Assembly (NCBI RefSeq): GCF_024971095.1
Contig: NZ_CP069717.1
Span: 2,294,001-2,358,000 of the forward strand
Origin: Microbacterium neungamense
GTDB taxonomy: Bacteria > Actinomycetota > Actinomycetes > Actinomycetales > Microbacteriaceae
Direction: 5' to 3'
Length of the DNA: 64,000 bases
Shown here: positions 1-64,000 of the stretch, one piece after another
Position numbering within the stretch: the stretch's first letter is position 1
How the letters are laid out: each line of letters begins with the position of its first letter
Translations under genes and position numbers: made by a program
Notes under the pieces: generated by a model
Told to the model about the DNA's origin: nothing
What the model saw: only the letters and a program-made list of their open reading frames with translations
Database searches by the model: none

Positions 1-70
1 TGCTGCTGGCCGCTCCCCCGGCCGGGTCGACGTCCACGAGCACGAGGATCGGGTTCTCCGGGTACGCCAT
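1..70 (-). CDS. etfA: Electron transfer flavoprotein alpha subunit, N-terminal fragment
   Basis: Only the first 23 codons lie in the window. The reading starts at the ATG at 70..68 and gives MAYPENPILVLVDVDPAGG, the usual opening beta strand of an ETF alpha subunit. The stop of etfB ends one base upstream, so the two subunits are co-transcribed. By family, the EtfAB heterodimer carries FAD and passes electrons from acyl-CoA dehydrogenases to the quinone pool, which fits the acyl-CoA dehydrogenase gene 4 kb away. The rest of the gene lies off the left edge. Confidence 0.8.
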   Translation of the reverse strand, partial: MAYPENPILVLVDVDPAGGAASS

Positions 71-71
71 G

Positions 72-848
72 TCACACCAGCCTGTTCTGCGCGAGGAACT
101 CGACGAGGCGCTCGGCGGCGTCGCCCTCGTCGACGATCTTGATCCCGGCCGCACGCGGCGGCTTCTCCGACACCGCCGTCATGATGCTCCGCGGCGCCAG
201 CGACGGGTCGGCGGAGACCCCCAGGTCGGCGAGCGAGAGCACCTCAAGGGGCTTCTTCTTCGCCGCCATGATGCCCTTGAAGTTCGGGAACCGGGCATCC
301 GGCAGCGCCTCGGTGATCGAGATGACCGCGGGCAGCGGTGCGGTGACCTGCTGGTTCCCGCCGTCGGAGGCGCGCGTGCCGGTGACCCGGTCGACGCCGA
401 TGTCGACGGCGCTGAGCGCCGTCGCCTGCGCGTATCCGAGGTGCTCGGCGAGCATGGCCGGGATCATCCCGCCCGAGCCGTCGGTGGAGAGGTTGCCGGT
501 GATGACGAGGTCGGGTTCGCCGCGGCGGATGGCGGCCGCGAGCACCTCCGCGGTGAGGCCCAGGTCGGCACCGCGGAGCTCCTCGTCGACGACGTGGACG
601 GCGGACGTCGCGCCGATCGCCAGCGCGCGCCGGACGGATGCCGTCGCCGACTCGGGCGCCATGGACAGGGCCACCACCTCGGTGCCCGGGTTCCTGTCGG
701 CGTGGGAGAGGGCGACCTCGAGCGCGCGCTCCGTGATCTCGTCCAGCACGACCTCGCCGGCCGTGCGATCGGCCAGTCCGGTCTCGAGGTCGAGCCTGCG
801 GTCACCGTAGGTGTCGGGGACTTCCTTCACCAGGACGTAGATCTTCAT
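72..848 (-). CDS. etfB: Electron transfer flavoprotein beta subunit
   Basis: A 258-residue protein of normal EtfB length. It opens MKIYVLVKEVPDT and carries the adenine-nucleotide-binding beta-subunit fold, with the conserved stretch around DLVITGNLSTDGSGG (about 115-130) and the C-terminal signature LPDARFPNFKGIMAAKKKP (about 182-200). It forms the ETF heterodimer with the etfA that begins one base after its stop. It probably accepts electrons from the acyl-CoA dehydrogenase at 3829-5019. The leaderless promoter of a MarR gene lies divergently 100 bp upstream. Assignment is secure. Confidence 0.95.
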   Translation of the reverse strand: MKIYVLVKEVPDTYGDRRLDLETGLADRTAGEVVLDEITERALEVALSHADRNPGTEVVALSMAPESATASVRRALAIGATSAVHVVDEELRGADLGLTAEVLAAAIRRGEPDLVITGNLSTDGSGGMIPAMLAEHLGYAQATALSAVDIGVDRVTGTRASDGGNQQVTAPLPAVISITEALPDARFPNFKGIMAAKKKPLEVLSLADLGVSADPSLAPRSIMTAVSEKPPRAAGIKIVDEGDAAERLVEFLAQNRLV

Positions 849-935
849 CGACTGCTCCTCACGCCGCCTCCGAGTCTATCCGGGTGGGACTCGGTTTCAC
901 GCCGAACGATCCGCCGGTTCCGGGGCCGCGAACGG

Positions 936-941
936 TACCGT
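936..941 (+). promoter_or_regulatory. -10 element of the MarR gene, leaderless
   Basis: TACCGT followed by six bases and then the GTG at 948. The spacing would place the transcription start on the start codon, and no Shine-Dalgarno sequence is visible. This supports the 948 start over any upstream start. Confidence 0.6.
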
Positions 942-947
942 AGAGCC

Positions 948-1484
948 GTGGCCCGACCCCGCCCGCTGCCCATCGATCCGCTCGCCGAGGCGAAGCGCCA
1001 ATGGGTCGCGCACGGGTGGACGAATGCCGCGGACGGCATGGCCGTGGTGATCTCGGTGATGCGCGCCCAGCAGCTGCTGCAGGCGCGGGTGGATGCCACG
1101 CTGCGACCGTTCGGGCTCACCTTCGCCCGGTACGAGGTGCTGCGGCTGCTCGCGTTCAGCCGCGCCGGCCGGCTTCCCCTGTCGAGCGTGGTGGCGCGGT
1201 TGCAGGTGCATCCCACGAGCGTGACGAGCACCGCCGAACGACTGGTGCGCGACGGGCTGGTCACGCGCGAGCCGCATCCGCACGACGGGCGCGCCGCGAT
1301 GCTGACGCTGACGGATGCCGGCCGCGACCTCGTCGAGCGGGCGACGACCGCCCTGAACGCGGAGGTGTTCGCCGATCCCGGCCTGGACCCGGGCGACGCG
1401 GCCGACCTCGTCGGCATCGTCGCCCGGCTGCGCCGCAACGCCGGCGACTTCACCGACCCCCGTCCCCTCCCGGACCCGCTCTGA
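948..1484 (+). CDS. MarR family transcriptional regulator
   Basis: A 178-residue winged-helix regulator starting at GTG 948. The frame stays open far upstream, but that extension runs antisense through etfB and is not coding. The MarR core is clear: a helical dimerisation segment (about 20-55), the recognition helix region LQVHPTSVTSTAERLVRDG (about 85-104) and the wing EPHPHDGRAAMLTLT (about 107-121). It is divergent from etfB, so it may regulate itself and the ETF genes. The ligand is unknown. Confidence 0.9.
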   Translation: MARPRPLPIDPLAEAKRQWVAHGWTNAADGMAVVISVMRAQQLLQARVDATLRPFGLTFARYEVLRLLAFSRAGRLPLSSVVARLQVHPTSVTSTAERLVRDGLVTREPHPHDGRAAMLTLTDAGRDLVERATTALNAEVFADPGLDPGDAADLVGIVARLRRNAGDFTDPRPLPDPL

Positions 1485-1588
1485 TGCCGGTCCTCGTCGC
1501 AGGCTGACGGCGTGGGAGAGCTGCGCATTCACACCGTCCTCGAGCCCCCGGAACCCGTCCGCCAGATCCCGTCTGCTCGGGGCGGCTG

Positions 1589-2038
1589 TCAGTCGCCGTC
1601 GTAGACGTAGTGGTCGAAGCGCGCGGGCACGTGCATCCGCTGCCAGGCGAGCTCCTCGTCGCGGCGGGAGCGGTCGTGCGGGAACGCCTTGGCCGTGTAC
1701 CGCGGAACCTGCCGCGCGTGGCCGGCCATGTGCGCGACCGCGGCGGCCTGCCCGCACACCCGGGCCGCGGCGATCGCGGCCGGGTCGGTCGCCTCCCGCG
1801 CGGCGGCGTGGCAGGCGAACGCCTTCTCGCGCACGGCGTCGATGTCCAGCTCGCCGCGCATGAACGCCTGCGCCGCCTCCAGGGCCTCACGCGGGCGGGC
1901 ATCCGACGGCCGCTCGGCGAGGAACAGCGGGAGCAGCCGCTCGGCGCACGCCACCGTCCATTCGACGAGCTCGCGGCGATCCTCCACGGGAAGCGTCAGG
2001 TCGGCGTCGTCGGGCAGCACCTCGGTCACCCCGTTCAT
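1589..2038 (-). CDS. Imm5-like putative immunity protein
   Basis: A 149-residue, Ala/Arg-rich, all-helical protein starting at the ATG at 2038. It overlaps the stop of echA by 4 bp (ATGA), so it is translationally coupled to the enoyl-CoA hydratase. The pattern of [41 protein letters not shown] and AHMAGHA resembles the Imm5-like putative immunity proteins common in Actinobacteria. That family name comes from polymorphic-toxin loci. No toxin is present here, and the gene sits at the end of a valine-catabolism operon. Real function unknown; family call moderate. Confidence 0.65.
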
Positions 2039-2811
2039 CGGTGCGTGAAATGAGGGGGGCGCTTCTCGCGGAAGGCGGCCATCCCCTCCTTCTGGTCGGC
2101 GGTGTCGAACAGCGCGGCGAACGCCTGCTTCTCGTGCGCGAGCCCGTCGGACAGGAACGTCTCCATCGCGGCATCCAGCGCCGCCTTCGCGGCGTACACC
2201 GACGGCAGCGACTTCGATGCGATCGTCTCGGCCAGCTTCGCGGCCTCGTCCAGCAGATCGGATGCCGGGACGACGCGCGAGACCAGGCCGATCCGCTCCG
2301 CCTCCTCCGCGCCGATGAGCCGGCCGGACAGGATGAGCTCGGCGGCCTTGTAGTACCCGACGGCGCGGATGAGCCGCTGCGTGCCGCCCATCCCGGGGAT
2401 CACGCCGAGGTTGATCTCGGGCTGACCGAAGGTCGCGGTGTCGGCGGCGAGGATGATGTCGCACATCATCGCCAGCTCGCATCCGCCGCCGAGCGCATAC
2501 CCGGACACGGCGGCGATCACGGGGGTGCGGACCGCGGCGAAGTCGCTCCACGCGCCGAAGTGATCCGTCGCGAGCATCTCGGCGGCGGTCTTCGACTCCA
2601 TCTCCTTGATGTCGGCGCCGGCGGCGAACGCCTTCTCGGACCCGGTCACCACGATCGCGCCGATCGCGTCGTCCTCGTCGAAGGCGACGGCCGCGGCGGC
2701 GACCTCCTCCGCCACGGTGCGGTTCAGAGCGTTGAGGGCCTGCGGCCGGTCGAGGGTGATCCACCCCACCCGTTCTCGTCGTTCGGTCCGGATCGTCTCG
2801 TACTCGGTCAT
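2035..2811 (-). CDS. Enoyl-CoA hydratase (crotonase family)
   Basis: 258 residues, normal for a crotonase. The two catalytic glutamates are in place: Glu112 in [12 protein letters not shown] and Glu132 in [13 protein letters not shown]. The oxyanion-hole loop AAGADIKEM is at about 63-71. The ATG at 2811 was chosen because upstream sequence in frame is the non-coding palindromic repeat. In this operon (mmsA, acyl-CoA dehydrogenase, mmsB upstream) it would hydrate methacrylyl-CoA in valine degradation, although general short-chain enoyl-CoA hydratase activity is also possible. A 3-hydroxyisobutyryl-CoA hydrolase gene is not seen nearby. Confidence 0.92.
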
Positions 2812-2858
2812 GTCGCTCCCTCCACCGCAACGCCGCGGCAGTACCAGTATTCCCCACG

Positions 2859-2925
2859 GTTTGGGGCGGATCTTCACGTTCGGGGCGGCACCGCGCCGCC
2901 CCGAACGTGAGAATCCGCCCCAAAC
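2859..2925. repeat. 67-bp palindromic intergenic element, copy 1
   Basis: Two 31-bp arms (2859-2889 and 2895-2925) are inverted repeats with two mismatches around a 5-bp loop. The arms begin GTTTGGGGCGGAT and contain ACGTTCGGGGCGGC. The same element recurs at 50114-50180. It lies between the stop of mmsB and the start of echA. As RNA it would form a very stable hairpin that could attenuate transcription between the two genes. Confidence 0.9.
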
Positions 2926-2944
2926 GAGAGTGGCGGGGGGGAAG

Positions 2945-3832
2945 TCAGACCTCGCTGTCGCGGATCTCGGTGATGATGCCCGAGAAGTCGCGCGCAGCGC
3001 CCTCGCCGGAGGCGTAGGCGGAGTAGATCTCCTGGGCGAGGCGGCCCATCCGAGCATCCGTCGAGGTCTGCTCGATCGCCTGCAGCGCGAGCCCCAGGTC
3101 CTTCGCCATCAGGGCGCCGGCGAAGCCGGGCTGGTAGTCGCGGTTCGCGGGACTGGTGGGCACGGGACCCGGCACCGGGCAGTTCGTCGTCAGCGCCCAG
3201 CACTGACCGGATGCCTGCGACACCACGTCGAACAGCACCTGATGCTCGAGCCCGAGCCGCTCCCCGAGCACGAACGCCTCGGCCACCGCGATCTGGGTGA
3301 CGCCGAGGATCATGTTGTTGCACACCTTGGCCGCCTGCCCGAGGCCCGGCCCGCCGCAGTGCACGATCCGCTTCCCCATCGCCTCCAGCAGCGGCAGCGC
3401 CTCGGCGAAGTCCTCGTCGGACCCGCCGACCATGAACGCCAGCGTCGCGTTCTCCGCACCGACGACGCCGCCGGAGACGGGCGCGTCGATGTTGCGGTGC
3501 CCGGCCGCCACCGCCATCTCGTGCGCCGTGCGCGCCTCGTCCACCGCGATCGTGGACGACTCGATGAACAGAGTCCCGGGCCTGGCCGCGGCGAGCAGCC
3601 CGTCCCGGTACGCCTCGATGACGTGCTTGCCGGCCGGGAACATCGTGATCACGACGTCGGCATCGGCGACCGCATCCGCCCCGCTCTCCGCGACCGGGAT
3701 GCCGGCCGCCCGCGCCGCCTCGTCCGCGGCCGGCACGACGTCGTAGCCGAGCACCTCGTGCCCCGCCTTCACCAGGTTCTTCGCCATCGGCAGGCCCATG
3801 TGGCCGAGGCCGAGGAAGCCGATGCGGGTCAT
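2945..3832 (-). CDS. mmsB: 3-hydroxyisobutyrate dehydrogenase
   Basis: 295 residues. The NAD-binding motif GFLGLGHMG is at 5-13, the substrate-binding signature [12 protein letters not shown] at 116-127, and the catalytic lysine is Lys169 in KVCNNM. These mark the beta-hydroxyacid dehydrogenase family, and the length and context point to 3-hydroxyisobutyrate. It oxidises 3-hydroxyisobutyrate to methylmalonate semialdehyde, the substrate of mmsA upstream. Its ATG overlaps the stop of the acyl-CoA dehydrogenase gene by 4 bp. Downstream comes the 67-bp hairpin element, then echA. Confidence 0.93.
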
Positions 3833-5019
3833 GATCCGCTCCGCATCGACGCGGAGCCCGCGGGACGCAGCATCTCCCGCCCGACGATGAGTCGCATGAT
3901 CTCGTTCGTCCCTTCCAGGATCTGATGCACGCGCAGGTCGCGCACGACCTTCTCGATCCCGTAGTCCTGAAGGTACCCGTAGCCGCCGTGCAGCTGAAGG
4001 GCCCGGTTGGCGACGTCGAACCCGGCATCCGTGGCGAAGCGCTTCGCCATCGCGCACCGCATCGTGGCGTCCGGCGCCTTCTCGTCGACCGCCTGCGCGC
4101 CGTCGCGCACCATGAGCCGCGCGGCCTGCAGGTCGGTGCGCATGTCGGCCACCGCGAACAGGATGGACTGCTTCTCGGCCAGCGGCTCCCCGAACGCGAC
4201 CCGCTCGTGCACATACTGCACCGCGCGGTCGAGGGCCCACTGCGCACCGCCCAGTGAGCAGGCGGCGATGTTGAGGCGTCCGCCGTTCAGCGCCGACATC
4301 GCGATCGCGAACCCGCGCCCCTCCTCGCCGAGCACGGCCGATGCCGGCACCCGTACGCCGTCCAGGATGACCTGGCGCGTCGGCTGCGCGTGCCAGCCCA
4401 TCTTCTTCTCCGGCACGCCGAAACTGAGGCCCTCGGCGTCGCCGGGGACGAGGAACGCGGTGATGCCCTTGGCGCCCGAGCCGGGCTCGCCGGTGCGGGC
4501 CATCACCACGTAGACGGCGGCCTCACCCGCGCCCGAGATGAACTGCTTCACGCCGGTGAGCACGTACTCGTCGCCGTCCCGCACCGCGCCGGTGACGAGG
4601 GCGGCGGCATCCGACCCCACCCCGGGCTCGGTCAGACAGTACCCGCCGAACTCGGCCATGGCGGTGAGATCCGGCAGCCAGCGGGCGCGCTGGGCGTCGT
4701 CGCCGTAGGTGTCGATCATCCACACCACCATGTTGTGGATCGAGATGTACGCGGCCACGGCGGGGTCGGCCTTCGCGAGCTCCTCGAAGATCGCGACGGT
4801 GTCCACGCGGGAGAGCCCGGAGCCGCCGGACTCCTCCCGGACGTAGACGCCGCCCAGGCCGAGCTCGCCCGCCCGCCGGAGCGCCTCGCGCGGGAAGGTG
4901 TGGTGCTCGTCCCAGTCCAGGGCATGCGGGGCGAGCTCGGTCTCGGCGAAGTCGCGGACCGCGGCGAGGATCGCCTCGCGCTCCTCGGTGCTGACGGTGG
5001 GGGTCATGGTGTCTGACAT
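3829..5019 (-). CDS. Acyl-CoA dehydrogenase, probably isobutyryl-CoA
   Basis: 396 residues with the three acyl-CoA dehydrogenase domains. The FAD/substrate signature YCLTEPGVGSDAAA is at 127-140 and the catalytic glutamate is Glu369 in QILEGTNEIM. The C-terminal flavin motif LHGGYGYL is at 343-350. ATG 5019 was preferred because a GAGACG ribosome-binding-like sequence precedes it; MTPTVS four codons later is an alternative. Between mmsA and mmsB it should oxidise isobutyryl-CoA to methacrylyl-CoA, with electrons going to EtfAB. Substrate is inferred from context. Confidence 0.9.
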   Translation of the reverse strand: MSDTMTPTVSTEEREAILAAVRDFAETELAPHALDWDEHHTFPREALRRAGELGLGGVYVREESGGSGLSRVDTVAIFEELAKADPAVAAYISIHNMVVWMIDTYGDDAQRARWLPDLTAMAEFGGYCLTEPGVGSDAAALVTGAVRDGDEYVLTGVKQFISGAGEAAVYVVMARTGEPGSGAKGITAFLVPGDAEGLSFGVPEKKMGWHAQPTRQVILDGVRVPASAVLGEEGRGFAIAMSALNGGRLNIAACSLGGAQWALDRAVQYVHERVAFGEPLAEKQSILFAVADMRTDLQAARLMVRDGAQAVDEKAPDATMRCAMAKRFATDAGFDVANRALQLHGGYGYLQDYGIEKVVRDLRVHQILEGTNEIMRLIVGREMLRPAGSASMRSGS

Positions 5020-5038
5020 CGCGTCTCGCTTCCCTCGC

Positions 5039-6541
<1,503 letters not shown>

Positions 6542-6770
6542 TCTGCTGACACTCCTCCGTGCCGTCATTGGCACAGTGACAGAATACTCGGGCATCCGTG
6601 CAATTGCTAGGGCTTCCTACTATCGGACCAGGCGCGGTCGGCGGGGCGGATGCCGGCGCCGCCGCGGCGCTCCCAGACCAGCACGATCTGGGCGTTCCCG
6701 GTCACCGCCGAACCCCGGGCGCTGTGGAGAATCCGCGGAACGCGCCCGGCTGTGCAGGATGAACGCCCGG

Positions 6771-9700
6771 CTACCCCTGCGCGTCCACGAGCACCGCGAC
6801 GGAGCGGGCCGGCACGGTGACCGTGCCGCTCGCCGCGTCCCACGTGGTCGCCGTGACCACGGCATCCGCTCCCTCCGCCTGCGCGGGAGTGAGCGCGAAG
6901 TCGCGTCCGGCGAGCGCGCCGACGGTCTGGGCGACCGGTTCGGGCGAGGCGTTGAACACCACCAGCGCGCCGTCCAGCTCGGGGTCGACGTCCTCGCCGA
7001 GCAGGTCGTCGATGAGCATCACGATGACGCCGGGCGTGGCATCCGTCCCGCCGTTCGGGAACGACACCTTCTGCGCGATCAGCTCCGCGGAGCCGAGCCG
7101 GAGCAGGTCGACCTCGCCGCGCACGCGCAGCAGATCGAGAGCGGATGCCTCGGCCGCGGCGATGTCGGCCGGTGCCGGCTTCAGCGCCGGGTCCGCCAGC
7201 AGCGGCGCCATGACCGGCCACTTCTCGCGGTTGTCCGCCGCCGGCGGCAGCCCGGAGCCGAACGTGGACTCCTGACCGGTCCAGTCGATGCGGTTGAACC
7301 AGTCGCCGGAGTTGTAGCTGTTGCGGTCGAGGGACTTCGAGCGCAGCAGCTCGGTGCCGGCGTGCCAGAACGAGGGCGACTGCGACAGGGTGACGGTCGC
7401 GAGAGACAGCGTGTTCATCCGCACCCGGTCGGCCATCGGGGTGTCCCGCGGGAGCTTCAGCACCGACAGGTCGTACAGGGTCTCGTTGTCGTGCGCGTCG
7501 ACGTAGTTGATCACCTCGTCCGGGTGCTCGGCGTACCCGGCCGGGGAGCCGCGGTAGTCGATGTCCTCGCCCGCGGTGGTCCGCCCGTCGCTGGTCGTGA
7601 ACGCGTAGTCGCGGAGGTTGCCGGCGAGGCCGAGCTTGACCAGGTCGGTCTCGTGGCCGAGGTCGGCGAGCGCCTGCTCGACGGTGCCGTTGATCGGGTC
7701 GCCGTTCGGGTCGGTGCCGAGCCCGGTGCCGAAGCCCTGCCGGAAGGTCGACGACGAGTCGACGGGGCTGCCGCCGTGCACGGCGTCGCGCAGCCGGTCG
7801 TTGAAGGTGCCGATGCCGGTGCCGGCGAGCTGGCCCTGCACGGCCTGCTCGAACAGCGCGTTGTTCGCCACCTCGCCGAAGTTCCAGCCCTCGCCGTAGA
7901 GGTAGACGGCCTTTCCGTCGACGCCGTCCCTCTTCACGGTGAGCGCGTCCAGCGCCTCGCGGATCGCCCGCATGTTGCCGGTGGAGTGGTGCCCCATCAG
8001 GTCGAAGCGGAACCCGTCCACCCGGTAGTCGCGGGCCCAGGTCACGATCGCGTCGACCATGAGCTTCTGCGCGGCCAGGTGCTCGGTGGCGACGTTCTGG
8101 CAGCACGTCGAGGTCTCCACCGCGCCGGCGGCGTTGAGCCGGTGGTAGTAGCCCGGCACGACCCGGTCGAGCACGGAGCGCTCGCCCTGCCCGGACTCGG
8201 CGGTGTGGTTGAACACGACGTCGAGCACCACCTGAAGGCCCATGCCGTGCAGCGCGCCGACCATGGAGCGGAACTCCGCCACGCGGGCGCCGCCGTCCGG
8301 GTTCACGGCGTAGGAGCCCTCGGGGGCGAGGTAGTGGAAGGGGTCGTAGCCCCAGTTGAAGCCGTCCTGGTCGGCGACGGCCTGGATGCACTCCTGCTGG
8401 GCGGTGTCGGCCGGCCCGAACGAGGCGAGGTCGCAGGCCGGTTGCGCCTGGGCCGCGCGGTCCTCCTCGATGCTGGCGATGTCGAAGGACGGCAGCAGGT
8501 GCACGGTGTTGATGCCGGCATCCGCAAGCTCGCGCAGCTGCGCCGTGCCGGCGCTGTCACGCGCGAAGGCGCGATAGGTGCCGCGCTCCTCCGCGGGAAC
8601 CGTCTCGTCGCCGATCGAGAAGTCGCGGATGTGCAGCTCGTAGATGGCGCGGTCGACGTTGCGCTCCACCGCCGGCGCCTCTGCCCTCCGCCACTGCTTC
8701 GGCTGCCACTTCTTGTCGTCGAGGTCGATCGCGACGGCGCGCTCGGAATCGACCGTCAGGGCGACCGCGTACGGGTCGGTGACGAGGTTCGTCTCGATCC
8801 GGCCGGTGGCCGGGGCGTAGACGACCACCTCCCACAGGTATTCGTCGCCCTTCAGGCCCTTGCCGCCGGTGACCTCCCAGACTCCGGATGCCGCATCGCG
8901 GGCGGCCTCGTGACGGACCGGGTCGCCGTCGGCGCCGGCCTCCCAGGTCAGCAGCGTGACGCTCTGGGCGGTGGGCGCCCACAGCCGGAAGGCGGGCCGC
9001 TTGCCGTCGAAGCTCACGCCGAGCTCGACGTCCTCGAGCGCGGCCGCAAACAGATCGTCGAGGACGCCGGGGATCTGCACGCCGGTGAACGCCGTCAGCG
9101 CGCCGGACGTGTCGCGCTGCGCGACGGCGAGCCGGGTGCGCAGGAGCGCGGCGGCGTCGGCATCCGTCACCCGCAGCGCGAGGTAGCCCTCGAGCGCGGG
9201 GAAGCGCGCGAGCTGCTCCTCGGTGAGCCCGCCCTCCACCACCTCGAGCGGGATCGGGTCGGCGCCGGTGACCTCGCCGTCGACGACCTCGAGGGCGGCG
9301 TCCGCGGAGGAGTACAGCTGGTAGGCGGCGCGGTCGATGGATCCGAGGTTCGCCGGCCAGGCGATGGTGGTCTCGTCGATCCAGTGCGCGCGCTGCTCGC
9401 CGGTGCCGGGCAGCGGCGGGTCGGCGCTGGTGATCTCGAGGATGTGGGTGGCGAGGGTGTACCGGAAGCTCGTGACCTTGCCCTCGGTGGCGCTGAACGA
9501 GATGTTCGCGCCGTCGCGGACGCCGTCGGCGCCGTAGTTCTCCGCCCAGCTCAGCCCGTGTGCCGCCTTCACCTCGTATGCGCCGGTGGGCAGGTCGTCG
9601 GTGGAGAACTCGAACACGCCGTCGCGGTCGGCGTCTGCCATCAGCGTGGCCAGGCAGTCCGGCGCCCAGTCGCCGGCGCAGCCGAGCTCGCTCTGCAGCG

Positions 9701-12310
9701 AGCCGGGGAGCGTGACGATCGGGCCTTCGGCGGTGGACTGCACGATGTTGGTGCGCGGGTCGAAGTAGAAGGTGATCGGGCCGCCGGCGTGGCTGATGAC
9801 GATGTTGGGCCCGTCGGGCACGCCGTTCGCACCGTAGTTGATGCTCCAGCTGCCGTTGACGGCGACCTTGTACTCGTAGTCGCCGGCGGGCAGGTCGAAG
9901 GTGCCCGCCCACACGCCGTCGGCGCGCAGGGTGAGCTTCGCCTTCTCGCAGGCGGGGTCCCAGTCGCCGGCGCAGCCGAGCTCGGAGTTCAGGCTGCCGG
10001 GCACGGTCACCATGTCGATCGGCGACTCCGGCTCCTCGCCGGGCGTGAGGGTGACGGCGTTGCCGACCGAGGCGTACGTGGATGCGGCGGCGCGGTTGCC
10101 GGCGGCATCCGTCGTCACGGCGCGGTACTCGAGGAGGGTGCCGCTGTCGAGACCGCGCACGTCGTGGAAGACGCGCGGCTCGGTGTCCTCGGCGGCGCCT
10201 TCCACACCACGGCGGACAGCGCCGGCACCGTGATCGAGGTCGCCGCCCCGGCGTCGGTGGCGATGGGGGCGGCGTCCCCGTAGAGCACGGCGTAGGACGC
10301 CTCCGCGGTGAGCGTGGTGAGGTCGACCGTCTGTGCGCTGGTGGCGTTGTTCACCGCGACGAGGTACTCGACCTTCTCCCCGGCGTCGACGCGCGAGAAC
10401 GCGTACACGCCCGGACCGGATGCCGCGTACCGCTCGATCTGCGCGCCGGCGTCCAGCGCCGGGTGCGCCTCGCGCAGGGCGGACAGGGTCGCGATGTGCT
10501 GATAGAGCGGGGCGTTCGTGTGGTACCGGTCGACGGAGCCGGCCTGCTCGCCGGTCACCAGCGCCTGGTTCGCGTACTCGGCGACCTCGGTGGCGAACAG
10601 CGTCTGACGGGCGTCCTTGTCGCCGCCGGGGCCGGCGAAGCCCTGCTCGTCGCCGTAGTAGACGACCGGCTGGCCGCGGCTGAGGAACATCAGCTCGTGC
10701 GCCAGCTCGTCGCGCGCCAGCGGGGCATCCGTCGAACGCAGGAAGGAGCCCACGCGCCCCATGTCGTGGTTGCCGAGGAAGGTGGGCAGGGCCGTGGCCG
10801 ACGAATCCGGCGTGGTGTACCGGTCGTCCCCCGCGAAGAGGGACTGCAGCCCCTTGGCGGAGTTGCCGGAGGCGTAGCTGACCGCGGAGGACTGGAAGGT
10901 GAAGTCGAGCACCGAGTTCATGTCGGTGTCGCGGACGTACGGGGCGAGCTTGACTGGGTCGGCGTCGTAGACCTCGCCGAACATGAAGAAGTCGTCGTTG
11001 CCCTGAGCGTGCGCGTAGTCGAGCACCTCGCGGGTCCACGTCTCCCAGAACTCGAAGTTCACGTGCTTGACGGTGTCGATGCGGAAGCCGTCGATGCCGA
11101 GGTCGATCCAGTCCTGGTAGACGTCGACGAAGCCGTTCACGACGGTGGGATGCTCGGTCATCAGGTCGTCGAGACCGTCGAAGTCGCCGTAGGTGACCGA
11201 CTCGCCGGTCCAGGTCGAGTTGCCGCGGTTGTGGTACAGGGTCGGGTCGTTCAGCCAGGACGGCACCTTGAGCTCGCGGTCGGCCTCGGCGATCTCCGGC
11301 GTGTACGGGAAGCTCGTGGCCGGGTCGAGGGCCGGGAAGGCGCCGCTGCCGGCGTGGTCGGCGGGATCGAATGGCGTGCCGCTCGCGTCGGTGTACGGGC
11401 GGGTCGCCTGGTCGATGTAGGAGTACTGCCCCTCGGCGTAGTCGATGACATCGGCGGTGTGGTTGGTGATGATGTCGAAGTACACCTTGATGCCGCGCGC
11501 GTGCGCGTCGTCGATCAGCGCGGCGAGCTCCTCGTTGGTGCCCAGATGCGGGTCGATGCGGGTGAAGTCGGTGACCCAGTAGCCGTGGTAGCCGGCGGAT
11601 GCCGCGTCGCCGGTGCCCTGCACGGGGCGGTTGGCGAAGCTCGGGGTGAGCCAGATGGCGGTGGTGCCGAGACCCTCGATGTAGTCCAGGTTCTGGCGGA
11701 GGCCGGCGAGGTCGCCGCCCTGGTAGAAGCCCTTGTTCGTCGGGTCGAAGCCGGTGACCAGCCGGTCGCCCTCGAGCCCGCCGGTGTCGTTCGCGGCGTC
11801 CCCGTTCGCGAACCGGTCGGTCATCACGAAGTAGAACTGCTCGCCGGCGCCGGGCTGGCGCACCGGTGCGGCAGCGAGGGCGTCGTCGTCGGAGGTGTAG
11901 CCGCCGCGAAGGTCGGACACCTCGACGCCGACCCGCTTGATCGTGTCGTCGAAGGTGAAGCGGAGGGTGGCGGGCCCGGCGATCGTGAGCGGGATGTTCT
12001 CACCCCCGCCGTCGAGGCCGTAGGACTCGTCCCAGCTGTCGTTGAGCGCGACCTTGTACTGGTAGCTGCCGGCGGGCACCTCGAACGCGGCGGAGTATAC
12101 GCCGGGGGCTCCGGTGGCGGCGAGGTCGGTGGCGGCGCAGTCGGGCGCCCAGTCGGCGGGGCAGCCGAGCTCGGACTGCAGGTCGCCGACGAGGGCGACC
12201 GTGCGGTCGGCGGCGGCGGCCGGCGCGGGCGCGGCGGCACCGAGGAGGGATGCGGCGAGCGCGCCGATGGCGAGCAGGGCGGCACGGCGTGAGGCTGTCG
12301 TCTTCGACAC
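6771..12310 (-). pseudogene. Secreted alpha-amylase/pullulanase fusion, frame broken near 10195
   Basis: One very large secreted enzyme is split between two frames. The first part (12310 to about 10200) has a signal peptide (1-34, ending APAAAA), an X25-type starch-binding module (about 36-125) and a GH13 alpha-amylase domain with Asp412 in GFRIDTVKH, Glu446 in FGEVYD and Asp516 in FLGNHD. The second part (about 10195 to 6771) has two more X25-like modules (each containing SELGCAGDW) and a pullulanase domain with [25 protein letters not shown] and VDAHDNE. The amylase C-terminal strand ends VPALSAVVWK and the frame then changes directly to EDTEPRVFHDV, so linker sequence expected between them is missing. 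Each half keeps its active-site residues. It would debranch and hydrolyse starch or glycogen outside the cell. Confidence 0.85.
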
Positions 12311-12391
12311 GGGTTCTCCCTGGGGGCTGGGGAGGGCACGGCGGCGTGCCCGGATCGCTGTGGGCGACGGTAGCAGGGGCGACGGACGTCG

Positions 12392-12405
12392 TGCAAGCGT
12401 TTGCA
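12392..12405. promoter_or_regulatory. LacI-type operator upstream of the amylase-pullulanase
   Basis: Near-perfect palindrome TGCAAGCGTTTGCA with the central CG typical of LacI-family operators. It lies 82 bp upstream of the amylase start. The regulator is not encoded next to it. Confidence 0.65.
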
Positions 12406-12454
12406 GAAAGTTTGGCGGCGATGCGGACGAGGCCGAGGATTCTCGGGCATCTGC

Positions 12455-12470
12455 TGGGCAAACGCTTCCA
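12455..12470. promoter_or_regulatory. Second LacI-type operator upstream of the amylase-pullulanase
   Basis: TGGGCAAACGCTTCCA shares the GCAAACGCTT core with the reverse complement of the site at 12392. The two centres are about 64 bp apart, roughly six helical turns, which would allow looping. These sites account for most of the recognisable content of the 380-bp gene-free stretch 12311-12690. Confidence 0.55.
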
Positions 12471-12631
12471 GTCCGCGGTGAGGGCGACGGATCTTCACCC
12501 CGGGTTCACCGCGCGGCCACCTCCGGCCCGTAGAACAGTGACTGCGCGAACGAGGCCTCAGACCGGATCGGGTGCCGGATGTCGCGCCGCGGTGAGCCGT
12601 CCTGTGCTCCCGCCGCGGTCTCCGACCGCGT

Positions 12632-12661
12632 GACCCCCGCCGAATCGGGTCGGCGGGGGTC
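12632..12661. terminator. Strong hairpin terminator
   Basis: A perfect 12-bp stem (GACCCCCGCCGA and TCGGCGGGGGTC) around a 6-base loop, followed on the plus strand by CTCTCTTT. It sits just beyond the thiolase stop, which reads toward it on the minus strand. The direct repeat TTTCCGGCCGG (about 12668-12690) lies between the two. Confidence 0.65.
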
Positions 12662-12690
12662 CTCTCTTTCCGGCCGGTCTTTCCGGCCGG

Positions 12691-13869
12691 CTAGAGGCGC
12701 TCGATGATCATCGCGTTGGCCATGCCGCCGCCCTCGCACATGGTCTGCAGGCCGAGGCGGCCGCCCGTGGCCTCGAGGTGGTCGATCAGGGTGCCGAGCA
12801 GGCGGGTGCCGGAGGAGCCGAGTGCGTGGCCGAGGGCGATCGCGCCTCCCCGCGGGTTGAGCCGGGCCGGATCGGCGCCGAGCTCGGCCGCCCAGGCCAA
12901 CGGCACCGAGGCGAAGGCCTCGTTGACCTCGTAGGCGTCGAGGTCGTCGATCGTCAGGCCCGCCCGCTCCAGCACGCGCCGGGTGGCCGGGATCGGTCCG
13001 GTGAGCATGAACATCGGGTCGTCGCCGAACACGTCGAAGGCGCGGAAACGGGCGCGCGGCGTGAGGCTCAGCCGGTCCGCGCGCGCCGCGCTCATCATCA
13101 GGGCCGCCGAGGCCCCGTCGGTGAGGGGCGAGGAGTTGCCCGGCGTGATGCGCCACTCCAGTTCGGGGAAGCGCTCGGCGAGGGCATCCGTGCGGAAGGA
13201 GGCGGGCAGCGCCGCCAGCTTCTCCACGGTCGTCCCATCGCGGACGGTCTCGTCCCCGCGGGCATCCGGCGCCTCGGGGACGGGGATGACCGTGCGGTCG
13301 AAGAAGCCCTCGCGCCAGGCATCCGCCGCACGACGGTGGGACTCAGCGGCGTACGCGTCCAGCTGCTCCCGGCCGAGGTTCCAGCGATGCGCGATGAGTT
13401 CGGCGCTGACCCCCTGGTTCACCAGCCCCTCCGGGTAGCGCGAGCGCAGTCGCGGCGACATCGGCGTGCCGCCCGCGGCCGACGAGCCCAGCGGCACGCG
13501 GCTCATCGACTCCACCCCGCCGACGATCACGACGTCGTAGGCCCCGGCGGCGATGCCCTGCGCGGCGAAGTGCACGGCCTGCTGACTCGACCCGCACTGA
13601 CGGTCGATCGTCGTGGCCGGCACGGTCACGTCCATCCCGGCGGCGAGCACGGCCTGACGGGCGATGTTCATCGCCTGGTCGCCCACCTGGCTGACGCAGC
13701 CGAGCAGCACGTCGTCGATCTGCTCCGACTCGAGTCCGTTGCGGCCGAGGATGCTCTGCAGCACGCCCGCCGCCAGATCGACCGGATGCACCGCCGACAG
13801 CGCCCCGCCAGGCTTGCCGCGCCCGACGGGCGTGCGGACGACGTCGACGACCACGGCTTCGCTGCTCAT
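12691..13869 (-). CDS. Thiolase family protein (acetyl-CoA C-acetyltransferase)
   Basis: 392 residues, normal for a degradative thiolase. The nucleophilic cysteine is Cys92 in TIDRQCGSSQQA. The histidine motif GGAIALGHALGSSG lies near 345-358, and the second catalytic cysteine is in MCEGGGMANA near the C-terminus. It cleaves 3-ketoacyl-CoA with CoA or condenses acetyl-CoA units; chain length cannot be told. ATG 13869 is chosen because the extended frame upstream runs antisense into the aldo/keto reductase gene. The divergent neighbour starts 52 bp away. Confidence 0.92.
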   Translation of the reverse strand: MSSEAVVVDVVRTPVGRGKPGGALSAVHPVDLAAGVLQSILGRNGLESEQIDDVLLGCVSQVGDQAMNIARQAVLAAGMDVTVPATTIDRQCGSSQQAVHFAAQGIAAGAYDVVIVGGVESMSRVPLGSSAAGGTPMSPRLRSRYPEGLVNQGVSAELIAHRWNLGREQLDAYAAESHRRAADAWREGFFDRTVIPVPEAPDARGDETVRDGTTVEKLAALPASFRTDALAERFPELEWRITPGNSSPLTDGASAALMMSAARADRLSLTPRARFRAFDVFGDDPMFMLTGPIPATRRVLERAGLTIDDLDAYEVNEAFASVPLAWAAELGADPARLNPRGGAIALGHALGSSGTRLLGTLIDHLEATGGRLGLQTMCEGGGMANAMIIERL

Positions 13870-13909
13870 GCCCCCATTCTCACCCGCGCAAGCGACGCCG
13901 GGGCCGCCG

Positions 13910-13915
13910 TACGGT
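13910..13915 (+). promoter_or_regulatory. -10 element, leaderless aldo/keto reductase
   Basis: TACGGT, then six bases, then ATG 13922, with no ribosome-binding site. It fixes the start of the downstream gene. Confidence 0.55.
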
Positions 13916-13921
13916 GGAGTC

Positions 13922-14737
13922 ATGAGCATCCGATTCCCGCATGGCCCCGTGGTTCCCGAGATCGGCATCGGCACCTGGTTCGTCGGCGACGACCCCGCCC
14001 GGCGCGACGAGGAGATCGCCGCCATCCGGGCCGGGCTGGACGCCGGGCTCACGGTGATCGACACGGCGGAGATGTACGGCGGCGGCCGCTCCGAGCGGCT
14101 CGTCGGCGAGGCGATCGCCGGGCGGCGCGACGAGGTCTTCCTCGTCAGCAAGGTGCTGCCCTCCCACGCGGATGCCGCCGGCGTGCGGCGCGCCGCCCAG
14201 GCCAGCCTGGAGCGCCTTGGCACCGACCGTCTCGACCTGTACCTGCTGCACTGGCGCGGCGCGGTGCCGTTCGACGAGACCGTCGCCGCCTTCGAGCGGC
14301 TCCGCGCGGACGGCGACATCCTCGCGTGGGGCGTGAGCAACCTCGACCCCGACGACCTCGCCGAGCTGCCCGCCGGGGCGGCCACCGATCAGGTGCTCTA
14401 CAACCCGATCCGCCGCGGTCCCGAGATCGACCTCCTGCCCCTGCTGCACGCGCAGGGCATCCCGGCGATGGCGTACTCGCCGCTGGAGCAGGCGCGGCTG
14501 CTCGACGACCCCGGCCTCGCCGAACTCGCGGCATCCGTCGACCTCAGCCCGGCGCAGCTCGTGCTGGCCTGGGTCGTCCGCTCCGGGGAGGTCCTGGCGA
14601 TCCCGAAGGCGGGCTCGGTCGCGCACGCCAGGGAGAACGCCGCCGCGCTCGGGGTCGCGCTGCCCGACGACGTGCTGGACGAGATCGACCGGCGCTTCCC
14701 CGCCCCGCGGCATCCGGTGCCGCTGGAGATGCTGTAG
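13922..14737 (+). CDS. Aldo/keto reductase
   Basis: 271 residues, AKR family. The catalytic tetrad is visible: Asp in VIDTAEMYGG (about 50), Tyr in the same motif, Lys in FLVSKVLP (about 78) and His in YLLHWRG (about 111). The C-terminal NADPH-binding signature IPKAGSVAHARENAAAL is present. It reduces carbonyls to alcohols with NADPH; substrate unknown. The gene stands alone, divergent from the thiolase, and its start is set by the leaderless promoter. This is one of three AKR genes in the window and the shortest of them. Confidence 0.9.
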   Translation: MSIRFPHGPVVPEIGIGTWFVGDDPARRDEEIAAIRAGLDAGLTVIDTAEMYGGGRSERLVGEAIAGRRDEVFLVSKVLPSHADAAGVRRAAQASLERLGTDRLDLYLLHWRGAVPFDETVAAFERLRADGDILAWGVSNLDPDDLAELPAGAATDQVLYNPIRRGPEIDLLPLLHAQGIPAMAYSPLEQARLLDDPGLAELAASVDLSPAQLVLAWVVRSGEVLAIPKAGSVAHARENAAALGVALPDDVLDEIDRRFPAPRHPVPLEML

Positions 14738-14846
14738 CGGAGAGACGCGGGCGCGCCTCGCCTACTCGTATCCGGGCCTACACTCGTATCCGGCCACCCG
14801 CCGCCGCATCCGCTCACACCCGAGCCCGCACCCGAGGACCCCACCC

Positions 14847-15383
14847 ATGTCCGAGCCCATCACCGTGTCCATCCGCCGTGAGGTCGATCCGGCCCGCATC
14901 GCCGAGGCGACCGTCTGGGTGCAGACCGGCGTGAACCTCGCCAACCGGTGCCCGGACATGCTGTACCGCTTCGCGAACGAGGAGACCCTGGCGGCGTGGG
15001 AGACCTCGCCCGAGCGCGAGTGGTGGCTGTCGATGGGCGAGGGCTTCGTGCGCAGCGAGCGGACGCAGCGGCGCACCGGCATCGAAGGCTGGTTCGACGA
15101 GCCCTCCACCGGCAGCATCCCGATGCCGAACGCCGACCGCACCGGCACGACCGGCGTCACCGTCGTGCACACGCCGCCGCGCTGGAAGCAGGCGGTGTCG
15201 ATCTGGCTGGGCTTCTTCCCACTGAGCGTCGCCTTCGCCTACGCCGCCTCCCCCGTCCCGGGCTGGGACGTCCTGCCGCTGTGGCTGCGCACGCTCGCGT
15301 CGACGGTCGTGCTCACGCCGATCATGACGTACTGGGTGCTGCCCCGGGTGACACGGATGCTGCGGAGCTGGCTGAACCGGTGA
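14847..15383 (+). CDS. Antibiotic-biosynthesis-monooxygenase-like membrane protein, apparently shortened
   Basis: 178 residues: an ABM-like alpha/beta N-terminal domain (1-75) and two or three C-terminal membrane segments (SIWLGFFPLSVAFAYAAS near 117-134; TLASTVVLTPIMTYWVL near 149-165). In relatives as I recall them, about 20 residues including a GW or W strand separate NLANR from MLYRFA; here NLANRCPDMLYRFA joins directly, which suggests an in-frame deletion of a beta strand. Upstream, 14760-14800 holds an imperfect tandem repeat of ACTCGTATCCGG. No enzymatic role is established for this membrane-fused subgroup. Confidence 0.7.
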   Translation: MSEPITVSIRREVDPARIAEATVWVQTGVNLANRCPDMLYRFANEETLAAWETSPEREWWLSMGEGFVRSERTQRRTGIEGWFDEPSTGSIPMPNADRTGTTGVTVVHTPPRWKQAVSIWLGFFPLSVAFAYAASPVPGWDVLPLWLRTLASTVVLTPIMTYWVLPRVTRMLRSWLNR

Positions 15384-15401
15384 GCCGCCGCGCCGCGCAC
15401 G

Positions 15402-16217
15402 GTGTCGGCGCAGGAAAGACGAGAGGATGGTGGCATCGCCGCCGAGCTCGAAGGCCTGGGCGATCGGCGCGGCACTCGCGTGCTCGCCGCCGGCGTCTCG
15501 GTGACCGGCATCATCGCGCGATCAGGCGAGGTGACCGGTCTCGACGCGAGCCACTGGACGGGTGCCACGATCTCTCGTTTCGAGAGCGGCTTCAGCGCGC
15601 CGGTGCTCGTCGAGAACGATGCGAACGCATTGGCGATCGGCGAACTGCACCGCGGGATCGGCCGGAAGAGCCCCGACTTCGTCACGCTGCTGCTCGAACG
15701 CGGCCTGGACGCCGGAATCGTCGCGAACGGCTCCCTCTACCGGGGGGCGAACGCCGCGGCCGGCGAGATCGGCTTCCTGCTCGTGGAGTCCAGCTCCTTC
15801 GAACGACGATTCGAGGAGGCCGGCGACCTCGAGACCCGGCTCAGCGCCGCCACGATCACCCGGCAGGCGGATGCGGCCGGCATCCCACACGACGGCGGAC
15901 TCACCGCGATGCAGCTCATCGCGCTCGCCCACGCCGGCGACGAGCGCGCGCGACCGATCGCCGAGGATGTGCTCGACCACATCGCCCGGGCCCTCGGCGC
16001 CCTCGCCAGCATCCTCGACCCGGAGTACATCGTGCTCGGCGAAGGACTGGACGGTGATTCCCGCTTCGTCGCCTCGGCACTCCGGTCGCGTCTGGAGGGC
16101 CGGATCCAGCATGTGCCGGCGATCATCCCCGCCTCACTCGGGGCCGATGCCGCTCTGCTCGGGGCGGCGGAGATGGCGATCCGGGCGGCGAGCCAGACCG
16201 CCTACCTGCACAGCTGA
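15402..16217 (+). pseudogene. ROK family protein, N-terminally truncated
   Basis: About 270 residues matching only the back two-thirds of a ROK (NagC/XylR-type) protein. The segment VLVENDANALAIGELHRG carries the conserved END sugar-binding motif, and GLDAGIVANGSLYRGANAAAGEIGF corresponds to the second glycine-rich loop. The N-terminal winged helix and the first phosphate-binding loop (DxGGT) are absent, and the cysteine-rich zinc motif of ROK proteins is not seen. The sequence begins 18 bp after the preceding gene with no convincing ribosome-binding site. I read it as a decayed regulator or kinase. Confidence 0.7.
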
Positions 16218-16247
16218 CGCCCCCTCTCACCTTCGAATCGCCGGGCG

Positions 16248-17378
16248 TCAGACCGCGACGTGCCGCTCGTCCGGTCCGTTGTAGGCCGAGAGCGGGCGGA
16301 TCAGGGCGTTGGAGGCGCCCTGCTCCATGATGTGCGCGGTCCAGCCGGTCACCCGCGACGCGACGAACAGCGGCGTGAAGGTGAGGGTGTCGAAGCCGAT
16401 CAGGTTGTAGGCGGGTCCCGACGGGTAGTCGAGGTTCGGGTGGATGCCCTTGCGTGCCACGAACTCGCGCTCCAGGGTGTCGTACAGCTCGGCGACGTCG
16501 GGGCGCCCGTAGTGCTCGATGAGCGTGTCCAGCGCCGCCTTCATGGTCGGCACGCGCGAGTCGCCGTGCTTGTACACCCGGTGCCCGAAGCCCATGATCT
16601 TGCGCTTGTGGGCGAGCGCCTCGTCCAGCCACGGCTTCACGTTGGCGGCGTCGCCGATCTCGTCGAAGATGTGCAGCACGGCCTCGTTCGCGCCGCCGTG
16701 CAGGGGGCCCTTGAGCGCGCCGATCGCCCCGACCACCGCGGAGTACAGGTCGCTGAGGGTCGACGTGATCACGCGGGCGGTGAACGTCGAGGCGTTGAAG
16801 GAGTGCTCGGCGTACAGGATCATCGATCGGTTGAACGCGTCGACCACGACCGGGTCGGGCATCTCGCCGAAGGTCATCCAGAGGAAGTTCGCGGAGTAGT
16901 CGAGGTCGTCGCGGGGCGGCACGATCTCCTGGCCGCGACGCCGCCGCTGCCCGTACGCGACGATCGCCGGCAGGGCGGCGAAGAGACGGATGCTGCGCGC
17001 GAGGTTCTCCTCGGGACTGCCGCCGGCGTTCAGCACCGAGCCGCCCGCACTGGTGTCGGCCGCGCCGATCACGCTCACCGCGGTGCGGACCTCGTCCATC
17101 GGATGCGCCTCGAGCGGGATCAGGTCGATCGCCGCCTTCACGTCGTCGGCGAGGGCGCGATTACGGCGCTCCTCGGCGCGCAGCTGCGCCAGCTGCCCGG
17201 CATCCGGCAGCTCCCCGTGCCAGAGCAGGTACGCGACCGCCTCGAACGGCTGGGTGCCGGCGAGCTCCTGCACCGGATATCCGCGGTACAGCAGGCTGTT
17301 GGTCTCGGGGTTGACCTTGGAGATGGCCGTCGTGTCGACGACGACTCCGGCGAGGCCCTTCTTGATGTCCTCGGGCAT
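16248..17378 (-). CDS. prpC: 2-methylcitrate synthase
   Basis: 376 residues, short citrate-synthase type. The catalytic histidines are His227 in GPLHGGANEA and His266 in MGFGHRVYKHGD, with the catalytic aspartate in GFDTLTF near 315-320. Genes prpB and prpD upstream identify the propionyl-CoA substrate: it condenses propionyl-CoA with oxaloacetate to 2-methylcitrate. It is the last gene of the operon. Its leader carries a repeat of the GTTGAGCG family, and AAGGAG precedes the ATG. Confidence 0.93.
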   Translation of the reverse strand: MPEDIKKGLAGVVVDTTAISKVNPETNSLLYRGYPVQELAGTQPFEAVAYLLWHGELPDAGQLAQLRAEERRNRALADDVKAAIDLIPLEAHPMDEVRTAVSVIGAADTSAGGSVLNAGGSPEENLARSIRLFAALPAIVAYGQRRRRGQEIVPPRDDLDYSANFLWMTFGEMPDPVVVDAFNRSMILYAEHSFNASTFTARVITSTLSDLYSAVVGAIGALKGPLHGGANEAVLHIFDEIGDAANVKPWLDEALAHKRKIMGFGHRVYKHGDSRVPTMKAALDTLIEHYGRPDVAELYDTLEREFVARKGIHPNLDYPSGPAYNLIGFDTLTFTPLFVASRVTGWTAHIMEQGASNALIRPLSAYNGPDERHVAV

Positions 17379-17386
17379 TGTGTGCT

Positions 17387-17424
17387 CCTTCGTTTCGTCT
17401 CGTCGCTTCGCGTCCCGCTCAACG
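17387..17424 (-). repeat. Short intergenic repeat of the GGTCGTTGAGCG...GAGACGAAACG type, copy 1
   Basis: Read on the minus strand it opens GGTCGTTGAGCG and ends CGAGACGAAACG; the version at 49529-49560 is closely similar. It includes the prpB stop codon (17419-17421) and forms the gap between prpB and prpC. Confidence 0.6.
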
Positions 17425-18330
17425 ACCGGAGGGCTTCTCGATCGTGAAGTTGAAGACGCCGGAGTCGAAGTGGCTGTACGACTCGTACTCGATGAGGTCG
17501 TAGAGATCGGCGCGGTGCTGCATCTCGCCGAGGCGGCCGGTGAGGTGCCCCTCGTCGATCAGCGTATCGAGCGCGCGGCCCGCCGCGCCCATCGCCATCC
17601 GCAGCAGCGACACCGGCCAGATTACGATCCGCACGCCGGCGTCCCGCAGGCGGTCCACTGGGAACAGCTCGCTCTTGCCGAACTCGGTCATGTTGGCCAG
17701 GATCGGCACGTCCACGGCATCCGCCATCGCCTCGAACTCGGCGAGGGAGCGCATCGCCTCGGGGAAGACCGCGTCGGCGCCGGCGTCCACGAGCGCCTTG
17801 GCGCGATCGACCGCAGCCTCCATCCCCTCCACGCCGCGCACATCGGTGCGGGCCATGATCAGGAAGTTCTCGTCGCGGCGGGCGTCGGCGGCCGCGCGGA
17901 TGCGCTTGATCGCGGTGTCCTGGTCGACGACGCTCTTGCCGTCGAGGTGACCGCAGCGCTTCGGGTTCACCTGGTCCTCGATGTGCGCGCCGGCGAGGCC
18001 GGCGTCCTCGAGCTCCTGTATGGTCCGTGCCACGTTCATCGGCTCGCCGAAGCCGGTGTCGGCGTCCACGATCGCCGGCAGCTCCGTCATCCGCGCGATC
18101 TGCCCGGCCCGTGCGGCGACCTCGGTCAGCGTGGTGAGCCCGATGTCGGGCAGGCCGAGATCGGCGGACAGCACGGCGCCGGAGATGTAGACGCCCTCGA
18201 ACCCCTTCCGCTCGATGAGCCGCGCCGAGAGCGGGTTGAACGCGCCGGGGAAGCGCAGCAGCTCCCCCGAGGCGAGCCGCTCGCGGAACAGCCGCCGCTT
18301 CGCGGCCGCGGGGGTGGTCGCGTAGAGCAT
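17419..18330 (-). CDS. prpB: Methylisocitrate lyase
   Basis: 303 residues of the isocitrate lyase/PEP mutase superfamily. The catalytic loop KRCGHLDGK (124-132) contains Cys126 and corresponds to the KKCGH motif of PrpB. The metal-binding stretch is IVDADTGFGEP at 87-97. It splits 2-methylisocitrate into pyruvate and succinate. It is co-directional with prpD upstream and prpC downstream. A 187-bp gap to prpD holds a large inverted repeat, so its expression may be partly uncoupled from prpD. Confidence 0.94.
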   Translation of the reverse strand: MLYATTPAAAKRRLFRERLASGELLRFPGAFNPLSARLIERKGFEGVYISGAVLSADLGLPDIGLTTLTEVAARAGQIARMTELPAIVDADTGFGEPMNVARTIQELEDAGLAGAHIEDQVNPKRCGHLDGKSVVDQDTAIKRIRAAADARRDENFLIMARTDVRGVEGMEAAVDRAKALVDAGADAVFPEAMRSLAEFEAMADAVDVPILANMTEFGKSELFPVDRLRDAGVRIVIWPVSLLRMAMGAAGRALDTLIDEGHLTGRLGEMQHRADLYDLIEYESYSHFDSGVFNFTIEKPSGR

Positions 18331-18369
18331 CAGAGTCCTCCTCGCAGCCGGCCGGCGGCGATCCGTCGA

Positions 18370-18491
18370 GCGTGTCTCAGAATCTGCGGGTTACGCAGCG
18401 CGGCGCCCGCAGGTTGTGCGACACACCGCCGTGGCGCGTCACAGAAGACGTCGGATGCAGGCGGGCGAACCCGCACGTTCCGTGACACACG
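18370..18491. repeat. Palindromic intergenic element between prpB and prpD
   Basis: Outer arms at 18371-18392 (CGTGTCTCAGAATCTGCGGG) and 18468-18491 (CCGCACGTTCCGTGACACACG) are imperfect inverted repeats. Further GC-rich repeated pieces (TTGTGCGACACAC, GCGCGTCACAGAA) lie between them. It looks like a mobile palindromic unit or a folded intercistronic RNA. Confidence 0.6.
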
Positions 18492-18517
18492 ACCGGTTCC
18501 ACAGCCTGCGGAGAGCA

Positions 18518-20044
18518 TCAGAACAGCCCCTTCGGCGCCGGCGCGCTCTCGAGCACGCCCGCCTTGGCGACGATGGAGAGCTCGGCGACCTCGGATGCCG
18601 ACAGCTCGGGCAGCCGCTGCACGAGCTCGAGGAACCGGTCGATCTCGGCGGCGTCGAGCACCGGGGCGGCGAGGATGCGGAACTTGCGGATGTAGTCCTC
18701 GCGGCCGAACGGGCGGGCGCCGAGCGGATGCGCGTCGGCGACGGCGATCTCGTCCACCACGGTCTCCCCGTTCGCCAGGCGGATCTCGACGCGTCCGCCG
18801 AAGGCCTTCTCGGCCGGGTCGGTGGAGTGGTAGCGGCGCGTCCACTCGGCGTCCTCGGCCGTGGTGATCCTGTGCCACAGCTCGACGGTGTCCGGCCGGG
18901 CGGCCCGCTCCGGCGTGTACGAGTCGACGTGGTGCCAGGTGCTGTCCTGCAGGGCGACGGCGAAGATGTACGGGATGGAGTGGTCGAGGGTCTCGCGGGA
19001 GGCCTTCGGGTCGTACTTCTGCGGGTCGTTCGCGCCCGAGCCGATCACGTTGTGGGTGTGGTGGCTGGTGTGGATGACGATCGACTCGATGTTCGCCGGG
19101 TCGCGCAGCTCCGGTCGCTCGGTGCCGAGGCGGCGGGCGAGGTCGATGAGCGCCTGGGCCTGATACTCGGCGGAGTGCTCCTTGGTGTACGTGTCGAGGA
19201 TCGCCCGCTTCGGCTCGCCCGGGGCGGGCAGCGGCACCTCGTAGGCGGCGTCGGGCCCGTCCAGCATCCAGGCGATGACGCCGTCCTCGCCCTCGTAGAT
19301 CGGCGACGGGCTGGTCTCGCCGCGCATGGCCCGGTCGACGGCCTCGATCGCCATCTTGCCGGCGAAGGCGGGGGCGTGCGCCTTCCAGGTGGAGATCTCG
19401 CCCTTGCGGCTCTGCCGCGTGGCGGTGGTGGTGTGCAGCGCCTGGCCGACCGCCTGGTAGATCGTCTCGACGTCGAGGCCGAGCAGGGTGCCGATGCCGG
19501 CGGCCGCGGACGGGCCGAGATGGGCGACGTGGTCGATCTTGTGCTTGTGCAGGCAGATCGCGCGGACGAGGTCGACCTGGATCTCGTACCCGGTCGCGAT
19601 GCCGCGCACGAGGGCGGCGCCGTCCTTGCCGAGGTGCTGGGCGACGGCGAGGATCGGGGGGATGTTGTCGCCGGGGTGCGAGTAGTCCGCCGCGAGGAAG
19701 GTGTCGTGGTAGTCGAGCTCGCGCACGGCGACGCCGTTGGCCCAGGCCGCCCACTCCGGGCTGGTGCGGCGGTCGAGCGCCGCCCCGAAGACGGTCGCGC
19801 CGGCGCCCCCCGTCGACACCGGGTGCGAGAACGCCTGCGCCCGCGCGGCGGAGACCGGGCGGCGGGTGAGGGATGCCGCGGCGACGGCGGCGTTGTCGAT
19901 GATCCGGTTCACGATCATGTCGACCACCTCGGGCTCGACCTCGACCGGGTCGGCGGCGACCTCGGCGATCTTCCAGGCGAGCTGGCCGGGGCGTTCGAGG
20001 TTCTCGTCGCTGCGGTGCACGCGGACGTGATGGGTGACGGTCAT
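18518..20044 (-). CDS. prpD: 2-methylcitrate dehydratase
   Basis: 508 residues, the usual PrpD size, of the MmgE/PrpD family. It opens with [25 protein letters not shown] sequence, shows the conserved [19 protein letters not shown] (about 110-130) and [20 protein letters not shown] (about 220-240), and ends in the family lid domain. It dehydrates 2-methylcitrate to 2-methyl-cis-aconitate. Its ATG overlaps the stop of the GntR gene by 4 bp, so regulator and enzyme are co-translated. The operon would clear propionyl-CoA from valine or odd-chain fatty acid breakdown. Confidence 0.95.
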
Positions 20045-20700
20045 GCTGCTCCTTCGGTGAGGGATTCGAGGATGCTGTCGAGGGCGTTGTGCAGGTGGAC
20101 GTGCGTGGCGTGCGCGGCGAGCTCGGCGTCGCGCGCGGCGAGCGCTCCGGCGATCAGGCGGTGCTCGGATGCCGAGGCGGCGAGTCGCTCCGGCTTGTCG
20201 CGCGCCATCCGCCGCACCCGCCCGAGGTGGGTGCGGACGGTGCGCAGCGCGGCGGCGATGTAGTCGTTGGCGACCGCGGCATCCAGCGCGGCGTCGAAGC
20301 GGGCGATGAGGGCGTAGTAGGCGTCGCGTCCGGCATCCGCACGGAGATCGACACGGGAGAACTCGTCGGCGAGCCCGGCGAAGACGGCGGCGTCGCCGCG
20401 CTGCGCGGCGAGCCGCACCGACGTCTCCTCCAGCGCCCGGCGGATCTCGAACAAGGCACGGATGTCGTCCGTGTCGATGCCGGCGACCACGGTCACCCGC
20501 GGCGACTGCTGCACGACGAGGCCGTCGGCGGCGAGGCGGCGCAGCGCCTCGCGCAGCGGCGTGCGGCTGATCCCGAGCCGTTCGGCCTGCTCCACTTCGG
20601 CGAGCACGGCGCCGGCGGGCAGAGCGCCGGACTGGATCTCCTCGAGGAGGGTCGCGTAGGCGCGTTCACTGGCCGTTAGACGGTCAGCCGCGGTGATCAT
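20041..20700 (-). CDS. GntR family (FadR/FCD) regulator of the prp operon
   Basis: 219 residues. The winged helix at 10-75 carries [21 protein letters not shown], and an FCD ligand-binding domain of helices follows (about 85-215) with metal-ligand-like D and H residues. It is the first gene of the prp operon and overlaps prpD by 4 bp. The promoter appears leaderless: TACACT on the minus strand (20712-20707), six bases, ATG 20700. The palindrome TATGCATA overlaps that -10 element, which suggests autorepression released by a propionate-pathway intermediate. Confidence 0.9.
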
Positions 20701-20710
20701 GCGCTCAGTG

Positions 20711-20718
20711 TATGCATA
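20711..20718. promoter_or_regulatory. Operator candidate overlapping the prp promoter
   Basis: Perfect palindrome TATGCATA overlapping the minus-strand -10 element TACACT at 20712-20707. A similar palindrome lies 50 bp away. Confidence 0.5.
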
Positions 20719-20756
20719 ATCCCCGGCTCACGCCAGTGCGGGGCGATCTCCGTCCG

Positions 20757-21797
20757 TTATATGTATACATTCCGCTCGGTGCCCGCCGGGACGGTCGCCT
20801 CGGCCGCCGGGATCGCCAGCGGCTCCGGCGCCGTCACCGGGGGTTCGGCATCCGCCACCGCGGGCTCGCCGAGCTTCACCATGATCACGCCGGCGAGCAC
20901 GAGCGCGCCGCCGAGGGCCTGTGCGGGGCCGGGCACCTGCCCGAGCAGCAGCGCGCCGAACACCATCGCCGCGACGACCTCGGAGAGCGCGAGGAACGAG
21001 GCCACCCGCGAGCCCAGCATGCGTGTCGAGACGATGCCGAAGCTGTAGGCGAGCGCGGTGGAGAGCACGCCGACGGCGATGGCGGGCACGAACCACGGCA
21101 CGGTGACGAAGCGGAAGTCCACGTCGGCGGTGGTCCACGCGAACGGGAGCAGGCCGACGGCGGAGGCGACCGTCAACCCGATCGCGCCGATCATCAGCGC
21201 CAGCCCGGCGAGGGCGATCGGCGGCAGTCCGGTGTCCGCGCGTCCGGACAGCACGAAGTAGGTCGCGGCGCCCACCATCGCGCCGAGCGCGAAGAGGATG
21301 CCGCCGAGGTGCACCTGGGCGCCGGTGAGCACGTCGAGCATGAGCACGAGCCCGACGAACGCCACGACCGCGCCGAGGATGCTGCGGCGGGTGGGCTTCT
21401 CGCCGCGGCGCAGCCACAGCCACAGGATCACCGCGATCGGGGCGGTGTATTCGATGAGCAGCGCGATGCCGACATCCATCACGGCCACCGCCTGGAAGTA
21501 GCACAGCTGCGCGGCGGTGACGGCGAGCAGGCCGTACAGCACGATCATGCCGGCGTTGCGGCGCACGCTGGCCCAGCGGCCGCGCAGCGCGAGGAGCGTG
21601 GGTACGAGCAGCACGAGCGCGGCCACCCACATCCGCACGGTGACGGCCGCGCCCGGCGACCAGCCGGCGTCGATCAGCCCCCGCGCGAAGATGCCGGAGG
21701 TGCCGAAGGAGAGCGCCGCGGCGAGCGCGAACAGCACGCCCGCGTTCGCGCCGCGCCGCAGCCCGGGACGACGGATGTCATTGGTGACCCTGCTCAT
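20757..21797 (-). CDS. EamA family (drug/metabolite) transporter
   Basis: 346 residues with ten predicted membrane helices in two EamA repeats. The first begins VLFALAAALSFGTSGIFARG (about 22-41); the second contains ALAYSFGIVSTRMLGSRVAS (about 260-280) and ends around GALVLAGVIMV. The C-terminal tail is acidic and proline-rich. It probably exports a small metabolite; substrate unknown. ATG 21797 is divergent from the CGNR regulator at 21837, and the two are likely co-regulated. Its final codons overlap a prp operator candidate. Confidence 0.88.
   Translation of the reverse strand: MSRVTNDIRRPGLRRGANAGVLFALAAALSFGTSGIFARGLIDAGWSPGAAVTVRMWVAALVLLVPTLLALRGRWASVRRNAGMIVLYGLLAVTAAQLCYFQAVAVMDVGIALLIEYTAPIAVILWLWLRRGEKPTRRSILGAVVAFVGLVLMLDVLTGAQVHLGGILFALGAMVGAATYFVLSGRADTGLPPIALAGLALMIGAIGLTVASAVGLLPFAWTTADVDFRFVTVPWFVPAIAVGVLSTALAYSFGIVSTRMLGSRVASFLALSEVVAAMVFGALLLGQVPGPAQALGGALVLAGVIMVKLGEPAVADAEPPVTAPEPLAIPAAEATVPAGTERNVYI
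20761..20770. promoter_or_regulatory. Second operator candidate upstream of the prp operon
   Basis: Perfect 10-bp palindrome ATGTATACAT. It lies inside the last codons of the EamA transporter gene, whose TAA stop is adjacent, and shares the GTAT/ATAC half-site with the site at 20711. Confidence 0.5.
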
Positions 21798-21824
21798 GAC
21801 ATGTGACGCTACTCCCGCGCCATG

Positions 21825-21830
21825 TAAGAT
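21825..21830 (+). promoter_or_regulatory. -10 element of the CGNR gene, leaderless
   Basis: TAAGAT, six bases, then GTG 21837, with no ribosome-binding site. The palindrome-like GTCATGACATGTGAC region just upstream may be an operator shared with the divergent EamA gene. Confidence 0.55.
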
Positions 21831-21836
21831 GTCAAT

Positions 21837-22376
21837 GTGATCTTCACCGATGACACCGAGGATGCCCTGAGGGCGGCGGTCTGGCTGGTCAACTCCGCCG
21901 AGGACCCTGACACGCTGGTCACCCTCGAGGACGAGGAGCGGTTCCTCACGGCGTACCCGTACACCGGCCGCATCGACCGCGACGCCGCCGAGCTCGAGGA
22001 GCTGCGCGCCCTGCGCCCGCGCCTGCGCGCCATGCTGCTCGCCCCGCGCGACGAGATGGTGGCGCAGGTCAATGCCGCCCTCGCCGAGTCCACGCTGATG
22101 CCCCAGCTGCGCCGGCATGACGGCCTCGACTGGCATCTGCACGCCGTCGCCGACGACCGCCCGCTCGCGGAGCGCGTGCTGATCGAGACCACGATGGCGC
22201 TGATCGACGTCATCCGCGCCGACGAGGGCGGCCGCATCTCGGTGTGCGCGGACGACGGATGCCACGCGCTCGCGCTCGACCTGTCACGCAACCGCTCGAA
22301 GCGCTACTGCTCGACCACCTGCGCCAACCGCAACGCCGTGGCGGCCTACCGGGCACGCCGCAGCGCCCGGCACTGA
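21837..22376 (+). CDS. CGNR zinc-finger regulator (ABATE domain)
   Basis: 179 residues. The N-terminal helical ABATE-type domain covers about 1-130. The C-terminal zinc finger has C..C....RSKRYCSTTCANRNAVAAYRARR, with CANR in place of the usual CGNR. The protein is a putative stress-responsive transcription factor, and the zinc finger likely binds nucleic acid. It starts leaderless at GTG and diverges from the EamA transporter, a frequent pairing in Actinobacteria, so it probably controls that exporter. Confidence 0.88.
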   Translation: MIFTDDTEDALRAAVWLVNSAEDPDTLVTLEDEERFLTAYPYTGRIDRDAAELEELRALRPRLRAMLLAPRDEMVAQVNAALAESTLMPQLRRHDGLDWHLHAVADDRPLAERVLIETTMALIDVIRADEGGRISVCADDGCHALALDLSRNRSKRYCSTTCANRNAVAAYRARRSARH

Positions 22377-22406
22377 CCGGGCGCTGCACGCAAGAGCCGA
22401 CGGGGC

Positions 22407-22775
22407 TCAGCCCTCCGGGTTCACCACGCCCTCGAACAGGCCGATGTGGTTGCCGTCGGGGTCGACGATGACCGCCCACGCGCTGGTCTCGGTGATGGGC
22501 TGCTTGCCCATCGCGACCGAGCCGCCGGCGGCCTCGGCCGCCGCGATCGTGTCGTCGATCGAGTCCACCTCGACGTACGAGCGCGGCTGGGTGAAGTCGG
22601 CGTCGCGCGGGGCGAGCCCGCCGCCGGAGATGCCGTTCGGCGCCTGCCACATCGGGTAGCCCTCGAACCCGGGCATCTCCGCGATCTGCCAGCCGAACAG
22701 GCCCGAGTAGAACGCCGTGGCCCTCGCCATGTCGCTCACCGGGATGTCGATGTGGGTGATGTCGCCGTGTGCCAT
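22407..22775 (-). CDS. VOC (glyoxalase/bleomycin-resistance) family protein
   Basis: 122 residues, one vicinal-oxygen-chelate module pair. It opens MAHGDITHIDIPVSDMARATAF with the first metal-ligand His in HIDIP, and ends VDPDGNHIGLFEGV, where the last glutamate is the usual C-terminal ligand. Proteins of this size act as small dioxygenases, isomerases or ligand-binding resistance proteins; substrate unknown. It has its own short leader and faces the CGNR gene end to end. Confidence 0.87.
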   Translation of the reverse strand: MAHGDITHIDIPVSDMARATAFYSGLFGWQIAEMPGFEGYPMWQAPNGISGGGLAPRDADFTQPRSYVEVDSIDDTIAAAEAAGGSVAMGKQPITETSAWAVIVDPDGNHIGLFEGVVNPEG

Positions 22776-22861
22776 GTCCCTGCTCCTCCCGGCCGCCGGG
22801 GTCGGCAGCCGGGGGTCAGTCTGCTCCTCCGCGGAGGGGAGGACAAGAGGCGGGCCGGGTG

Positions 22862-23473
22862 TCAGCGGCGGTAGCCGCGGTGGTCGGGGTTCGGGACCAG
22901 AGCCCAGCCGTCGCCGTCCGCGACCACGAGGTTCTTCATGCCGCCGGCGTCCGAGATCACGGCGTAGTCCTGCCCGGCGTCGGCGGCGTAGCAGAACAGG
23001 GTGACGAACGGCTCGTCCCCCACGTTCACGCTGCGGTGGATCCAGTGGCCGGGCACGTTCACGGCCTTGCCCGGGGTGAGCTCGATCGCCGTCGACTGCC
23101 CGTCCAGGGTCTCCAGCAGCATCACGCCGTGCCCGCTCAGGCAGTGGTACAGCTCGGCGCGGTCGGCGATGGCGTGCAGGTGCCCGCGGGTGACCGCGAA
23201 CTCGTCGCCGATGCGGCCCGGCAGCAGCGTGCTGGTGCCGACGATGAGCGCTCCCGGCCCCTCCTGATAGCGGTGGTCGTCCACCCAGTAGACGAGCTCG
23301 TCCGCGCCGCGCTCGGCCACCGCGGCCTGCCAGGCGGCTTCGTCGCGGTACACCCCGGCCATGTCGCCGAGGAACTTCTCGTAGCGGCGGGTCCGCCCGG
23401 CGATACCGCCCTCGGGCGCGATCTCCAGGACGACGGGGGTGTCCACAGCGGTGCTCACGAAAGGCCTCCTCAT
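22862..23473 (-). CDS. Cupin-type glucose-6-phosphate isomerase family protein
   Basis: 203 residues. A cupin barrel with the metal motif RGHLHAIADRAELYHCLSGHG (His-X-His, Glu, then His further on in VPGHWIHRS). This is the pattern of the archaeal-type phosphoglucose isomerase family (GPI, cupin). It would isomerise an aldose and ketose phosphate. It is divergent from the FGGY kinase, and the two share a 60-bp control region with a TGTAATTACA operator. That makes a role in the kinase's sugar pathway more likely than glycolytic housekeeping. Confidence 0.82.
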   Translation of the reverse strand: MRRPFVSTAVDTPVVLEIAPEGGIAGRTRRYEKFLGDMAGVYRDEAAWQAAVAERGADELVYWVDDHRYQEGPGALIVGTSTLLPGRIGDEFAVTRGHLHAIADRAELYHCLSGHGVMLLETLDGQSTAIELTPGKAVNVPGHWIHRSVNVGDEPFVTLFCYAADAGQDYAVISDAGGMKNLVVADGDGWALVPNPDHRGYRR

Positions 23474-23477
23474 AACT

Positions 23478-23487
23478 TGTAATTACA
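23478..23487. promoter_or_regulatory. Operator TGTAATTACA between isomerase and kinase
   Basis: Perfect 10-bp palindrome, immediately upstream of the kinase -10 element and adjacent to the isomerase start. Related sites occur at 31839, 46241, 46267 and 54683. Confidence 0.65.
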
Positions 23488-23489
23488 GG

Positions 23490-23495
23490 TATACT
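23490..23495 (+). promoter_or_regulatory. -10 element of the FGGY kinase operon
   Basis: TATACT two bases after the operator palindrome, so a bound repressor would cover the promoter. It also shows that frames open upstream of 23490 are not coding. Confidence 0.55.
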
Positions 23496-23534
23496 CCGAA
23501 ACACCCGAAACCGCGACATCGATTGGCGAGAACT

Positions 23535-25037
23535 GTGATCATCGCGCACGACCTCGGCACGACCGGCAACAAGGCGTCCCTGCATCACGACGACGGGCGC
23601 CTCGTCGCCTCGGTCACGGTGCCCTACCCCGCGCGCTTCGCCGACGGAGGGATCGCCGAGCAGAACCCGCAGGACTGGTGGGATGCCGTCGTCGCCGCCA
23701 CCCGCGACCTCGTCGCCCGCACCGGCACCGAACCGGCATCCGTCGCGGGCCTGGTCGTCAGCGGACAGATGATGGGCGCGGTGCTGCTGGACGCGCAGGG
23801 CGAGCCGGCCCGCCCCGCGATCATCTGGGCCGACACGCGCTCCGGCGCCCAGCAGCGCGAGCTCGAGCAGGCCCTCGGCGCCGAGCACGCGTACCGGGTG
23901 CTCGGGCACCGCCTGAACCCCACCTACTCGGTCGAGAAGATCATGTGGGTGCGCGACAACGAGCCGGACGTGTGGGCGCGCGTGCGCCGGGTGTGCGTCG
24001 CGAAGGACTTCATCGTCCTCCGCCTCACCGGCCGCCTCGCCACCGACCGCTCCGACGCCTCCGGCACGAACGCCTACGACCAGCAGGCCGGCACCTGGTC
24101 CGACGAGGTGCTGCAGGCGGCGCGGCTCGACCCGGCGCTGTTCCCCGAGATCCTCGAGTCCACCACGATCGCCGGCACGCTGACGGATGCCGCCGCCGCG
24201 GCGCTGGGCCTGCCGGCATCCGTCCCGGTCGTGATGGGCGGCGGCGACGGGCCGCTCGCCGCCGTCGGCTCCGGCATCGTCGCCCCCGAGGACGGCGCGT
24301 ACGTGTGCCTCGGCACGAGCTCGTGGATCTCGTTCGCGGCGGATGCCCCGCTGCACGACCCGGGGATGCGGACGTTCACCTTCGACAACGTCGTGCCCGG
24401 GTCCTTCGTGCCGACCGCGACCATGCAGGCCGGCGGTGCGTCGGTGCAGTGGATCGCCGAGGCGCTCTCCCCCGACCCCACGCACCCCGAGACGGGACGG
24501 CTCACCGCCGAGGCCGCGGGCACCGCGGACGCGCCGCTGGACACCGAGGACCTCTACTTCCTCCCCTACCTGCTCGGCGAGCGCGCCCCGCTGTGGGATC
24601 CGGACGCGCGCGGCGCCTTCGTCGGCATCGGCCGGCACCACACCCGCGCCCACCTGGTCCGGGCGGTGCTCGAGGGTGTGGCGTTCAACCTGCTCACCTG
24701 CATCCACGCGTTCCGCGAGTCGGGCGCCGTGATCGACCGCATCGACGCGGTCGGCGGCGGGGCGCAGAGCGACGCCTGGCTGGCGATCCTCGCCGACGTG
24801 TGGGGCGTGCCGGTGCGCCGGCGCACCATCGTCGAGGAGGCGAACAGCCTGGGCGCCGCGGTGACCGCCGCCGCCGGCCTCGGCCTCGCCGACTTCTCCG
24901 CGGCGCGGGCCCTCAGCGAGGTCACCGCCGAGTTCACCCCGGATGCCGCGCGGCACGCGGTCTACGTCGAGCGGCACGCCCGGTTCACCGAAGCCTACAC
25001 CGCCCTCGCGCCGTGGTTCGCGGGAAGGCCGCGCTGA
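23535..25037 (+). CDS. FGGY family carbohydrate kinase (xylulokinase-like)
   Basis: 500 residues starting at GTG 23535, which lies downstream of the promoter. The ATPase fold is clear: HDLGTTGNKASL (5-16) is the phosphate-1 loop, IIWADTRSGAQQ (about 95-106) the substrate region, VMGGGDGPLAAVGSG (about 233-247) phosphate-2, and VGGGAQSDAWL (about 412-422) the adenosine motif. It phosphorylates a ketose or polyol; xylulose is the nearest family guess. It heads a tightly packed operon with a hydroxyacid dehydrogenase, an AroE-like dehydrogenase and a phosphotriesterase-like hydrolase, a set that does not match the plain xylose pathway. Confidence 0.88.
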   Translation: MIIAHDLGTTGNKASLHHDDGRLVASVTVPYPARFADGGIAEQNPQDWWDAVVAATRDLVARTGTEPASVAGLVVSGQMMGAVLLDAQGEPARPAIIWADTRSGAQQRELEQALGAEHAYRVLGHRLNPTYSVEKIMWVRDNEPDVWARVRRVCVAKDFIVLRLTGRLATDRSDASGTNAYDQQAGTWSDEVLQAARLDPALFPEILESTTIAGTLTDAAAAALGLPASVPVVMGGGDGPLAAVGSGIVAPEDGAYVCLGTSSWISFAADAPLHDPGMRTFTFDNVVPGSFVPTATMQAGGASVQWIAEALSPDPTHPETGRLTAEAAGTADAPLDTEDLYFLPYLLGERAPLWDPDARGAFVGIGRHHTRAHLVRAVLEGVAFNLLTCIHAFRESGAVIDRIDAVGGGAQSDAWLAILADVWGVPVRRRTIVEEANSLGAAVTAAAGLGLADFSAARALSEVTAEFTPDAARHAVYVERHARFTEAYTALAPWFAGRPR

Positions 25038-25987
25038 TGGCCGTGATCCTCGTCACCAGCCGCTCCTTCTCGGACGGCGACCTCGACCTGGTCGCCCGCG
25101 CGACCGCCGCGGGGCACCGCATCATGCGCGGGCCCGCCCATCACGACCTGAGCGAGCTGCGGGCCCTGCTGCACGGCACGGATGCCTGGATCGCCGGCAC
25201 CGGGCCGATCACCGAGGAGCACCTCGCCGCAGCCCCGAAGCTGAAGATCATCGCCCGGTACGGCGTGGGCACCGAGGCGGTGGACCTCGCAGCGGCCGCG
25301 GCCCGAGGCATCCCGGTCACGAACACGCCCGGGGCGAACGCGGATGCCGTCGCCGACCACGCCGTGGGGCTCATGCTGGCCGCGCTGCGGTTCATCCCGG
25401 ACGGCGACCGGCGGGTGCGCGGCGGCGACTGGTCGGTGCGCCGCGGCCGCGAGCTCGGCGCGGCGACCGTGGGGATCGTCGGCTTCGGCCGGATCGGCCA
25501 GGGCGTCGCCCGGCGGCTGAGCGGCTTCGGCCCCCGCATCCTCGCCGCCGACCCGTTCCTCCCCGAGGACGCGGTCCGGGCCGCGGGCGCCGATCCGGTC
25601 GAGCTGGACGCCCTGTTCCGCACCGCCGACGTGATCACCCTGCACGCCCCCGGCGGCCAGCGGCTGGTGGACGCGGAACGGCTCAGCGGCATCCGCCCCG
25701 GCACGGCGCTGGTGAACACCGCCCGCCCCGACCTCGTCGACGAGCAGGCCCTGGCGGATGCGCTGCGCTCCGGCATCCTCTCCGCGTATGCCGCCGACAC
25801 GCTCGACGGCGACACCGCCGCCTCCGGCAGCCCCCTGCTCACCGCCGACCTCGCCGACCGGGTGATCGTCACCCCGCACCTGGGCGCGCAGACCACGCAG
25901 GCCGTGGACAACATGGGTCGGATGTCGCTCGACGAGGTCCTCGCCGTGCTGCGCGGCGAGGAGCCGACCCATCTCGTGACCCGCTAG
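25037..25987 (+). CDS. D-2-hydroxyacid dehydrogenase (phosphoglycerate-dehydrogenase type)
   Basis: 316 residues. The Rossmann motif TVGIVGFGRIGQGVA is at about 146-160. Catalytic arginine, glutamate and histidine lie in NTARPDLVDEQAL (about 232-244) and VTPHLGAQT (about 283-291). The usual GG after NTAR is replaced by PD. Its ATG overlaps the kinase stop by one base. It would oxidise a D-2-hydroxy acid or reduce a 2-keto acid with NAD(P). The operon suggests a sugar-acid intermediate. Confidence 0.88.
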   Translation: MAVILVTSRSFSDGDLDLVARATAAGHRIMRGPAHHDLSELRALLHGTDAWIAGTGPITEEHLAAAPKLKIIARYGVGTEAVDLAAAAARGIPVTNTPGANADAVADHAVGLMLAALRFIPDGDRRVRGGDWSVRRGRELGAATVGIVGFGRIGQGVARRLSGFGPRILAADPFLPEDAVRAAGADPVELDALFRTADVITLHAPGGQRLVDAERLSGIRPGTALVNTARPDLVDEQALADALRSGILSAYAADTLDGDTAASGSPLLTADLADRVIVTPHLGAQTTQAVDNMGRMSLDEVLAVLRGEEPTHLVTR

Positions 25988-25995
25988 GAGACCCC

Positions 25996-26943
25996 ATGAC
26001 CCCCTCCCCCGAGACCGCCGCCGCCCCCGCCGCCGACTACATGGGCTTCGTCGGCGTGACCACGGCCTCGTCGTCGATCATGAAGGTCTTCCCGCTCTGG
26101 GCCGACATCCTGGGGCTGCCAACGCGCACCCTGATCGGGCACGACCTGCCGATGGACGCCGAACCGGCGCAGTACCGCGCGATGGTGGAGCAGATCCGCG
26201 ACGACCCGCACCACCGCGGCGCCCTGGTGACCACGCACAAGATGAACGTGTACGCCGCGGCATCCGACCTGTTCGACGAGCTCGACCCGTTCGCGGTGTC
26301 CTGCGCGGAGATCTCCAGCATCTCCAAGCGCGGCGACCGGCTGATCGGCCGCGCGAAGGACCCGATCACCGTGGACCTCGCGCTGAACGACTTCCTGCCG
26401 GCGGACCACTTCGCCCGCACCGGCGCCGAGGTCGTCATCCTCGGCGCCGGCGGTTCCGGCACCGCCCTGAGCTGGGCCCTCGCCGAGCGCGCCGACGCGC
26501 CCGCCCTGGTCACGGTCACCGCCCGTTCGCAGGACAAGCTCGACCACCTGCGCCAGGTGCACCGCCAGCACGGCACCCGCGAAGACCTGATCCGCTACGT
26601 GGTCACCGAGACGCCCGAGCAGGCGGACGCCCTGGTCGCGGCCGCCCCGGCCGGGACCGTGATCGCCAACGCCACCGGCCTCGGCAAGGACCGGCCCGGC
26701 TCGCCGCTCAGCGACGCCGTCGTCTTCCCCGAGGGCGCCTGGGCGTGGGAGTTCAACTACCGCGGATCGCTGGAGTTCCTGCACCAGGCGCGGGCCCAGC
26801 AGGAGACGCGCGGCCTGCACGTGGAGGACGGCTGGCGGTACTTCATCCACGGCTGGTCGCAGGTCGTCGCCGACGTGTTCGAGCTCGACCTGACGCCGGC
26901 CGTCGTCGAGGAGCTCGCCGCCGCCGCGGAGTCGGTGCGCTGA
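25996..26943 (+). CDS. Shikimate dehydrogenase-like protein
   Basis: 315 residues from ATG 25996, preceded by AGGAG. It has a two-domain AroE fold: an N-terminal substrate domain with serines in TTASSSIMK and a candidate catalytic Lys82 in ALVTTHKMNVY, and a Rossmann domain with VILGAGGSGTALSWAL (about 143-158). It is longer and divergent from housekeeping AroE (about 270-290 residues). In an operon with a sugar kinase and a lactonase-like gene, it probably oxidises a polyol, cyclitol or sugar derivative rather than shikimate. This is the least explained gene of the operon. Confidence 0.75.
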   Translation: MTPSPETAAAPAADYMGFVGVTTASSSIMKVFPLWADILGLPTRTLIGHDLPMDAEPAQYRAMVEQIRDDPHHRGALVTTHKMNVYAAASDLFDELDPFAVSCAEISSISKRGDRLIGRAKDPITVDLALNDFLPADHFARTGAEVVILGAGGSGTALSWALAERADAPALVTVTARSQDKLDHLRQVHRQHGTREDLIRYVVTETPEQADALVAAAPAGTVIANATGLGKDRPGSPLSDAVVFPEGAWAWEFNYRGSLEFLHQARAQQETRGLHVEDGWRYFIHGWSQVVADVFELDLTPAVVEELAAAAESVR

Positions 26944-27905
26944 TGTCCGCCGGCCCGGTGCGCACGGTCCTCGGCGACGTCGACCCGGCGACGCTGGGCC
27001 GGGTGGACTACCACGAGCACCTGTTCCAGGTCTCGCCGCTGCTGCCCGGCGACGAGCTCGACTACGAGGCCGCCTCCGGCGAGGAGGCGGCGCTGCTGAA
27101 GGCGAGCGGCTTCGAGGCCATGGTGGACGCCACGCCCTTCGGGCTCGGGCGCGATCCGGCCGCCGTGGCGCGGATCAGCGCCGCCACCGGGCTGAGGGTC
27201 GTCGCCACGACCGGCCGCCACCGCGAGGCGCACTACCCCGCCGGGCATCCGGCCCACGGGATGGACGAGGACGCGCTCGCGGCGCTGTTCACGCGCGAGG
27301 TGGCGGAGGGGATGCCGGCGCGCGACGACGACCCGTCCGGCCCGCGCGCCCAGGGCCCCTCCGGGGCGCCGGTGCGCGCCGGGATGCTCAAGGGCGGCGC
27401 CGACTACTGGCGGATCAGCCCCTTCGAGCGCACCACGCTGATCGCCCTAGCCGCGGCCCACCGCGCGACCGGCGCGCCGATCATGGTGCACCTGGAGTTC
27501 TGCACGGCCGCGCACGAGGTGCTCGACCTGCTGGCGGCCGAGGGCGTGGCATCCGACCGCGTCGTGCTCGCGCATGCCGACCGCGACCCGGATCCCGGGC
27601 TGCACGCGTCCCTGGCCGAGCGCGGCGCCTACCTCGGCTACGACGGCTTCGCCCGGCCGCGCACCCGATCGGATGCCGAGCTGCTGGCGCTCACCGAGGC
27701 CGCCGTCGCCCAGGGCGCCGGCGACCGGATCGTGCTCGGCGGCGACGTCGCCCGCCGCACCCGCTACATCGCCTACGGCGGCATGCCGGGCCTGGCCTAC
27801 CTCGGCGAGCGCTACCTGCCGCGGCTGCGGGCGCTCCTCGGCGACGAGGCCGTGGAGCGGATGCTCGTCGCCAACCCCGCACGCCTGCTCGCCCTCGGCG
27901 ACTGA
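26943..27905 (+). CDS. Phosphotriesterase-like metal hydrolase
   Basis: 320 residues, TIM-barrel amidohydrolase of the phosphotriesterase-related family. The metal ligands are visible: YHEHL (His-X-His, about 23-27), the bridging lysine in GMLKGGADYW (about 144-153), His in IMVHLEF (about 182-188), His in VLAHADRD (about 209-216) and Asp in VLGGDVARR (about 264-272). Family members often hydrolyse sugar lactones. Its ATG overlaps the preceding stop by one base and it is the last gene of the operon. A role as lactonase after the dehydrogenases is inferred. Confidence 0.85.
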   Translation: MSAGPVRTVLGDVDPATLGRVDYHEHLFQVSPLLPGDELDYEAASGEEAALLKASGFEAMVDATPFGLGRDPAAVARISAATGLRVVATTGRHREAHYPAGHPAHGMDEDALAALFTREVAEGMPARDDDPSGPRAQGPSGAPVRAGMLKGGADYWRISPFERTTLIALAAAHRATGAPIMVHLEFCTAAHEVLDLLAAEGVASDRVVLAHADRDPDPGLHASLAERGAYLGYDGFARPRTRSDAELLALTEAAVAQGAGDRIVLGGDVARRTRYIAYGGMPGLAYLGERYLPRLRALLGDEAVERMLVANPARLLALGD

Positions 27906-27964
27906 GGCCCTCAGGCACGGAACTGAGGCCCTCAGGCACGGAGCTGAGGTCCTCAGGCACGGAA
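27902..27964. repeat. Three tandem 21-bp repeats
   Basis: Three consecutive copies of CTGAGGCCCTCAGGCACGGA plus one base, with a few substitutions. Each copy contains the small palindrome CTGAGGCCCTCAG. The array begins inside the stop codon of the phosphotriesterase-like gene and runs into the terminator hairpin. Confidence 0.9.
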
Positions 27965-27965
27965 A

Positions 27966-27993
27966 GGGCCCCTCGCCCGGAGGCGAGAGGCCC
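27966..27993. terminator. Bidirectional hairpin terminator
   Basis: A 12-bp stem (GGGCCCCTCGCC with GGCGAGAGGCCC, one mismatch) around CGGA. It lies between the convergent kinase operon and the ABC-transporter operon. Confidence 0.7.
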
Positions 27994-28012
27994 TGCCCGC
28001 TGGATCAGCGGG

Positions 28013-29017
28013 TCACTCGTAGAGCACCGCGGCGATCTCGGGGTCGTCGATGTTGTTCTTGTCGTACCAGTACGAACCGGTGTCGTAGAACTCCTCGACC
28101 TCGTCGCCGTTGGCGGCGTCGTAGGCGGCTTGAACCACCTGCTTGCCGATGTTGATCGGGTCCTGCGTGATCGCGCCCGCCATGGTGCCGTCCTTGATCG
28201 CGTTGATCTGGGCGGCGCCCGAGTCGAAGCCGACGATGGTCAGCTCGCCCTTCTCCAGGCCCAGCTCGTTCACGGCGTTCACGACGCCGATGGCCGAGCC
28301 CTCGTTGGTGCCGTAGATGCCCTTGAGGTTCGGGTGGGCGGCGATCATCGCCTTCGCGATGTCGGCGGACTTCAGGTGGTCGCCGTCGCCGTACTGGATG
28401 TCGACGATCTTGATGTCCGGGAAGTCGGCCTCGATCTTCTCCTTGAAGCCGTCGCGGCGCTCCACGCCGGTCGAGTTGATCTGCGAGTGGCCGACGATGG
28501 CGATCTCGCCCTCGCCGCCGATCAGCTCCGCCATGTGCTCGGCCGCCAGCGCACCGGCCTTCTTGCTGTCGGTGGCCACCAGGCTCAGCCCGACGTCGCC
28601 GTTGCAGGGGGCGTCGAAGTACACCACGGGGATGTCCTGCGACTTCGCCCGCTCCAGCGGCGCCACGCACGCCTCGGGGTCGAGAGCGGCGTATGCGATG
28701 GCATCCGGGCTCTTGTCGATGGCCGCGGTGAGCATGTCGAGCTGCTGGCTGATCTCGGTCTCGGCCGCGGGGCCCTCGAACGTGATCCGCACGCCGAGCT
28801 CCTCGGCCTTCTCCTCGGCGCCCTTCTTCACGGCCTGCCAGAACTGGTGCTGGAAGCCCTTGGACACCATGGCGATGTACATCTCGCCGTCGCCGCCGCC
28901 ACCGCCGGTGCCGCCGTCGCCGCCTTCTTCGATCACGCCACCGCCGCCGCAGCCTGCCAGTGCAAGCGCGGAGGCGGCGACCAGCGCCGCGAACGCGGTC
29001 TTCCTGCCGAATTTCAT
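28013..29017 (-). CDS. Sugar ABC transporter substrate-binding lipoprotein
   Basis: 334 residues. The lipoprotein signal ends in the lipobox LALAGC (about 18-23), followed by a glycine-rich linker. The mature part is a periplasmic-binding-protein-1 (ribose/rhizopine) fold beginning YIAMVSKGFQHQFWQAVKKG. Conserved hinge and sugar-contact regions such as DAPCNGDV and VGFDSGAAQINAIKDG are visible. It captures a monosaccharide for the permease and ATPase encoded upstream in the same operon. The 140-bp gap between permease and this gene may allow higher expression. Substrate not determined. Confidence 0.92.
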   Translation of the reverse strand: MKFGRKTAFAALVAASALALAGCGGGGVIEEGGDGGTGGGGGDGEMYIAMVSKGFQHQFWQAVKKGAEEKAEELGVRITFEGPAAETEISQQLDMLTAAIDKSPDAIAYAALDPEACVAPLERAKSQDIPVVYFDAPCNGDVGLSLVATDSKKAGALAAEHMAELIGGEGEIAIVGHSQINSTGVERRDGFKEKIEADFPDIKIVDIQYGDGDHLKSADIAKAMIAAHPNLKGIYGTNEGSAIGVVNAVNELGLEKGELTIVGFDSGAAQINAIKDGTMAGAITQDPINIGKQVVQAAYDAANGDEVEEFYDTGSYWYDKNNIDDPEIAAVLYE

Positions 29018-29157
29018 GAGAACTCCATTGATGTGTGTGTCCGGCTCCGCAGCCGGGTGGTGGACATTCCGGTGTGTGCCCATGCGGATCGCTCCGCGGG
29101 TTCGGCCGGGGCCGATCGGATGGCGGCGGGCACGGGTGTTCACCGCCACCCGAGCTC

Positions 29158-30189
29158 TCAGGTGCGCTGCCGGTTGCGCAGCGAGTCGAAGAACACGGCG
29201 AGCAGCACCACGATGCCGACGACGATGTTCTGCCACTCGGTCTGGATCGACATGATCCGCAGGCCGTTCACCAGCACGCTCATGATCAGCGCGCCGATCA
29301 CGGTGCCGAGGATCGAGCCGCGACCGCCCAGCAGCGAGGTGCCGCCGATGATGACCGCGGCGATCGCCTGCAGCTCGTACCCCATGCCGATCTGCGGCTG
29401 GGCCGAGTCCAGGCGGGAGGCGATCACGACGCCCGCGATCCCGGTGAAGGCGCCCGCAAACATGTAGATCAGGATCGTCCAGCGACGGGTGTTCACGCCC
29501 GACAGGCGGGTGGCCTCCTCGTTCGACCCGATCGCGAAGGTGTACCGGCCGAGCAGCGTCTTGGTCAGCACGATGTACGCGATCACCGCGAGCACGGCCG
29601 TGATCAGCACCGCGTTCGGGATGCCGGGGATGATCACGCCCAGCGCGATCCGCTTGAAGTCGGGGGCCGAGGTGGAGAAGTAGATCGGCGCGACGCCGGA
29701 GATGACCAGAGCGAGGCCGCCCGCGATCATCATCATCGCCAGGGTGGCGATGAACGGAGGCAGGCGCAGGTAGGTGATGTTCAGCCCGTTGACCAGACCC
29801 ATCAGCACACCGGTCGCGATGCCGCCGATCACGCCGACGGCGATCGGCAGCCCCATGTTCGTGATGAACACGCCGGTCATCACGGCGCACAGGGCCATGC
29901 CCGTGCCGATGGACAGGTCGATGCCGCCGGTGATGATGACGAAGGTGGTGCCGAGGGCGAGGATGCCGATCACCGCGGTCGACAGCAGCACCGAGGCGAT
30001 GTTGCTGAAGGTGAAGAAGCTGGGGCTGGCGATCGAGAAGAAGATCACCAGCACGACCAGGGTGCCGAACGCGAGCGACTGCTGGAGCTGGCGCTTGAGG
30101 AACCCGGCGACGTCGCGCTTGTCGGTGTTCTCGGTGACGGCCTGCTGGACGACGGTGGTCGTCGAGCCCGGCTCTTGTGAGGTGCTCAT
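29158..30189 (-). CDS. Sugar ABC transporter permease (RbsC type)
   Basis: 343 residues with eight to ten membrane helices. The RbsC-type signature TFVIITGGIDLSIGTGMAL is at about 80-98, and the cytoplasmic loop contacting the ATPase contains GSNEEATRLSGVNTRRW. A Gln/Thr-rich cytoplasmic N-terminus precedes the first helix. Its start overlaps the stop of the ATPase gene by 4 bp. It forms the membrane channel of the importer with the ATPase at 30186-31691. Confidence 0.93.
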   Translation of the reverse strand: MSTSQEPGSTTTVVQQAVTENTDKRDVAGFLKRQLQQSLAFGTLVVLVIFFSIASPSFFTFSNIASVLLSTAVIGILALGTTFVIITGGIDLSIGTGMALCAVMTGVFITNMGLPIAVGVIGGIATGVLMGLVNGLNITYLRLPPFIATLAMMMIAGGLALVISGVAPIYFSTSAPDFKRIALGVIIPGIPNAVLITAVLAVIAYIVLTKTLLGRYTFAIGSNEEATRLSGVNTRRWTILIYMFAGAFTGIAGVVIASRLDSAQPQIGMGYELQAIAAVIIGGTSLLGGRGSILGTVIGALIMSVLVNGLRIMSIQTEWQNIVVGIVVLLAVFFDSLRNRQRT

Positions 30190-31691
30190 TCTTCTTCCTC
30201 CCCGTGGGCTGCGAGGTGCATGATCTTCTCCTGGCTGGCTTCCTCGTTGCGGAGGGTGCCGGTGATCCGTCCGTTCGCGAACACGGCGATGCGATTCGCG
30301 ACGCGGAGGATCTCGGGCAGCTCCGACGAGATGACGATGATGGATTTGCCGGATGCCGCGAGCTGCTGCATCAGGCGGTAGATCTCCTCCTTGGCGCCGA
30401 CGTCGATGCCGCGGGTCGGCTCGTCGAAGATGAGGATGTCGCAGTCGCGCATCAGCCACCGGGCGATGACGACCTTCTGCTGGTTGCCGCCGGACAGCAG
30501 CTTGACGGTCTGGTTGACCGAGGGCGTCTTCACGCGGAGCCGCTGGACGTACTCCTTGGTCTGGTTCTTCGCCTTGCGGTCGCCCATCCAGCCGATGCCG
30601 TTGGCGTAGGTGCCGAGCGAGGCGAGCACCGTGTTGAAGGTGACGTCCTGCTCGAGCATGAGCCCGAGGGACTTGCGGTCCTCGGACAGGTAGCCGACGC
30701 CGTGCCTCACGGCATCCGCCGGCTGCGCGATGCGCACCTCGCGCCCGCCGATGAGGATGCGCCCGCCGTCCTTGGGGTCGGCGCCGATGATGGCCCGGGC
30801 GGTCTCGGTGCGACCCGCTCCCATCAGCCCGGCGAACCCGAGGATCTCGCCCTGGTGCAGCTGGAAGGAGACGTCCTTGAGCAGCGATTTCGTGGACAGG
30901 CCCTGCACGTCCAGCACCACCGGGTCGTTCTGGTGCTCGCGGGCGGTGGGCCGGGTGCCCTCGTCGATCACGCGGCCGACCATCATCTCGATGATCTTCG
31001 GGATGCTGATCTCGGACTTCTCCAGCGAGCCGATGTAGGTGCCGTCGCGGAGCACGGTGACCCGGTCGGCGAGCCGGCGCAGCTCGTCCATGCGGTGCGA
31101 GATGTAGACGATGCCGGTGCCGCGGGCGCGGAGCTGATCGATGAGCCGGAACAGCGTCTCCACCTCGCTGTCGGTGAGCGCCGAGGTGGGCTCGTCCATG
31201 ATCAGCACCTTGGCGTTGAACGACAGCGCCTTGGCGATCTCGACCATCTGCTGCTCGGCGACGGTGAGCTCGCCGACCTGCTGGCGCGGATCGAGGTCGA
31301 TGCCGAGCCGGTCCAGCAGCTCGGCGGTCTGCCGGTTGAGCCTGCGCTCCGACAGGAACGGGCCGTTCTTCGGCTCGCGGCCGACGTAGATGTTCTGCGC
31401 GACCGTGAGGTCGGGCATCATGTTCAGCTCCTGGTGGATGATCGTGATGCCCAACTGCTGCGCCTGCAGCGGGCTGGTCAGCTCCACCGGCTGCCCCTCG
31501 AACCAGATCGTGCCCTCGTCGCGCGTGTAGATCCCGGAGAGGATCTTCATCAGCGTCGACTTGCCGGCCCCGTTCTCACCGACCAGCACGAGCACCTCGC
31601 CGGCGCGCACCTCGAGATGCACGTCCTTGAGGGCCTGCACGCCGGGGAATCCCTTGCTGATGCCTTCCACCCGGAGGATGGGATCGCTCAT
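30186..31691 (-). CDS. Sugar ABC transporter ATP-binding protein (RbsA type, two NBDs)
   Basis: 501 residues with two nucleotide-binding domains. NBD1 has Walker A GENGAGKST (about 38-46), the signature region VAEQQMVEIAKAL and Walker B VLIMDEPTSAL. NBD2 has GLMGAGRTE in place of a full Walker A, and LSGGNQQKVVIARWL plus ILIFDEPTRGID. The asymmetry is normal for RbsA/MglA proteins. GGGAG precedes ATG 31691. It is the first gene of the importer operon, and the 225-bp region upstream carries a TGTAATAACA operator and a direct repeat. Confidence 0.95.
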   Translation of the reverse strand: MSDPILRVEGISKGFPGVQALKDVHLEVRAGEVLVLVGENGAGKSTLMKILSGIYTRDEGTIWFEGQPVELTSPLQAQQLGITIIHQELNMMPDLTVAQNIYVGREPKNGPFLSERRLNRQTAELLDRLGIDLDPRQQVGELTVAEQQMVEIAKALSFNAKVLIMDEPTSALTDSEVETLFRLIDQLRARGTGIVYISHRMDELRRLADRVTVLRDGTYIGSLEKSEISIPKIIEMMVGRVIDEGTRPTAREHQNDPVVLDVQGLSTKSLLKDVSFQLHQGEILGFAGLMGAGRTETARAIIGADPKDGGRILIGGREVRIAQPADAVRHGVGYLSEDRKSLGLMLEQDVTFNTVLASLGTYANGIGWMGDRKAKNQTKEYVQRLRVKTPSVNQTVKLLSGGNQQKVVIARWLMRDCDILIFDEPTRGIDVGAKEEIYRLMQQLAASGKSIIVISSELPEILRVANRIAVFANGRITGTLRNEEASQEKIMHLAAHGEEEE

Positions 31692-31797
31692 CGTCGCACC
31701 TGCTCCCTTGAAGGTCGTCGTCCCGCGGCTTCCGCGAGCGTGGAATCCATTTCAAACGTCGGATCAATATTGCGCGCGCATCGCTCGCGGCGCAAGT

Positions 31798-31817
31798 TGT
31801 ATCTAAATGTATCTAAG
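31798..31817. promoter_or_regulatory. 10-bp direct repeat upstream of the importer operon
   Basis: TGTATCTAAA is followed at once by TGTATCTAAG, in an AT-rich island within GC-rich sequence. The one-turn spacing suggests tandem binding of a regulator on one DNA face. Confidence 0.5.
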
Positions 31818-31838
31818 GTGTGCCCGCGACGAAAGGCC

Positions 31839-31848
31839 TGTAATAACA
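31839..31848. promoter_or_regulatory. Operator TGTAATAACA upstream of the importer operon
   Basis: Differs from the palindrome at 23478 by one base. It lies between the isomerase stop (31917) and the importer start (31691), so it can only serve the importer. Confidence 0.55.
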
Positions 31849-31916
31849 TCTTGGTCACGGATGCTCCTCTCTCGGCCTTCCCGGCCGGGTCCGGGCCGCG
31901 GCCTCTCCGGGACGAG

Positions 31917-32786
31917 TCAGTGCAGCCGGATCGTGTCCACCGCGACGACCTTGTCGCGGATGAACCGGTTCGCGTGGGCGCCGAGCTCCTCGTTGTCGGT
32001 CCACAGGTTGCGCCAGATGCCGAGCATCCGGCTGAGGTCCGGGGCGACCACCGCCGAGGAGAACGACTCGAACACGATCGGGCCGTCGTAGCCGATCCGG
32101 CCGAGCGCCTTGAAGAAGGTGTCGAAGTCGACCGAGCCCGTGCCGAGGTACCCGCGGTGGCTCTCGCCGATGTGCACGTAGCGCAGCCGCGGCGCCGCGT
32201 CGAGGACGGGCGCGAACATGTCGGACTCCTCGATGTTCATGTGGTACGTGTCCAGGTGCACGCCGAGGTTGGGCCGGTCGATCGCGTCGAGATAGGCCAT
32301 CGCCTGCCGCGCCGTGTTCAGCACGTTCGTCTCGTAGCGGTTCACCACCTCGACCGACACCTCGACGCCCCGGCCCGCGGCGTGCTCGGCCACGCGCCCG
32401 ATCACGCGCCGGCTGCTCTCCAGGCCCGCCGGCGTCACCGGCTCCATGTACTTCTTCATCGCGGAGTAGATGACGCCGCAGAAGTGGGTGCCGCCCATGT
32501 CCGCGAGGACGTCGACCGCCCGGCGCAGCAGCGCCTCGCCGGCGTCGACGACCTCCGGGTCGGCGCTGGTGATGTCGGTCGCCTCGGACAGTCCGAGGGA
32601 GGCGCTCACCGCCAGCCCGCTCTCCTCGAGCGCGCGCACGGCGGCGCCGGTGTCGAAGGAGAACGGATCCATCAGCGGGAACTCGATGAGGTCGAAGCCC
32701 GCCTCGGCGGTCTTCGCGACGGCGAGGCGGATGCCCTCGGCGTCGAACTGTCCGGTCCAGACCAGGCCGTGGCATCCGATCTTCAT
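31917..32786 (-). CDS. Sugar phosphate isomerase/epimerase family protein (TIM barrel)
   Basis: 289 residues of the AP-endonuclease-2-like xylose isomerase fold. It opens MKIGCHGLVWTG. Metal-binding acidic and histidine residues typical of the D-tagatose/D-psicose 3-epimerase group are visible: Glu in VSVEVVNRY (about 146-154), LGVHLDTYHMNIEE (about 178-191), HIGESHRG (about 207-214) and IVFESF (about 242-247). It likely epimerises or isomerises the sugar brought in by the importer. It is divergent from the LacI gene, with a pair of inverted operators between. Confidence 0.87.
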   Translation of the reverse strand: MKIGCHGLVWTGQFDAEGIRLAVAKTAEAGFDLIEFPLMDPFSFDTGAAVRALEESGLAVSASLGLSEATDITSADPEVVDAGEALLRRAVDVLADMGGTHFCGVIYSAMKKYMEPVTPAGLESSRRVIGRVAEHAAGRGVEVSVEVVNRYETNVLNTARQAMAYLDAIDRPNLGVHLDTYHMNIEESDMFAPVLDAAPRLRYVHIGESHRGYLGTGSVDFDTFFKALGRIGYDGPIVFESFSSAVVAPDLSRMLGIWRNLWTDNEELGAHANRFIRDKVVAVDTIRLH

Positions 32787-32860
32787 GTGAGCTCCTTCGC
32801 TGTGCGGCGGCGGTGTCGCGGGGGTCCGCATCTCGTGCGTCGGCACGTCGTGCGGGGAGA

Positions 32861-32874
32861 TTGGCACGTTGCAA
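32861..32874. promoter_or_regulatory. LacI operator, site A
   Basis: TTGGCACGTTGCAA. Its reverse complement matches site B (32906-32919) with one difference. Located between the divergent isomerase and LacI genes. Confidence 0.65.
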
Positions 32875-32905
32875 TACCTCGTGCCGACGAGACTACGGCG
32901 TCGAC

Positions 32906-32919
32906 TTGCAACGTGTCAA
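32906..32919. promoter_or_regulatory. LacI operator, site B
   Basis: TTGCAACGTGTCAA, inverted relative to site A, with centres 45 bp apart. It precedes a plausible -10 element TATGGT (32927-32932) for the LacI gene. Confidence 0.65.
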
Positions 32920-32953
32920 CAGGCGCTATGGTGTACCGGAGGGAGGTGCGAGG

Positions 32954-33961
32954 ATGCCGGCGAGCGTGAAGGACGTGGCGGCCCTCGCCGGGGTGTCGGC
33001 CTCGACGGTGTCGAACTACCTCAACCACCCGGAGCTGCTCAGCGCGACGACCCTCGAGCGCGTCCGGGCCGCGATCGAGGAGCTCGGCTACGTGCCGAAC
33101 GAGTCCGCCCGCCAGCTGCGCGCCGGCTCGGGCAAGGCGATCGCGCTGATCCTGCTGGACGCCTGGCTGCCGTTCTTCAACGAGCTCTCGCGCGGCGTCG
33201 AGGAGGGCACCCGCGACGGGGGCTGGTCGCTGTTCTTCAGCAACAGCAACCGCGACCCGGCGCAGGAGCTGCGCAACATCGAGATGTTCGAGGCGCACCG
33301 CGCGCGCGGCATCGTCATCTCCCCGCTCGGCGACGTCGTCCCCCGGCTTGAGCGCCTCGCCGCCCGCGGCATCCGTTCCGTGGTGATCGGTCCCGCACAG
33401 CCCTCCGCCGCGGTCGGCTTCGTCCCGTTCGACGACGTCGGCGGCGGACGCCTGGCCGGGGAGCACCTGACGGCCCTCGGCCGCCGCCGGATGGCCTTCC
33501 TGGGCGACCCGGAGGGGGTGCGCGAGTCGGCCGATCGCCTCGCCGGATTCACGGATGCTGTGGGCGGGCGCGCCGCCGTCCAGGTCATGCGCACCCCGGG
33601 CCTCACCATCGCGGCCGGGATGGCCGCCGGCGAGGAGATGCTCCGCCTGCCGCCCGAGGAGCGGCCGGATGCGGTGTTCGCGACGAACGACATGCTCGCG
33701 ATCGGGGCGCTGACCGTGCTGCTGCGCGCGGGCGTCCGGGTTCCGGAGGACGTCGCGATCGTGGGCTTCGACGACGTCGATCAGGCGCACCAGGCGATCG
33801 TCCCGCTGACCACGGTGCGACAGCCCGCGTACGAGATGGGCCGCGCCGCGGCATCCGCCCTGCTCCGCCAGCTCGAGGACCCCGGCTCGCGCGCGCCGGC
33901 CGTGACCCCGTTCCCCGCCGAGCTCGTGATCCGCGCGTCCACCGCGAGGTCCGCCCGCTGA
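32954..33961 (+). CDS. LacI family transcriptional regulator
   Basis: 335 residues. The N-terminal helix-turn-helix SVKDVAALAGVSASTVSNYLN (4-24) is followed by the hinge RQLRAGSGKAIALIL and a periplasmic-binding-protein-like effector domain. Start ATG 32954 has the ribosome-binding site GGGAGG 12 bp upstream. The frame is open earlier, but that part would run through both operators. It most likely controls itself and the divergent isomerase, with a sugar as inducer. The ABC importer may also belong to it. Confidence 0.92.
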   Translation: MPASVKDVAALAGVSASTVSNYLNHPELLSATTLERVRAAIEELGYVPNESARQLRAGSGKAIALILLDAWLPFFNELSRGVEEGTRDGGWSLFFSNSNRDPAQELRNIEMFEAHRARGIVISPLGDVVPRLERLAARGIRSVVIGPAQPSAAVGFVPFDDVGGGRLAGEHLTALGRRRMAFLGDPEGVRESADRLAGFTDAVGGRAAVQVMRTPGLTIAAGMAAGEEMLRLPPEERPDAVFATNDMLAIGALTVLLRAGVRVPEDVAIVGFDDVDQAHQAIVPLTTVRQPAYEMGRAAASALLRQLEDPGSRAPAVTPFPAELVIRASTARSAR

Positions 33962-33987
33962 TCGAGCGCCGCCAGCCCCCAGGCGTC

Positions 33988-34407
33988 TCACCCCGCCGGA
34001 TGCCCGACGACGCCCTTGCGCAGCAGCGCATTCCCGTACTTCCTGGTCTCTCCGGTGCGCACCATCAGATAGGCGCCCTTCGCGACGTCGTAGTAGGCGA
34101 AGCGCTCCACGAACCGGGTGGTGCCCACCTCGGTGCCCGCGGCATCCATCAGCTCGCGCTGCACCTCGAGCACCTCGCCGTCGGCGGACTCCATCAGGTC
34201 CATGGCGGGCGCGTCGTCCAGGGGCAGCACGGTGCGGATCGCGGCGACCACCTCGGGGGTGGTGGTCCCCGGCAGATCGATCACGCGCGTCCCGAGCGCC
34301 CACGCGGGGAAGTGGGCGTCCGCGACGACGACCGCGTCGGAGTGCCCCATCCGGTCCAGGTGCAGCAGCAGCTCTCCGGTCAGCAGCGGGTGGATGCCTT
34401 CCAGCAT
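33988..34407 (-). CDS. fucU: L-fucose mutarotase (RbsD/FucU family)
   Basis: 139 residues. The catalytic histidine is His22 in DRMGHSDAVVVADAHFPA, the FucU/RbsD active-site segment. FVERFAYYDVAKGAYLMVRTGE near the C-terminus carries the conserved tyrosine. FucU rather than RbsD is chosen because of the LLHLDRMGHSD form and because L-fuconate dehydratase lies in the same operon. It interconverts the anomers of L-fucose before oxidation. It is the last gene of the fuconate dehydratase operon. Confidence 0.88.
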   Translation of the reverse strand: MLEGIHPLLTGELLLHLDRMGHSDAVVVADAHFPAWALGTRVIDLPGTTTPEVVAAIRTVLPLDDAPAMDLMESADGEVLEVQRELMDAAGTEVGTTRFVERFAYYDVAKGAYLMVRTGETRKYGNALLRKGVVGHPAG

Positions 34408-34442
34408 TCGCAGCCTCTCTCTCAGCGTTGGAATCGAACGTG

Positions 34443-35417
34443 TCAGGCGGGGATGAGCCCCTCCTCGGCGAGCTCGGTCCAGAGCTCCTCAGGGACGGGA
34501 TGTGCGGCGTAGGCGGCGTTCTCGCGCAGCTGGCCGGGGCGGCTGCCGCCGACGACGACCGACCGCACCGCACCGTGGCGGAGCGGGAACCGGATCGCGG
34601 CGGCCGGCAGCGGCACGTCGTGGTTGCGGCACACCGCGGCGATGCGCACCAGCCGCTGCCACAGCTCCTCGGGCAGCGCGCCGTACTCATACCGGCCGTC
34701 GCGTCGCGGCTCGCTCTGCGCGAGCAGGCCGGAGTTGAACACGGATGCCGCCACCACACCCGTCCCCCGCCGCACACATGCCGGCAGCACCTCGGCGGCC
34801 GCGGGCTGCTCGAGCAGGGTGTACCGGCCGGCGACCATGATCAGATCGAGATCGGCCTCCCGGACCGAGCGCGCCAGGGCATCCGTCACCATCGACCCGA
34901 CCCCGATCGCCGCGACCAGACCCTCGGCGCGCACCGCCTCGAGCGCGGGGACGGCGGAGGCGATCCCGAGGTCGAGGTCGTGCCGCTCCGGGTCGTGCAG
35001 GTAGAGCAGGTCGATGCGCTCGATGCCGAGGCGCTCCTGCGACTCCGCGATGCTCGCCCGGATGCCCGCCTCGGAGAAGTCCCACACCCGGCGCAGGTCG
35101 TCGGGCACGTGGAAGTCGTTCGCGACGTCCAGGCCGCCGGGGGCGTGCTCCGGGTTCGGCCGCAGCAGCCGGCCGACCTTCGTGGAGAGCACGTACTCGT
35201 CGCGCGGCCTGGTCTGCAGGAACGCCCCCAGCCGCCGCTCGGACAGGCCCAGTCCGTAGTGCGGCGCGGTGTCGAAGTAGCGGATGCCGGCATCCCACGC
35301 CGCCTCGAGCACCGCCCACGCCTCGTCGTCGCTCAGCGGGCGGAACAGGTTGCCGACGTTCGCGGCGCCGTAACCGAGCGGCGGCAGCACCACTCCGGAG
35401 ACGTCACGCGGCGACAT
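34443..35417 (-). CDS. Aldo/keto reductase, probable L-fucose dehydrogenase
   Basis: 324 residues. AKR catalytic residues: Asp and Tyr in [14 protein letters not shown] (about 47-60), Lys in [10 protein letters not shown] (about 76-85) and His in [10 protein letters not shown] (about 136-145). The LG(x)GLSE... and KVGR patterns are those of the bacterial L-fucose or D-threo-aldose 1-dehydrogenase group. It would oxidise L-fucose to L-fuconolactone. Its start overlaps the L-fuconate dehydratase gene by 14 bp, and fucU follows, so context supports the call. Confidence 0.85.
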
Positions 35418-36699
35418 GCCGTCCCGTCCAGGTATAGGTGCGGATGCTGTCCGCCTTCATCTCCATCCCGGTGCCGGGCGCCGTCGGCGGCATGTAGCTG
35501 CCGCGGCGGATGTCGGTGGGCACGACGAAGTGCTCGTGCAGGTGGTCGACGTACTCGATCAGCCGGCCCTCGCGGGATCCGCTGACGGCGACGAAGTCGA
35601 ACATGGACAGGTGCTGCACCGCCTCGCACAGGCCGACACCGCCGGCGTGCGGGCACACCGGCACCCCGAACTTCGCCGCGAGCAGCAGGTTGGCTATGTT
35701 CTCGTTCACCCCGGCCACGCGCACGGCGTCGATCTGCATCACCGCGACGGCATCCGCCTGCAGCAGCTGTTTGAAGATCATCCGGTTCTGCGCGTGCTCG
35801 CCGGTCGCGACCCGGATCGGGGCGACGCCGCGGGCGATCTCGGCGTGGCCGAGCACGTCGTCCGGGCTGGTCGGCTCCTCGATCCATGCCGGGCGGAACT
35901 CCGCGAGGGCGTTCACCCAGGCGATCGCCTCGGACACCTCCCAGCGCTGATTGGCGTCGATCGCGATCGGGAAGTCCGGCCCGCACACCTCCCGCGCCTT
36001 CCGGAACCGGCGGATGTCGTCGTCCAGGTCGGCGCCGACCTTGAGCTTGATCTGCGTGAAGCCGTCGGCCATCGCCTCGCGGGCCAGCCGCTCCAGCTTC
36101 TCGTCCGAGTAGCCGAGCCAGCCGGGGCTGGTGGTGTACGCCGGGTAGCCGGTCGCGAGCAGCTCGGCCTCGCGCTCGGCGCGGCCCGGTTCGGCGGCGC
36201 GGAGGATGGCGAGGGCGTCGTCGCGGGTGAGGGCGTTGCTCAGGTAGCGGAAGTCGACGAGGTCGACGATCTCCTCAGGCGTCATCCGGGACAGGAGCTG
36301 CCACAGCGGGAGGCCCGCGCGCTTGGCCTTGATGTCCCAGAGCGCGTTGATCACGGCGCCGATCGCCATGTGCATGACGCCCTTCTCGGGACCCAGCCAG
36401 CGCAGCTGCGAGTCGCCGATCAGGGCGCGGAAGGTGCCGCCCATGTCGTCCAGGAGCGGCTCCAGCTCGCGGCCGACGAGGTGGCCGGCGAGCGCGTCGA
36501 TCGCGGCGACCTGCACGTCGTTGCCGCGGCCGATCGTGAACACAAAGGCGTGGCCGGAGACGTCGTCGCCGGCATCCGTCCGCACGATCACGTAGGCGGC
36601 GGAGTAGTCGGGGTCCGGGTTCATCGCGTCCGAGCCGTCCAGGCTCAGCGAGGTGGGGAAGCGGATGTCGCTGGTCTCCAGCGCGACGATGCGGCTCAC
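35404..36699 (-). CDS. fucD: L-fuconate dehydratase
   Basis: 431 residues, enolase superfamily. A capping domain (1-130) is followed by a barrel with the KLK acid/base motif in [15 protein letters not shown] (about 214-228) and metal ligands in [20 protein letters not shown] and [19 protein letters not shown] near 345-354 is characteristic of L-fuconate dehydratases. It converts L-fuconate to 2-keto-3-deoxy-L-fuconate. It is first in the operon fucD, aldo/keto reductase, fucU, and divergent from the FAA hydrolase gene with an operator between. Confidence 0.93.
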
Positions 36700-36757
36700 A
36701 GGGCTCCTTCACGTGTCGCCGGGTACGGATGCCTCGGCGCAGACACTTGGAGTGTAA

Positions 36758-36768
36758 ACATCCGATGT
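36758..36768. promoter_or_regulatory. FadR-type operator between fucD and the FAA hydrolase
   Basis: Palindrome ACATC-C-GATGT, matching the site at 44828 in front of the FadR regulator in 10 of 11 positions. It lies in the divergent promoter region of the two fucose operons. Confidence 0.65.
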
Positions 36769-36839
36769 CTATACTGTCAACGGACCGCCGATGGGGAACC
36801 GTCGTCGGCTCACCCGCCCCGAGGACCCGAAGGAGATCC

Positions 36840-37700
36840 ATGAAGTTCGCGCGACTGGGAGAGGCCGGACACGAGATCCCGGTCGTCATCGTCGGAGAGC
36901 GCACCTACGATCTGCGCGCCGTGACATCGGATGTGGACGGCGCGTTCCTCGCCGACGACCCGGTCGGCCGCACGCGGGCGGCCCTCGACGCCGGGGCGCT
37001 GCCGGAACTGGATGGCGCGGCGTCGCTGCGGATCGGCGCGCCGATCGCGCGGCCGAGCGCGGTGTTCTGCATCGGGCAGAACTACGCCGCGCACGCGCGC
37101 GAGTCCGGTTCCGAGCCGCCGGCCATGCCGATCGTGTTCCTGAAGACGCCGAACACGGTCGTCGGCCCGAACGACGCCGTGACCATCCCCCGCGGCAGCG
37201 AGAAGACGGACTGGGAGGTCGAACTGGGCGTCGTGATCGGCCGGCGGGCGGCGTACCTCGCCGCGCCGGAGGAGGCGGATGCCTGCATCGCCGGCTACGT
37301 GACCGCGAACGACGTGTCGGAACGGACCTTCCAGCTGGAGGTGTCCGGCGGGCAGTGGTCGAAGGGCAAGATCGCCCACGGGTTCAACCCGACCGGTCCC
37401 TGGCTGGTGACCCCCGACGAGGTGGACACGAGCGGGCTGAGGCTGCGGAGCTGGGTGAACGGCGAGCCCCGGCAGGACTCGGACACCTCGGACATGATCT
37501 TCGACGTGCGCACGATCGTGCACCACCTGTCGCAGTTCGCGACCCTCGAGCCCGGGGATCTCATCCTCACCGGCACGCCGCAGGGGGTGGCGCTCGGAGG
37601 CCGGTTCCCCTACCTGAAGCCGGGGGATGTCGTGGAGGTGGAGGTGGAGGGGCTCGGCCGGCAGCGGCAGGAGTTCGTCGCCTGGGAGGAGCAGCGATGA
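36840..37700 (+). CDS. Fumarylacetoacetate hydrolase family protein (fucose pathway)
   Basis: 286 residues from ATG 36840, with AAGGAG just upstream. The FAH fold is clear: FCIGQNYAAHARESG (about 78-92), metal ligands in DWEVELGVVIG (about 122-132) and DVSERTFQLE, and LILTGTPQGVALG (about 241-253). In the non-phosphorylative L-fucose route an FAH enzyme cleaves 2,4-diketo-3-deoxy-L-fuconate to pyruvate and lactate. The neighbouring SDR and fucD support that substrate. It heads a two-gene operon overlapping the SDR by 4 bp. Confidence 0.88.
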   Translation: MKFARLGEAGHEIPVVIVGERTYDLRAVTSDVDGAFLADDPVGRTRAALDAGALPELDGAASLRIGAPIARPSAVFCIGQNYAAHARESGSEPPAMPIVFLKTPNTVVGPNDAVTIPRGSEKTDWEVELGVVIGRRAAYLAAPEEADACIAGYVTANDVSERTFQLEVSGGQWSKGKIAHGFNPTGPWLVTPDEVDTSGLRLRSWVNGEPRQDSDTSDMIFDVRTIVHHLSQFATLEPGDLILTGTPQGVALGGRFPYLKPGDVVEVEVEGLGRQRQEFVAWEEQR

Positions 37701-38449
37701 GCGGTCAGGTCGAGGGCCTGGTGGCGATCGTCACCGGCGGGGCATCCGGCATCGGCGCCGCGATCGCGCGCCGCCTGCACGAGGAGGGCGCGCAGGTCGC
37801 CGTGCTCGACCGCGACATCACGGGGGCCGACCCGCGCTTCGCCGCGTTCACGGCCGACGTGTCGGACCGCGACTCGGTGGACGCGGCCGTCGCGGCGGTC
37901 GGCGAGCGCTTCGGACGCATCGACATCGTGATCAACAACGCCGGCGTCGGGGCGCAGGGCGACATCACCGCGAACGACGACGACGAGTGGGCGCGGGTGC
38001 TGTCGATCAACGTCACCGGCATCGCCCGGGTGACCGGGGCCGCGCTGCCCTGGCTGCGGAAGTCGCCCGCCGCGGCGGTGTGCAACACGGCATCGATCGC
38101 CTCCACCACCGGCCTGCCGCAGCGCGCGCTGTACTCGGCGTCGAAGGGTGCGGTCTCGGCGCTGACCCGCGCGATGGCGGCGGATCACCTGCGCGAGGGC
38201 ATCCGCGTCAACGCCGTCAACCCCGGCACCGCCGACACCCCGTGGGTGGGGCGCCTGCTCGACGCCGCCGCCGACCCCGAGGCCGAGCGCGCCGCGCTCC
38301 AGGCGCGGCAGCCCCACGGCCGCCTGGTCTCCCCCGACGAGGTCGCCGGCGCGGTGCTCTACCTCGTCAGCCCCGCATCCGGGTCGACCACCGGCACCTT
38401 CATCGAGGTCGACGGCGGGATGGCGCAGCTGCGGCTGCGCGCGGAGTAG
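37697..38449 (+). CDS. SDR oxidoreductase, probable 2-keto-3-deoxy-L-fuconate dehydrogenase
   Basis: 250 residues, classical short-chain dehydrogenase. Cofactor motif TGGASGIG (13-20), NNAG (about 81-84), catalytic Ser in NTASIASTTG and Tyr/Lys in YSASKGAVSAL (about 152-162). Coupled to the FAH gene by an ATGA overlap, it would oxidise 2-keto-3-deoxy-L-fuconate to the 2,4-diketo compound cleaved by FAH. Downstream come palindromic repeats and the broken DUF559 gene. Confidence 0.88.
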   Translation: MSGQVEGLVAIVTGGASGIGAAIARRLHEEGAQVAVLDRDITGADPRFAAFTADVSDRDSVDAAVAAVGERFGRIDIVINNAGVGAQGDITANDDDEWARVLSINVTGIARVTGAALPWLRKSPAAAVCNTASIASTTGLPQRALYSASKGAVSALTRAMAADHLREGIRVNAVNPGTADTPWVGRLLDAAADPEAERAALQARQPHGRLVSPDEVAGAVLYLVSPASGSTTGTFIEVDGGMAQLRLRAE

Positions 38450-38458
38450 CCGGGCGAC

Positions 38459-38610
38459 GCGCTCAGGTCGCGAAAAGTGCCGCTTCCGGGTCGGCCGACG
38501 CGCTCAGGTCGCGAAAAGTGCCGCTTCCGGCCTCGCGAAGCGGCACTTTCTGCGACCGGAGCGGGGAGACGGATGCCGTAGCGACACTTTCTGCGACCCG
38601 AGCGCGCCGC
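38459..38610. repeat. Composite palindromic repeat, copy A
   Basis: The full unit (38501-38610) starts CGCTCAGGTCGCGAAAAGTG, with an inverted part AAGCGGCACTTTCTGCGACC, then GGAGCGGGGAGACGGATGCC and a second CACTTTCTGCGACC. A partial copy of its first 30 bases precedes it at 38459-38489. A closely similar unit in the same orientation is at 43803-43912. Together they flank the split DUF559 gene. Confidence 0.85.
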
Positions 38611-38682
38611 CTGCCCCGCGTTCGCCCCGCCCCCCTGTGGATAACGTCCCCGCGCGCCGCCGGGACGTGCCACGGTGCTGCG

Positions 38683-38834
38683 ATGAGGTCTCCGCAACCG
38701 CTCCCCGAGGGGCTCGGCCGCCGGTTCTCCGTGCAGCAGGCACGGGATGCCGGTGTCGGCGCCGGCCGCCTCCGTCGCACCGATCTCGACCGGCCGTTCC
38801 ACGGCGTGCGCACCCGGCGGCAGCCTACTGGTAG
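38683..38834 (+). pseudogene. DUF559-type endonuclease gene, N-terminal piece
   Basis: About 45 residues from ATG 38683 match the start of actinobacterial AbiEi-domain/DUF559 proteins: RFSVQQARDAGVGAGRLRR and DLDRPFHGVRTR. Similarity stops near 38822, and the frame ends at 38834 in unrelated sequence. The matching C-terminal end is at 43644-43787, beyond the metal-resistance island. About 190 residues of a typical 280-300 are missing altogether, so the insertion was accompanied by loss of the gene's middle. Confidence 0.75.
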
Positions 38835-38920
38835 CACCGATTGTTGCTGAGTCGCGTATTCACGAGCAATCGGTAGCTGTGCCGCTTGTTGGTGGAGCGC
38901 TGATTGATCAGCCGGTGCTG

Positions 38921-38926
38921 TATAGT
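38921..38926 (+). promoter_or_regulatory. -10 element of the cmtR operon, leaderless
   Basis: TATAGT, seven bases, then ATG 38934. No ribosome-binding site is present. Confidence 0.65.
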
Positions 38927-38944
38927 TCAGTGCATGCTGACTAT
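38922..38944. promoter_or_regulatory. CmtR operator
   Basis: Imperfect palindrome ATAGT-T-CAG-TGCATG-CTG-ACTAT. Arms match completely apart from one extra T. It covers the -10 element, the predicted transcription start and the first codons of cmtR, so the bound regulator would block initiation directly. Confidence 0.7.
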
Positions 38945-39293
38945 TGCTTCGCGTCTCGACGTCATGAACCGGCTTGGCCGGGCCATGGCCGACCCGACGC
39001 GCTCTCGGATCCTGATGACGTTGCTCGGGGGACCGAGCTACCCGGCGGTGCTCTCACGTGAGCTCGACCTAACTCGCTCGAACGTGTCGAACCACCTCAC
39101 TTGTCTGCGAGACTGCGGGATCGTGGTCGCTGAGCCTGAGGGCCGCCAGACTCGCTACGAGATCGCTGACCCGCATCTTGCTGCTGCGCTCGTCGCGCTC
39201 GTGGATGTGACGCTGGCTGTAGATGAGCACGCACCTTGCGTGGACTCAGCGTGCACGGTGCCGGGCTGCTGCGGTACAGGGGCGGACGCGTGA
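38934..39293 (+). CDS. cmtR: CmtR-type Cd(II)/Pb(II)-sensing ArsR/SmtB repressor
   Basis: 119 residues. The winged helix contains DLTRSNVSNHLTCLRDCG, the recognition helix carrying Cys57 and Cys61; Cys102 lies in VDEHAPC. These three positions are exactly the metal ligands of Mycobacterium tuberculosis CmtR. The tail has extra cysteines at 107, 112 and 113. It represses the downstream efflux genes and releases DNA on binding Cd or Pb. Its TGA overlaps the GTG of the ATPase gene. The gene is leaderless, and its operator overlaps the start. Confidence 0.93.
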   Translation: MLTIASRLDVMNRLGRAMADPTRSRILMTLLGGPSYPAVLSRELDLTRSNVSNHLTCLRDCGIVVAEPEGRQTRYEIADPHLAAALVALVDVTLAVDEHAPCVDSACTVPGCCGTGADA

Positions 39294-41203
39294 GTGCGGC
39301 GTGTGGCTGCGAGCACGAGCCTGCCGTTGCGGCGGATGAGCCCGAAGAGGTGGAGCGGCCCTGGTGGAAGGACCGCGGGATCATGGTGCCGGTCTTCTCC
39401 GGTGTCGCGTTCCTGACAGGTCTGGTCTTCGAGTGGTCCGTTCTCGAGATCCCGGCGCTCATGCTGTTCTGGGCCGGCCTGTTGCTGGGCGCGTCGACGT
39501 TCACGCCCGGCGCGATTCGCAAGCTGTTCAAGGGCAAACTCGGCATCGGGCTGCTGATGACGATCAGCGCGATCGGCGCGGTCATCCTCGGCTACGTCGA
39601 AGAGGCCGCGGCGCTGGCGTTCCTGTACTCAATCGCAGAGGCCCTCGAGGACAAGGCGATGGACCGCGCCCGTGGCGGACTGCGGGCGCTGCTGAAGCTC
39701 GTGCCGGAGACGGCGACAGTGCTGCGCGACGGGGTGTCCGTGCAGGTTCAGGCGAAAGATCTGACGGTCGGCCAGGTCATGGTGGTCCGTCCGGGTGAGC
39801 GGATCGCGACCGACGGGATCGTCCGGGCGGGGCGTTCCAGCCTGGACACCTCGGCGATCACCGGAGAGTCGATCCCGGTTGAGGTCGAGCCCGGCGCTGC
39901 GGTGTCGGCCGGCGCGATCAACAGCGCCGGCGCGCTGGAGGTCGAGACGACCGCGGCGGGCACCGACAACTCGCTCACCACGATCGTCGAGCTGGTGGAG
40001 CAGGCGCAGACCGAGAAGGGCGAGCGGGCGCGTCTCGCCGACCGGATCGCGCGGCCGCTGGTCCCGGGTGTGCTGATCCTCGCCGCCCTCGTCGCGATCA
40101 TCGGGTCGCTGCTGGGCGACCCGGAGGTATGGATCACCCGCGCGCTCGTCGTGTTGGTCGCCGCCTCTCCGTGCGCGCTGGCGATCTCTGTGCCGCTGAC
40201 GGTCGTCGCCGCGATCGGCGCGGCGAGCAAGTTCGGCGTGATCATCAAATCCGGCGCGGTGTTCGAGCGCTTCGGAACGGTCCGGCACGTCGCGGTCGAC
40301 AAGACCGGCACCCTCACCCGCAACGAGCCCGCGGTCACCGCCGTCCTCACCGCGGACGGCGTGACCGAGACGCAGGCACTGGCCTGGGCGGCGGCGCTGG
40401 AGCAGCACAGCACGCACCCCCTCGCCTCCGCGATCACCGCCGCCGCCCCGGGCGTTCCCGCGGCCGCGGACGTGACCGAACAGGCCGGACACGGCATCGA
40501 AGGCACCGTCGACGGCGTGACGATCACCGTCGGCAGCCCCCGCTGGCTCGACGCCGGCGAGCTCGGCGACCGGGTCGCGCTTCTTGAGGAACAGGGCATG
40601 ACCGTCGTGATCGTCCACCGCGGTGGAGTGGCGGTCGCCGCGATCGGTGTCCGCGACGAGCTGCGCCCCGAAGTCCCCGAAGTCGTCCGCACGCTCGCGG
40701 ATCAGGGTATCGGCGTGACGATGCTCACCGGGGACAACGCCCGCACTGCGCGTGCGCTGGCTGCGCAGGCGGGGATCGGTGACGTGCGCGCGGAGCTGCG
40801 TCCCGAGGACAAGGCGGCCGCGATCGGCGAGTTGTCGAAAGCGGGATCGGTCGCGATGATCGGCGACGGCATCAACGACGCCCCGGCCCTGGCGTCCGCG
40901 GACATCGGCATCGCGATGGGGGCGACCGGCTCCGATGCAGCGATCGAGTCCGCGGACGTGGCCTTCACCGGCCATGACCTGCGTCTCATCCCGCGGGCGT
41001 TCGACCACGCCCGGCGGGGCCGGCGGATCATCAACCAGAACATCATCCTGTCGCTGCTGATCATCACCGCACTGCTCCCGCTGGCGCTGTTCGGTGTGCT
41101 GGGACTTGCGGCTGTCGTCCTGGTCCACGAGGTCGCGGAGGTCATCGTGATCCTCAACGGCCTGCGCGCCGCACGCCCCCGCACACCACGGTTGGCGAGC
41201 TGA
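39290..41203 (+). CDS. Heavy-metal translocating P-type ATPase (Cd/Pb/Zn type)
   Basis: 637 residues from GTG 39290, which overlaps the cmtR stop. P-type motifs: actuator TGES (191-194), the membrane metal site AASPCALAIS with Cys295, phosphorylation site DKTGTLT (Asp337), the P1B marker HP in STHPLAS, and GDGINDAP. The N-terminus has only a short CGC stretch and no HMA domain, as in mycobacterial CmtA/CtpG. The C-terminal membrane region contains VLVHEVAEVIVILNG. It exports Cd(II)/Pb(II) and perhaps Zn(II) under CmtR control. Confidence 0.93.
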   Translation: MSAACGCEHEPAVAADEPEEVERPWWKDRGIMVPVFSGVAFLTGLVFEWSVLEIPALMLFWAGLLLGASTFTPGAIRKLFKGKLGIGLLMTISAIGAVILGYVEEAAALAFLYSIAEALEDKAMDRARGGLRALLKLVPETATVLRDGVSVQVQAKDLTVGQVMVVRPGERIATDGIVRAGRSSLDTSAITGESIPVEVEPGAAVSAGAINSAGALEVETTAAGTDNSLTTIVELVEQAQTEKGERARLADRIARPLVPGVLILAALVAIIGSLLGDPEVWITRALVVLVAASPCALAISVPLTVVAAIGAASKFGVIIKSGAVFERFGTVRHVAVDKTGTLTRNEPAVTAVLTADGVTETQALAWAAALEQHSTHPLASAITAAAPGVPAAADVTEQAGHGIEGTVDGVTITVGSPRWLDAGELGDRVALLEEQGMTVVIVHRGGVAVAAIGVRDELRPEVPEVVRTLADQGIGVTMLTGDNARTARALAAQAGIGDVRAELRPEDKAAAIGELSKAGSVAMIGDGINDAPALASADIGIAMGATGSDAAIESADVAFTGHDLRLIPRAFDHARRGRRIINQNIILSLLIITALLPLALFGVLGLAAVVLVHEVAEVIVILNGLRAARPRTPRLAS

Positions 41204-41811
41204 TGCTCGCGACCATCGGCTCAGCGATCGGCCTGTTCGCTGCGACCAACATCGACGACATCGTCGTGCTCACGGTGCTGTTCCTTGCCTCCAGCCGGGG
41301 GAAGCCACGGCCGTGGCAGATCATTGCTGGCCAGTATCTCGGGTTCATCACCCTCGTCGTGATCAGCGTGATCGCCGCGCTCGGTCTCACGATCGTCCCG
41401 GACGAATGGGTGGGCTTCCTCGGTCTCATCCCGCTCGGCATCGGCATCTGGACCCTAGTGCGCGGCCTGCGCCGCAACGGCGACGATGATGACGACGACG
41501 ACAAGATCAGCGCAGTAGGCCTGTGGGGCGTCGCGGGGATCACGATCGCCAACGGGGCGGACAACATCTCCCTCTACACGCCGATCTTCCGCACCAGCAC
41601 TCCCGGCGACGTCGTGATCATGATCGTCGTGTTCCTGATCCTCGTCGCCGTCTGGTGTGCCGCCGGACGCCTGATCGGCACGCACAAGGCGGTCACCGAG
41701 ACGCTCGAGCGCGTCGAGCACTGGCTCGTCCCGGTCGTGTTCATCGGCCTGGGCCTGTTCATCCTGATCGAGTCCGGCGTCATCGTCCGTCTCTTCGAGG
41801 TCCTCGCATGA
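41203..41811 (+). CDS. cadD: CadD family cadmium resistance transporter
   Basis: 202 residues with about six membrane helices. It opens MLATIGSAIGLFAATNIDDIVVLTVLF, with the TNIDD motif of the CadD/LysE-like family, repeated in altered form as TIANGADNISLYTPIF in the second half. A charged loop of seven consecutive aspartates (about 93-99) lies between halves and might bind cations. Its ATG overlaps the ATPase stop. It would add a second, ATP-independent route for Cd efflux. Confidence 0.9.
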   Translation: MLATIGSAIGLFAATNIDDIVVLTVLFLASSRGKPRPWQIIAGQYLGFITLVVISVIAALGLTIVPDEWVGFLGLIPLGIGIWTLVRGLRRNGDDDDDDDKISAVGLWGVAGITIANGADNISLYTPIFRTSTPGDVVIMIVVFLILVAVWCAAGRLIGTHKAVTETLERVEHWLVPVVFIGLGLFILIESGVIVRLFEVLA

Positions 41812-42332
41812 CTCCGGACACGAACGCAGACGTTGAGTCGGCATCGGAACAGCGGCCGCAGAGGGGGCGCTGGCGGCTCACTGCCTGGGCACTCCTGATC
41901 GCCGTGGTCGTCGTCTTCATCGATCAGGGGACGAAGGCATGGGCCGAGGCCACTCTGTCGGAGCACGAGCGCATCCCGCTGATCGGCGACCTGCTCGGCC
42001 TGCAACTCGCCTACAACCCCGGCGCGGCATTCTCCTTCGGCGAGGGCTCCACCTGGGTGTTCGCTCTCATCGCCGTCGCGGCCACGTTCACCGCGATCGT
42101 GTTCGCCTTCCGAGTCCGACGCCCCGGATGGGCGATCGTGATCGGTGCGCTCGGCGGGGCCGCAGCCTCGCACGCCGGCGACCGGCTTTTCCGCCAACCA
42201 GGATTCGCGCAGGGGCACGTCGTGGACTTCCTCGCCTACGGCAACTGGTTCATCGGGAACGTCGCCGACATCGTCATCGTCATCGCCGCGATCGCCGGAG
42301 CGCTCCTGATGCTCCGCAGCGCCGAGAACTGA
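41808..42332 (+). CDS. lspA: Lipoprotein signal peptidase (LspA) paralogue of the metal island
   Basis: 174 residues with four membrane helices and both catalytic aspartates: Asp125 in HAGDRLF and Asp154 in NVADIVIVI. NPGAAFSFG (70-78) and GHVVDFLAYGNWF are family motifs. The Asn of the usual GNxxDR motif is His122 here. The ATG overlaps cadD by 4 bp. No lipoprotein gene lies in the island. LspA paralogues are known to travel with cadmium determinants, and this one is probably accessory to the chromosomal housekeeping copy. Confidence 0.88.
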   Translation: MTPDTNADVESASEQRPQRGRWRLTAWALLIAVVVVFIDQGTKAWAEATLSEHERIPLIGDLLGLQLAYNPGAAFSFGEGSTWVFALIAVAATFTAIVFAFRVRRPGWAIVIGALGGAAASHAGDRLFRQPGFAQGHVVDFLAYGNWFIGNVADIVIVIAAIAGALLMLRSAEN

Positions 42333-42343
42333 GAGGACCAACC

Positions 42344-42655
42344 ATGGAGATCACCCTGCAGTACTTCGACGGCTGCCCCAACTGGGAGGCGCTCGACCAG
42401 CGGCTCGCTCAGGTCATCGATGGCCGATCAGATGTCCGGATCACGCATCAGCGAGTCGAGACCGCTGAGGACGCGGTGCGACTTGGGTTCCACGGGTCCC
42501 CGACCGTGCTCGTCGACGGTGTGGACCCCTTCGCTGATGAGCACGCCACTGTCGGGCTCGCCTGCAGGGTGTTCCGCACCCCAGCGGGGCTCGCCGGGTC
42601 GCCAACCGTCGACCAGCTGCGTGTAGCGATATCGGGCCAAGGCTCCGAGGTGTGA
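42344..42655 (+). CDS. Small thioredoxin-fold protein of the metal operon
   Basis: 103 residues preceded by GAGAGGACC. It opens MEITLQYFDGCPNWEAL. This is the thioredoxin-like start seen in proteins linked to mercury and other metal loci, but the second cysteine of CxxC is replaced by Trp (CPNW). SPTVLVDGVDPF provides the cis-proline region. With only one cysteine in the motif it cannot act as a classical disulfide reductase; it may bind metal or act as a chaperone. It is the last plus-strand gene of the island. Confidence 0.75.
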   Translation: MEITLQYFDGCPNWEALDQRLAQVIDGRSDVRITHQRVETAEDAVRLGFHGSPTVLVDGVDPFADEHATVGLACRVFRTPAGLAGSPTVDQLRVAISGQGSEV

Positions 42656-42659
42656 TGCT

Positions 42660-43642
42660 CGGTCAGGCATGGGTGGAACGGAGTGCCGGATAGTCGGACC
42701 ACTCACCGCCGGCGAGACGCGATGCCTCGCGGATGCGGCGACGAGGTTGACCATCGCATTCCCGAGGATTTCAGGGAGTTCGATCGGCTCGGCCCCGACG
42801 GTGAGCGTTACGGGCCGCGAGTTCGTATCGACCTGTGCCCGTGTGATCGTGACGATGCGGGTCAGCTGGATCCCGTAGAGCAGCACGAGGAGGCCCGCGG
42901 CTCGGGTCTTCGGGTCCATGTCGGCAGCGGAGAGGAACCTGCGGGCCATTTGCCATCGGTGGTCGGAGGCGTAGTCTCGGCCTTCGAGACGATGGGATCG
43001 GAACTCGACCCGAACGGTGCTCAGCCGGTGCTTTCGCAGCCAGCGAGTGAATGGTGCCAGCGCGTCGCGTTGGCTCGGCGAATCGGTCAGATACGCGTCA
43101 AGTCGGCGCTGCGGGAAGGTCGCCAACGTCTCCTGCTGCGACCGGATCTCTCGAAGGAACGCGGCGCAGTACTTCAGCGCAGCCCGTTGCCTCAGGAAGC
43201 CGGAAGCAGGGCTGGACGCGCTGCGCAGGGTCCGAGCGGAACGGAGGAGCTCCCAGGTGCAGTAGCGGCGCAGTATCAGCCGGTCTTCAGGATCCTCGAT
43301 GTCATCGAGCCAGCCGTTGAGCCAGTGGTCGAAACGCGTGCTCTCGACGTCAAGCTCCGGCAGCACGCCGGAACGGACCAGCAGTGAGAGGAGGAGCGCG
43401 ACCGACTGTCCCGAGCGGGCTCGGGTGATGATCGCCTCGGCGGTGAGTGGCAGGGTCCCGTCCGCGAGCTCGCGGAACACCATCGCGCACTTGCTCTTGT
43501 GTAGCCAGCGTTCAAGCGACGCCGCTTTGCCATGGTGCGTGAGCAGATAGTCAGCAAGGGGGTGGAGGTCCGCGCGGATCTCTCCCGCATCGTCGGCGAG
43601 AAGCTGTTGGATCGCGACTGGCCGGCGGCACTCGACGCAGAC
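42660..43642 (-). pseudogene. Tyrosine-recombinase-like gene, truncated at both ends
   Basis: The frame is open from about 43642 down into the thioredoxin gene. Recognisable parts run from CRRPVAIQQLLADDAGEI through FDHWLNGWLDDIEDPEDRLI and RYCTWELLRSAR to LLVLLYGIQLTRIVTITRAQ and PIELPEILGNAMVNLV. This matches the N-terminal and early catalytic part of a large actinobacterial site-specific recombinase family. An ATG is available at 43483, but homology starts 50 codons earlier. The C-terminal half with the HxxR and tyrosine residues is absent, and the 5' end breaks off at the DUF559 remnant. It is therefore not expected to be active. Confidence 0.75.
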
Positions 43643-43643
43643 G

Positions 43644-43787
43644 CTGCACCACTCCCGCTACGCCGCGGACGTGGAGCGGATGGCGCGGCTGCGCGCGGCG
43701 GGCTGGACGGTGATCGAGGTCACCAGCGTGCTGCTCGCACGCCCCGACGTGCTCATCGAGCGCATCCGGGCCGCGTTGGCCGCGTGA
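43644..43787 (+). pseudogene. DUF559-type endonuclease gene, C-terminal piece
   Basis: A 47-codon in-frame remnant ending TGA 43785-43787: LHHSRYAADVERMARLRAAG, then WTVIEVTSVLLARPDVLIER. This is the end of the Vsr-like DUF559 nuclease domain. The matching N-terminal piece is at 38683. The exact left boundary is uncertain by about 20 bp. Confidence 0.72.
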
Positions 43788-43802
43788 GCGCGCGAGGCGG
43801 CG

Positions 43803-43912
43803 CGCTCAGGTCGCGAAAAGTGCCGCTTCCGGCGCCGGAAAGCGGCAGTTTCTGCGACCTGAGCGGGGAGACGGATGCCAGAGCGGCACGTTCTGCGACC
43901 TGAACAGAGCGC
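43803..43912. repeat. Composite palindromic repeat, copy B
   Basis: Direct-oriented near copy of 38501-38610. It shares CGCTCAGGTCGCGAAAAGTG, GCGGGGAGACGGATGCC and TTCTGCGACC. Differences are scattered substitutions, such as GCGCCGGA replacing CCTCGCGA in the loop. Confidence 0.85.
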
Positions 43913-43924
43913 CCCGCCGGGCGG

Positions 43925-44788
43925 TCACCGGATGCCGTAGAACCTGGCCGCGTTCCCCCAGAACAGCGCGTCGAGGTCGAGCTCGCGCGCCCGCGCCCAG
44001 GTCGCGACCGCCTCGAACCAGGCGGCGCGCGACGTCCGGTCGTAGCCGGCGGGGCCGACGGCGGACACCGGCCAGTCGCTGCCCCACATCAACCGCTCCG
44101 GGCCGAACGCCTCGAGCGCGGCATCCAGGAACGGCGCGAGCTGGGCGGCGTCCCAGTCCCCTCCGGCCTCGGCGGGCAGCCCGGACAGCTTGCCGCAGAC
44201 CTGCGGATGCCGCGCGAGCTCGCCGAGATCCCGCCGCCACGATGCAGCGGGTTCGAGCGGGGCGCGGGCCGTGCCGACCGCCGGCTTGCCGAGGTGATCC
44301 AGCACGATCGGCAGCTCGGGCACCGCGGTCGCGAGCGCCGCGACGTCCCCGATGCCCGGCGCGCGCACGCAGGCGTCGAAGGTCCACCCGCGCGCCGCGA
44401 CCTCGCGCGCCCCGTCCAGGAACACGGGCGTGGTCGCGAGGCCGGGCGGCTCATCCTGCAGCAGATGACGGATGCCGGCGACGAGGCCGACCCCGTCGAG
44501 CGCCGCCAGGTGCTCCGAGGTCTCGCGGCCGCGGTCGAGCCGCGCACCGGCCACGATCGCCCGCACGCCCACCTCGTCGGCGATCTCCGCGACCCAGCGG
44601 GCCTCGTCCAGGTGCTGCCCCTCGACGCACTCCGCCTGTACGAACACCGCCGCCTCGGCACCGGCGTCACCGAGCCGCGCGGCGGCGAGCTCGTCCGCCG
44701 CGAACCGGCCGTCCAGGGCGCCGTCGAGCCAGTCGTAGTCGAGCCGGCCGGGGTCCCAGAGGTGCAGGTGCGAATCCAGAACGCGCAT
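43925..44788 (-). CDS. Amidohydrolase, probable L-fuconolactonase
   Basis: 287 residues from the ATG at 44788. TIM-barrel amidohydrolase-2 family: VLDSHLHLWDP (3-13) with His-X-His, IVLDHLGKPAVG (about 173-184), and RLMWGSDWPVSAVG (about 241-254) with the catalytic Asp. The WD(P) ending of the first motif and SDWP are those of L-fucono-1,5-lactonases and L-rhamnono-lactonases. It would open L-fuconolactone for fucD. It diverges from the FadR gene with a shared operator, and is separated from the other fucose genes only by the split DUF559 gene and the island. Confidence 0.87.
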   Translation of the reverse strand: MRVLDSHLHLWDPGRLDYDWLDGALDGRFAADELAAARLGDAGAEAAVFVQAECVEGQHLDEARWVAEIADEVGVRAIVAGARLDRGRETSEHLAALDGVGLVAGIRHLLQDEPPGLATTPVFLDGAREVAARGWTFDACVRAPGIGDVAALATAVPELPIVLDHLGKPAVGTARAPLEPAASWRRDLGELARHPQVCGKLSGLPAEAGGDWDAAQLAPFLDAALEAFGPERLMWGSDWPVSAVGPAGYDRTSRAAWFEAVATWARARELDLDALFWGNAARFYGIR

Positions 44789-44827
44789 GCGCCCATCCTG
44801 CCCCAGGTTCGCGCAGCAGCGCACCAG

Positions 44828-44838
44828 ACATCCGATGA
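44828..44838. promoter_or_regulatory. FadR-type operator in front of the regulator and lactonase genes
   Basis: ACATCCGATGA, matching 36758-36768 at 10 of 11 positions. It lies six bases upstream of the regulator's -10 element, so autoregulation is likely. Confidence 0.62.
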
Positions 44839-44843
44839 CTGGC

Positions 44844-44849
44844 TACGAT
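44844..44849 (+). promoter_or_regulatory. -10 element of the FadR-type gene, leaderless
   Basis: TACGAT, seven bases, then ATG 44857. The earlier in-frame ATG at 44848 overlaps this hexamer and is not the start. Confidence 0.6.
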
Positions 44850-44856
44850 GACGCCT

Positions 44857-45537
44857 ATGGCTGTCACCGACGAGGCGATCCAGAAGATCAAGGCGATGAT
44901 CGTGTCCGGCGAGCTCGGCCCCGGCGACCGGCTCCCGCCCGAGAAGGAGCTCGCCGAGCGGCTCGGCCTCTCGCGCAGCTCCATGCGCGAGGCCGTGAAG
45001 GCGCTCGAGGTCATCCGGGTGCTCGACGTGCGCCGCGGCGACGGCACCTACGTCACCAGCCTCGAGCCGCACCTGCTGCTCGAGGCGATCAGCTTCGTCA
45101 TCGACATGCACGATGACGACTCGCTGCTGGAGCTGTTCGCGGTGCGGCGGATACTGGAGTCCCAGGCGACCGGCCTCGCGGCGAGCAACGCCACCGCCGA
45201 GGCCGCCGCGGCGCTGCAGGCGGAGATCGCCTCCGTCGACCCGGCCACCGTGAGCATCGACGACCTGGTGGCGCACGACATCCGCTTCCACCGCGACATC
45301 GTGCGGATGACCGGGAACAGCTACCTCGCGAGCCTCATCGAGAGCCTGAGCAGCCAGACCGTGCGCGCGCGCGTGTGGCGCGGGCTCACCGAGTCCGGAG
45401 CCGTCGAGCGCACCCTGTCCGAGCACCGCGCGATCGCCGAGGCCATCGCCCAGCATGACGCCGCCCTGGCCACCTCCCTCGCCACCGCGCACATCGCCGG
45501 CGTGGAGCGCTGGCTGCGCCAGGCGGCGTCGGCGTAG
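44857..45537 (+). CDS. FadR-type GntR regulator of L-fucose catabolism
   Basis: 226 residues from ATG 44857. The winged helix is at about 5-70, with GDRLPPEKELAERLGLSRSS and MREAVKALEVIRVLDVRRGDG. An FCD effector domain follows, with metal-ligand positions such as Asp and His in VAHDIRFHRDI and His in LSEHRAI. It is divergent from L-fuconolactonase. The operator in front of it recurs in the fucD/FAH divergent region, which is why I assign it to the fucose regulon. The effector is probably a fucose pathway sugar acid. Confidence 0.88.
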   Translation: MAVTDEAIQKIKAMIVSGELGPGDRLPPEKELAERLGLSRSSMREAVKALEVIRVLDVRRGDGTYVTSLEPHLLLEAISFVIDMHDDDSLLELFAVRRILESQATGLAASNATAEAAAALQAEIASVDPATVSIDDLVAHDIRFHRDIVRMTGNSYLASLIESLSSQTVRARVWRGLTESGAVERTLSEHRAIAEAIAQHDAALATSLATAHIAGVERWLRQAASA

Positions 45538-45565
45538 CATCCGCCCGCGAGGCGTCCGCCCGGCC

Positions 45566-46222
45566 TCAGCCCCCGAGCCGCCGCATGGCGGCCTCGAACT
45601 CCGCCGCCGAGCTGTCGCTCACCTCGTGGAAGAGGAGCTGCTCGATCACGTCGGGCCCGGCCGTGAAGTACGGCACCCCGGCCTCGCGCAGGCCGACGAT
45701 GTCGTCGGGGGTGCGCAGGCTCGCCGCGAGCACGTCCGTGTCGCTGTCCGCGCACACCGCCTGCATCCGTGCGATCAGCGCGTCGCCGTCCATCCCGGCG
45801 TCGCGCAGCCGGCCGAGGTAGGGGGCGATGTAGCGCACGCCCATGCTCGCGCACGCGAGCGCCTGGCCGACCGAGTACACCGCGGTGACGAGCACGGTGG
45901 CCCCGTCGCGCACGAGGGCGGATGCCGCGGCGAACCCGTCCGCCGTGGCCGGCACCTTGACCGCCACCCGGTCGCCGAGCTCGAGGATGCCCTGCGCGTT
46001 GCGCAGAAACGCCCGCGCGTCGCCGCCCCAGGTCTGGAAGAACACCTCCCGGGCGCCCCGGCGCACCCATTCCGCGTACAGGTCGGGGATGTCCGCCGCG
46101 GTGCGGCCGCTGCGCTCGAGGATCGTCGGGTTCGTGGTCACGCCGTGCACGACGCGCGCGTCCAGCAGCGTGCCGACCCGGGCGGTGTCGGCGCTGTCCA
46201 CGTACAGGCGCGGGGCGGTCAT
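45566..46222 (-). CDS. Transaldolase family protein (fructose-6-phosphate aldolase-like)
   Basis: 218 residues, the short single-domain transaldolase size. It opens LYVDSADTARVGTLL, with the Schiff-base lysine Lys89 in RVAVKVPATADG and the VTTNPTIL motif (about 28-35). GVRYIAPYLGRL matches the family's active-site strand. Short members act as fructose-6-phosphate aldolase or transaldolase. It diverges from ribokinase with two TGTAA-type operators in the 90-bp gap, so both should respond to the same regulator. Confidence 0.87.
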   Translation of the reverse strand: MTAPRLYVDSADTARVGTLLDARVVHGVTTNPTILERSGRTAADIPDLYAEWVRRGAREVFFQTWGGDARAFLRNAQGILELGDRVAVKVPATADGFAAASALVRDGATVLVTAVYSVGQALACASMGVRYIAPYLGRLRDAGMDGDALIARMQAVCADSDTDVLAASLRTPDDIVGLREAGVPYFTAGPDVIEQLLFHEVSDSSAAEFEAAMRRLGG

Positions 46223-46238
46223 CGCGACTCCTCTCACA

Positions 46239-46252
46239 CCTGTCGTTACAGG
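46239..46252. promoter_or_regulatory. Operator CCTGTCGTTACAGG
   Basis: Palindrome with the TGTAACGACA core on the minus strand, next to the transaldolase start. Same family as 23478. Confidence 0.65.
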
Positions 46253-46266
46253 TTGGTTGCGGCTAA

Positions 46267-46276
46267 TGTAATGACA
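46267..46276. promoter_or_regulatory. Operator TGTAATGACA
   Basis: Second site of the pair, about 26 bp centre to centre from the first and 36 bp upstream of the ribokinase start. Identical in core to the site at 54683. Confidence 0.65.
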
Positions 46277-46312
46277 GCATCCCGCTGAAGTCAAAGGCGA
46301 TCGAGGAGCCCC

Positions 46313-47263
46313 ATGTCCACCACCGCATCCGCACGCCCCGGCGTGGTCATCGTCGGCAGCGTCACCGCGGATGTGACCACCTTCTCGCAGCGCCTGCCCG
46401 CCCGGGGCGAGACGATCCTCGGCGACCAGTTCACCCTGGTGCTCGGCGGAAAGGGCGCCAACCAGGCCGTCGCCGCCGGTCTCGCCGGTGCACGCACGAG
46501 CTTCGTCGGATGCGTAGGCGACGACCTGTTCCACGACCTCGTCGTCGACGGGCTGAGCGCCGCGGGCGTCGACCTCGCACATCTGCGCACCGTCCCCGGT
46601 CCCACCGGCATCGCGCACATCCGCGTGGACGCGTCCGCGCAGAACGACATCGTGATGGTGCCCCTCGCCAACGCGGCGCTCAGCGCCGAGCAGGTCGACG
46701 AGGCGCTCGCGGCCCTCGCCCCGACGACGTCCGTGCTGCTGACGCAGCTGGAGACCCCGGCATCCCTCACCCGTCACATCACCACCCGCGCCCGCGAACA
46801 CGGCATGACCGTGGTGCTCGACCCGGCCCCCGCCGCACCCCTGGACGCCGACGTCTGGCGCACCATCGACATCGTCACGCCGAACGAGACCGAGGCCTCA
46901 CTGCTGAGCGGCATCGAGGTCGCCGACCCCGCGTCGGCCGAGCGCGCGGGCCGCTGGTTCCTGGAGCAGGGCGTCGGCGCCGCGGTGATCACGCTCGCGG
47001 AGCGCGGCTCCGCCGTGGTCACACCGGAGGGCACCACGTTCATCGACCCGATTCCGGTCGACGCCGTGGACACCACGGCCGCCGGCGACGCGTACGCCGG
47101 ATACCTCGGCGCCGCCCTCGCGGAGGGGCTCGACCTCGCGGCGGCGACACGGCTGGCCACCGCGGCTGGCGCGATCGCGGTGACCCGCCAGGGCGCCTCG
47201 CCGAGCCTGCCGCGGCGGGACGAGGTGGACGCGCTGCTGGCCGCGCAGCGCGCCGCGGTCTGA
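46313..47263 (+). CDS. rbsK: Ribokinase family carbohydrate kinase
   Basis: 316 residues, PfkB fold. Substrate motif LGGKGANQAVAAGLAGA (44-60), anion-hole and base motif DTTAAGDAYAGYL with catalytic Asp259, and VTPNETEASLL (about 188-198). The DTTAAGD version is seen in true ribokinases. GAGGAG lies just before ATG 46313. Together with rbsD directly downstream it would phosphorylate D-ribose or a related pentose taken up elsewhere. Confidence 0.88.
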   Translation: MSTTASARPGVVIVGSVTADVTTFSQRLPARGETILGDQFTLVLGGKGANQAVAAGLAGARTSFVGCVGDDLFHDLVVDGLSAAGVDLAHLRTVPGPTGIAHIRVDASAQNDIVMVPLANAALSAEQVDEALAALAPTTSVLLTQLETPASLTRHITTRAREHGMTVVLDPAPAAPLDADVWRTIDIVTPNETEASLLSGIEVADPASAERAGRWFLEQGVGAAVITLAERGSAVVTPEGTTFIDPIPVDAVDTTAAGDAYAGYLGAALAEGLDLAAATRLATAAGAIAVTRQGASPSLPRRDEVDALLAAQRAAV

Positions 47264-47321
47264 CCGCTCCCGGGCATCGGCACCGCGAGACGAACGACGG
47301 CGACACACAGGAGGGGGACGA

Positions 47322-47726
47322 ATGCGCAAGACACCGACGACCATCAACCCGGCGCTCTCCCGGGTGATCAGCGAGACCGGGCACACCGACCTCATCGTGG
47401 TGACGGATGCGGGCCTGCCGATCCCGCCCGGCGCGGAGCGCATCGACCTCGCCTACCGGCCGGGCGCGCCGGCCTTCCTGGACGTGCTCGACACCGTGCT
47501 GGCCGAGCTCGTCGTCGAGGGTGCGACCGTGTCGGAGGAGGTCGCCGAGCGCAGCCCCGAGGTGCTGGACGCCCTGCGCGAGCGGTTCGCCGGCATGGGC
47601 TTCGAGATCGAGATGGTGCCGCACGTCGAGTTCAAGCAGCGCACGCACGCGGCCCGCGCCTTCGTGCGCTCCGGCGAGTTCACGCCGTACGCCAACGTCA
47701 TCCTGCACGCGGGTGTGGCGTACTGA
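47322..47726 (+). CDS. rbsD: D-ribose pyranase
   Basis: 134 residues. The catalytic histidine is His21 in ISETGHTDLIVVTDAGLPIP, the defining RbsD segment. The C-terminal FVRSGEFTPYANVILHAGVAY carries the conserved tyrosine and asparagine. It converts the pyranose to the furanose form used by the kinase just upstream. AGGAGGGGG precedes the ATG. Its stop overlaps the ATG of the GntR/UTRA regulator by one base, so the three genes form an operon. Confidence 0.92.
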   Translation: MRKTPTTINPALSRVISETGHTDLIVVTDAGLPIPPGAERIDLAYRPGAPAFLDVLDTVLAELVVEGATVSEEVAERSPEVLDALRERFAGMGFEIEMVPHVEFKQRTHAARAFVRSGEFTPYANVILHAGVAY

Positions 47727-48493
47727 TGGCGACCGACGCGATCGACCGCCGTTCGGCGGCGCCGATGTACGACCAGCTGCGCCGGCTCATCGTGGACCGG
47801 ATCCACAGCGGCGAGCTGCAGCCCGGAGACGCCCTGCCCGGCGAGCACCGGCTGTGCGAGCAGTACGGCATCTCGCGCACGGTGGTGCGTCAGGCCCTCG
47901 CGCAGCTCGAGCACGAGGGGCTGGTGGAGCGGGTGAAGGGCAAGGGCACCTTCGTCGCCCGGCCCCGTACCAGCGAGTCGCTCGTGCACACCCTCGAGGG
48001 CCTCTACGACGAGGTCGAGCGCCGCGGCGGGCACGTGCACAGCGAGGTCCTCCGGCACGAGCGCACGGTGGCGGATGCCGAGGTGGCGGCCGCCCTGGAG
48101 GTGCCGATCGGCGCTCCGGTCGTGGTGCTGGAGCGGCTGCGGTACGTGGACGGTGAGCCGTGGTCGCTGTCCACGACCTGGATGCCCGAGGAGGTGGGCG
48201 CGCTCACCCTCGGCGCGGACCTGCGCGAATCCTCGCTGTACCGGCTGCTCGGCGAGCACGGCATCCACGCCACGCATGGCGTCCGCTCGGCCGAGGCGAC
48301 GGTCGCGACGCACGAGCAGGCGCAGCACCTCGGGGTGAGCGCCGGATCCGCGCTGCTGCGGCTGCGCAGCGTGAGCCGCGACGACCGCGACCGGGTGATC
48401 GAGTTCTTCCTCGCCCACCACCGCGGCGACCGGTCGCGGTTCGAGTTCCAGCTGAACCGCGAGCAGTCGCAGGCCGCGCTCACCCGGATCTGA
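47726..48493 (+). CDS. GntR family regulator with UTRA domain (HutC type)
   Basis: 255 residues. Winged helix at about 12-78 with PGEHRLCEQYGISRTVVRQA and KGKGTFVARP. A UTRA effector domain follows (about 95-245), with VVVLERLRYVDGEPWSLSTTW. HutC-type regulators bind sugars or sugar phosphates. As the third gene of the ribokinase operon it is the best in-window candidate to bind the TGTAAT(N)ACA operators, because one pair lies in front of its own operon. That link is inference. Confidence 0.9.
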   Translation: MATDAIDRRSAAPMYDQLRRLIVDRIHSGELQPGDALPGEHRLCEQYGISRTVVRQALAQLEHEGLVERVKGKGTFVARPRTSESLVHTLEGLYDEVERRGGHVHSEVLRHERTVADAEVAAALEVPIGAPVVVLERLRYVDGEPWSLSTTWMPEEVGALTLGADLRESSLYRLLGEHGIHATHGVRSAEATVATHEQAQHLGVSAGSALLRLRSVSRDDRDRVIEFFLAHHRGDRSRFEFQLNREQSQAALTRI

Positions 48494-48551
48494 GCGGGCC
48501 CGCCCGCGTCCGGCTGCGTGCCCCTCCCGCGGCCCGGCTACGCTCAAAGCC

Positions 48552-49516
48552 ATGAGCGAATGGGTCAACGGCGCGATCCGGATGCTGGAGGCCGACGCCA
48601 ACCGCAGCGTCGACACGCATCTGCCCGCTCGCTGATCCTGTACGGGCTGGTGAACGGCCTGATCGACGAGGGCACCACGCTGGTGGAATCCTCCAGCGGG
48701 TCGACGGCGGTCTCCGAGGCGTACTTCGCACGGATGCTGGGGCTGGAGTTCATCACCGTGGTCCCCCGCTCGACCAGCCGCGAGAAGGTCGAGCTCATCG
48801 AGTTCTACGGCGGGCGCTGTCATTTCGTCGAGCACGCCTCCGAGATGTCGGCGGAGGCCGAGCGGCTCGCCGCCGGATGCCGCGGGCACTACCTCGACCA
48901 GTTCACGTACGCCGAGCGCGCCACCGACTGGCGGGGCAACAACAACATCGCCGAGAGCGTGTTCAGCCAGCTGGCGCGCGAGCGGCATCCGATCCCGTCC
49001 TGGATCGTCATGGGCGCGGGCACCGGCGGCACGAGCGCGACATTCGGACGCTACGTGCGCTACCGGCGGTACGACACCCGGATCGCCGTGGTCGACCCGG
49101 AGGGCTCGGCGTTCTACGGCGGCTGGCGCGACCGGAACCCGGCGCACACGACCGGCACCCCGAGCCGGATCGAGGGCATCGGGCGGCCGCGCGTGGAGCC
49201 GTCGTTCGTGCCCGGCGTGATCGACGAGATGATCCCGGTGCCGGATGCCGCGTCGATCGCCGCCATCCGGCTGCTGCGCGAGCGCACCCTGCACTGGGCG
49301 GGCGGATCCACCGGGACGAACCTGTGCGGCGCGTTCGAGATCATCGGACGGATGCGGGAGGCCGGCCAGCAGGGCAGCGTCGTGACCCTGATCTGCGACA
49401 GCGGCGTCCGCTACGCGCACACCTACTACTCCGACGAGTGGGTCGCCGCGCAGGGCTGGGCCCTCGCCCCGCACCGCGAGCGGATGGAGCGCTTCCTCGC
49501 CGGCGGCGCCTGGTGA
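48552..49516 (+). pseudogene. PLP-dependent cysteine synthase family gene with internal deletion
   Basis: ATG 48552 opens [19 protein letters not shown], the normal start of this family, but that frame ends after 27 codons at the TGA in CTCGCTGATC. The next frame continues at once with [20 protein letters not shown] and runs normally to 49516, including the PLP phosphate loop [12 protein letters not shown] and the tail VCDSG-type motif [13 protein letters not shown]. About 30 residues that would carry the HPTGSLKHR motif, with the PLP-binding lysine, are missing. Without that lysine no Schiff base can form. Confidence 0.85.
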
Positions 49517-49528
49517 CCGAGCGCACCC

Positions 49529-49560
49529 CGGTCGTTGAGCGAGCCGAAGGCGAGACGAAA
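49529..49560 (+). repeat. Short intergenic repeat of the GGTCGTTGAGCG...GAGACGAAACG type, copy 2
   Basis: GGTCGTTGAGCGAGCCGAAG followed by GCGAGACGAAACG, closely related to the minus-strand copy at 17387-17424. A weaker relative (GTCTCGCTTCCCTCGCTCAG) lies at 5023-5042. Confidence 0.6.
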
Positions 49561-49570
49561 CGCCCTCGCG

Positions 49571-49576
49571 TACGCT
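49571..49576 (+). promoter_or_regulatory. -10 element of the ACT-domain gene, leaderless
   Basis: TACGCT, six bases, ATG 49583. Confidence 0.5.
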
Positions 49577-49582
49577 GAACGC

Positions 49583-50089
49583 ATGACCACGCTCATCCTC
49601 ACCGTCGCGGGAGCGGATCGCCCCGGACTCGTCTCCGCCGTCGCCGATGTCGTCGAAGCGCACGGCGGCAACTGGGAGAACAGCCAGCTGTCCGAGCTCG
49701 CCGGGGTGTTCGCCGGTGTCATCGAGGTCTCGGTGGCCGAGGACCGGGCAGCGGAGCTGCAGACCGCGCTGCGCGAGCTGCAGGGGCTGCTCACGATCGA
49801 CGTCCGCACCGGGTCGGAGGAGCACCCCGAGGCATCCGATCGCATCACCCTCTCGGTGCTCGGCCAGGACCGGCCCGGCATCGTGCGCGAGGTGTCGAGC
49901 GTGCTCAGCGATCACGCGCTCAGCATCGAGAGCATGACGACGGAGACGAGGGATGCCGCAATGGCCGGCGGTCGGCTGTTCGAGTCGACCGTCACCGCGA
50001 CCGCGCCGGCATCCGCCGACCTCGACGCGCTGCGCGCGGACCTGGAGCGCATCGCGCACGAGATCCAGGTCGACATCACCCTGGACTGA
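49583..50089 (+). CDS. Tandem ACT-domain protein (glycine cleavage repressor-like)
   Basis: 168 residues made of two ACT domains: LILTVAGADRPGLVSAVADV (4-23) and ITLSVLGQDRPGIVREVSSV (about 93-112). Both carry the DRPG ligand-loop motif. This is the GcvR-like regulatory architecture without a DNA-binding domain. It likely senses an amino acid, possibly glycine or serine, and acts through a partner protein. It is a single gene with a leaderless start; the following palindromic element separates it from a convergent aldo/keto reductase. Confidence 0.85.
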   Translation: MTTLILTVAGADRPGLVSAVADVVEAHGGNWENSQLSELAGVFAGVIEVSVAEDRAAELQTALRELQGLLTIDVRTGSEEHPEASDRITLSVLGQDRPGIVREVSSVLSDHALSIESMTTETRDAAMAGGRLFESTVTATAPASADLDALRADLERIAHEIQVDITLD

Positions 50090-50113
50090 TCGCCCCCCGC
50101 TGTCCTCTCCTGG

Positions 50114-50180
50114 GTTTGGGGCGGATCTCGACGTTCGGGGCGGCATACGACCGCCCCGAACGTGAAAATCCGCCCCAAAC
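50114..50180. repeat. 67-bp palindromic intergenic element, copy 2
   Basis: Arms 50114-50144 and 50151-50180 around a 6-bp loop, nearly identical to 2859-2925. It lies between two convergent genes, where it would act as a bidirectional terminator. Confidence 0.9.
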
Positions 50181-50189
50181 CGGGGCGTA

Positions 50190-51203
50190 TCAGACCAGGC
50201 GCTCGCGCGGGGACACCGAGTAGGTGTCCTCAGGATCTGCGTTCACGACCCCCTCGAGGGCGTGGTCGATGGCCGACATCACGCCGGCGTCCAACGTCAC
50301 TCCCGACGCCTTCACCGTGTCGGCCAGCTGCTCGGGGCGCGACGCTCCGACCAGGGCGGACGCGACGTTCGGGTTCTGCAGCACCCACGCGATCGCGAGC
50401 TGCGGCATGCTCAGCCCGGCCTCGGCGGCGATCGGCTTCAGCCGCTGCACGGCCTCGAGGATGTCGTCGCGCAGCAGGCGCTTGATGAACTGGCCTCCCG
50501 AGTGCGTGTCGGTGGCCCGCGACCCCTCCGGCAGCGGCTGCCCGGGCAGGTACTTGCCGCTGAGCACGCCCTGCGCCATCGGCGACCAGACGATCTGCGA
50601 GATGCCGAGCGCCTCGGATGCCGGGATCACCTTCCCCTCGATGACGCGGTGCAGCATCGAATACTGCGGCTGATTGGAGATCAGCTGCACGCCGAGCTCC
50701 CTCGCCAGCGCATGCCCCTCGCGCAGCTGCTCGGCGGTCCACTCCGAGACCCCGATGTACAGCGCCTTGCCCTGCCGCACCACGTCCGCGAACGCCTGCA
50801 TGGTCTCCTCGAGCGGCGTCTCGTAGTCGTACCGGTGCGCCTGGTACAGGTCGACGTAGTCGGTGCCGAGCCGGCGCAGTGAGCCGTTGATCGACTCCAT
50901 GATGTGCTTGCGGCTCAGCCCGGTGTCGTTCGGTCCCTTCGGCCCGACCGGGAAGTACACCTTGGTGAAGATCTCCAGGCTCTCCCGGCGCTGTCCCTCG
51001 AGCGCCTTCCCGAGCACCACCTCGGCGCGCGTGTTCGCGTATGTGTCGGCGGTGTCGAAGGTGGTGATGCCGGCGTCCAGGGCGGCGTGCACCGTCCGGA
51101 TGGCGGTGTCGTCCTCGACCTGCGAGCCGTGCGTCACCCAGTTGCCGTAGGTGATCTCCGAGATCTTGAATCCGCTGTTTCCGAGATGCCGATACGCGGC
51201 CAT
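50190..51203 (-). CDS. Aldo/keto reductase (potassium-channel beta-subunit-like)
   Basis: 337 residues. Catalytic residues: Asp and Tyr in FDTADTYANTRAEVVLG (about 49-65), Lys in IFTKVYFPVG (about 78-87) and His in DLYQAHRYDYETP (about 118-130). The C-terminal NADPH motif SALVGASRPEQLADTV and SPMAQGVLSGKYLPG mark the KCNAB-like AKR subfamily, also called general stress protein 69 type. Substrate unknown. Its gene ends against the 67-bp palindrome. Confidence 0.92.
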   Translation of the reverse strand: MAAYRHLGNSGFKISEITYGNWVTHGSQVEDDTAIRTVHAALDAGITTFDTADTYANTRAEVVLGKALEGQRRESLEIFTKVYFPVGPKGPNDTGLSRKHIMESINGSLRRLGTDYVDLYQAHRYDYETPLEETMQAFADVVRQGKALYIGVSEWTAEQLREGHALARELGVQLISNQPQYSMLHRVIEGKVIPASEALGISQIVWSPMAQGVLSGKYLPGQPLPEGSRATDTHSGGQFIKRLLRDDILEAVQRLKPIAAEAGLSMPQLAIAWVLQNPNVASALVGASRPEQLADTVKASGVTLDAGVMSAIDHALEGVVNADPEDTYSVSPRERLV

Positions 51204-51212
51204 GGCTCCACG

Positions 51213-52712
51213 CTACGGGGTTTCGCCGTTCGTCACGATGGCGGCGCGGTCGCGGAAGCCCTCTGCGGTGACCCGGTCGAGCTCGACCTGTTTGCGGATC
51301 GCGAGGGTGCGCTCGTACAGACTGGGCTCGCCGTAGCTGGTGAGCACCTTCACGAGCACGGGCAGCAGCTCGATCAGGAAGAACAGCGCGGCGATCAGCC
51401 AGTGCGCCCAGAAGATGGTCGGCTCCTTCTCGCCGAGGCGGTTGAGCCCGGTGATCTGGCTGAGCAGGCCGACGGCGCCGGCGTTGCCCTGCGCCACGGC
51501 ATCCGCCCGCTCGTTGTACGCGGCGAGCGCGCGCTCGTAGGTCTCCCGGGCCGCGGGCAGCTGGTCGCGCGCCTGCTGACGGTTCGCCGACTCCGAGCTG
51601 CTGGTCTCGGTACGCGCGGCCTCCTCCGCCGCGGCCAGCTCCTCGTTGGCCGTGCGCAGCTGCGCCGCGAGCGCGTCGTAGGTCTGCTGCGCCTGGGCGA
51701 GCTGCGCCTCGGCGGCATCCGCGCTCGATCCCTCGCCGTTCACGCCGGTGCAGCCGGGCACCGTGCCGGCACCCTCACCGGTGAGCTCGCACTGGTACAG
51801 CGCGCGGGCCTGGTCGATGACCGCCTGCTGCTCGGCCATCTTCGCGGTGAGGTCGTCGACGGTGGCCTGCGCGGCGGACGTGGTCGCCGAGCCCGACTCG
51901 GTGCCGGCGACGATGCCCGTCGCGGCCTGGTTCTCGAGGGCGGCGACGCGTTCGGATGCCGCATCGAGGGCCTTCTTCTCGGGGCCGTTCTCGAGGGCGT
52001 CCTGATCGGCCTGCGCCTGCACGATATTGGTGGACGCCACCTCGCGGGCGATGTCGTTGTGGAACACTTGCAGTACGAGCGGCTCCGCGACGAGGAAGCC
52101 GATCAGCGCGGCCATCGCGACGCGCGGCAGGGCCAGTCCGAGCAGCTTCCAGATGTTCCGGGTGGAGGTCATCGTGGAGGTGAGGAACCGGTCCAGGTTG
52201 AAGATGATCGCGGCCCAGATCAGCGCGAGCGGCACGGCGAACCACGCCGCGATCTGCACGCCGGTGGTGAGCGCGAACAGCATCGAGATCGCGGAGATCA
52301 GCGCGGTGCCGAGCAGCACGAAGAACATCTGCACGAAGCGCGGCGTCTCGCCGGGGACGCGGTCGAGGATCGGGCCTTCCGCGCCGCCGAGGATGGCGAG
52401 CGTGCGCAGGCGCTCGGCCGCCGTCCGGGGCCGCCGGCGCTCGCGCCCGGGACGGGGTGCGCGCCGGGGCGGCTGCGGGCGGGCGGATGCGTCGACGGGC
52501 TCAGCGTCCGCGGTGTCGGCATCCGCGGTGTCGGCATCCGAAGAGCGGGGGAACGCTTCGACGGGCTCAGCGTCCGATGACCCGCCGGAGGGCTCGAAGC
52601 GGCGCAGGAACTCCAGATCCTCGTCGGTGACCGAGCCTTCGGGACCGTCGACGTCGAACGAGATCCGGCCCTGGGAATCCATCCGACCGGGTCGATGCGC
52701 GGAATAGGACAT
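51213..52712 (-). CDS. DUF4407 domain membrane protein
   Basis: 499 residues. A charged N-terminal cytoplasmic region (1-110) contains a short repeat DADTA-DADTA-DAEP. Four predicted membrane helices occur near 133-150, 155-173, 199-217 and 435-453. Between the third and fourth lies a long Ala/Gln/Glu-rich coiled-coil segment (about 235-410) with several cysteines, probably extracytoplasmic. DUF4407 proteins have no known function. The coiled coil between membrane anchors suggests a structural or signalling role at the envelope. It ends 10 bp from the aldo/keto reductase start, in the same direction. Confidence 0.85.
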   Translation of the reverse strand: MSYSAHRPGRMDSQGRISFDVDGPEGSVTDEDLEFLRRFEPSGGSSDAEPVEAFPRSSDADTADADTADAEPVDASARPQPPRRAPRPGRERRRPRTAAERLRTLAILGGAEGPILDRVPGETPRFVQMFFVLLGTALISAISMLFALTTGVQIAAWFAVPLALIWAAIIFNLDRFLTSTMTSTRNIWKLLGLALPRVAMAALIGFLVAEPLVLQVFHNDIAREVASTNIVQAQADQDALENGPEKKALDAASERVAALENQAATGIVAGTESGSATTSAAQATVDDLTAKMAEQQAVIDQARALYQCELTGEGAGTVPGCTGVNGEGSSADAAEAQLAQAQQTYDALAAQLRTANEELAAAEEAARTETSSSESANRQQARDQLPAARETYERALAAYNERADAVAQGNAGAVGLLSQITGLNRLGEKEPTIFWAHWLIAALFFLIELLPVLVKVLTSYGEPSLYERTLAIRKQVELDRVTAEGFRDRAAIVTNGETP

Positions 52713-52817
52713 CCTTCGAGGGTAGGAAACCGCGCCTGAGCGACTCCCGGACGAACCCTGCGTGCACTCCCAGCTTCCGAGCTTCCCAGCGCTCGCGGCG
52801 AGTGCAAGGCTGGAGGC

Positions 52818-53324
52818 ATGAAGACCCTGCTGCTCGCGCGCCACGCGAAGTCCGACTGGGGGATGCCGGGCTTCGCCGATCACGATCGCCCGCTCAACGC
52901 CCGCGGCCGCCGCGACGCGCCGGCGATGGCGCAGCGGCTCGTCGCCGAGGGCGTGGCGCTCGACCGGATCGTCTCCAGCAGCGCGGTGCGGGCGCGGAGC
53001 ACGGCCGACGAGTACGCGGCCGCGTTCGGCATCCCGATCCTCGAGGAGCCGCTGCTGTACGGGGCATCCGCCCGCTCGATCCTGGCGATCGCGGCGACGC
53101 AGCCCGAGGACAGCGTCGTCGCCATGCTCGTCGGGCACAACCCCGGGATGAGCGACGCCGTCGGCGAGCTCACCGGCGAGGACACGCAGCTGCCCACCTG
53201 CGCGGTCGCGGAGTGCGCGGTCGACGTCGGCTCCTGGTCCGAGCTCATCGAGGGCTCCGGCCGCCTGCTGCGGGTGCGGACCCCGGCCGACGACGTGCCG
53301 ACCGCGCCCGACGGCGTGGGCTGA
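52818..53324 (+). CDS. SixA-type histidine phosphatase
   Basis: 168 residues, histidine phosphatase (phosphoglycerate mutase-like) fold. The catalytic motif LLARHAKSDWG (5-15) holds the nucleophile His9. SSAVRARSTADEY supplies the second arginine, and MLVGHNPGMSD (about 104-114) the second histidine. This is the SixA pattern; the E. coli enzyme dephosphorylates phosphohistidine proteins. Actual targets here are unknown. GGAGG precedes the ATG, and the rlmN gene converges 4 bp after its stop. Confidence 0.9.
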   Translation: MKTLLLARHAKSDWGMPGFADHDRPLNARGRRDAPAMAQRLVAEGVALDRIVSSSAVRARSTADEYAAAFGIPILEEPLLYGASARSILAIAATQPEDSVVAMLVGHNPGMSDAVGELTGEDTQLPTCAVAECAVDVGSWSELIEGSGRLLRVRTPADDVPTAPDGVG

Positions 53325-53328
53325 GCGT

Positions 53329-54624
53329 TCAGCCCAGGGCGGCGGCCGCCGCCTCGTCCTCCGTGGTCGCCACGAGCTGGCCGCACGCCCCATCGATCTC
53401 CTTGCCGCGGGTGTCGCGGAGGGTGGTGGGGATGCCGGCGTCGTTGAGACGGCGTACGAACTCGTCCTGCACGTCCTTCTCGGATGCCGTCCAGATCGAC
53501 CCCGGCGTCGGGTTCAGCGGGATCGGATTGACGTGCACCCAGCCGCGCCCGCGGGCGTTCAGCTTCTCGGCGAGCAGATCCGCGCGCCAGGCGTGGTCGT
53601 TCATGTCCTTGATGAGGGCGTACTCGATCGAGACCCGGCGGCCGGTCTTCTCGAAGTACTCGCGCGCGGCGTCCAGTGCCTCGTCGACCTTCCACCGCGA
53701 GTTCACCGGGATCAGCTCGTCGCGCAGCTCGTCGTCCGGGGCGTGCAGTGACAGGGCGAACGTGACCGGCACGTCCTCGTCGGCGAGCTTGCGGATCGCC
53801 GGGACGAGGCCGACCGTGGAGACCGTGATGCCGCGGGCGCTCATGCCGAGCCCCTCGGGCTGCGGCGCGATCATCACGCGCACGGCGTCCATCACCCGCT
53901 TGTAGTTCGCGAGCGGCTCCCCCATGCCCATGAACACGATGTTGGTGACCCGCTCGCCGTCGTGACCCACACGGCGCGGGTCGCCCAGCCCGCCGGCGCG
54001 GATCAGCGCGTTGGCGCGCACGATCTGCTCGACGATCTCGGCGGTGGACATGTTGCGGGTGAGACCGGCCTGGCCGGTCGCGCAGAACGGGCAGTTCATG
54101 CCGCATCCGGCCTGGCTGGAGACGCACAGCGTGATGCGCCCCGGGTACCGCATCAGCACGGACTCGACGAGGGCGCCGTCGTGCAGGCGCCAGAGGAACT
54201 TGATGGTGTCGCCGCGGTCGGTCTCCAGCCGGCGCACCTCGGTGAGCAGCGGCGGCAGCATCCCGGCGACGAGGTCGTCGCGCTGCGCGGCGGGGAGGTC
54301 GGTCATCGCCGCGGCATCCGAGGTGTAGTGCGTGAAGTAGTGGGTGGCGAGCTGCTTGGCGCGGAAGCCGGGCAGTCCGAGCTGCTTCACCTTCTCCACG
54401 CGCTCGGCCGGGGTGAGGTCGGCGAGGTGCACCGGGGGTTTGCCGCGCTTCGGGCTGGCGAACTGCAGCAGCGGGCGGCCTTCGGCATCCTTCTTCTGCG
54501 TCCAGCCCTCGGTCGCAGGGCGCACCTGCGGGGTGCCGGTGGTGCGGATGCTCCCCGCCGACGCCGCCGGGGACGCGGGCGCTGTCGCGGGGCGCGTCGT
54601 GCGCGTGCGGGGGGTCTCGGTCAT
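53329..54624 (-). CDS. rlmN: Dual-specificity 23S rRNA/tRNA adenine-C2 methyltransferase
   Basis: 431 residues. The radical-SAM cluster is Cys174, Cys178 and Cys181 in [12 protein letters not shown]. The methyl-carrying cysteine lies near the C-terminus in [10 protein letters not shown]. The N-terminal helical domain with [16 protein letters not shown] is typical of RlmN. About 40 low-complexity residues at the start exceed the usual length, so a later start is possible, but no better ATG is evident. It methylates A2503 of 23S rRNA and A37 of some tRNAs. No Cfr-specific resistance context is seen. Confidence 0.94.
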
Positions 54625-54682
54625 CCCTCCAGGGTACGCGGTGGCGGATGGGAAGCTCCTGGGCCGAAGGCCACACCATGCT

Positions 54683-54692
54683 TGTAATGACA
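54683..54692. promoter_or_regulatory. Operator TGTAATGACA upstream of eda
   Basis: Same core as 46267-46276, 48 bp before the KDPG aldolase start. This links that gene to the sugar regulon. Confidence 0.6.
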
Positions 54693-54739
54693 GGCCGGGA
54701 CCGGGAGAATGGGCACCGACCCGTCGATGAAGGAGCCCG

Positions 54740-55378
54740 ATGTCCGATCGCCTCGCTCCCGCCCGTCAGGCCGGTGTCCTCGCCGTGCTGCGCGCACCGT
54801 CCCCCGAGCTCGCCCTGGACGCCGCCGAGGCGATCATCCGCGGCGGGGTGACCGGGATCGAGGTCACGTACTCGACCCCGGATGCCCCCGCGGTGATCCG
54901 CGAGCTCATCGCCCGTCACGGCGACGCCGCGTACGTCGGCGCCGGCACCGTGACCACGCCGGCGCAGGCCGAGGACGCCGCGGAAGCCGGTGCCGCGTTC
55001 CTCGTCAGCCCCGGCACCCTTCCGGAGCTGACCCGCGCGATGCTCGACACCGGGCGCGTGGTGATGACAGGTGCGCTCACGCCGACCGAGGTGATGTCGG
55101 CGCTCGCGCTCGACGTGGACGTGGTGAAGGTGTTCCCCGCCTCGCTCGGCGGACCGTCCTATCTCGCGGCGCTGCGCGGGCCGTTCCCGGATGCCCCGCT
55201 GATGCCCACCGGGGGCGTGAACCCCGACAACCTCGCGCAGTGGTTCGCCGCCGGCGCGCTCGCCGTCGGCGCCGGCGGGGACCTCGCGAACTCGGCCTCC
55301 ATCGCCGCCGGCGACTGGGCCGACCTCGAGCGCCGTGCGGCCCGGTTCGCCACGGCGCTGGACGCCGTGCGGGCCTGA
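54740..55378 (+). CDS. eda: KDPG/KHG aldolase
   Basis: 212 residues, class I aldolase barrel. The Schiff-base lysine is Lys130 in [11 protein letters not shown], the catalytic glutamate is Glu41 in [11 protein letters not shown], and [12 protein letters not shown] (66-77) and PTGGVNPDN are family motifs. It cleaves 2-keto-3-deoxy-6-phosphogluconate or the galactonate analogue to pyruvate and a triose phosphate. The operator in front connects it with the FGGY kinase and ribokinase regions. A 2-keto-3-deoxy sugar-acid kinase is not seen in the window. Confidence 0.9.
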
Positions 55379-55391
55379 CGCGACCAGAGGC

Positions 55392-55908
55392 ATGCGCAGA
55401 CTTCTGGCCGCGATCGCCCTCGCCCTCGCCCTCACCGGCTGCGCCCCTGCATCCGCCCCCGACCCGACGGAGACCGCCATGTCCGACGCCACCCGCGACC
55501 TGCTCGCCGCCGCCGCATCCGGAGACGCTGCTGCCGTCCGCGCCGCGCTCCGGGGCGCGCGGACACGACGAGATCCTGCGGATGACGCTGGAGCACGGGG
55601 CCGATCTGCGCAGCACGAACCGCTACGGCGGCACCGCGCTCATCCCGGCATCCGAGCGCGGGCTGCTGAGCATCGTGGAGATCCTGCTCGAGGCGGGCGT
55701 CGACCCGAACCACGTCAACAACCTCGGCTGGACCGCGCTGCACGAGGCGATCGTGCTGGGCGACGGGTCGGAGAAGTACGTGCGCGTGGTACGGGCCCTC
55801 ATCGGCGGCGGCGCGGACGTCACCATCCCGGACGGCGACGGGGTGCTGCCGCGCGACCTGGCGTCACAGCGCGGCTACGACGCCATCGTGGCGGAGATCG
55901 ACCGGTGA
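55392..55908 (+). pseudogene. Ankyrin-repeat lipoprotein with internal frame break
   Basis: ATG 55392 starts a lipoprotein signal ending in the lipobox LALTGCAP, then DATRDLLAAAASGDAAAVRA, the first ankyrin helix pair. Near 55555 the frame changes and the text resumes as ARGHDEILRMTLEHGADLRS, followed by two to three good ankyrin repeats to 55908. The missing piece corresponds to about one and a half repeats. Intact relatives would be surface-anchored ankyrin proteins of about 220 residues. Its end nearly touches the TauE-like gene. Confidence 0.75.
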
Positions 55909-55915
55909 CCGGACG

Positions 55916-56643
55916 GTGATCGAACTCGCGCCGTGGGCGTGGGTGCTGCTCGGGCTCGGCGCCGTCATCACCGGCCTCTCCAAGAGCGCCATCCCCGGTG
56001 CGGCGACCGTGTCGGTGGTGCTGTTCGCCTCCGTGCTGCCGGCGCGCACCTCGACCGCCGCGATGCTGCTGCTGTTCATCGTCGGCGACGTGTTCGCCCT
56101 GACGGCCTACCGGCGGCACGCGCACTGGCCGACGCTGCTGCGACTGGCGCCGGCGGTGGTGGCGGGCCTGCTCGCGGGATTCGCGTTCCTCGCCGTCGGC
56201 GACGACCAGCTGGTGCGGCGCATGATCGGCGCGATCCTGCTGGCGATGGTCGCCGTCACACTGTGGCGCAGGCGGCGCACGACCCCCGCCTCGGGCCCGC
56301 TTGCCGTCGGCGGCTACGGGGCGTCGCCGGCTTCACCACCATGGTCGCCAACGCCGGCGGCCCGGTGATGTCGATGTACTTCCTCGCCACGCGCACGCCG
56401 ATGCAGGTGTTCCTCGGGACCGCGGCCTGGTTCTTCGCGATCGTGAACCTCGCGAAGGTGCCGTTCCTCGCCGGGCTCGGGCTGTTCACCCCTCAGGTGC
56501 TGCTGACCGACCTGCTGCTCGCGCCGCTGGTCGTCGCGGGCGGGCTGACCGGTCTCCGCCTCGCGAAGCGGATGCCGCAGCGGCTGTTCGACCGGATCGT
56601 GATCGTGCTCACCGTGCTGGGCGCCGTGACGCTGCTCTTCTGA
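55916..56643 (+). pseudogene. TauE/SafE family permease with a one-base frameshift
   Basis: The first frame from GTG 55916 gives SKSAIPGAATVSVVLFASVL and four to five helices up to PLAVGGYG near 56318. Adding one G to the run at 56318-56321 restores the frame into GVAGFTTMVANAGGPVMSMY and the remaining helices, ending VLTVLGAVTLLF at 56643. The restored protein of about 242 residues would be a typical sulfite/organosulfonate-type exporter. A single missing G in a homopolymer makes a sequencing error as likely as a true mutation. Confidence 0.75.
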
Positions 56644-56677
56644 GGCGGGGCTGCGCGGGCGGCCGCCGGCCGGTGCC

Positions 56678-57508
56678 TCAGTCCAGGAACACGTCCGGGA
56701 ACAGCGCCTCATCCGGCGTCCCGGGCACCGCGGCGTACTTCGAGAAGTCGGTGACGCCCTCGGCTTCGAGCACGTCCTCGACGATGAGTTCCCGCCCGGT
56801 GAACTCGCGCGCCGGCTTGGTGAGCACGGCGTACGCGGCATCCGCGTAGATCTCCGGCGTGCGGCTCGCGGCCATCACGCGGTCGCCGCCGAGGATGTTC
56901 TGCACCGCGGCGGTGGCGATCGTGGTGCGCGGCCACAGCGTGTTCGCGGCGATCCCGGCATCCGCGAACTCCGCCGCGATGCCGAGCGTGACCATCGTCA
57001 TGCCGAATTTGGCCAGGCTGTAGCCGGTGTGCGCGCCGAGCCATCGCGGGGTCGGGTTCAGCGGCGGCGAGAGGGAGAGGATGTGCGGGTTCGCCGCCTC
57101 CTTGAGCACGGGGATCGCGGCGCGGGAGAGCATGAACGTGCCGCGCACGTTGACGTCCTGCATCAGGTCGTACCTCTTGGCGGGCAGGTCGAGGGATCCG
57201 GACAGGTCGATCACGCTGGCGTTGTTGATCACGATGTCGATGCCGCCGAACTCGCCCTGCGTCTTGAGGACGGCCTCGGTGATGTCGTCGTCGTTGCGCA
57301 CGTCGCCGACGATCGGCAGCGCCTGTCCGCCGGCCTCGCGGATGCGCTCCGCGGCGGTGTGCACGGTGCCCTCCAGCTTCGGATGCGGGGTGTCGGTCTT
57401 CGCCAGCATCGCGATGTTCGCGCCGTCCGCGGCGGCGCGCAGCGCGATCGCCAGCCCGATGCCGCGGCTGCCGCCGGACATCAGGATCGTCTTGCCTGCC
57501 AGTGACAT
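56678..57508 (-). CDS. SDR family oxidoreductase (HSDL2-like)
   Basis: 276 residues. Cofactor motif SGGSRGIGLAIAL (11-23), NNAS instead of NNAG (about 99-102), and Tyr/Lys in GYSLAKFGMTMV (about 162-173). The serine position of the catalytic triad falls in ILSLSPPLN. The insert after the glycine motif (TDTPHPKLEGTVHTAAERI) is characteristic of the human HSDL2-type subfamily. Substrate unknown. The upstream 100 bp contain palindromes that may be its operator. It is followed convergently by the broken TauE-like gene. Confidence 0.88.
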   Translation of the reverse strand: MSLAGKTILMSGGSRGIGLAIALRAAADGANIAMLAKTDTPHPKLEGTVHTAAERIREAGGQALPIVGDVRNDDDITEAVLKTQGEFGGIDIVINNASVIDLSGSLDLPAKRYDLMQDVNVRGTFMLSRAAIPVLKEAANPHILSLSPPLNPTPRWLGAHTGYSLAKFGMTMVTLGIAAEFADAGIAANTLWPRTTIATAAVQNILGGDRVMAASRTPEIYADAAYAVLTKPAREFTGRELIVEDVLEAEGVTDFSKYAAVPGTPDEALFPDVFLD

Positions 57509-57541
57509 CGTCTGTTCTCCTCTTGGGATGCTCGTGACTCG

Positions 57542-57602
57542 TTTCGAATCGCCTGATTGGCCGTGCTCGGGGCCGGATGACAGTCATTCACGCGATTCGA
57601 AA
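57542..57602. promoter_or_regulatory. Nested inverted repeats upstream of the HSDL2-like gene
   Basis: The outer arms TTTCGAATCGC (57542-57552) and GCGATTCGAAA (57592-57602) match perfectly. Between them lies the palindrome ATGACAGTCAT (57577-57587). The block sits between the stop of one SDR and the start of the next, so it may be an operator or an attenuator. Confidence 0.6.
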
Positions 57603-57609
57603 TGCGTGG

Positions 57610-58371
57610 TCATTTGGGGGCCATGCGGATGGCGCCGTCGAGGCGGATGGTCTCGCCGTTGAGGTAGCCGTTCGCGACGATGTGCTCGACGAGCGCGGCG
57701 TACTCGTCCGGCCGGCCGAGCCTCGCCGGATACGGCACCTGCTGGCCGAGCGACTCCTGCGCGGCCTCGGGGAGGCCGGCGAGCATGGGTGTCTCCATGA
57801 TGCCGGGGGCGATGGTGCACACCCGGATCGCGTGGCGCGCCAGCTCGCGGGCGATCGGCAGGGTCATCGCGTGCACGCCGCCCTTCGATGCCGCATACGC
57901 CGGCTGCCCGATCTGCCCGTCGAAGGCGGCGACGCTGGCGGTGTTCACGATGACGCCGCGGTCGCCGCTCGCGGTGGGCTCGTTCCGCGCGATGACGGCG
58001 GATGCCTGAGCGACGACGTTGAAGGTGCCGATCAGGTTGATCCGGATGATCCGTTCGAAGCCGGCCAGGTCGGCCGGGTTGCCGTCCCGGTCGAGCACCT
58101 TCGCCGGCGGGGCGATGCCGGCGCAGTTCACGACGACGCGCAGGGGTGCGGCGGCCTGCGCCGCCTCGACCGCGGCGCGGATCTGGTCGACGTCGGTGAC
58201 ATCGGACGGGGCGAAGTGCCCGCCCAGCTCGGCCGCGACCTCCTCGCCCGCGGAGCCGGGCAGGTCGACGATCGTGACGTGAGCGCCGGATGCCGCGAGG
58301 CGGCGCGCCGTGGCGAGGCCCAGACCGCTGGCCCCGCCGGTGACCAGCGCGCCCTGTCCCTGGATCTGCAT
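57610..58371 (-). CDS. SDR oxidoreductase, 3-hydroxyacyl-CoA dehydrogenase type II-like
   Basis: 253 residues. [13 protein letters not shown] (11-23), [10 protein letters not shown] (about 82-91), catalytic Ser in [11 protein letters not shown] and Tyr/Lys in [11 protein letters not shown] (about 162-172). The CAGIA, FDGQ and PGIMETPML pattern is that of the HSD17B10 (3-hydroxy-2-methylbutyryl-CoA dehydrogenase) group, which would suit branched-chain or fatty-acid breakdown. Upstream (58400-58440) small CTGAG palindromes are visible, with no promoter I trust. Confidence 0.88.
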
Positions 58372-58479
58372 CGTGTTCTCCTTCGAACGTGACCGACGAA
58401 CGAATGCGACTGAGTCTCAGCATATGTGGTTCTGAGTCCGAGCCTTGGCCGGATGCCCCAGGAGGTGTTCACTGAGGGC

Positions 58480-58857
58480 ATGGACCTGCGTCGAAAGCGA
58501 GCCTACGACACGGCCGACCCGTCGGACGGGTTCCGCGTGCTGGTGGATCGGCTGTGGCCGCGCGGCATCTCCAAGGAGCGCGCCGCCATCGATCTGTGGG
58601 CGAAGGACACCGCGCCGAGCCCGGAGCTGCGCCGCGACTGGCGCGCCGCTGCGGATGCCGAATGGGAGACCTACGCAGACCGGTATCGGCAGCAACTGGC
58701 GCACGAGAGCGCCGGCGCGCTGGACGACCTCGCCACGGAGCTGCGCGGGCATCCGGTCGTCACCCTCGTCTACGCCGCGCACGACCCCGAGCGCACCCAT
58801 GCGGCCGTCCTGGAGGAGGCGCTGCGTCCACTGTTGAACACCGACGTGGAGGGGTGA
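58480..58857 (+). CDS. DUF488 family protein
   Basis: 125 residues. The fold marker RVLVDRLWPRGISKERAAID (19-38) is characteristic of the short DUF488 (YeaO-like) family. LWAKDTAPSPELR and VTLVYAAHDPERTHA are also family features. Function is not established. AGGAGGTG lies 12-19 bp before ATG 58480. The frame is open earlier, but that part overlaps the ribosome-binding site and the divergent promoter region. Confidence 0.88.
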   Translation: MDLRRKRAYDTADPSDGFRVLVDRLWPRGISKERAAIDLWAKDTAPSPELRRDWRAAADAEWETYADRYRQQLAHESAGALDDLATELRGHPVVTLVYAAHDPERTHAAVLEEALRPLLNTDVEG

Positions 58858-58894
58858 GCGCGCGCCTCGGACGGGTTCGCGACGGTACCGGGCG

Positions 58895-60214
58895 TCAGAA
58901 CGGGGCGTCGGGGACGGTGATGGCCCAGTCCACGGCGGTGGTCAATCGGGCTCGCGGGGGCCGGGTTTCGTGTCCGGTGGGGGTGGTGACTTGGACGGTG
59001 CGGTCGGGTCGGGATCGGTAGGTCGCTTTGGTTCGGTGCCGGTGGGTGTGATCTCGGGGACAGAGGGGGCGCAGATCGGTGATGTTGGTGCGTCCGCCGG
59101 TGGCCCAGGGGTGTTCGTGGTCGATGTCGGCTTCGGCGGCGAGGCGTTCGCAGCCGTCGCGGGCGCAGGTGCCGTGCTGGAGGATGAGGAAGTCGCGTTG
59201 GGCTTTGGTGGGCCGGTAGGTGCGGCGGTCCATATCGAGCACGACCCCGGCGACGGGGTCGGTGATCACGCGGTGGAAGGCCTTCGCGTCCAGGAAGAGC
59301 TGCTTCGCGGTGAGTGGGTCGATCGTGTCGCCGCCGACGATCCGGGCGCTCTCGGCCGGCACCGGCTGCCCGGCCAGCAGCTGCGCGGGGATGGTGACGT
59401 AGATGCAGGTCTTCACCGCTGTGGGCGTACCCTCGCCCTTCAGCCAGGCCGCGAACAGGTCCGCGCGGATCTGATCGCGGGTGCGGCCGTCCCGCTCGGA
59501 CTTCTGGGTGTGTTTGGCGGTGGCGGTGAGTCGACGGTAGGCGGCGCGGGCGTCGACGGTGGACAGGTATGCACCGATCCAGCTCATCCCGTTCTCGTCA
59601 TCCGTGATGAACACGTGCCGCTTGGTCATCGCCTGCGCGTGTCGGCGGGAGGTGTCCGGGCCGACCAGCCGTTCCACCAGGGTCTTCACCTGTCGGCGGA
59701 AGGCCGCCGGAGCGCAGGTCGTCGCCCACTCCGCCGCGGCCCTGTCCACGGCCTCGAAAGCCGCCGCCTCTGCCTCCAGTTCGCCCGCCGACGCCCCGTC
59801 CCCGGCGCGCATCCGGGCGGTCAGGGACACGACCTGCGTGACCTGCGCCATCGACGCGAACCCCTCGCGCGCCATATGCCAGAGCAAAGGCAGGCGGAGC
59901 ATGGCGGTCTCGGCCACCCAGAGCACATGCCGGATCTGATCCTCGGACTGCCGCAACCGCAGACCGATATCCAGGATCACCGACCGCTCCGCATACCGCG
60001 CCGCGTCCGGGTCACCGTGCGGCACGTAAACCTCCGGATGCGCACGCGCCATCCGCACGGCCTCGACAATCCGCTCCGCGCGCCGCGACGCCTTACGGTT
60101 CGCCTCGTTGTCCGTGCAGGTCAGGTCATCCAGCAAGAACGCGACCACCTCCGCCGCTGTCCGCGGCACCGACGGCTCCTCGGGTTCGTCTTCGAACCAC
60201 TCCTCCTCGTCCAT
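58895..60214 (-). CDS. DUF222 / HNH endonuclease-like protein (13E12 type)
   Basis: 439 residues from ATG 60214. An acidic N-terminus and an all-helical DUF222 domain (about 30-340) are followed by an HNH domain with CARDGCERLAAEADIDHEHP and the second half RPLCPRDHTHRH. This is the 13E12-repeat family found in many copies in Actinobacteria. The upstream GTG at 60247 would start inside the SOS-like box, so ATG 60214 is preferred; TATCAT, six bases, ATG gives a leaderless promoter. A role in DNA damage or mobility is plausible but unproven. Confidence 0.88.
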   Translation of the reverse strand: MDEEEWFEDEPEEPSVPRTAAEVVAFLLDDLTCTDNEANRKASRRAERIVEAVRMARAHPEVYVPHGDPDAARYAERSVILDIGLRLRQSEDQIRHVLWVAETAMLRLPLLWHMAREGFASMAQVTQVVSLTARMRAGDGASAGELEAEAAAFEAVDRAAAEWATTCAPAAFRRQVKTLVERLVGPDTSRRHAQAMTKRHVFITDDENGMSWIGAYLSTVDARAAYRRLTATAKHTQKSERDGRTRDQIRADLFAAWLKGEGTPTAVKTCIYVTIPAQLLAGQPVPAESARIVGGDTIDPLTAKQLFLDAKAFHRVITDPVAGVVLDMDRRTYRPTKAQRDFLILQHGTCARDGCERLAAEADIDHEHPWATGGRTNITDLRPLCPRDHTHRHRTKATYRSRPDRTVQVTTPTGHETRPPRARLTTAVDWAITVPDAPF

Positions 60215-60224
60215 ATACCCATGA

Positions 60225-60240
60225 TAGAACATGTGTTCTA
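60225..60240. promoter_or_regulatory. LexA (SOS)-like box
   Basis: Perfect 16-bp palindrome TAGAACATGTGTTCTA, containing the actinobacterial/Bacillus SOS core GAAC-N4-GTTC. It overlaps the minus-strand -10 element TATCAT of the HNH gene. Confidence 0.75.
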
Positions 60241-60289
60241 GTTGCACAAGAGCCAGATTCGAATCTTTGGACGAAGTCCTGCAGCAGGT

Positions 60290-61096
60290 TCAGCTCCAGA
60301 TGAAGCGGAACGTCCCCGCGGCCACCGCCGACGCGAGGGACAGCGCCATGATCAGCACCCCTCCGGCGAGCGCGACGGCATCCGTCCGCGACAGCCGCGA
60401 GGGACGCGCCCACGTGCGCCGGACGTCGGCGCCGAAGCCGCGCGCCTCCATCGCCATCGCCAGCTTGGTGCCGCGTCGCACCGCGAACACCAGCAGCACG
60501 AACGCCATCGAGAAGAACCGCCGCAGCGCTCCGCGATCCCCGACGCCGCGGGCGCGACGGGCCAGACCCATGCTGCGCCAGTCGTCGACGAACAGGCCCA
60601 GCATCCGGGTGCCGGCGAGGACGCCGAGCACGAAGCGGCTGGGCAGCCGGGCGACCTGCGCGAGGGCATCCGCGAGCTCGGTCGGGTCGGTGCGTCCGAA
60701 CAGCAGGATCGTCGGCAGGCCGAGCGCGACGACGCGGATGCCGACGGCGATCGCAAGCTGGATCGACCCCTCGCTGACGGTCGCGTACCCGAAGCTCCAG
60801 AACACCCGCCCCTCAGGCTCGGCGTACAGCAGCATGCTGACACCGGCCACCGGCGCGACCAGCGCGATCGGCGCGAGGCGCCGCAGCACGGTGCCGTAGC
60901 CGAGGCCGGTCAGCGGCACGAGCATCAGCTGCAGCAGGATCGCGACCAACCCGCTGACGACGTCGATCGACGCGAACAGCGGCACCGAGAGCAGCAGCGC
61001 GAGCACCACCTTGGTCACCGGGTTGACGCCCGCGAGCCATCCCGGCGAGACCGGATCGGCGGTGACCGGACGCGCGTAGGCGGGGGCGTGCGTCAT
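60290..61096 (-). CDS. ECF transporter T component (thiamine-related, YkoC-like)
   Basis: 268 residues with five to six membrane helices. It opens with NPVTKVVLALLLSVPLFASI; cytoplasmic helices carry the paired Ala-Arg-Gly motifs ARRARGVGD and EARGFGAD that couple to the ATPases. Its start overlaps the ATPase gene by 4 bp. The three genes 63266 to 60290 and the TPP riboswitch together form a YkoEDC-type uptake system for a thiamine precursor, probably hydroxymethylpyrimidine. Confidence 0.9.
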   Translation of the reverse strand: MTHAPAYARPVTADPVSPGWLAGVNPVTKVVLALLLSVPLFASIDVVSGLVAILLQLMLVPLTGLGYGTVLRRLAPIALVAPVAGVSMLLYAEPEGRVFWSFGYATVSEGSIQLAIAVGIRVVALGLPTILLFGRTDPTELADALAQVARLPSRFVLGVLAGTRMLGLFVDDWRSMGLARRARGVGDRGALRRFFSMAFVLLVFAVRRGTKLAMAMEARGFGADVRRTWARPSRLSRTDAVALAGGVLIMALSLASAVAAGTFRFIWS

Positions 61097-62631
61097 GCCG
61101 CCTCCTCTCCCGCTCCAGGCCGGGCGCCTCGCCGGGCCCCAGGCCGGGCGCCGCGCCGGCCGTCGGGGCCTGCGTCGCCTCGGGTCTGCGCGAGGTCGAG
61201 GCGGATGCGGTGCCCGCCGAGGTGACGGATCACATCCTGGTCGTGCGTGACCGCGACGATCGACCGCCCGCGCGCGATCTCCTCCTGCAGCAGCGCGACC
61301 AGCTCCAGCCAGCCACGGCGGTCCTGGCCGAAGGTCGGCTCATCAAGCACCATCACCTCGGGTGCGGCGGCGAGCACGGTCGCCACCGACAGCCGCCGCT
61401 TCTGTCCGCCGGACAGGGTGAACGGATTCGCCTCGGCGAGGCGGTCGAGGTGCAGCCGCTCCAGCAGCGCCTCGACCACGGCATCCGTGCGTGCGTCGTC
61501 CCAGCCGAGGGCGCGAGGGCCCACGGCGAGTTCCTCGCGCACGGTCTGGGTGAGGAACTGGTGCTCGGGGTCCTGGAACACCGTGCCGATCCTGGTCAGC
61601 AGCTCGCGCGACTGCCAGCGCCACGGGCGCAGCCCGGCGCGTCCGCGCAGGCGCTCCGCGGCGGTCACCATGCCGGCCAGCTCCGGCAGGAGCCCGGCCA
61701 GGGTGAGCGCCAGGGTCGACTTGCCGGCGCCGTTCGGCCCCGTGATCACCGTCGCCGCGCCGTCCGCGACGCGCGGGTGAAGGTCCGCGTGCACCGCGGT
61801 GCGCCCGTTGCGGGAGATCGCCAGGCCCGCCGCGGAAAGGACGGCGGGAGCCGGGTCGACCGGCGGCAGTGTCGGCAGGACGAGCGGATGCCGGGGCACC
61901 CACACGCCGGCATCCGCGAGCGTGTCGCCGTGGCCGGCGAACACCTCCGCCGGCGGGCCGTCGGCGAGGAGCCCGCCGTCCGCGGCGAGCACGATGACCC
62001 GGGTCATCAGGTCGGCCCACACCTCGGTGCGGTGCTCGACGACCACGAGCGTCGCGCCGGTCTCGGCGACGACCCGCTCGACGCTCGCACGGATCTCGCG
62101 TACGCCGTCGGGGTCGAGGTTGGCGGTCGGCTCGTCCAGCAGCAGCAGACCGGGGCGCATGGCCAGCGCGCCGGCGAGCGCCAGGCGCTGCTTCTGCCCG
62201 CCCGACAGCGCCTTGGTCGGATGCCGCAGCGGCATTTCGAGCCCGACCGCGTCGAGCGCCTCGTGCACGCGGGAGGGGATGTCGGATGCCGGAACGCCGA
62301 GGTTCTCGCATCCGAACGCCACATCGTCCCCGACGCGGGACAGCACGATGCCCGCATCCGGATCCTGCAGGACGAGGCCGACCCGGCCCCGGCACCGCTC
62401 GGGCGCCACGCCGTCGATGTGCAGCAGTCCGGTGCGCTCCCCCTCGTCGGCGTCGCCGAGCAGGCCGGCCATCCCGGCGAGGAGCGTGGACTTGCCCGCT
62501 CCGGACGCGCCGAGGAGCAGCACCCGCTCGCCGGGTTCGATCGTGACCGTGACGTCGCGGACCGCGGGCAGCCGGCGCCCGGCGTACCGCCACCCCCAGC
62601 CGTCGGCGACGACCCGTGCGGGGCCCGGCAT
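61093..62631 (-). CDS. ECF transporter ATPase with two NBDs (YkoD-like)
   Basis: 512 residues, two fused ABC ATPase domains. NBD1: Walker A GASGAGKST (about 42-50), LSGGQKQRLALAGAL and LLLLDEPTANLDP. NBD2: GPNGAGKST (about 308-316), LSGGQKRRLSVATVL and VMVLDEPTFGQD. Both look competent. An Arg/Gly/Pro-rich tail (about 480-505) is low complexity. ATG 62631 lies two bases after the S-component stop, and its own stop overlaps the T component start. Confidence 0.92.
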   Translation of the reverse strand: MPGPARVVADGWGWRYAGRRLPAVRDVTVTIEPGERVLLLGASGAGKSTLLAGMAGLLGDADEGERTGLLHIDGVAPERCRGRVGLVLQDPDAGIVLSRVGDDVAFGCENLGVPASDIPSRVHEALDAVGLEMPLRHPTKALSGGQKQRLALAGALAMRPGLLLLDEPTANLDPDGVREIRASVERVVAETGATLVVVEHRTEVWADLMTRVIVLAADGGLLADGPPAEVFAGHGDTLADAGVWVPRHPLVLPTLPPVDPAPAVLSAAGLAISRNGRTAVHADLHPRVADGAATVITGPNGAGKSTLALTLAGLLPELAGMVTAAERLRGRAGLRPWRWQSRELLTRIGTVFQDPEHQFLTQTVREELAVGPRALGWDDARTDAVVEALLERLHLDRLAEANPFTLSGGQKRRLSVATVLAAAPEVMVLDEPTFGQDRRGWLELVALLQEEIARGRSIVAVTHDQDVIRHLGGHRIRLDLAQTRGDAGPDGRRGARPGARRGARPGAGEEAA

Positions 62632-62633
62632 GG

Positions 62634-63266
62634 TCAGACCTCGCGGCGCAGTTCGCGTCCGGCGGCGAAGCGGCCGAGAGCGCCGGTGCCGGCGAGAGCG
62701 CGGACGAGCAGCCAGCCGACGACGCCGGCGAGGACGGCGCCGGAGACGACGAGGGTGCCCAGGTAGATGGCGTTGAACTCCGCGGTCTTCAGGATGTTCG
62801 GGGAGCTGCCGTAGAACAGCTCGAACACCCAGGCCGCCACGGCGGCGCCCACGCCCGCGAGCATCGCGACCGGCAGGCCGAAGCGGCGGTAGAGGAACGC
62901 GGCGAAGACCAGCTCCGCGCCGAGCCCCTGGACGAGGCCGGAGAGCACGGTGGAGACGCCCCACACGTTGCCGATCAGCATGGAGACGATCGCCGCGACG
63001 AGCTCGACCAGCAGTGCGGCGCCGGGCTTGCGGATCACCAGCCCGCCGACGACCCCGCCGAGCAGCCAGATGCCCACGGCGATGCCGCCGAGGCCGGGGG
63101 TCAGGCCGTCGGCGGCCGTGAACCAGGCGTAGCCGATCGTGTTCCACACCCAGAACACCAGGCCGATCGCGACGCCGAGCACGCTGGCCACGACGATGTC
63201 GACGACGCGCCAGGTGTACGTGCGCGGCGTGGTCGCGGACGCGGATGCGGACGGGGATGCGTTCAT
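62634..63266 (-). CDS. ECF transporter S component (YkoE family)
   Basis: 210 residues, about six membrane helices. The sequence after a Ser/Ala-rich start, TWRVVDIVVASVLGVAIGLV, and the GAELVFAAFLYRRFG and WVFELFYGSS segments are characteristic of the YkoE family. As the substrate-binding subunit it would capture a thiamine precursor. The TPP riboswitch ends 10 bp before the ATG, and the ribosome-binding site GGGAGGAGA forms its 3' end, so binding could hide it. Confidence 0.9.
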   Translation of the reverse strand: MNASPSASASATTPRTYTWRVVDIVVASVLGVAIGLVFWVWNTIGYAWFTAADGLTPGLGGIAVGIWLLGGVVGGLVIRKPGAALLVELVAAIVSMLIGNVWGVSTVLSGLVQGLGAELVFAAFLYRRFGLPVAMLAGVGAAVAAWVFELFYGSSPNILKTAEFNAIYLGTLVVSGAVLAGVVGWLLVRALAGTGALGRFAAGRELRREV

Positions 63267-63275
63267 CAGATCTCC

Positions 63276-63363
63276 TCCCTGCGCTGGCATGATCCAGATC
63301 AGGTTCGACGGTCGAAGCGCGGTTCGCTTCCTCTCAGCCCGGCTCGCCGGACTCCCGTGGTTG
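63276..63363 (-). ncRNA. TPP riboswitch (THI element)
   Basis: Read on the minus strand it contains the conserved pieces in order: ACGGGAGTCC, GGCTGAGAGG, CGAACCTGATCCAGATCATG and CCAGCGCAGGGAG. These are the core sequences of the thiamine pyrophosphate aptamer. It lies directly before the YkoE-type gene and would repress uptake when TPP is plentiful. Confidence 0.93.
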
Positions 63364-63388
63364 TGACCCCGATCATAACCGGATTCGG

Positions 63389-63394
63389 TAGCGT
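63389..63394 (+). promoter_or_regulatory. -10 element of the carboxypeptidase gene, leaderless
   Basis: TAGCGT, six bases, then GTG 63401. The ATG at 63395 directly abuts the hexamer and is less likely to be the start. Confidence 0.45.
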
Positions 63395-63400
63395 ATGCAG

Positions 63401-64000
63401 GTGACCGCCGACGACCGCCCTCCGCGACCTGCGCTGCGCCGCGATCTGCGCGCGCGTGCGGCGGAGACGCCGACGTCGGCCCCCGAGCCCTCTCCCGCTG
63501 CGGCATCCGCTCGCTCCGAGCCGACCCCGGTGGCGTGGGCGGATGCCGAGCGCCCGCCGACCGCACTGACCTGGCTCGACCCGAGTGCGGTGGCCGAGAC
63601 GTCTCCGACGCCGGTGTTCGACGCGGGGGCATCTGCGGGCGCAGGCGCGGACCTGCTCAGTGGTGCCCGGCTGCGGCCGGACTGGCTGCGGCCCCGCGTG
63701 CTGGTCCCGCTCGGCGTGATGCTGGGGGTGTGTGCAGCCTACGCCGGCACGACCCTGCTCTGGCCGTTGCACGAGGTGGCGCCGGTCGTGTCGCCGGTGG
63801 CGCTCGAACTGCCGCCGGCACCGCCGGCCGTCGTGACCTGGCCCGAAGCCGGCAGCGCCGCGGTGGCGGTCGAGGGGCTGGACACCGTCGCCTCCACGGC
63901 GGAGCCAGCCGAGATCGCGAGCATCACGAAGGTCGCCTCCGTGATGATGGTGCTCGATCGCCTGCCGCTCGCCCCGGGTGAGCAGGGTCCGGAGTTCTCC
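63401..64000 (+). CDS. D-alanyl-D-alanine carboxypeptidase, N-terminal part
   Basis: 200 codons are visible and the frame runs off the right edge. A Pro/Ala-rich cytoplasmic region (about 1-95) is followed by one membrane segment (VLVPLGVMLGVCAAYAGTTLLW, written here as VLVPLGVMLG to TTLLW, about 98-120). Then the start of a peptidase S11 domain with the SxxK motif ASITKVASVMMVLD, in which Ser of SITK is the nucleophile. It would trim peptidoglycan stem peptides outside the membrane. GTG 63401 or ATG 63395 are both possible starts. Confidence 0.8.
   Translation, partial: MTADDRPPRPALRRDLRARAAETPTSAPEPSPAAASARSEPTPVAWADAERPPTALTWLDPSAVAETSPTPVFDAGASAGAGADLLSGARLRPDWLRPRVLVPLGVMLGVCAAYAGTTLLWPLHEVAPVVSPVALELPPAPPAVVTWPEAGSAAVAVEGLDTVASTAEPAEIASITKVASVMMVLDRLPLAPGEQGPEFS

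Follow-up and report, generated by a model that had tools for sequence, protein, structure and literature searches.

How did a cadmium/lead resistance block come to lie within a DUF559-like gene in the middle of a putative L-fucose locus of Microbacterium neungamense, and why are the middle of that gene and a large part of the block's own recombination machinery missing? The stretch of DNA analysed here (the window) comprises 64,000 nt, positions 2,294,001 to 2,358,000 of contig NZ_CP069717.1, in a host genome of 2.55 Mb that forms one contig. The features on which the argument rests are listed below in window coordinates, with the evidence for each.

37697–38449, plus strand: SDR dehydrogenase of the putative L-fucose locus, left neighbour; open, and adjoining the same spot in relatives
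38453–38611, no strand assigned: REP-like palindromic repeats between the SDR gene and the DUF559-like gene
38683–38825, plus strand: N-terminal piece of the DUF559-like gene, 47 codons plus 2 nt, from alignment to intact relatives
38826–38862, plus strand: transposon left end (TACTGGTAGC...), near-identical in other copies
38934–39293, plus strand: cmtR, Cd(II)/Pb(II) ArsR-type repressor (NF047906, 176.1 bits, cut-off 150)
39290–41203, plus strand: Cd-family P-type ATPase (TIGR01512, 490 bits, cut-off 313.5)
41203–41811, plus strand: cadD cadmium transporter (PF03596 above cut-off; TIGR00779 147.2 bits, below its cut-off of 181.65)
41808–42332, plus strand: lspA, signal peptidase II (PF01252 above cut-off; NCBIfam matches below cut-off)
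42344–42655, plus strand: small thioredoxin-like 'DF family (seleno)protein' (NF049942, 66.8 bits, slightly below the cut-off of 70)
42663–43641, minus strand: remnant of a 649-aa zinc-ribbon-like recombination protein, damaged at both ends, from alignment to L056 9572–11521
43641–43642, no strand assigned: deletion junction at which the right part of the element and about 230 host codons are lost, from alignments to L056 and to intact relatives
43642–43787, plus strand: C-terminal piece of the DUF559-like gene, from alignment to intact relatives
43792–43917, no strand assigned: REP-like palindromic repeats between the DUF559-like gene and the amidohydrolase gene
43925–44824, minus strand: L-fuconolactonase-type amidohydrolase, right neighbour; open (PF04909 above cut-off; NF052480 141.4 bits, below its cut-off of 400)

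The block itself (38826–43641) holds five open Cd/Pb genes and a damaged recombination-gene remnant, the same content that the initial annotation had described as cmtR, a P-type ATPase, cadD, lspA, a thioredoxin-like gene and a broken recombinase. For cmtR the ATG at 38934 was chosen as the start (the listed open reading frame begins at TTG 38904), and for the P-type ATPase the GTG at 39290 (listed start TTG 39236). Because the metal genes are open, the most likely present function, as judged from their protein families, is CmtR-controlled, Cd/Pb-induced efflux, in which the P-type ATPase and CadD would export the metals and the signal peptidase would play an accessory part. A second cmtR-like region, 73% identical, lies elsewhere in the same genome (2453720–2453950, L032).

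The flanking genes are all open and carry the Pfam domains expected for the L-fucose pathway: around the block we find FucU, aldo-keto reductase, enolase-type dehydratase, FAA hydrolase, SDR, amidohydrolase and a GntR/FCD regulator. No NCBIfam match listed for the flanking L-fucose genes reached its curated cut-off, and the pathway name is our reading of the gene content. With that qualification on the name, the block sits inside an L-fucose locus whose catabolic genes are undamaged, as first proposed. No tRNA genes were found within the window, and its sole Rfam match above the gathering threshold is a TPP riboswitch (63259–63368, minus strand).

The interrupted gene was reconstructed from relatives sampled through the amidohydrolase gene, which had some match in 187 of 198 genomes of the genus. 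We compared the best 30 of these 187 loci, one of which is the window itself, leaving 29 relatives. Six of the 29 carry an intact, uninterrupted DUF559-like gene of 325–339 residues at the same place, between the SDR and fuconolactonase genes, where the initial annotation had suggested looking for it in relatives that lack the island. In 17 others the gene is absent, with the SDR and amidohydrolase matches 54–364 bp apart, and the remaining six could be placed in neither class from the flanks fetched; in one of these (L023) the C-terminal piece matches on its own at another place in the locus. The DUF559-like gene is optional within the genus, which fits an insertion causing little harm.

Because in all six relatives one window piece aligns to the front and the other to the back of the intact gene (53–69% identity for the N-terminal piece, 64–79% for the C-terminal piece), these alignments identify them as the two ends of one gene, with boundaries now placed at 38825 and 43642. 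The notion that they derive from separate genes draws on the shortness of each fragment and on scores below the Pfam cut-offs; it is contradicted by the alignment of both to one intact gene at the same place in six relatives, and we give it virtually no credence. The two pieces without an island, an arrangement that would speak against an insertion, occurred in none of the 29 relatives within the fetched flanks. The family name is likely right at a sub-threshold level: neither the window pieces nor five intact relatives gave a Pfam DUF559 or MTES_1575 match at or above the cut-off, and the DUF559 scores of these five, the ones scanned among the six, were 14.3–18.7 bits against a cut-off of 20.6. 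Measured against the six intact genes, the window gene lacks 229–236 residues, so that the loss, first put at about 190 codons, is about 230.

REP-like palindromic repeats occupy the gaps on both sides of this gene. Allowing up to two mismatches, the whole genome has 13 copies, seven of which flank the DUF559-like gene, and none was found in nine related genomes searched. The idea that these repeats mark DUF559-like genes found no support: the other six copies lie at three places, none of them at the genome's seven MTES_1575 matches. One of the clusters lies between citrate synthase and DEAD-box helicase genes, as read by eye.

What the block is becomes apparent from its copies elsewhere, which the initial annotation had suggested seeking. 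A DNA search with the block across 366 genomes of the genus recovered copies with the same left boundary, full 7.4-kb elements among them. Nine left ends, the window's included, could be aligned; they are near-identical from the same base onward, and their left flanks are unrelated, save for one common to G078 and G099. A left-end pattern searched with up to two mismatches gave 21 matches in 20 of the 366 genomes, ten with no or one mismatch and nine with one common variant sequence; a reversed control pattern gave one match in each of 12 genomes, so that two-mismatch matches need support of their own, and those in G219 and G254 may be chance. Judged by these alignments, the window block makes up the left 4.8 kb of a discrete transposon of 7.4 kb. 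The full copy nearest to it, in Microbacterium sp. USTB-Y (L056, the same copy as L068), carries the same cargo, measures 7,399 bp and defines the right end of the element as ...ACAGTTGCATTCACTGCAACATGCGAGGGTT.

Scanning named genomes with the tyrosine recombinase of the element gave 33 loci, six of which hold the full element with both ends (L068–L071, L074 and L075). Five of them come from Microbacterium (two), Pseudoclavibacter, Arthrobacter and another member of the Microbacteriaceae; the sixth is on a contig assigned to Verrucomicrobia, a binning that we suspect to be wrong. Full copies are also present in G351 and G089, and full-copy lengths range from 7,399 to 7,414 bp. At eight further loci (L076, L079, L080, L081, L091 and L094–L096) the core matches and the cargo region does so partly or not at all, so that across copies a variable cargo lies beside a conserved core. 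The presence of full copies at different sites argues for movement by the core genes. L081 holds a head-to-tail pair, in which a second, different element begins with its left end directly after the right end of the first (11275/11276 on the reverse complement). No near match to the core, only distant relatives, was found in the plasmid collection. A phage origin was considered and discarded: ten phage records match the cmtR/ATPase/cadD part only.

To examine insertion, we joined the two flanks of 11 copies. At five of the 11 joined sites a gene can be read uninterrupted through the junction, exact to the base and free of duplication: the full element inserts cleanly. Three joins (L070, L075 and L080) restore a Y-family polymerase, L070 reading SSNYELYGDLSARVM^EYLDRHSLATEIYSIDEAF, and two (L068 and L071) restore cpaF, L068 reading RLHVAIA^DVVRDGWAVNIRKF; both gene names were read from motifs. 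The other six joined sites gave no restored gene; they include L081, where the next element follows directly, and L079, where the right flank on its own reads as cpaF. Taken singly, flanks at L072, L079 and L085 read as cpaF and those at L076, G099 and G078 as polymerase, the last two with the same flank. Tn554, too, inserts without target duplication.

Against this background the window copy is lopsided: its left boundary is the transposon's own conserved end, and its right boundary is an internal point of a long gene. It is identical to L056 at 3,884 of 3,900 and 921 of 924 positions (99.6% over 3.9 kb), compared with 77% for the best long match of the adjoining gene in the sampled relatives (best 30 of 187), and this near-identity beside such divergence points to acquisition by recent transfer. 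The match stops at the base corresponding to L056 10746. To the right of this base 2,384 bp of the element are absent, and with them the right end, the genes for the tyrosine recombinase and the XRE regulator, and the front of the zinc-ribbon-like gene, all of which are present in full copies. The remnant of the zinc-ribbon-like gene has in addition an internal deletion of 196 bp (the difference between two alignment offsets to L056; junction 42717–42722), which damages its C-terminal end. The window copy has no intact core gene for its own movement and is immobile unless helped in trans.

Right-hand loss is found in other copies too, with G280, G233, G322, G366 and others stopping inside the core. 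The truncated elements of G280 (L058) and G233 (L065) end, as read by eye, in the middle of an acetate kinase gene, with the same junction in the two genomes. In three more copies, L063 (G099), L057 (G078) and L064 (G172), alignment with the long gene is interrupted near element position 4,600; G099 has about 1.45 kb of extra DNA there, probably an insertion sequence, G172 lies at contig ends and the G078 match stops.

We consider it highly probable that the present locus arose by clean insertion followed by a one-sided deletion. A 7.4-kb transposon of the XER-module kind with Cd/Pb cargo would have inserted cleanly at codon 47 of the DUF559-like gene between the SDR and fuconolactonase genes. 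A later one-sided deletion of about 3.1 kb would then have begun within the element and reached roughly codon 277 of the host gene, taking the right 2.4 kb of the element with its mobility genes and the middle of the host gene and leaving the metal genes open. A single deletion of this kind accounts for the loss of the mobility genes as well as of the host codons, and we infer that the right-hand loss was a single event after insertion. The original right flank is lost at this site, and no genome was found with a complete element inside the same DUF559-like gene; the case for clean insertion here is built on the conserved left end and on the clean full copies elsewhere. The initial annotation had concluded that the event was not a clean integration, a view that gives way to a left boundary formed by the element's own end, at the same base as in other copies, and to five full copies that inserted cleanly. 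What survives of that interpretation is a Cd/Pb island in one DUF559-like gene that is intact in some relatives; the figure of 190 codons does not, and in all likelihood neither does the unclean integration.

Two other courses of events could be imagined for the right boundary. In one, close to the view of the initial annotation, an already truncated 4.8-kb block on incoming DNA would have been exchanged for the host gene's middle part in a single step, through illegitimate recombination or with the help of homology. Truncated copies do exist, and those of G280 and G233 break off 4 bp away from the point where the window copy does, but their right flank differs from the window's; moreover, a left boundary exactly at the transposon's own end is unexpected from random replacement, and the five full copies inserted cleanly. 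We regard this course as improbable.

We assign a similarly low likelihood to an internal false right end near 43641, used in insertion or in aberrant excision, by which the deletion would be recombinase-made and not random. Stops at element positions 5015 (window), 5019 (G280 and G233) and about 4985 (G366), all within about 35 bp, would agree with such an end, whereas other copies stop at about 4605, 5410, 6147, 6338, 6419, 6484, 6892 and 7217 (positions approximate, the alignments being of 76–89% identity, and 6147 near a contig end). By rough reckoning, two of some 11 stops spread over 3 kb would fall within 4 bp of each other by chance with a probability of 10–20%; G280 and G233, having a common flank, count as one event; and clean insertion at a false end would leave the lost host codons unexplained. 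By the same rough reckoning the clustering of stops near 43641 is not significant as a deletion hotspot.

The core of the element, on the minus strand in L056, encodes the 649-aa zinc-ribbon-like protein, a 111-aa XRE-type regulator and a 376-aa tyrosine recombinase. In the full copy L056/L068 these three genes run in one direction, as in XER modules, and the window copy keeps part of the gene for the zinc-ribbon-like protein, the third in the module order. The core genes are not full-length in all six full copies; in L074 the listed recombinase open reading frame has 340 aa. In the shorter recombinase, R202/R203, K235, H314, R317, H340 and Y349 are invariant in 12 sequences, and we take these R, K, H, R, H and Y residues to be catalytic. 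The host genome of the window also holds a distant relative of this recombinase gene at 752164–753119 (L132; 67% identity over about 950 bp). Alongside the two genes for recombination-related proteins, the remaining core gene encodes an HTH_26 XRE-type protein.

The 649-aa protein has 24 invariant cysteines in 12 CxxC pairs. Pfam, NCBIfam and PDB sequence searches found no recombinase domain in it, and a profile comparison with the shorter recombinase, using shallow alignments, gave no match. A few of its relatives are named 'site-specific recombinase XerD' or 'site-specific integrase' in public sources; among the plasmid matches listed, six of 25 have recombinase or integrase names and most are called 'hypothetical protein'. 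A speculative and rather unlikely reading is that the partner protein of this family is a multi-zinc-ribbon factor with no working recombinase, which would steer insertion to fixed codons of cpaF and the Y-family polymerase gene and use further sites, the DUF559-like gene among them, as a fallback. On this reading the machinery might also cut neighbouring DNA at a false end inside the element.

By core content as read from sequence, the element is a member of the XER modules. The portion of the 2018 report available to us describes these modules from Antarctic Arthrobacter plasmids as a tyrosine recombinase, an XRE regulator and a second recombinase with variable cargo, 7.5 kb long in two of three cases and sited at umuCD (PMC6305408). 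The element studied here has the same core order, variable cargo and an association with umuC/umuD-type genes; it differs from the modules as described there in that their cargo is for tellurium and this one's for cadmium, and in that they lie between umuC and umuD and copies of this element inside the polymerase gene (PMC6305408). Protein for protein, its core shares 41%, 46% and 26% identity with that of pA2H2. A search of the pA2H2 stretch for the right-end motif, allowing up to four mismatches, found nothing, and a left-end candidate there (one match, five mismatches) was rejected as an end, as it falls within the recombinase gene.

The element also resembles the Tn554-related actinobacterial class, short of strict Tn554 membership. 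It has the R/K/H/R/H/Y residues in the shorter recombinase and shows no target duplication (five of 11 joined sites). The part of a 2012 survey available to us defines a class of Tn554-related actinobacterial transposons that pair an abnormally long recombinase with one of normal length (PMC3414803); in common with that class, mostly found in Actinobacteria, our element has a long protein (611–828 aa in the class) beside a shorter recombinase (about 350 aa in the class) (PMC3414803). The two are set apart by description of the third gene, which in the survey is TnpC-like where present and here is of the XRE-type HTH kind (PMC3414803), and the survey table gives no third gene for the Famint36/41 pairs (PMC3414803). 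Overlapping resistance gene sets, with clusters of a cmtR-type regulator, P-type ATPase and lspA, occur on Cryobacterium pA28BH2, which has a tyrosine recombinase and an HTH gene upstream of the metal cluster and no cadD in its listing, and on Rhodococcus pREL1, whose metal-gene order is unlike this element's. The available part of a report on Brevibacterium islands lists cmtR and lspA and no such element (PMC12467314). No description of this cadmium element was found in the literature searched, which lay largely outside subscription journals; it is a newly resolved case of a kind of mobile element already known.

The locus offers a base-level view of how a metal-resistance transposon would turn into a fixed chromosomal island, entering a dispensable gene and then shedding its mobility half. 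For a class of actinobacterial elements that the available part of the 2018 report termed putative (PMC6305408), exact ends, a duplication-free insertion rule and two recurrent target codons can now be given. With these known, such islands become recognizable even where the recombinase is gone.
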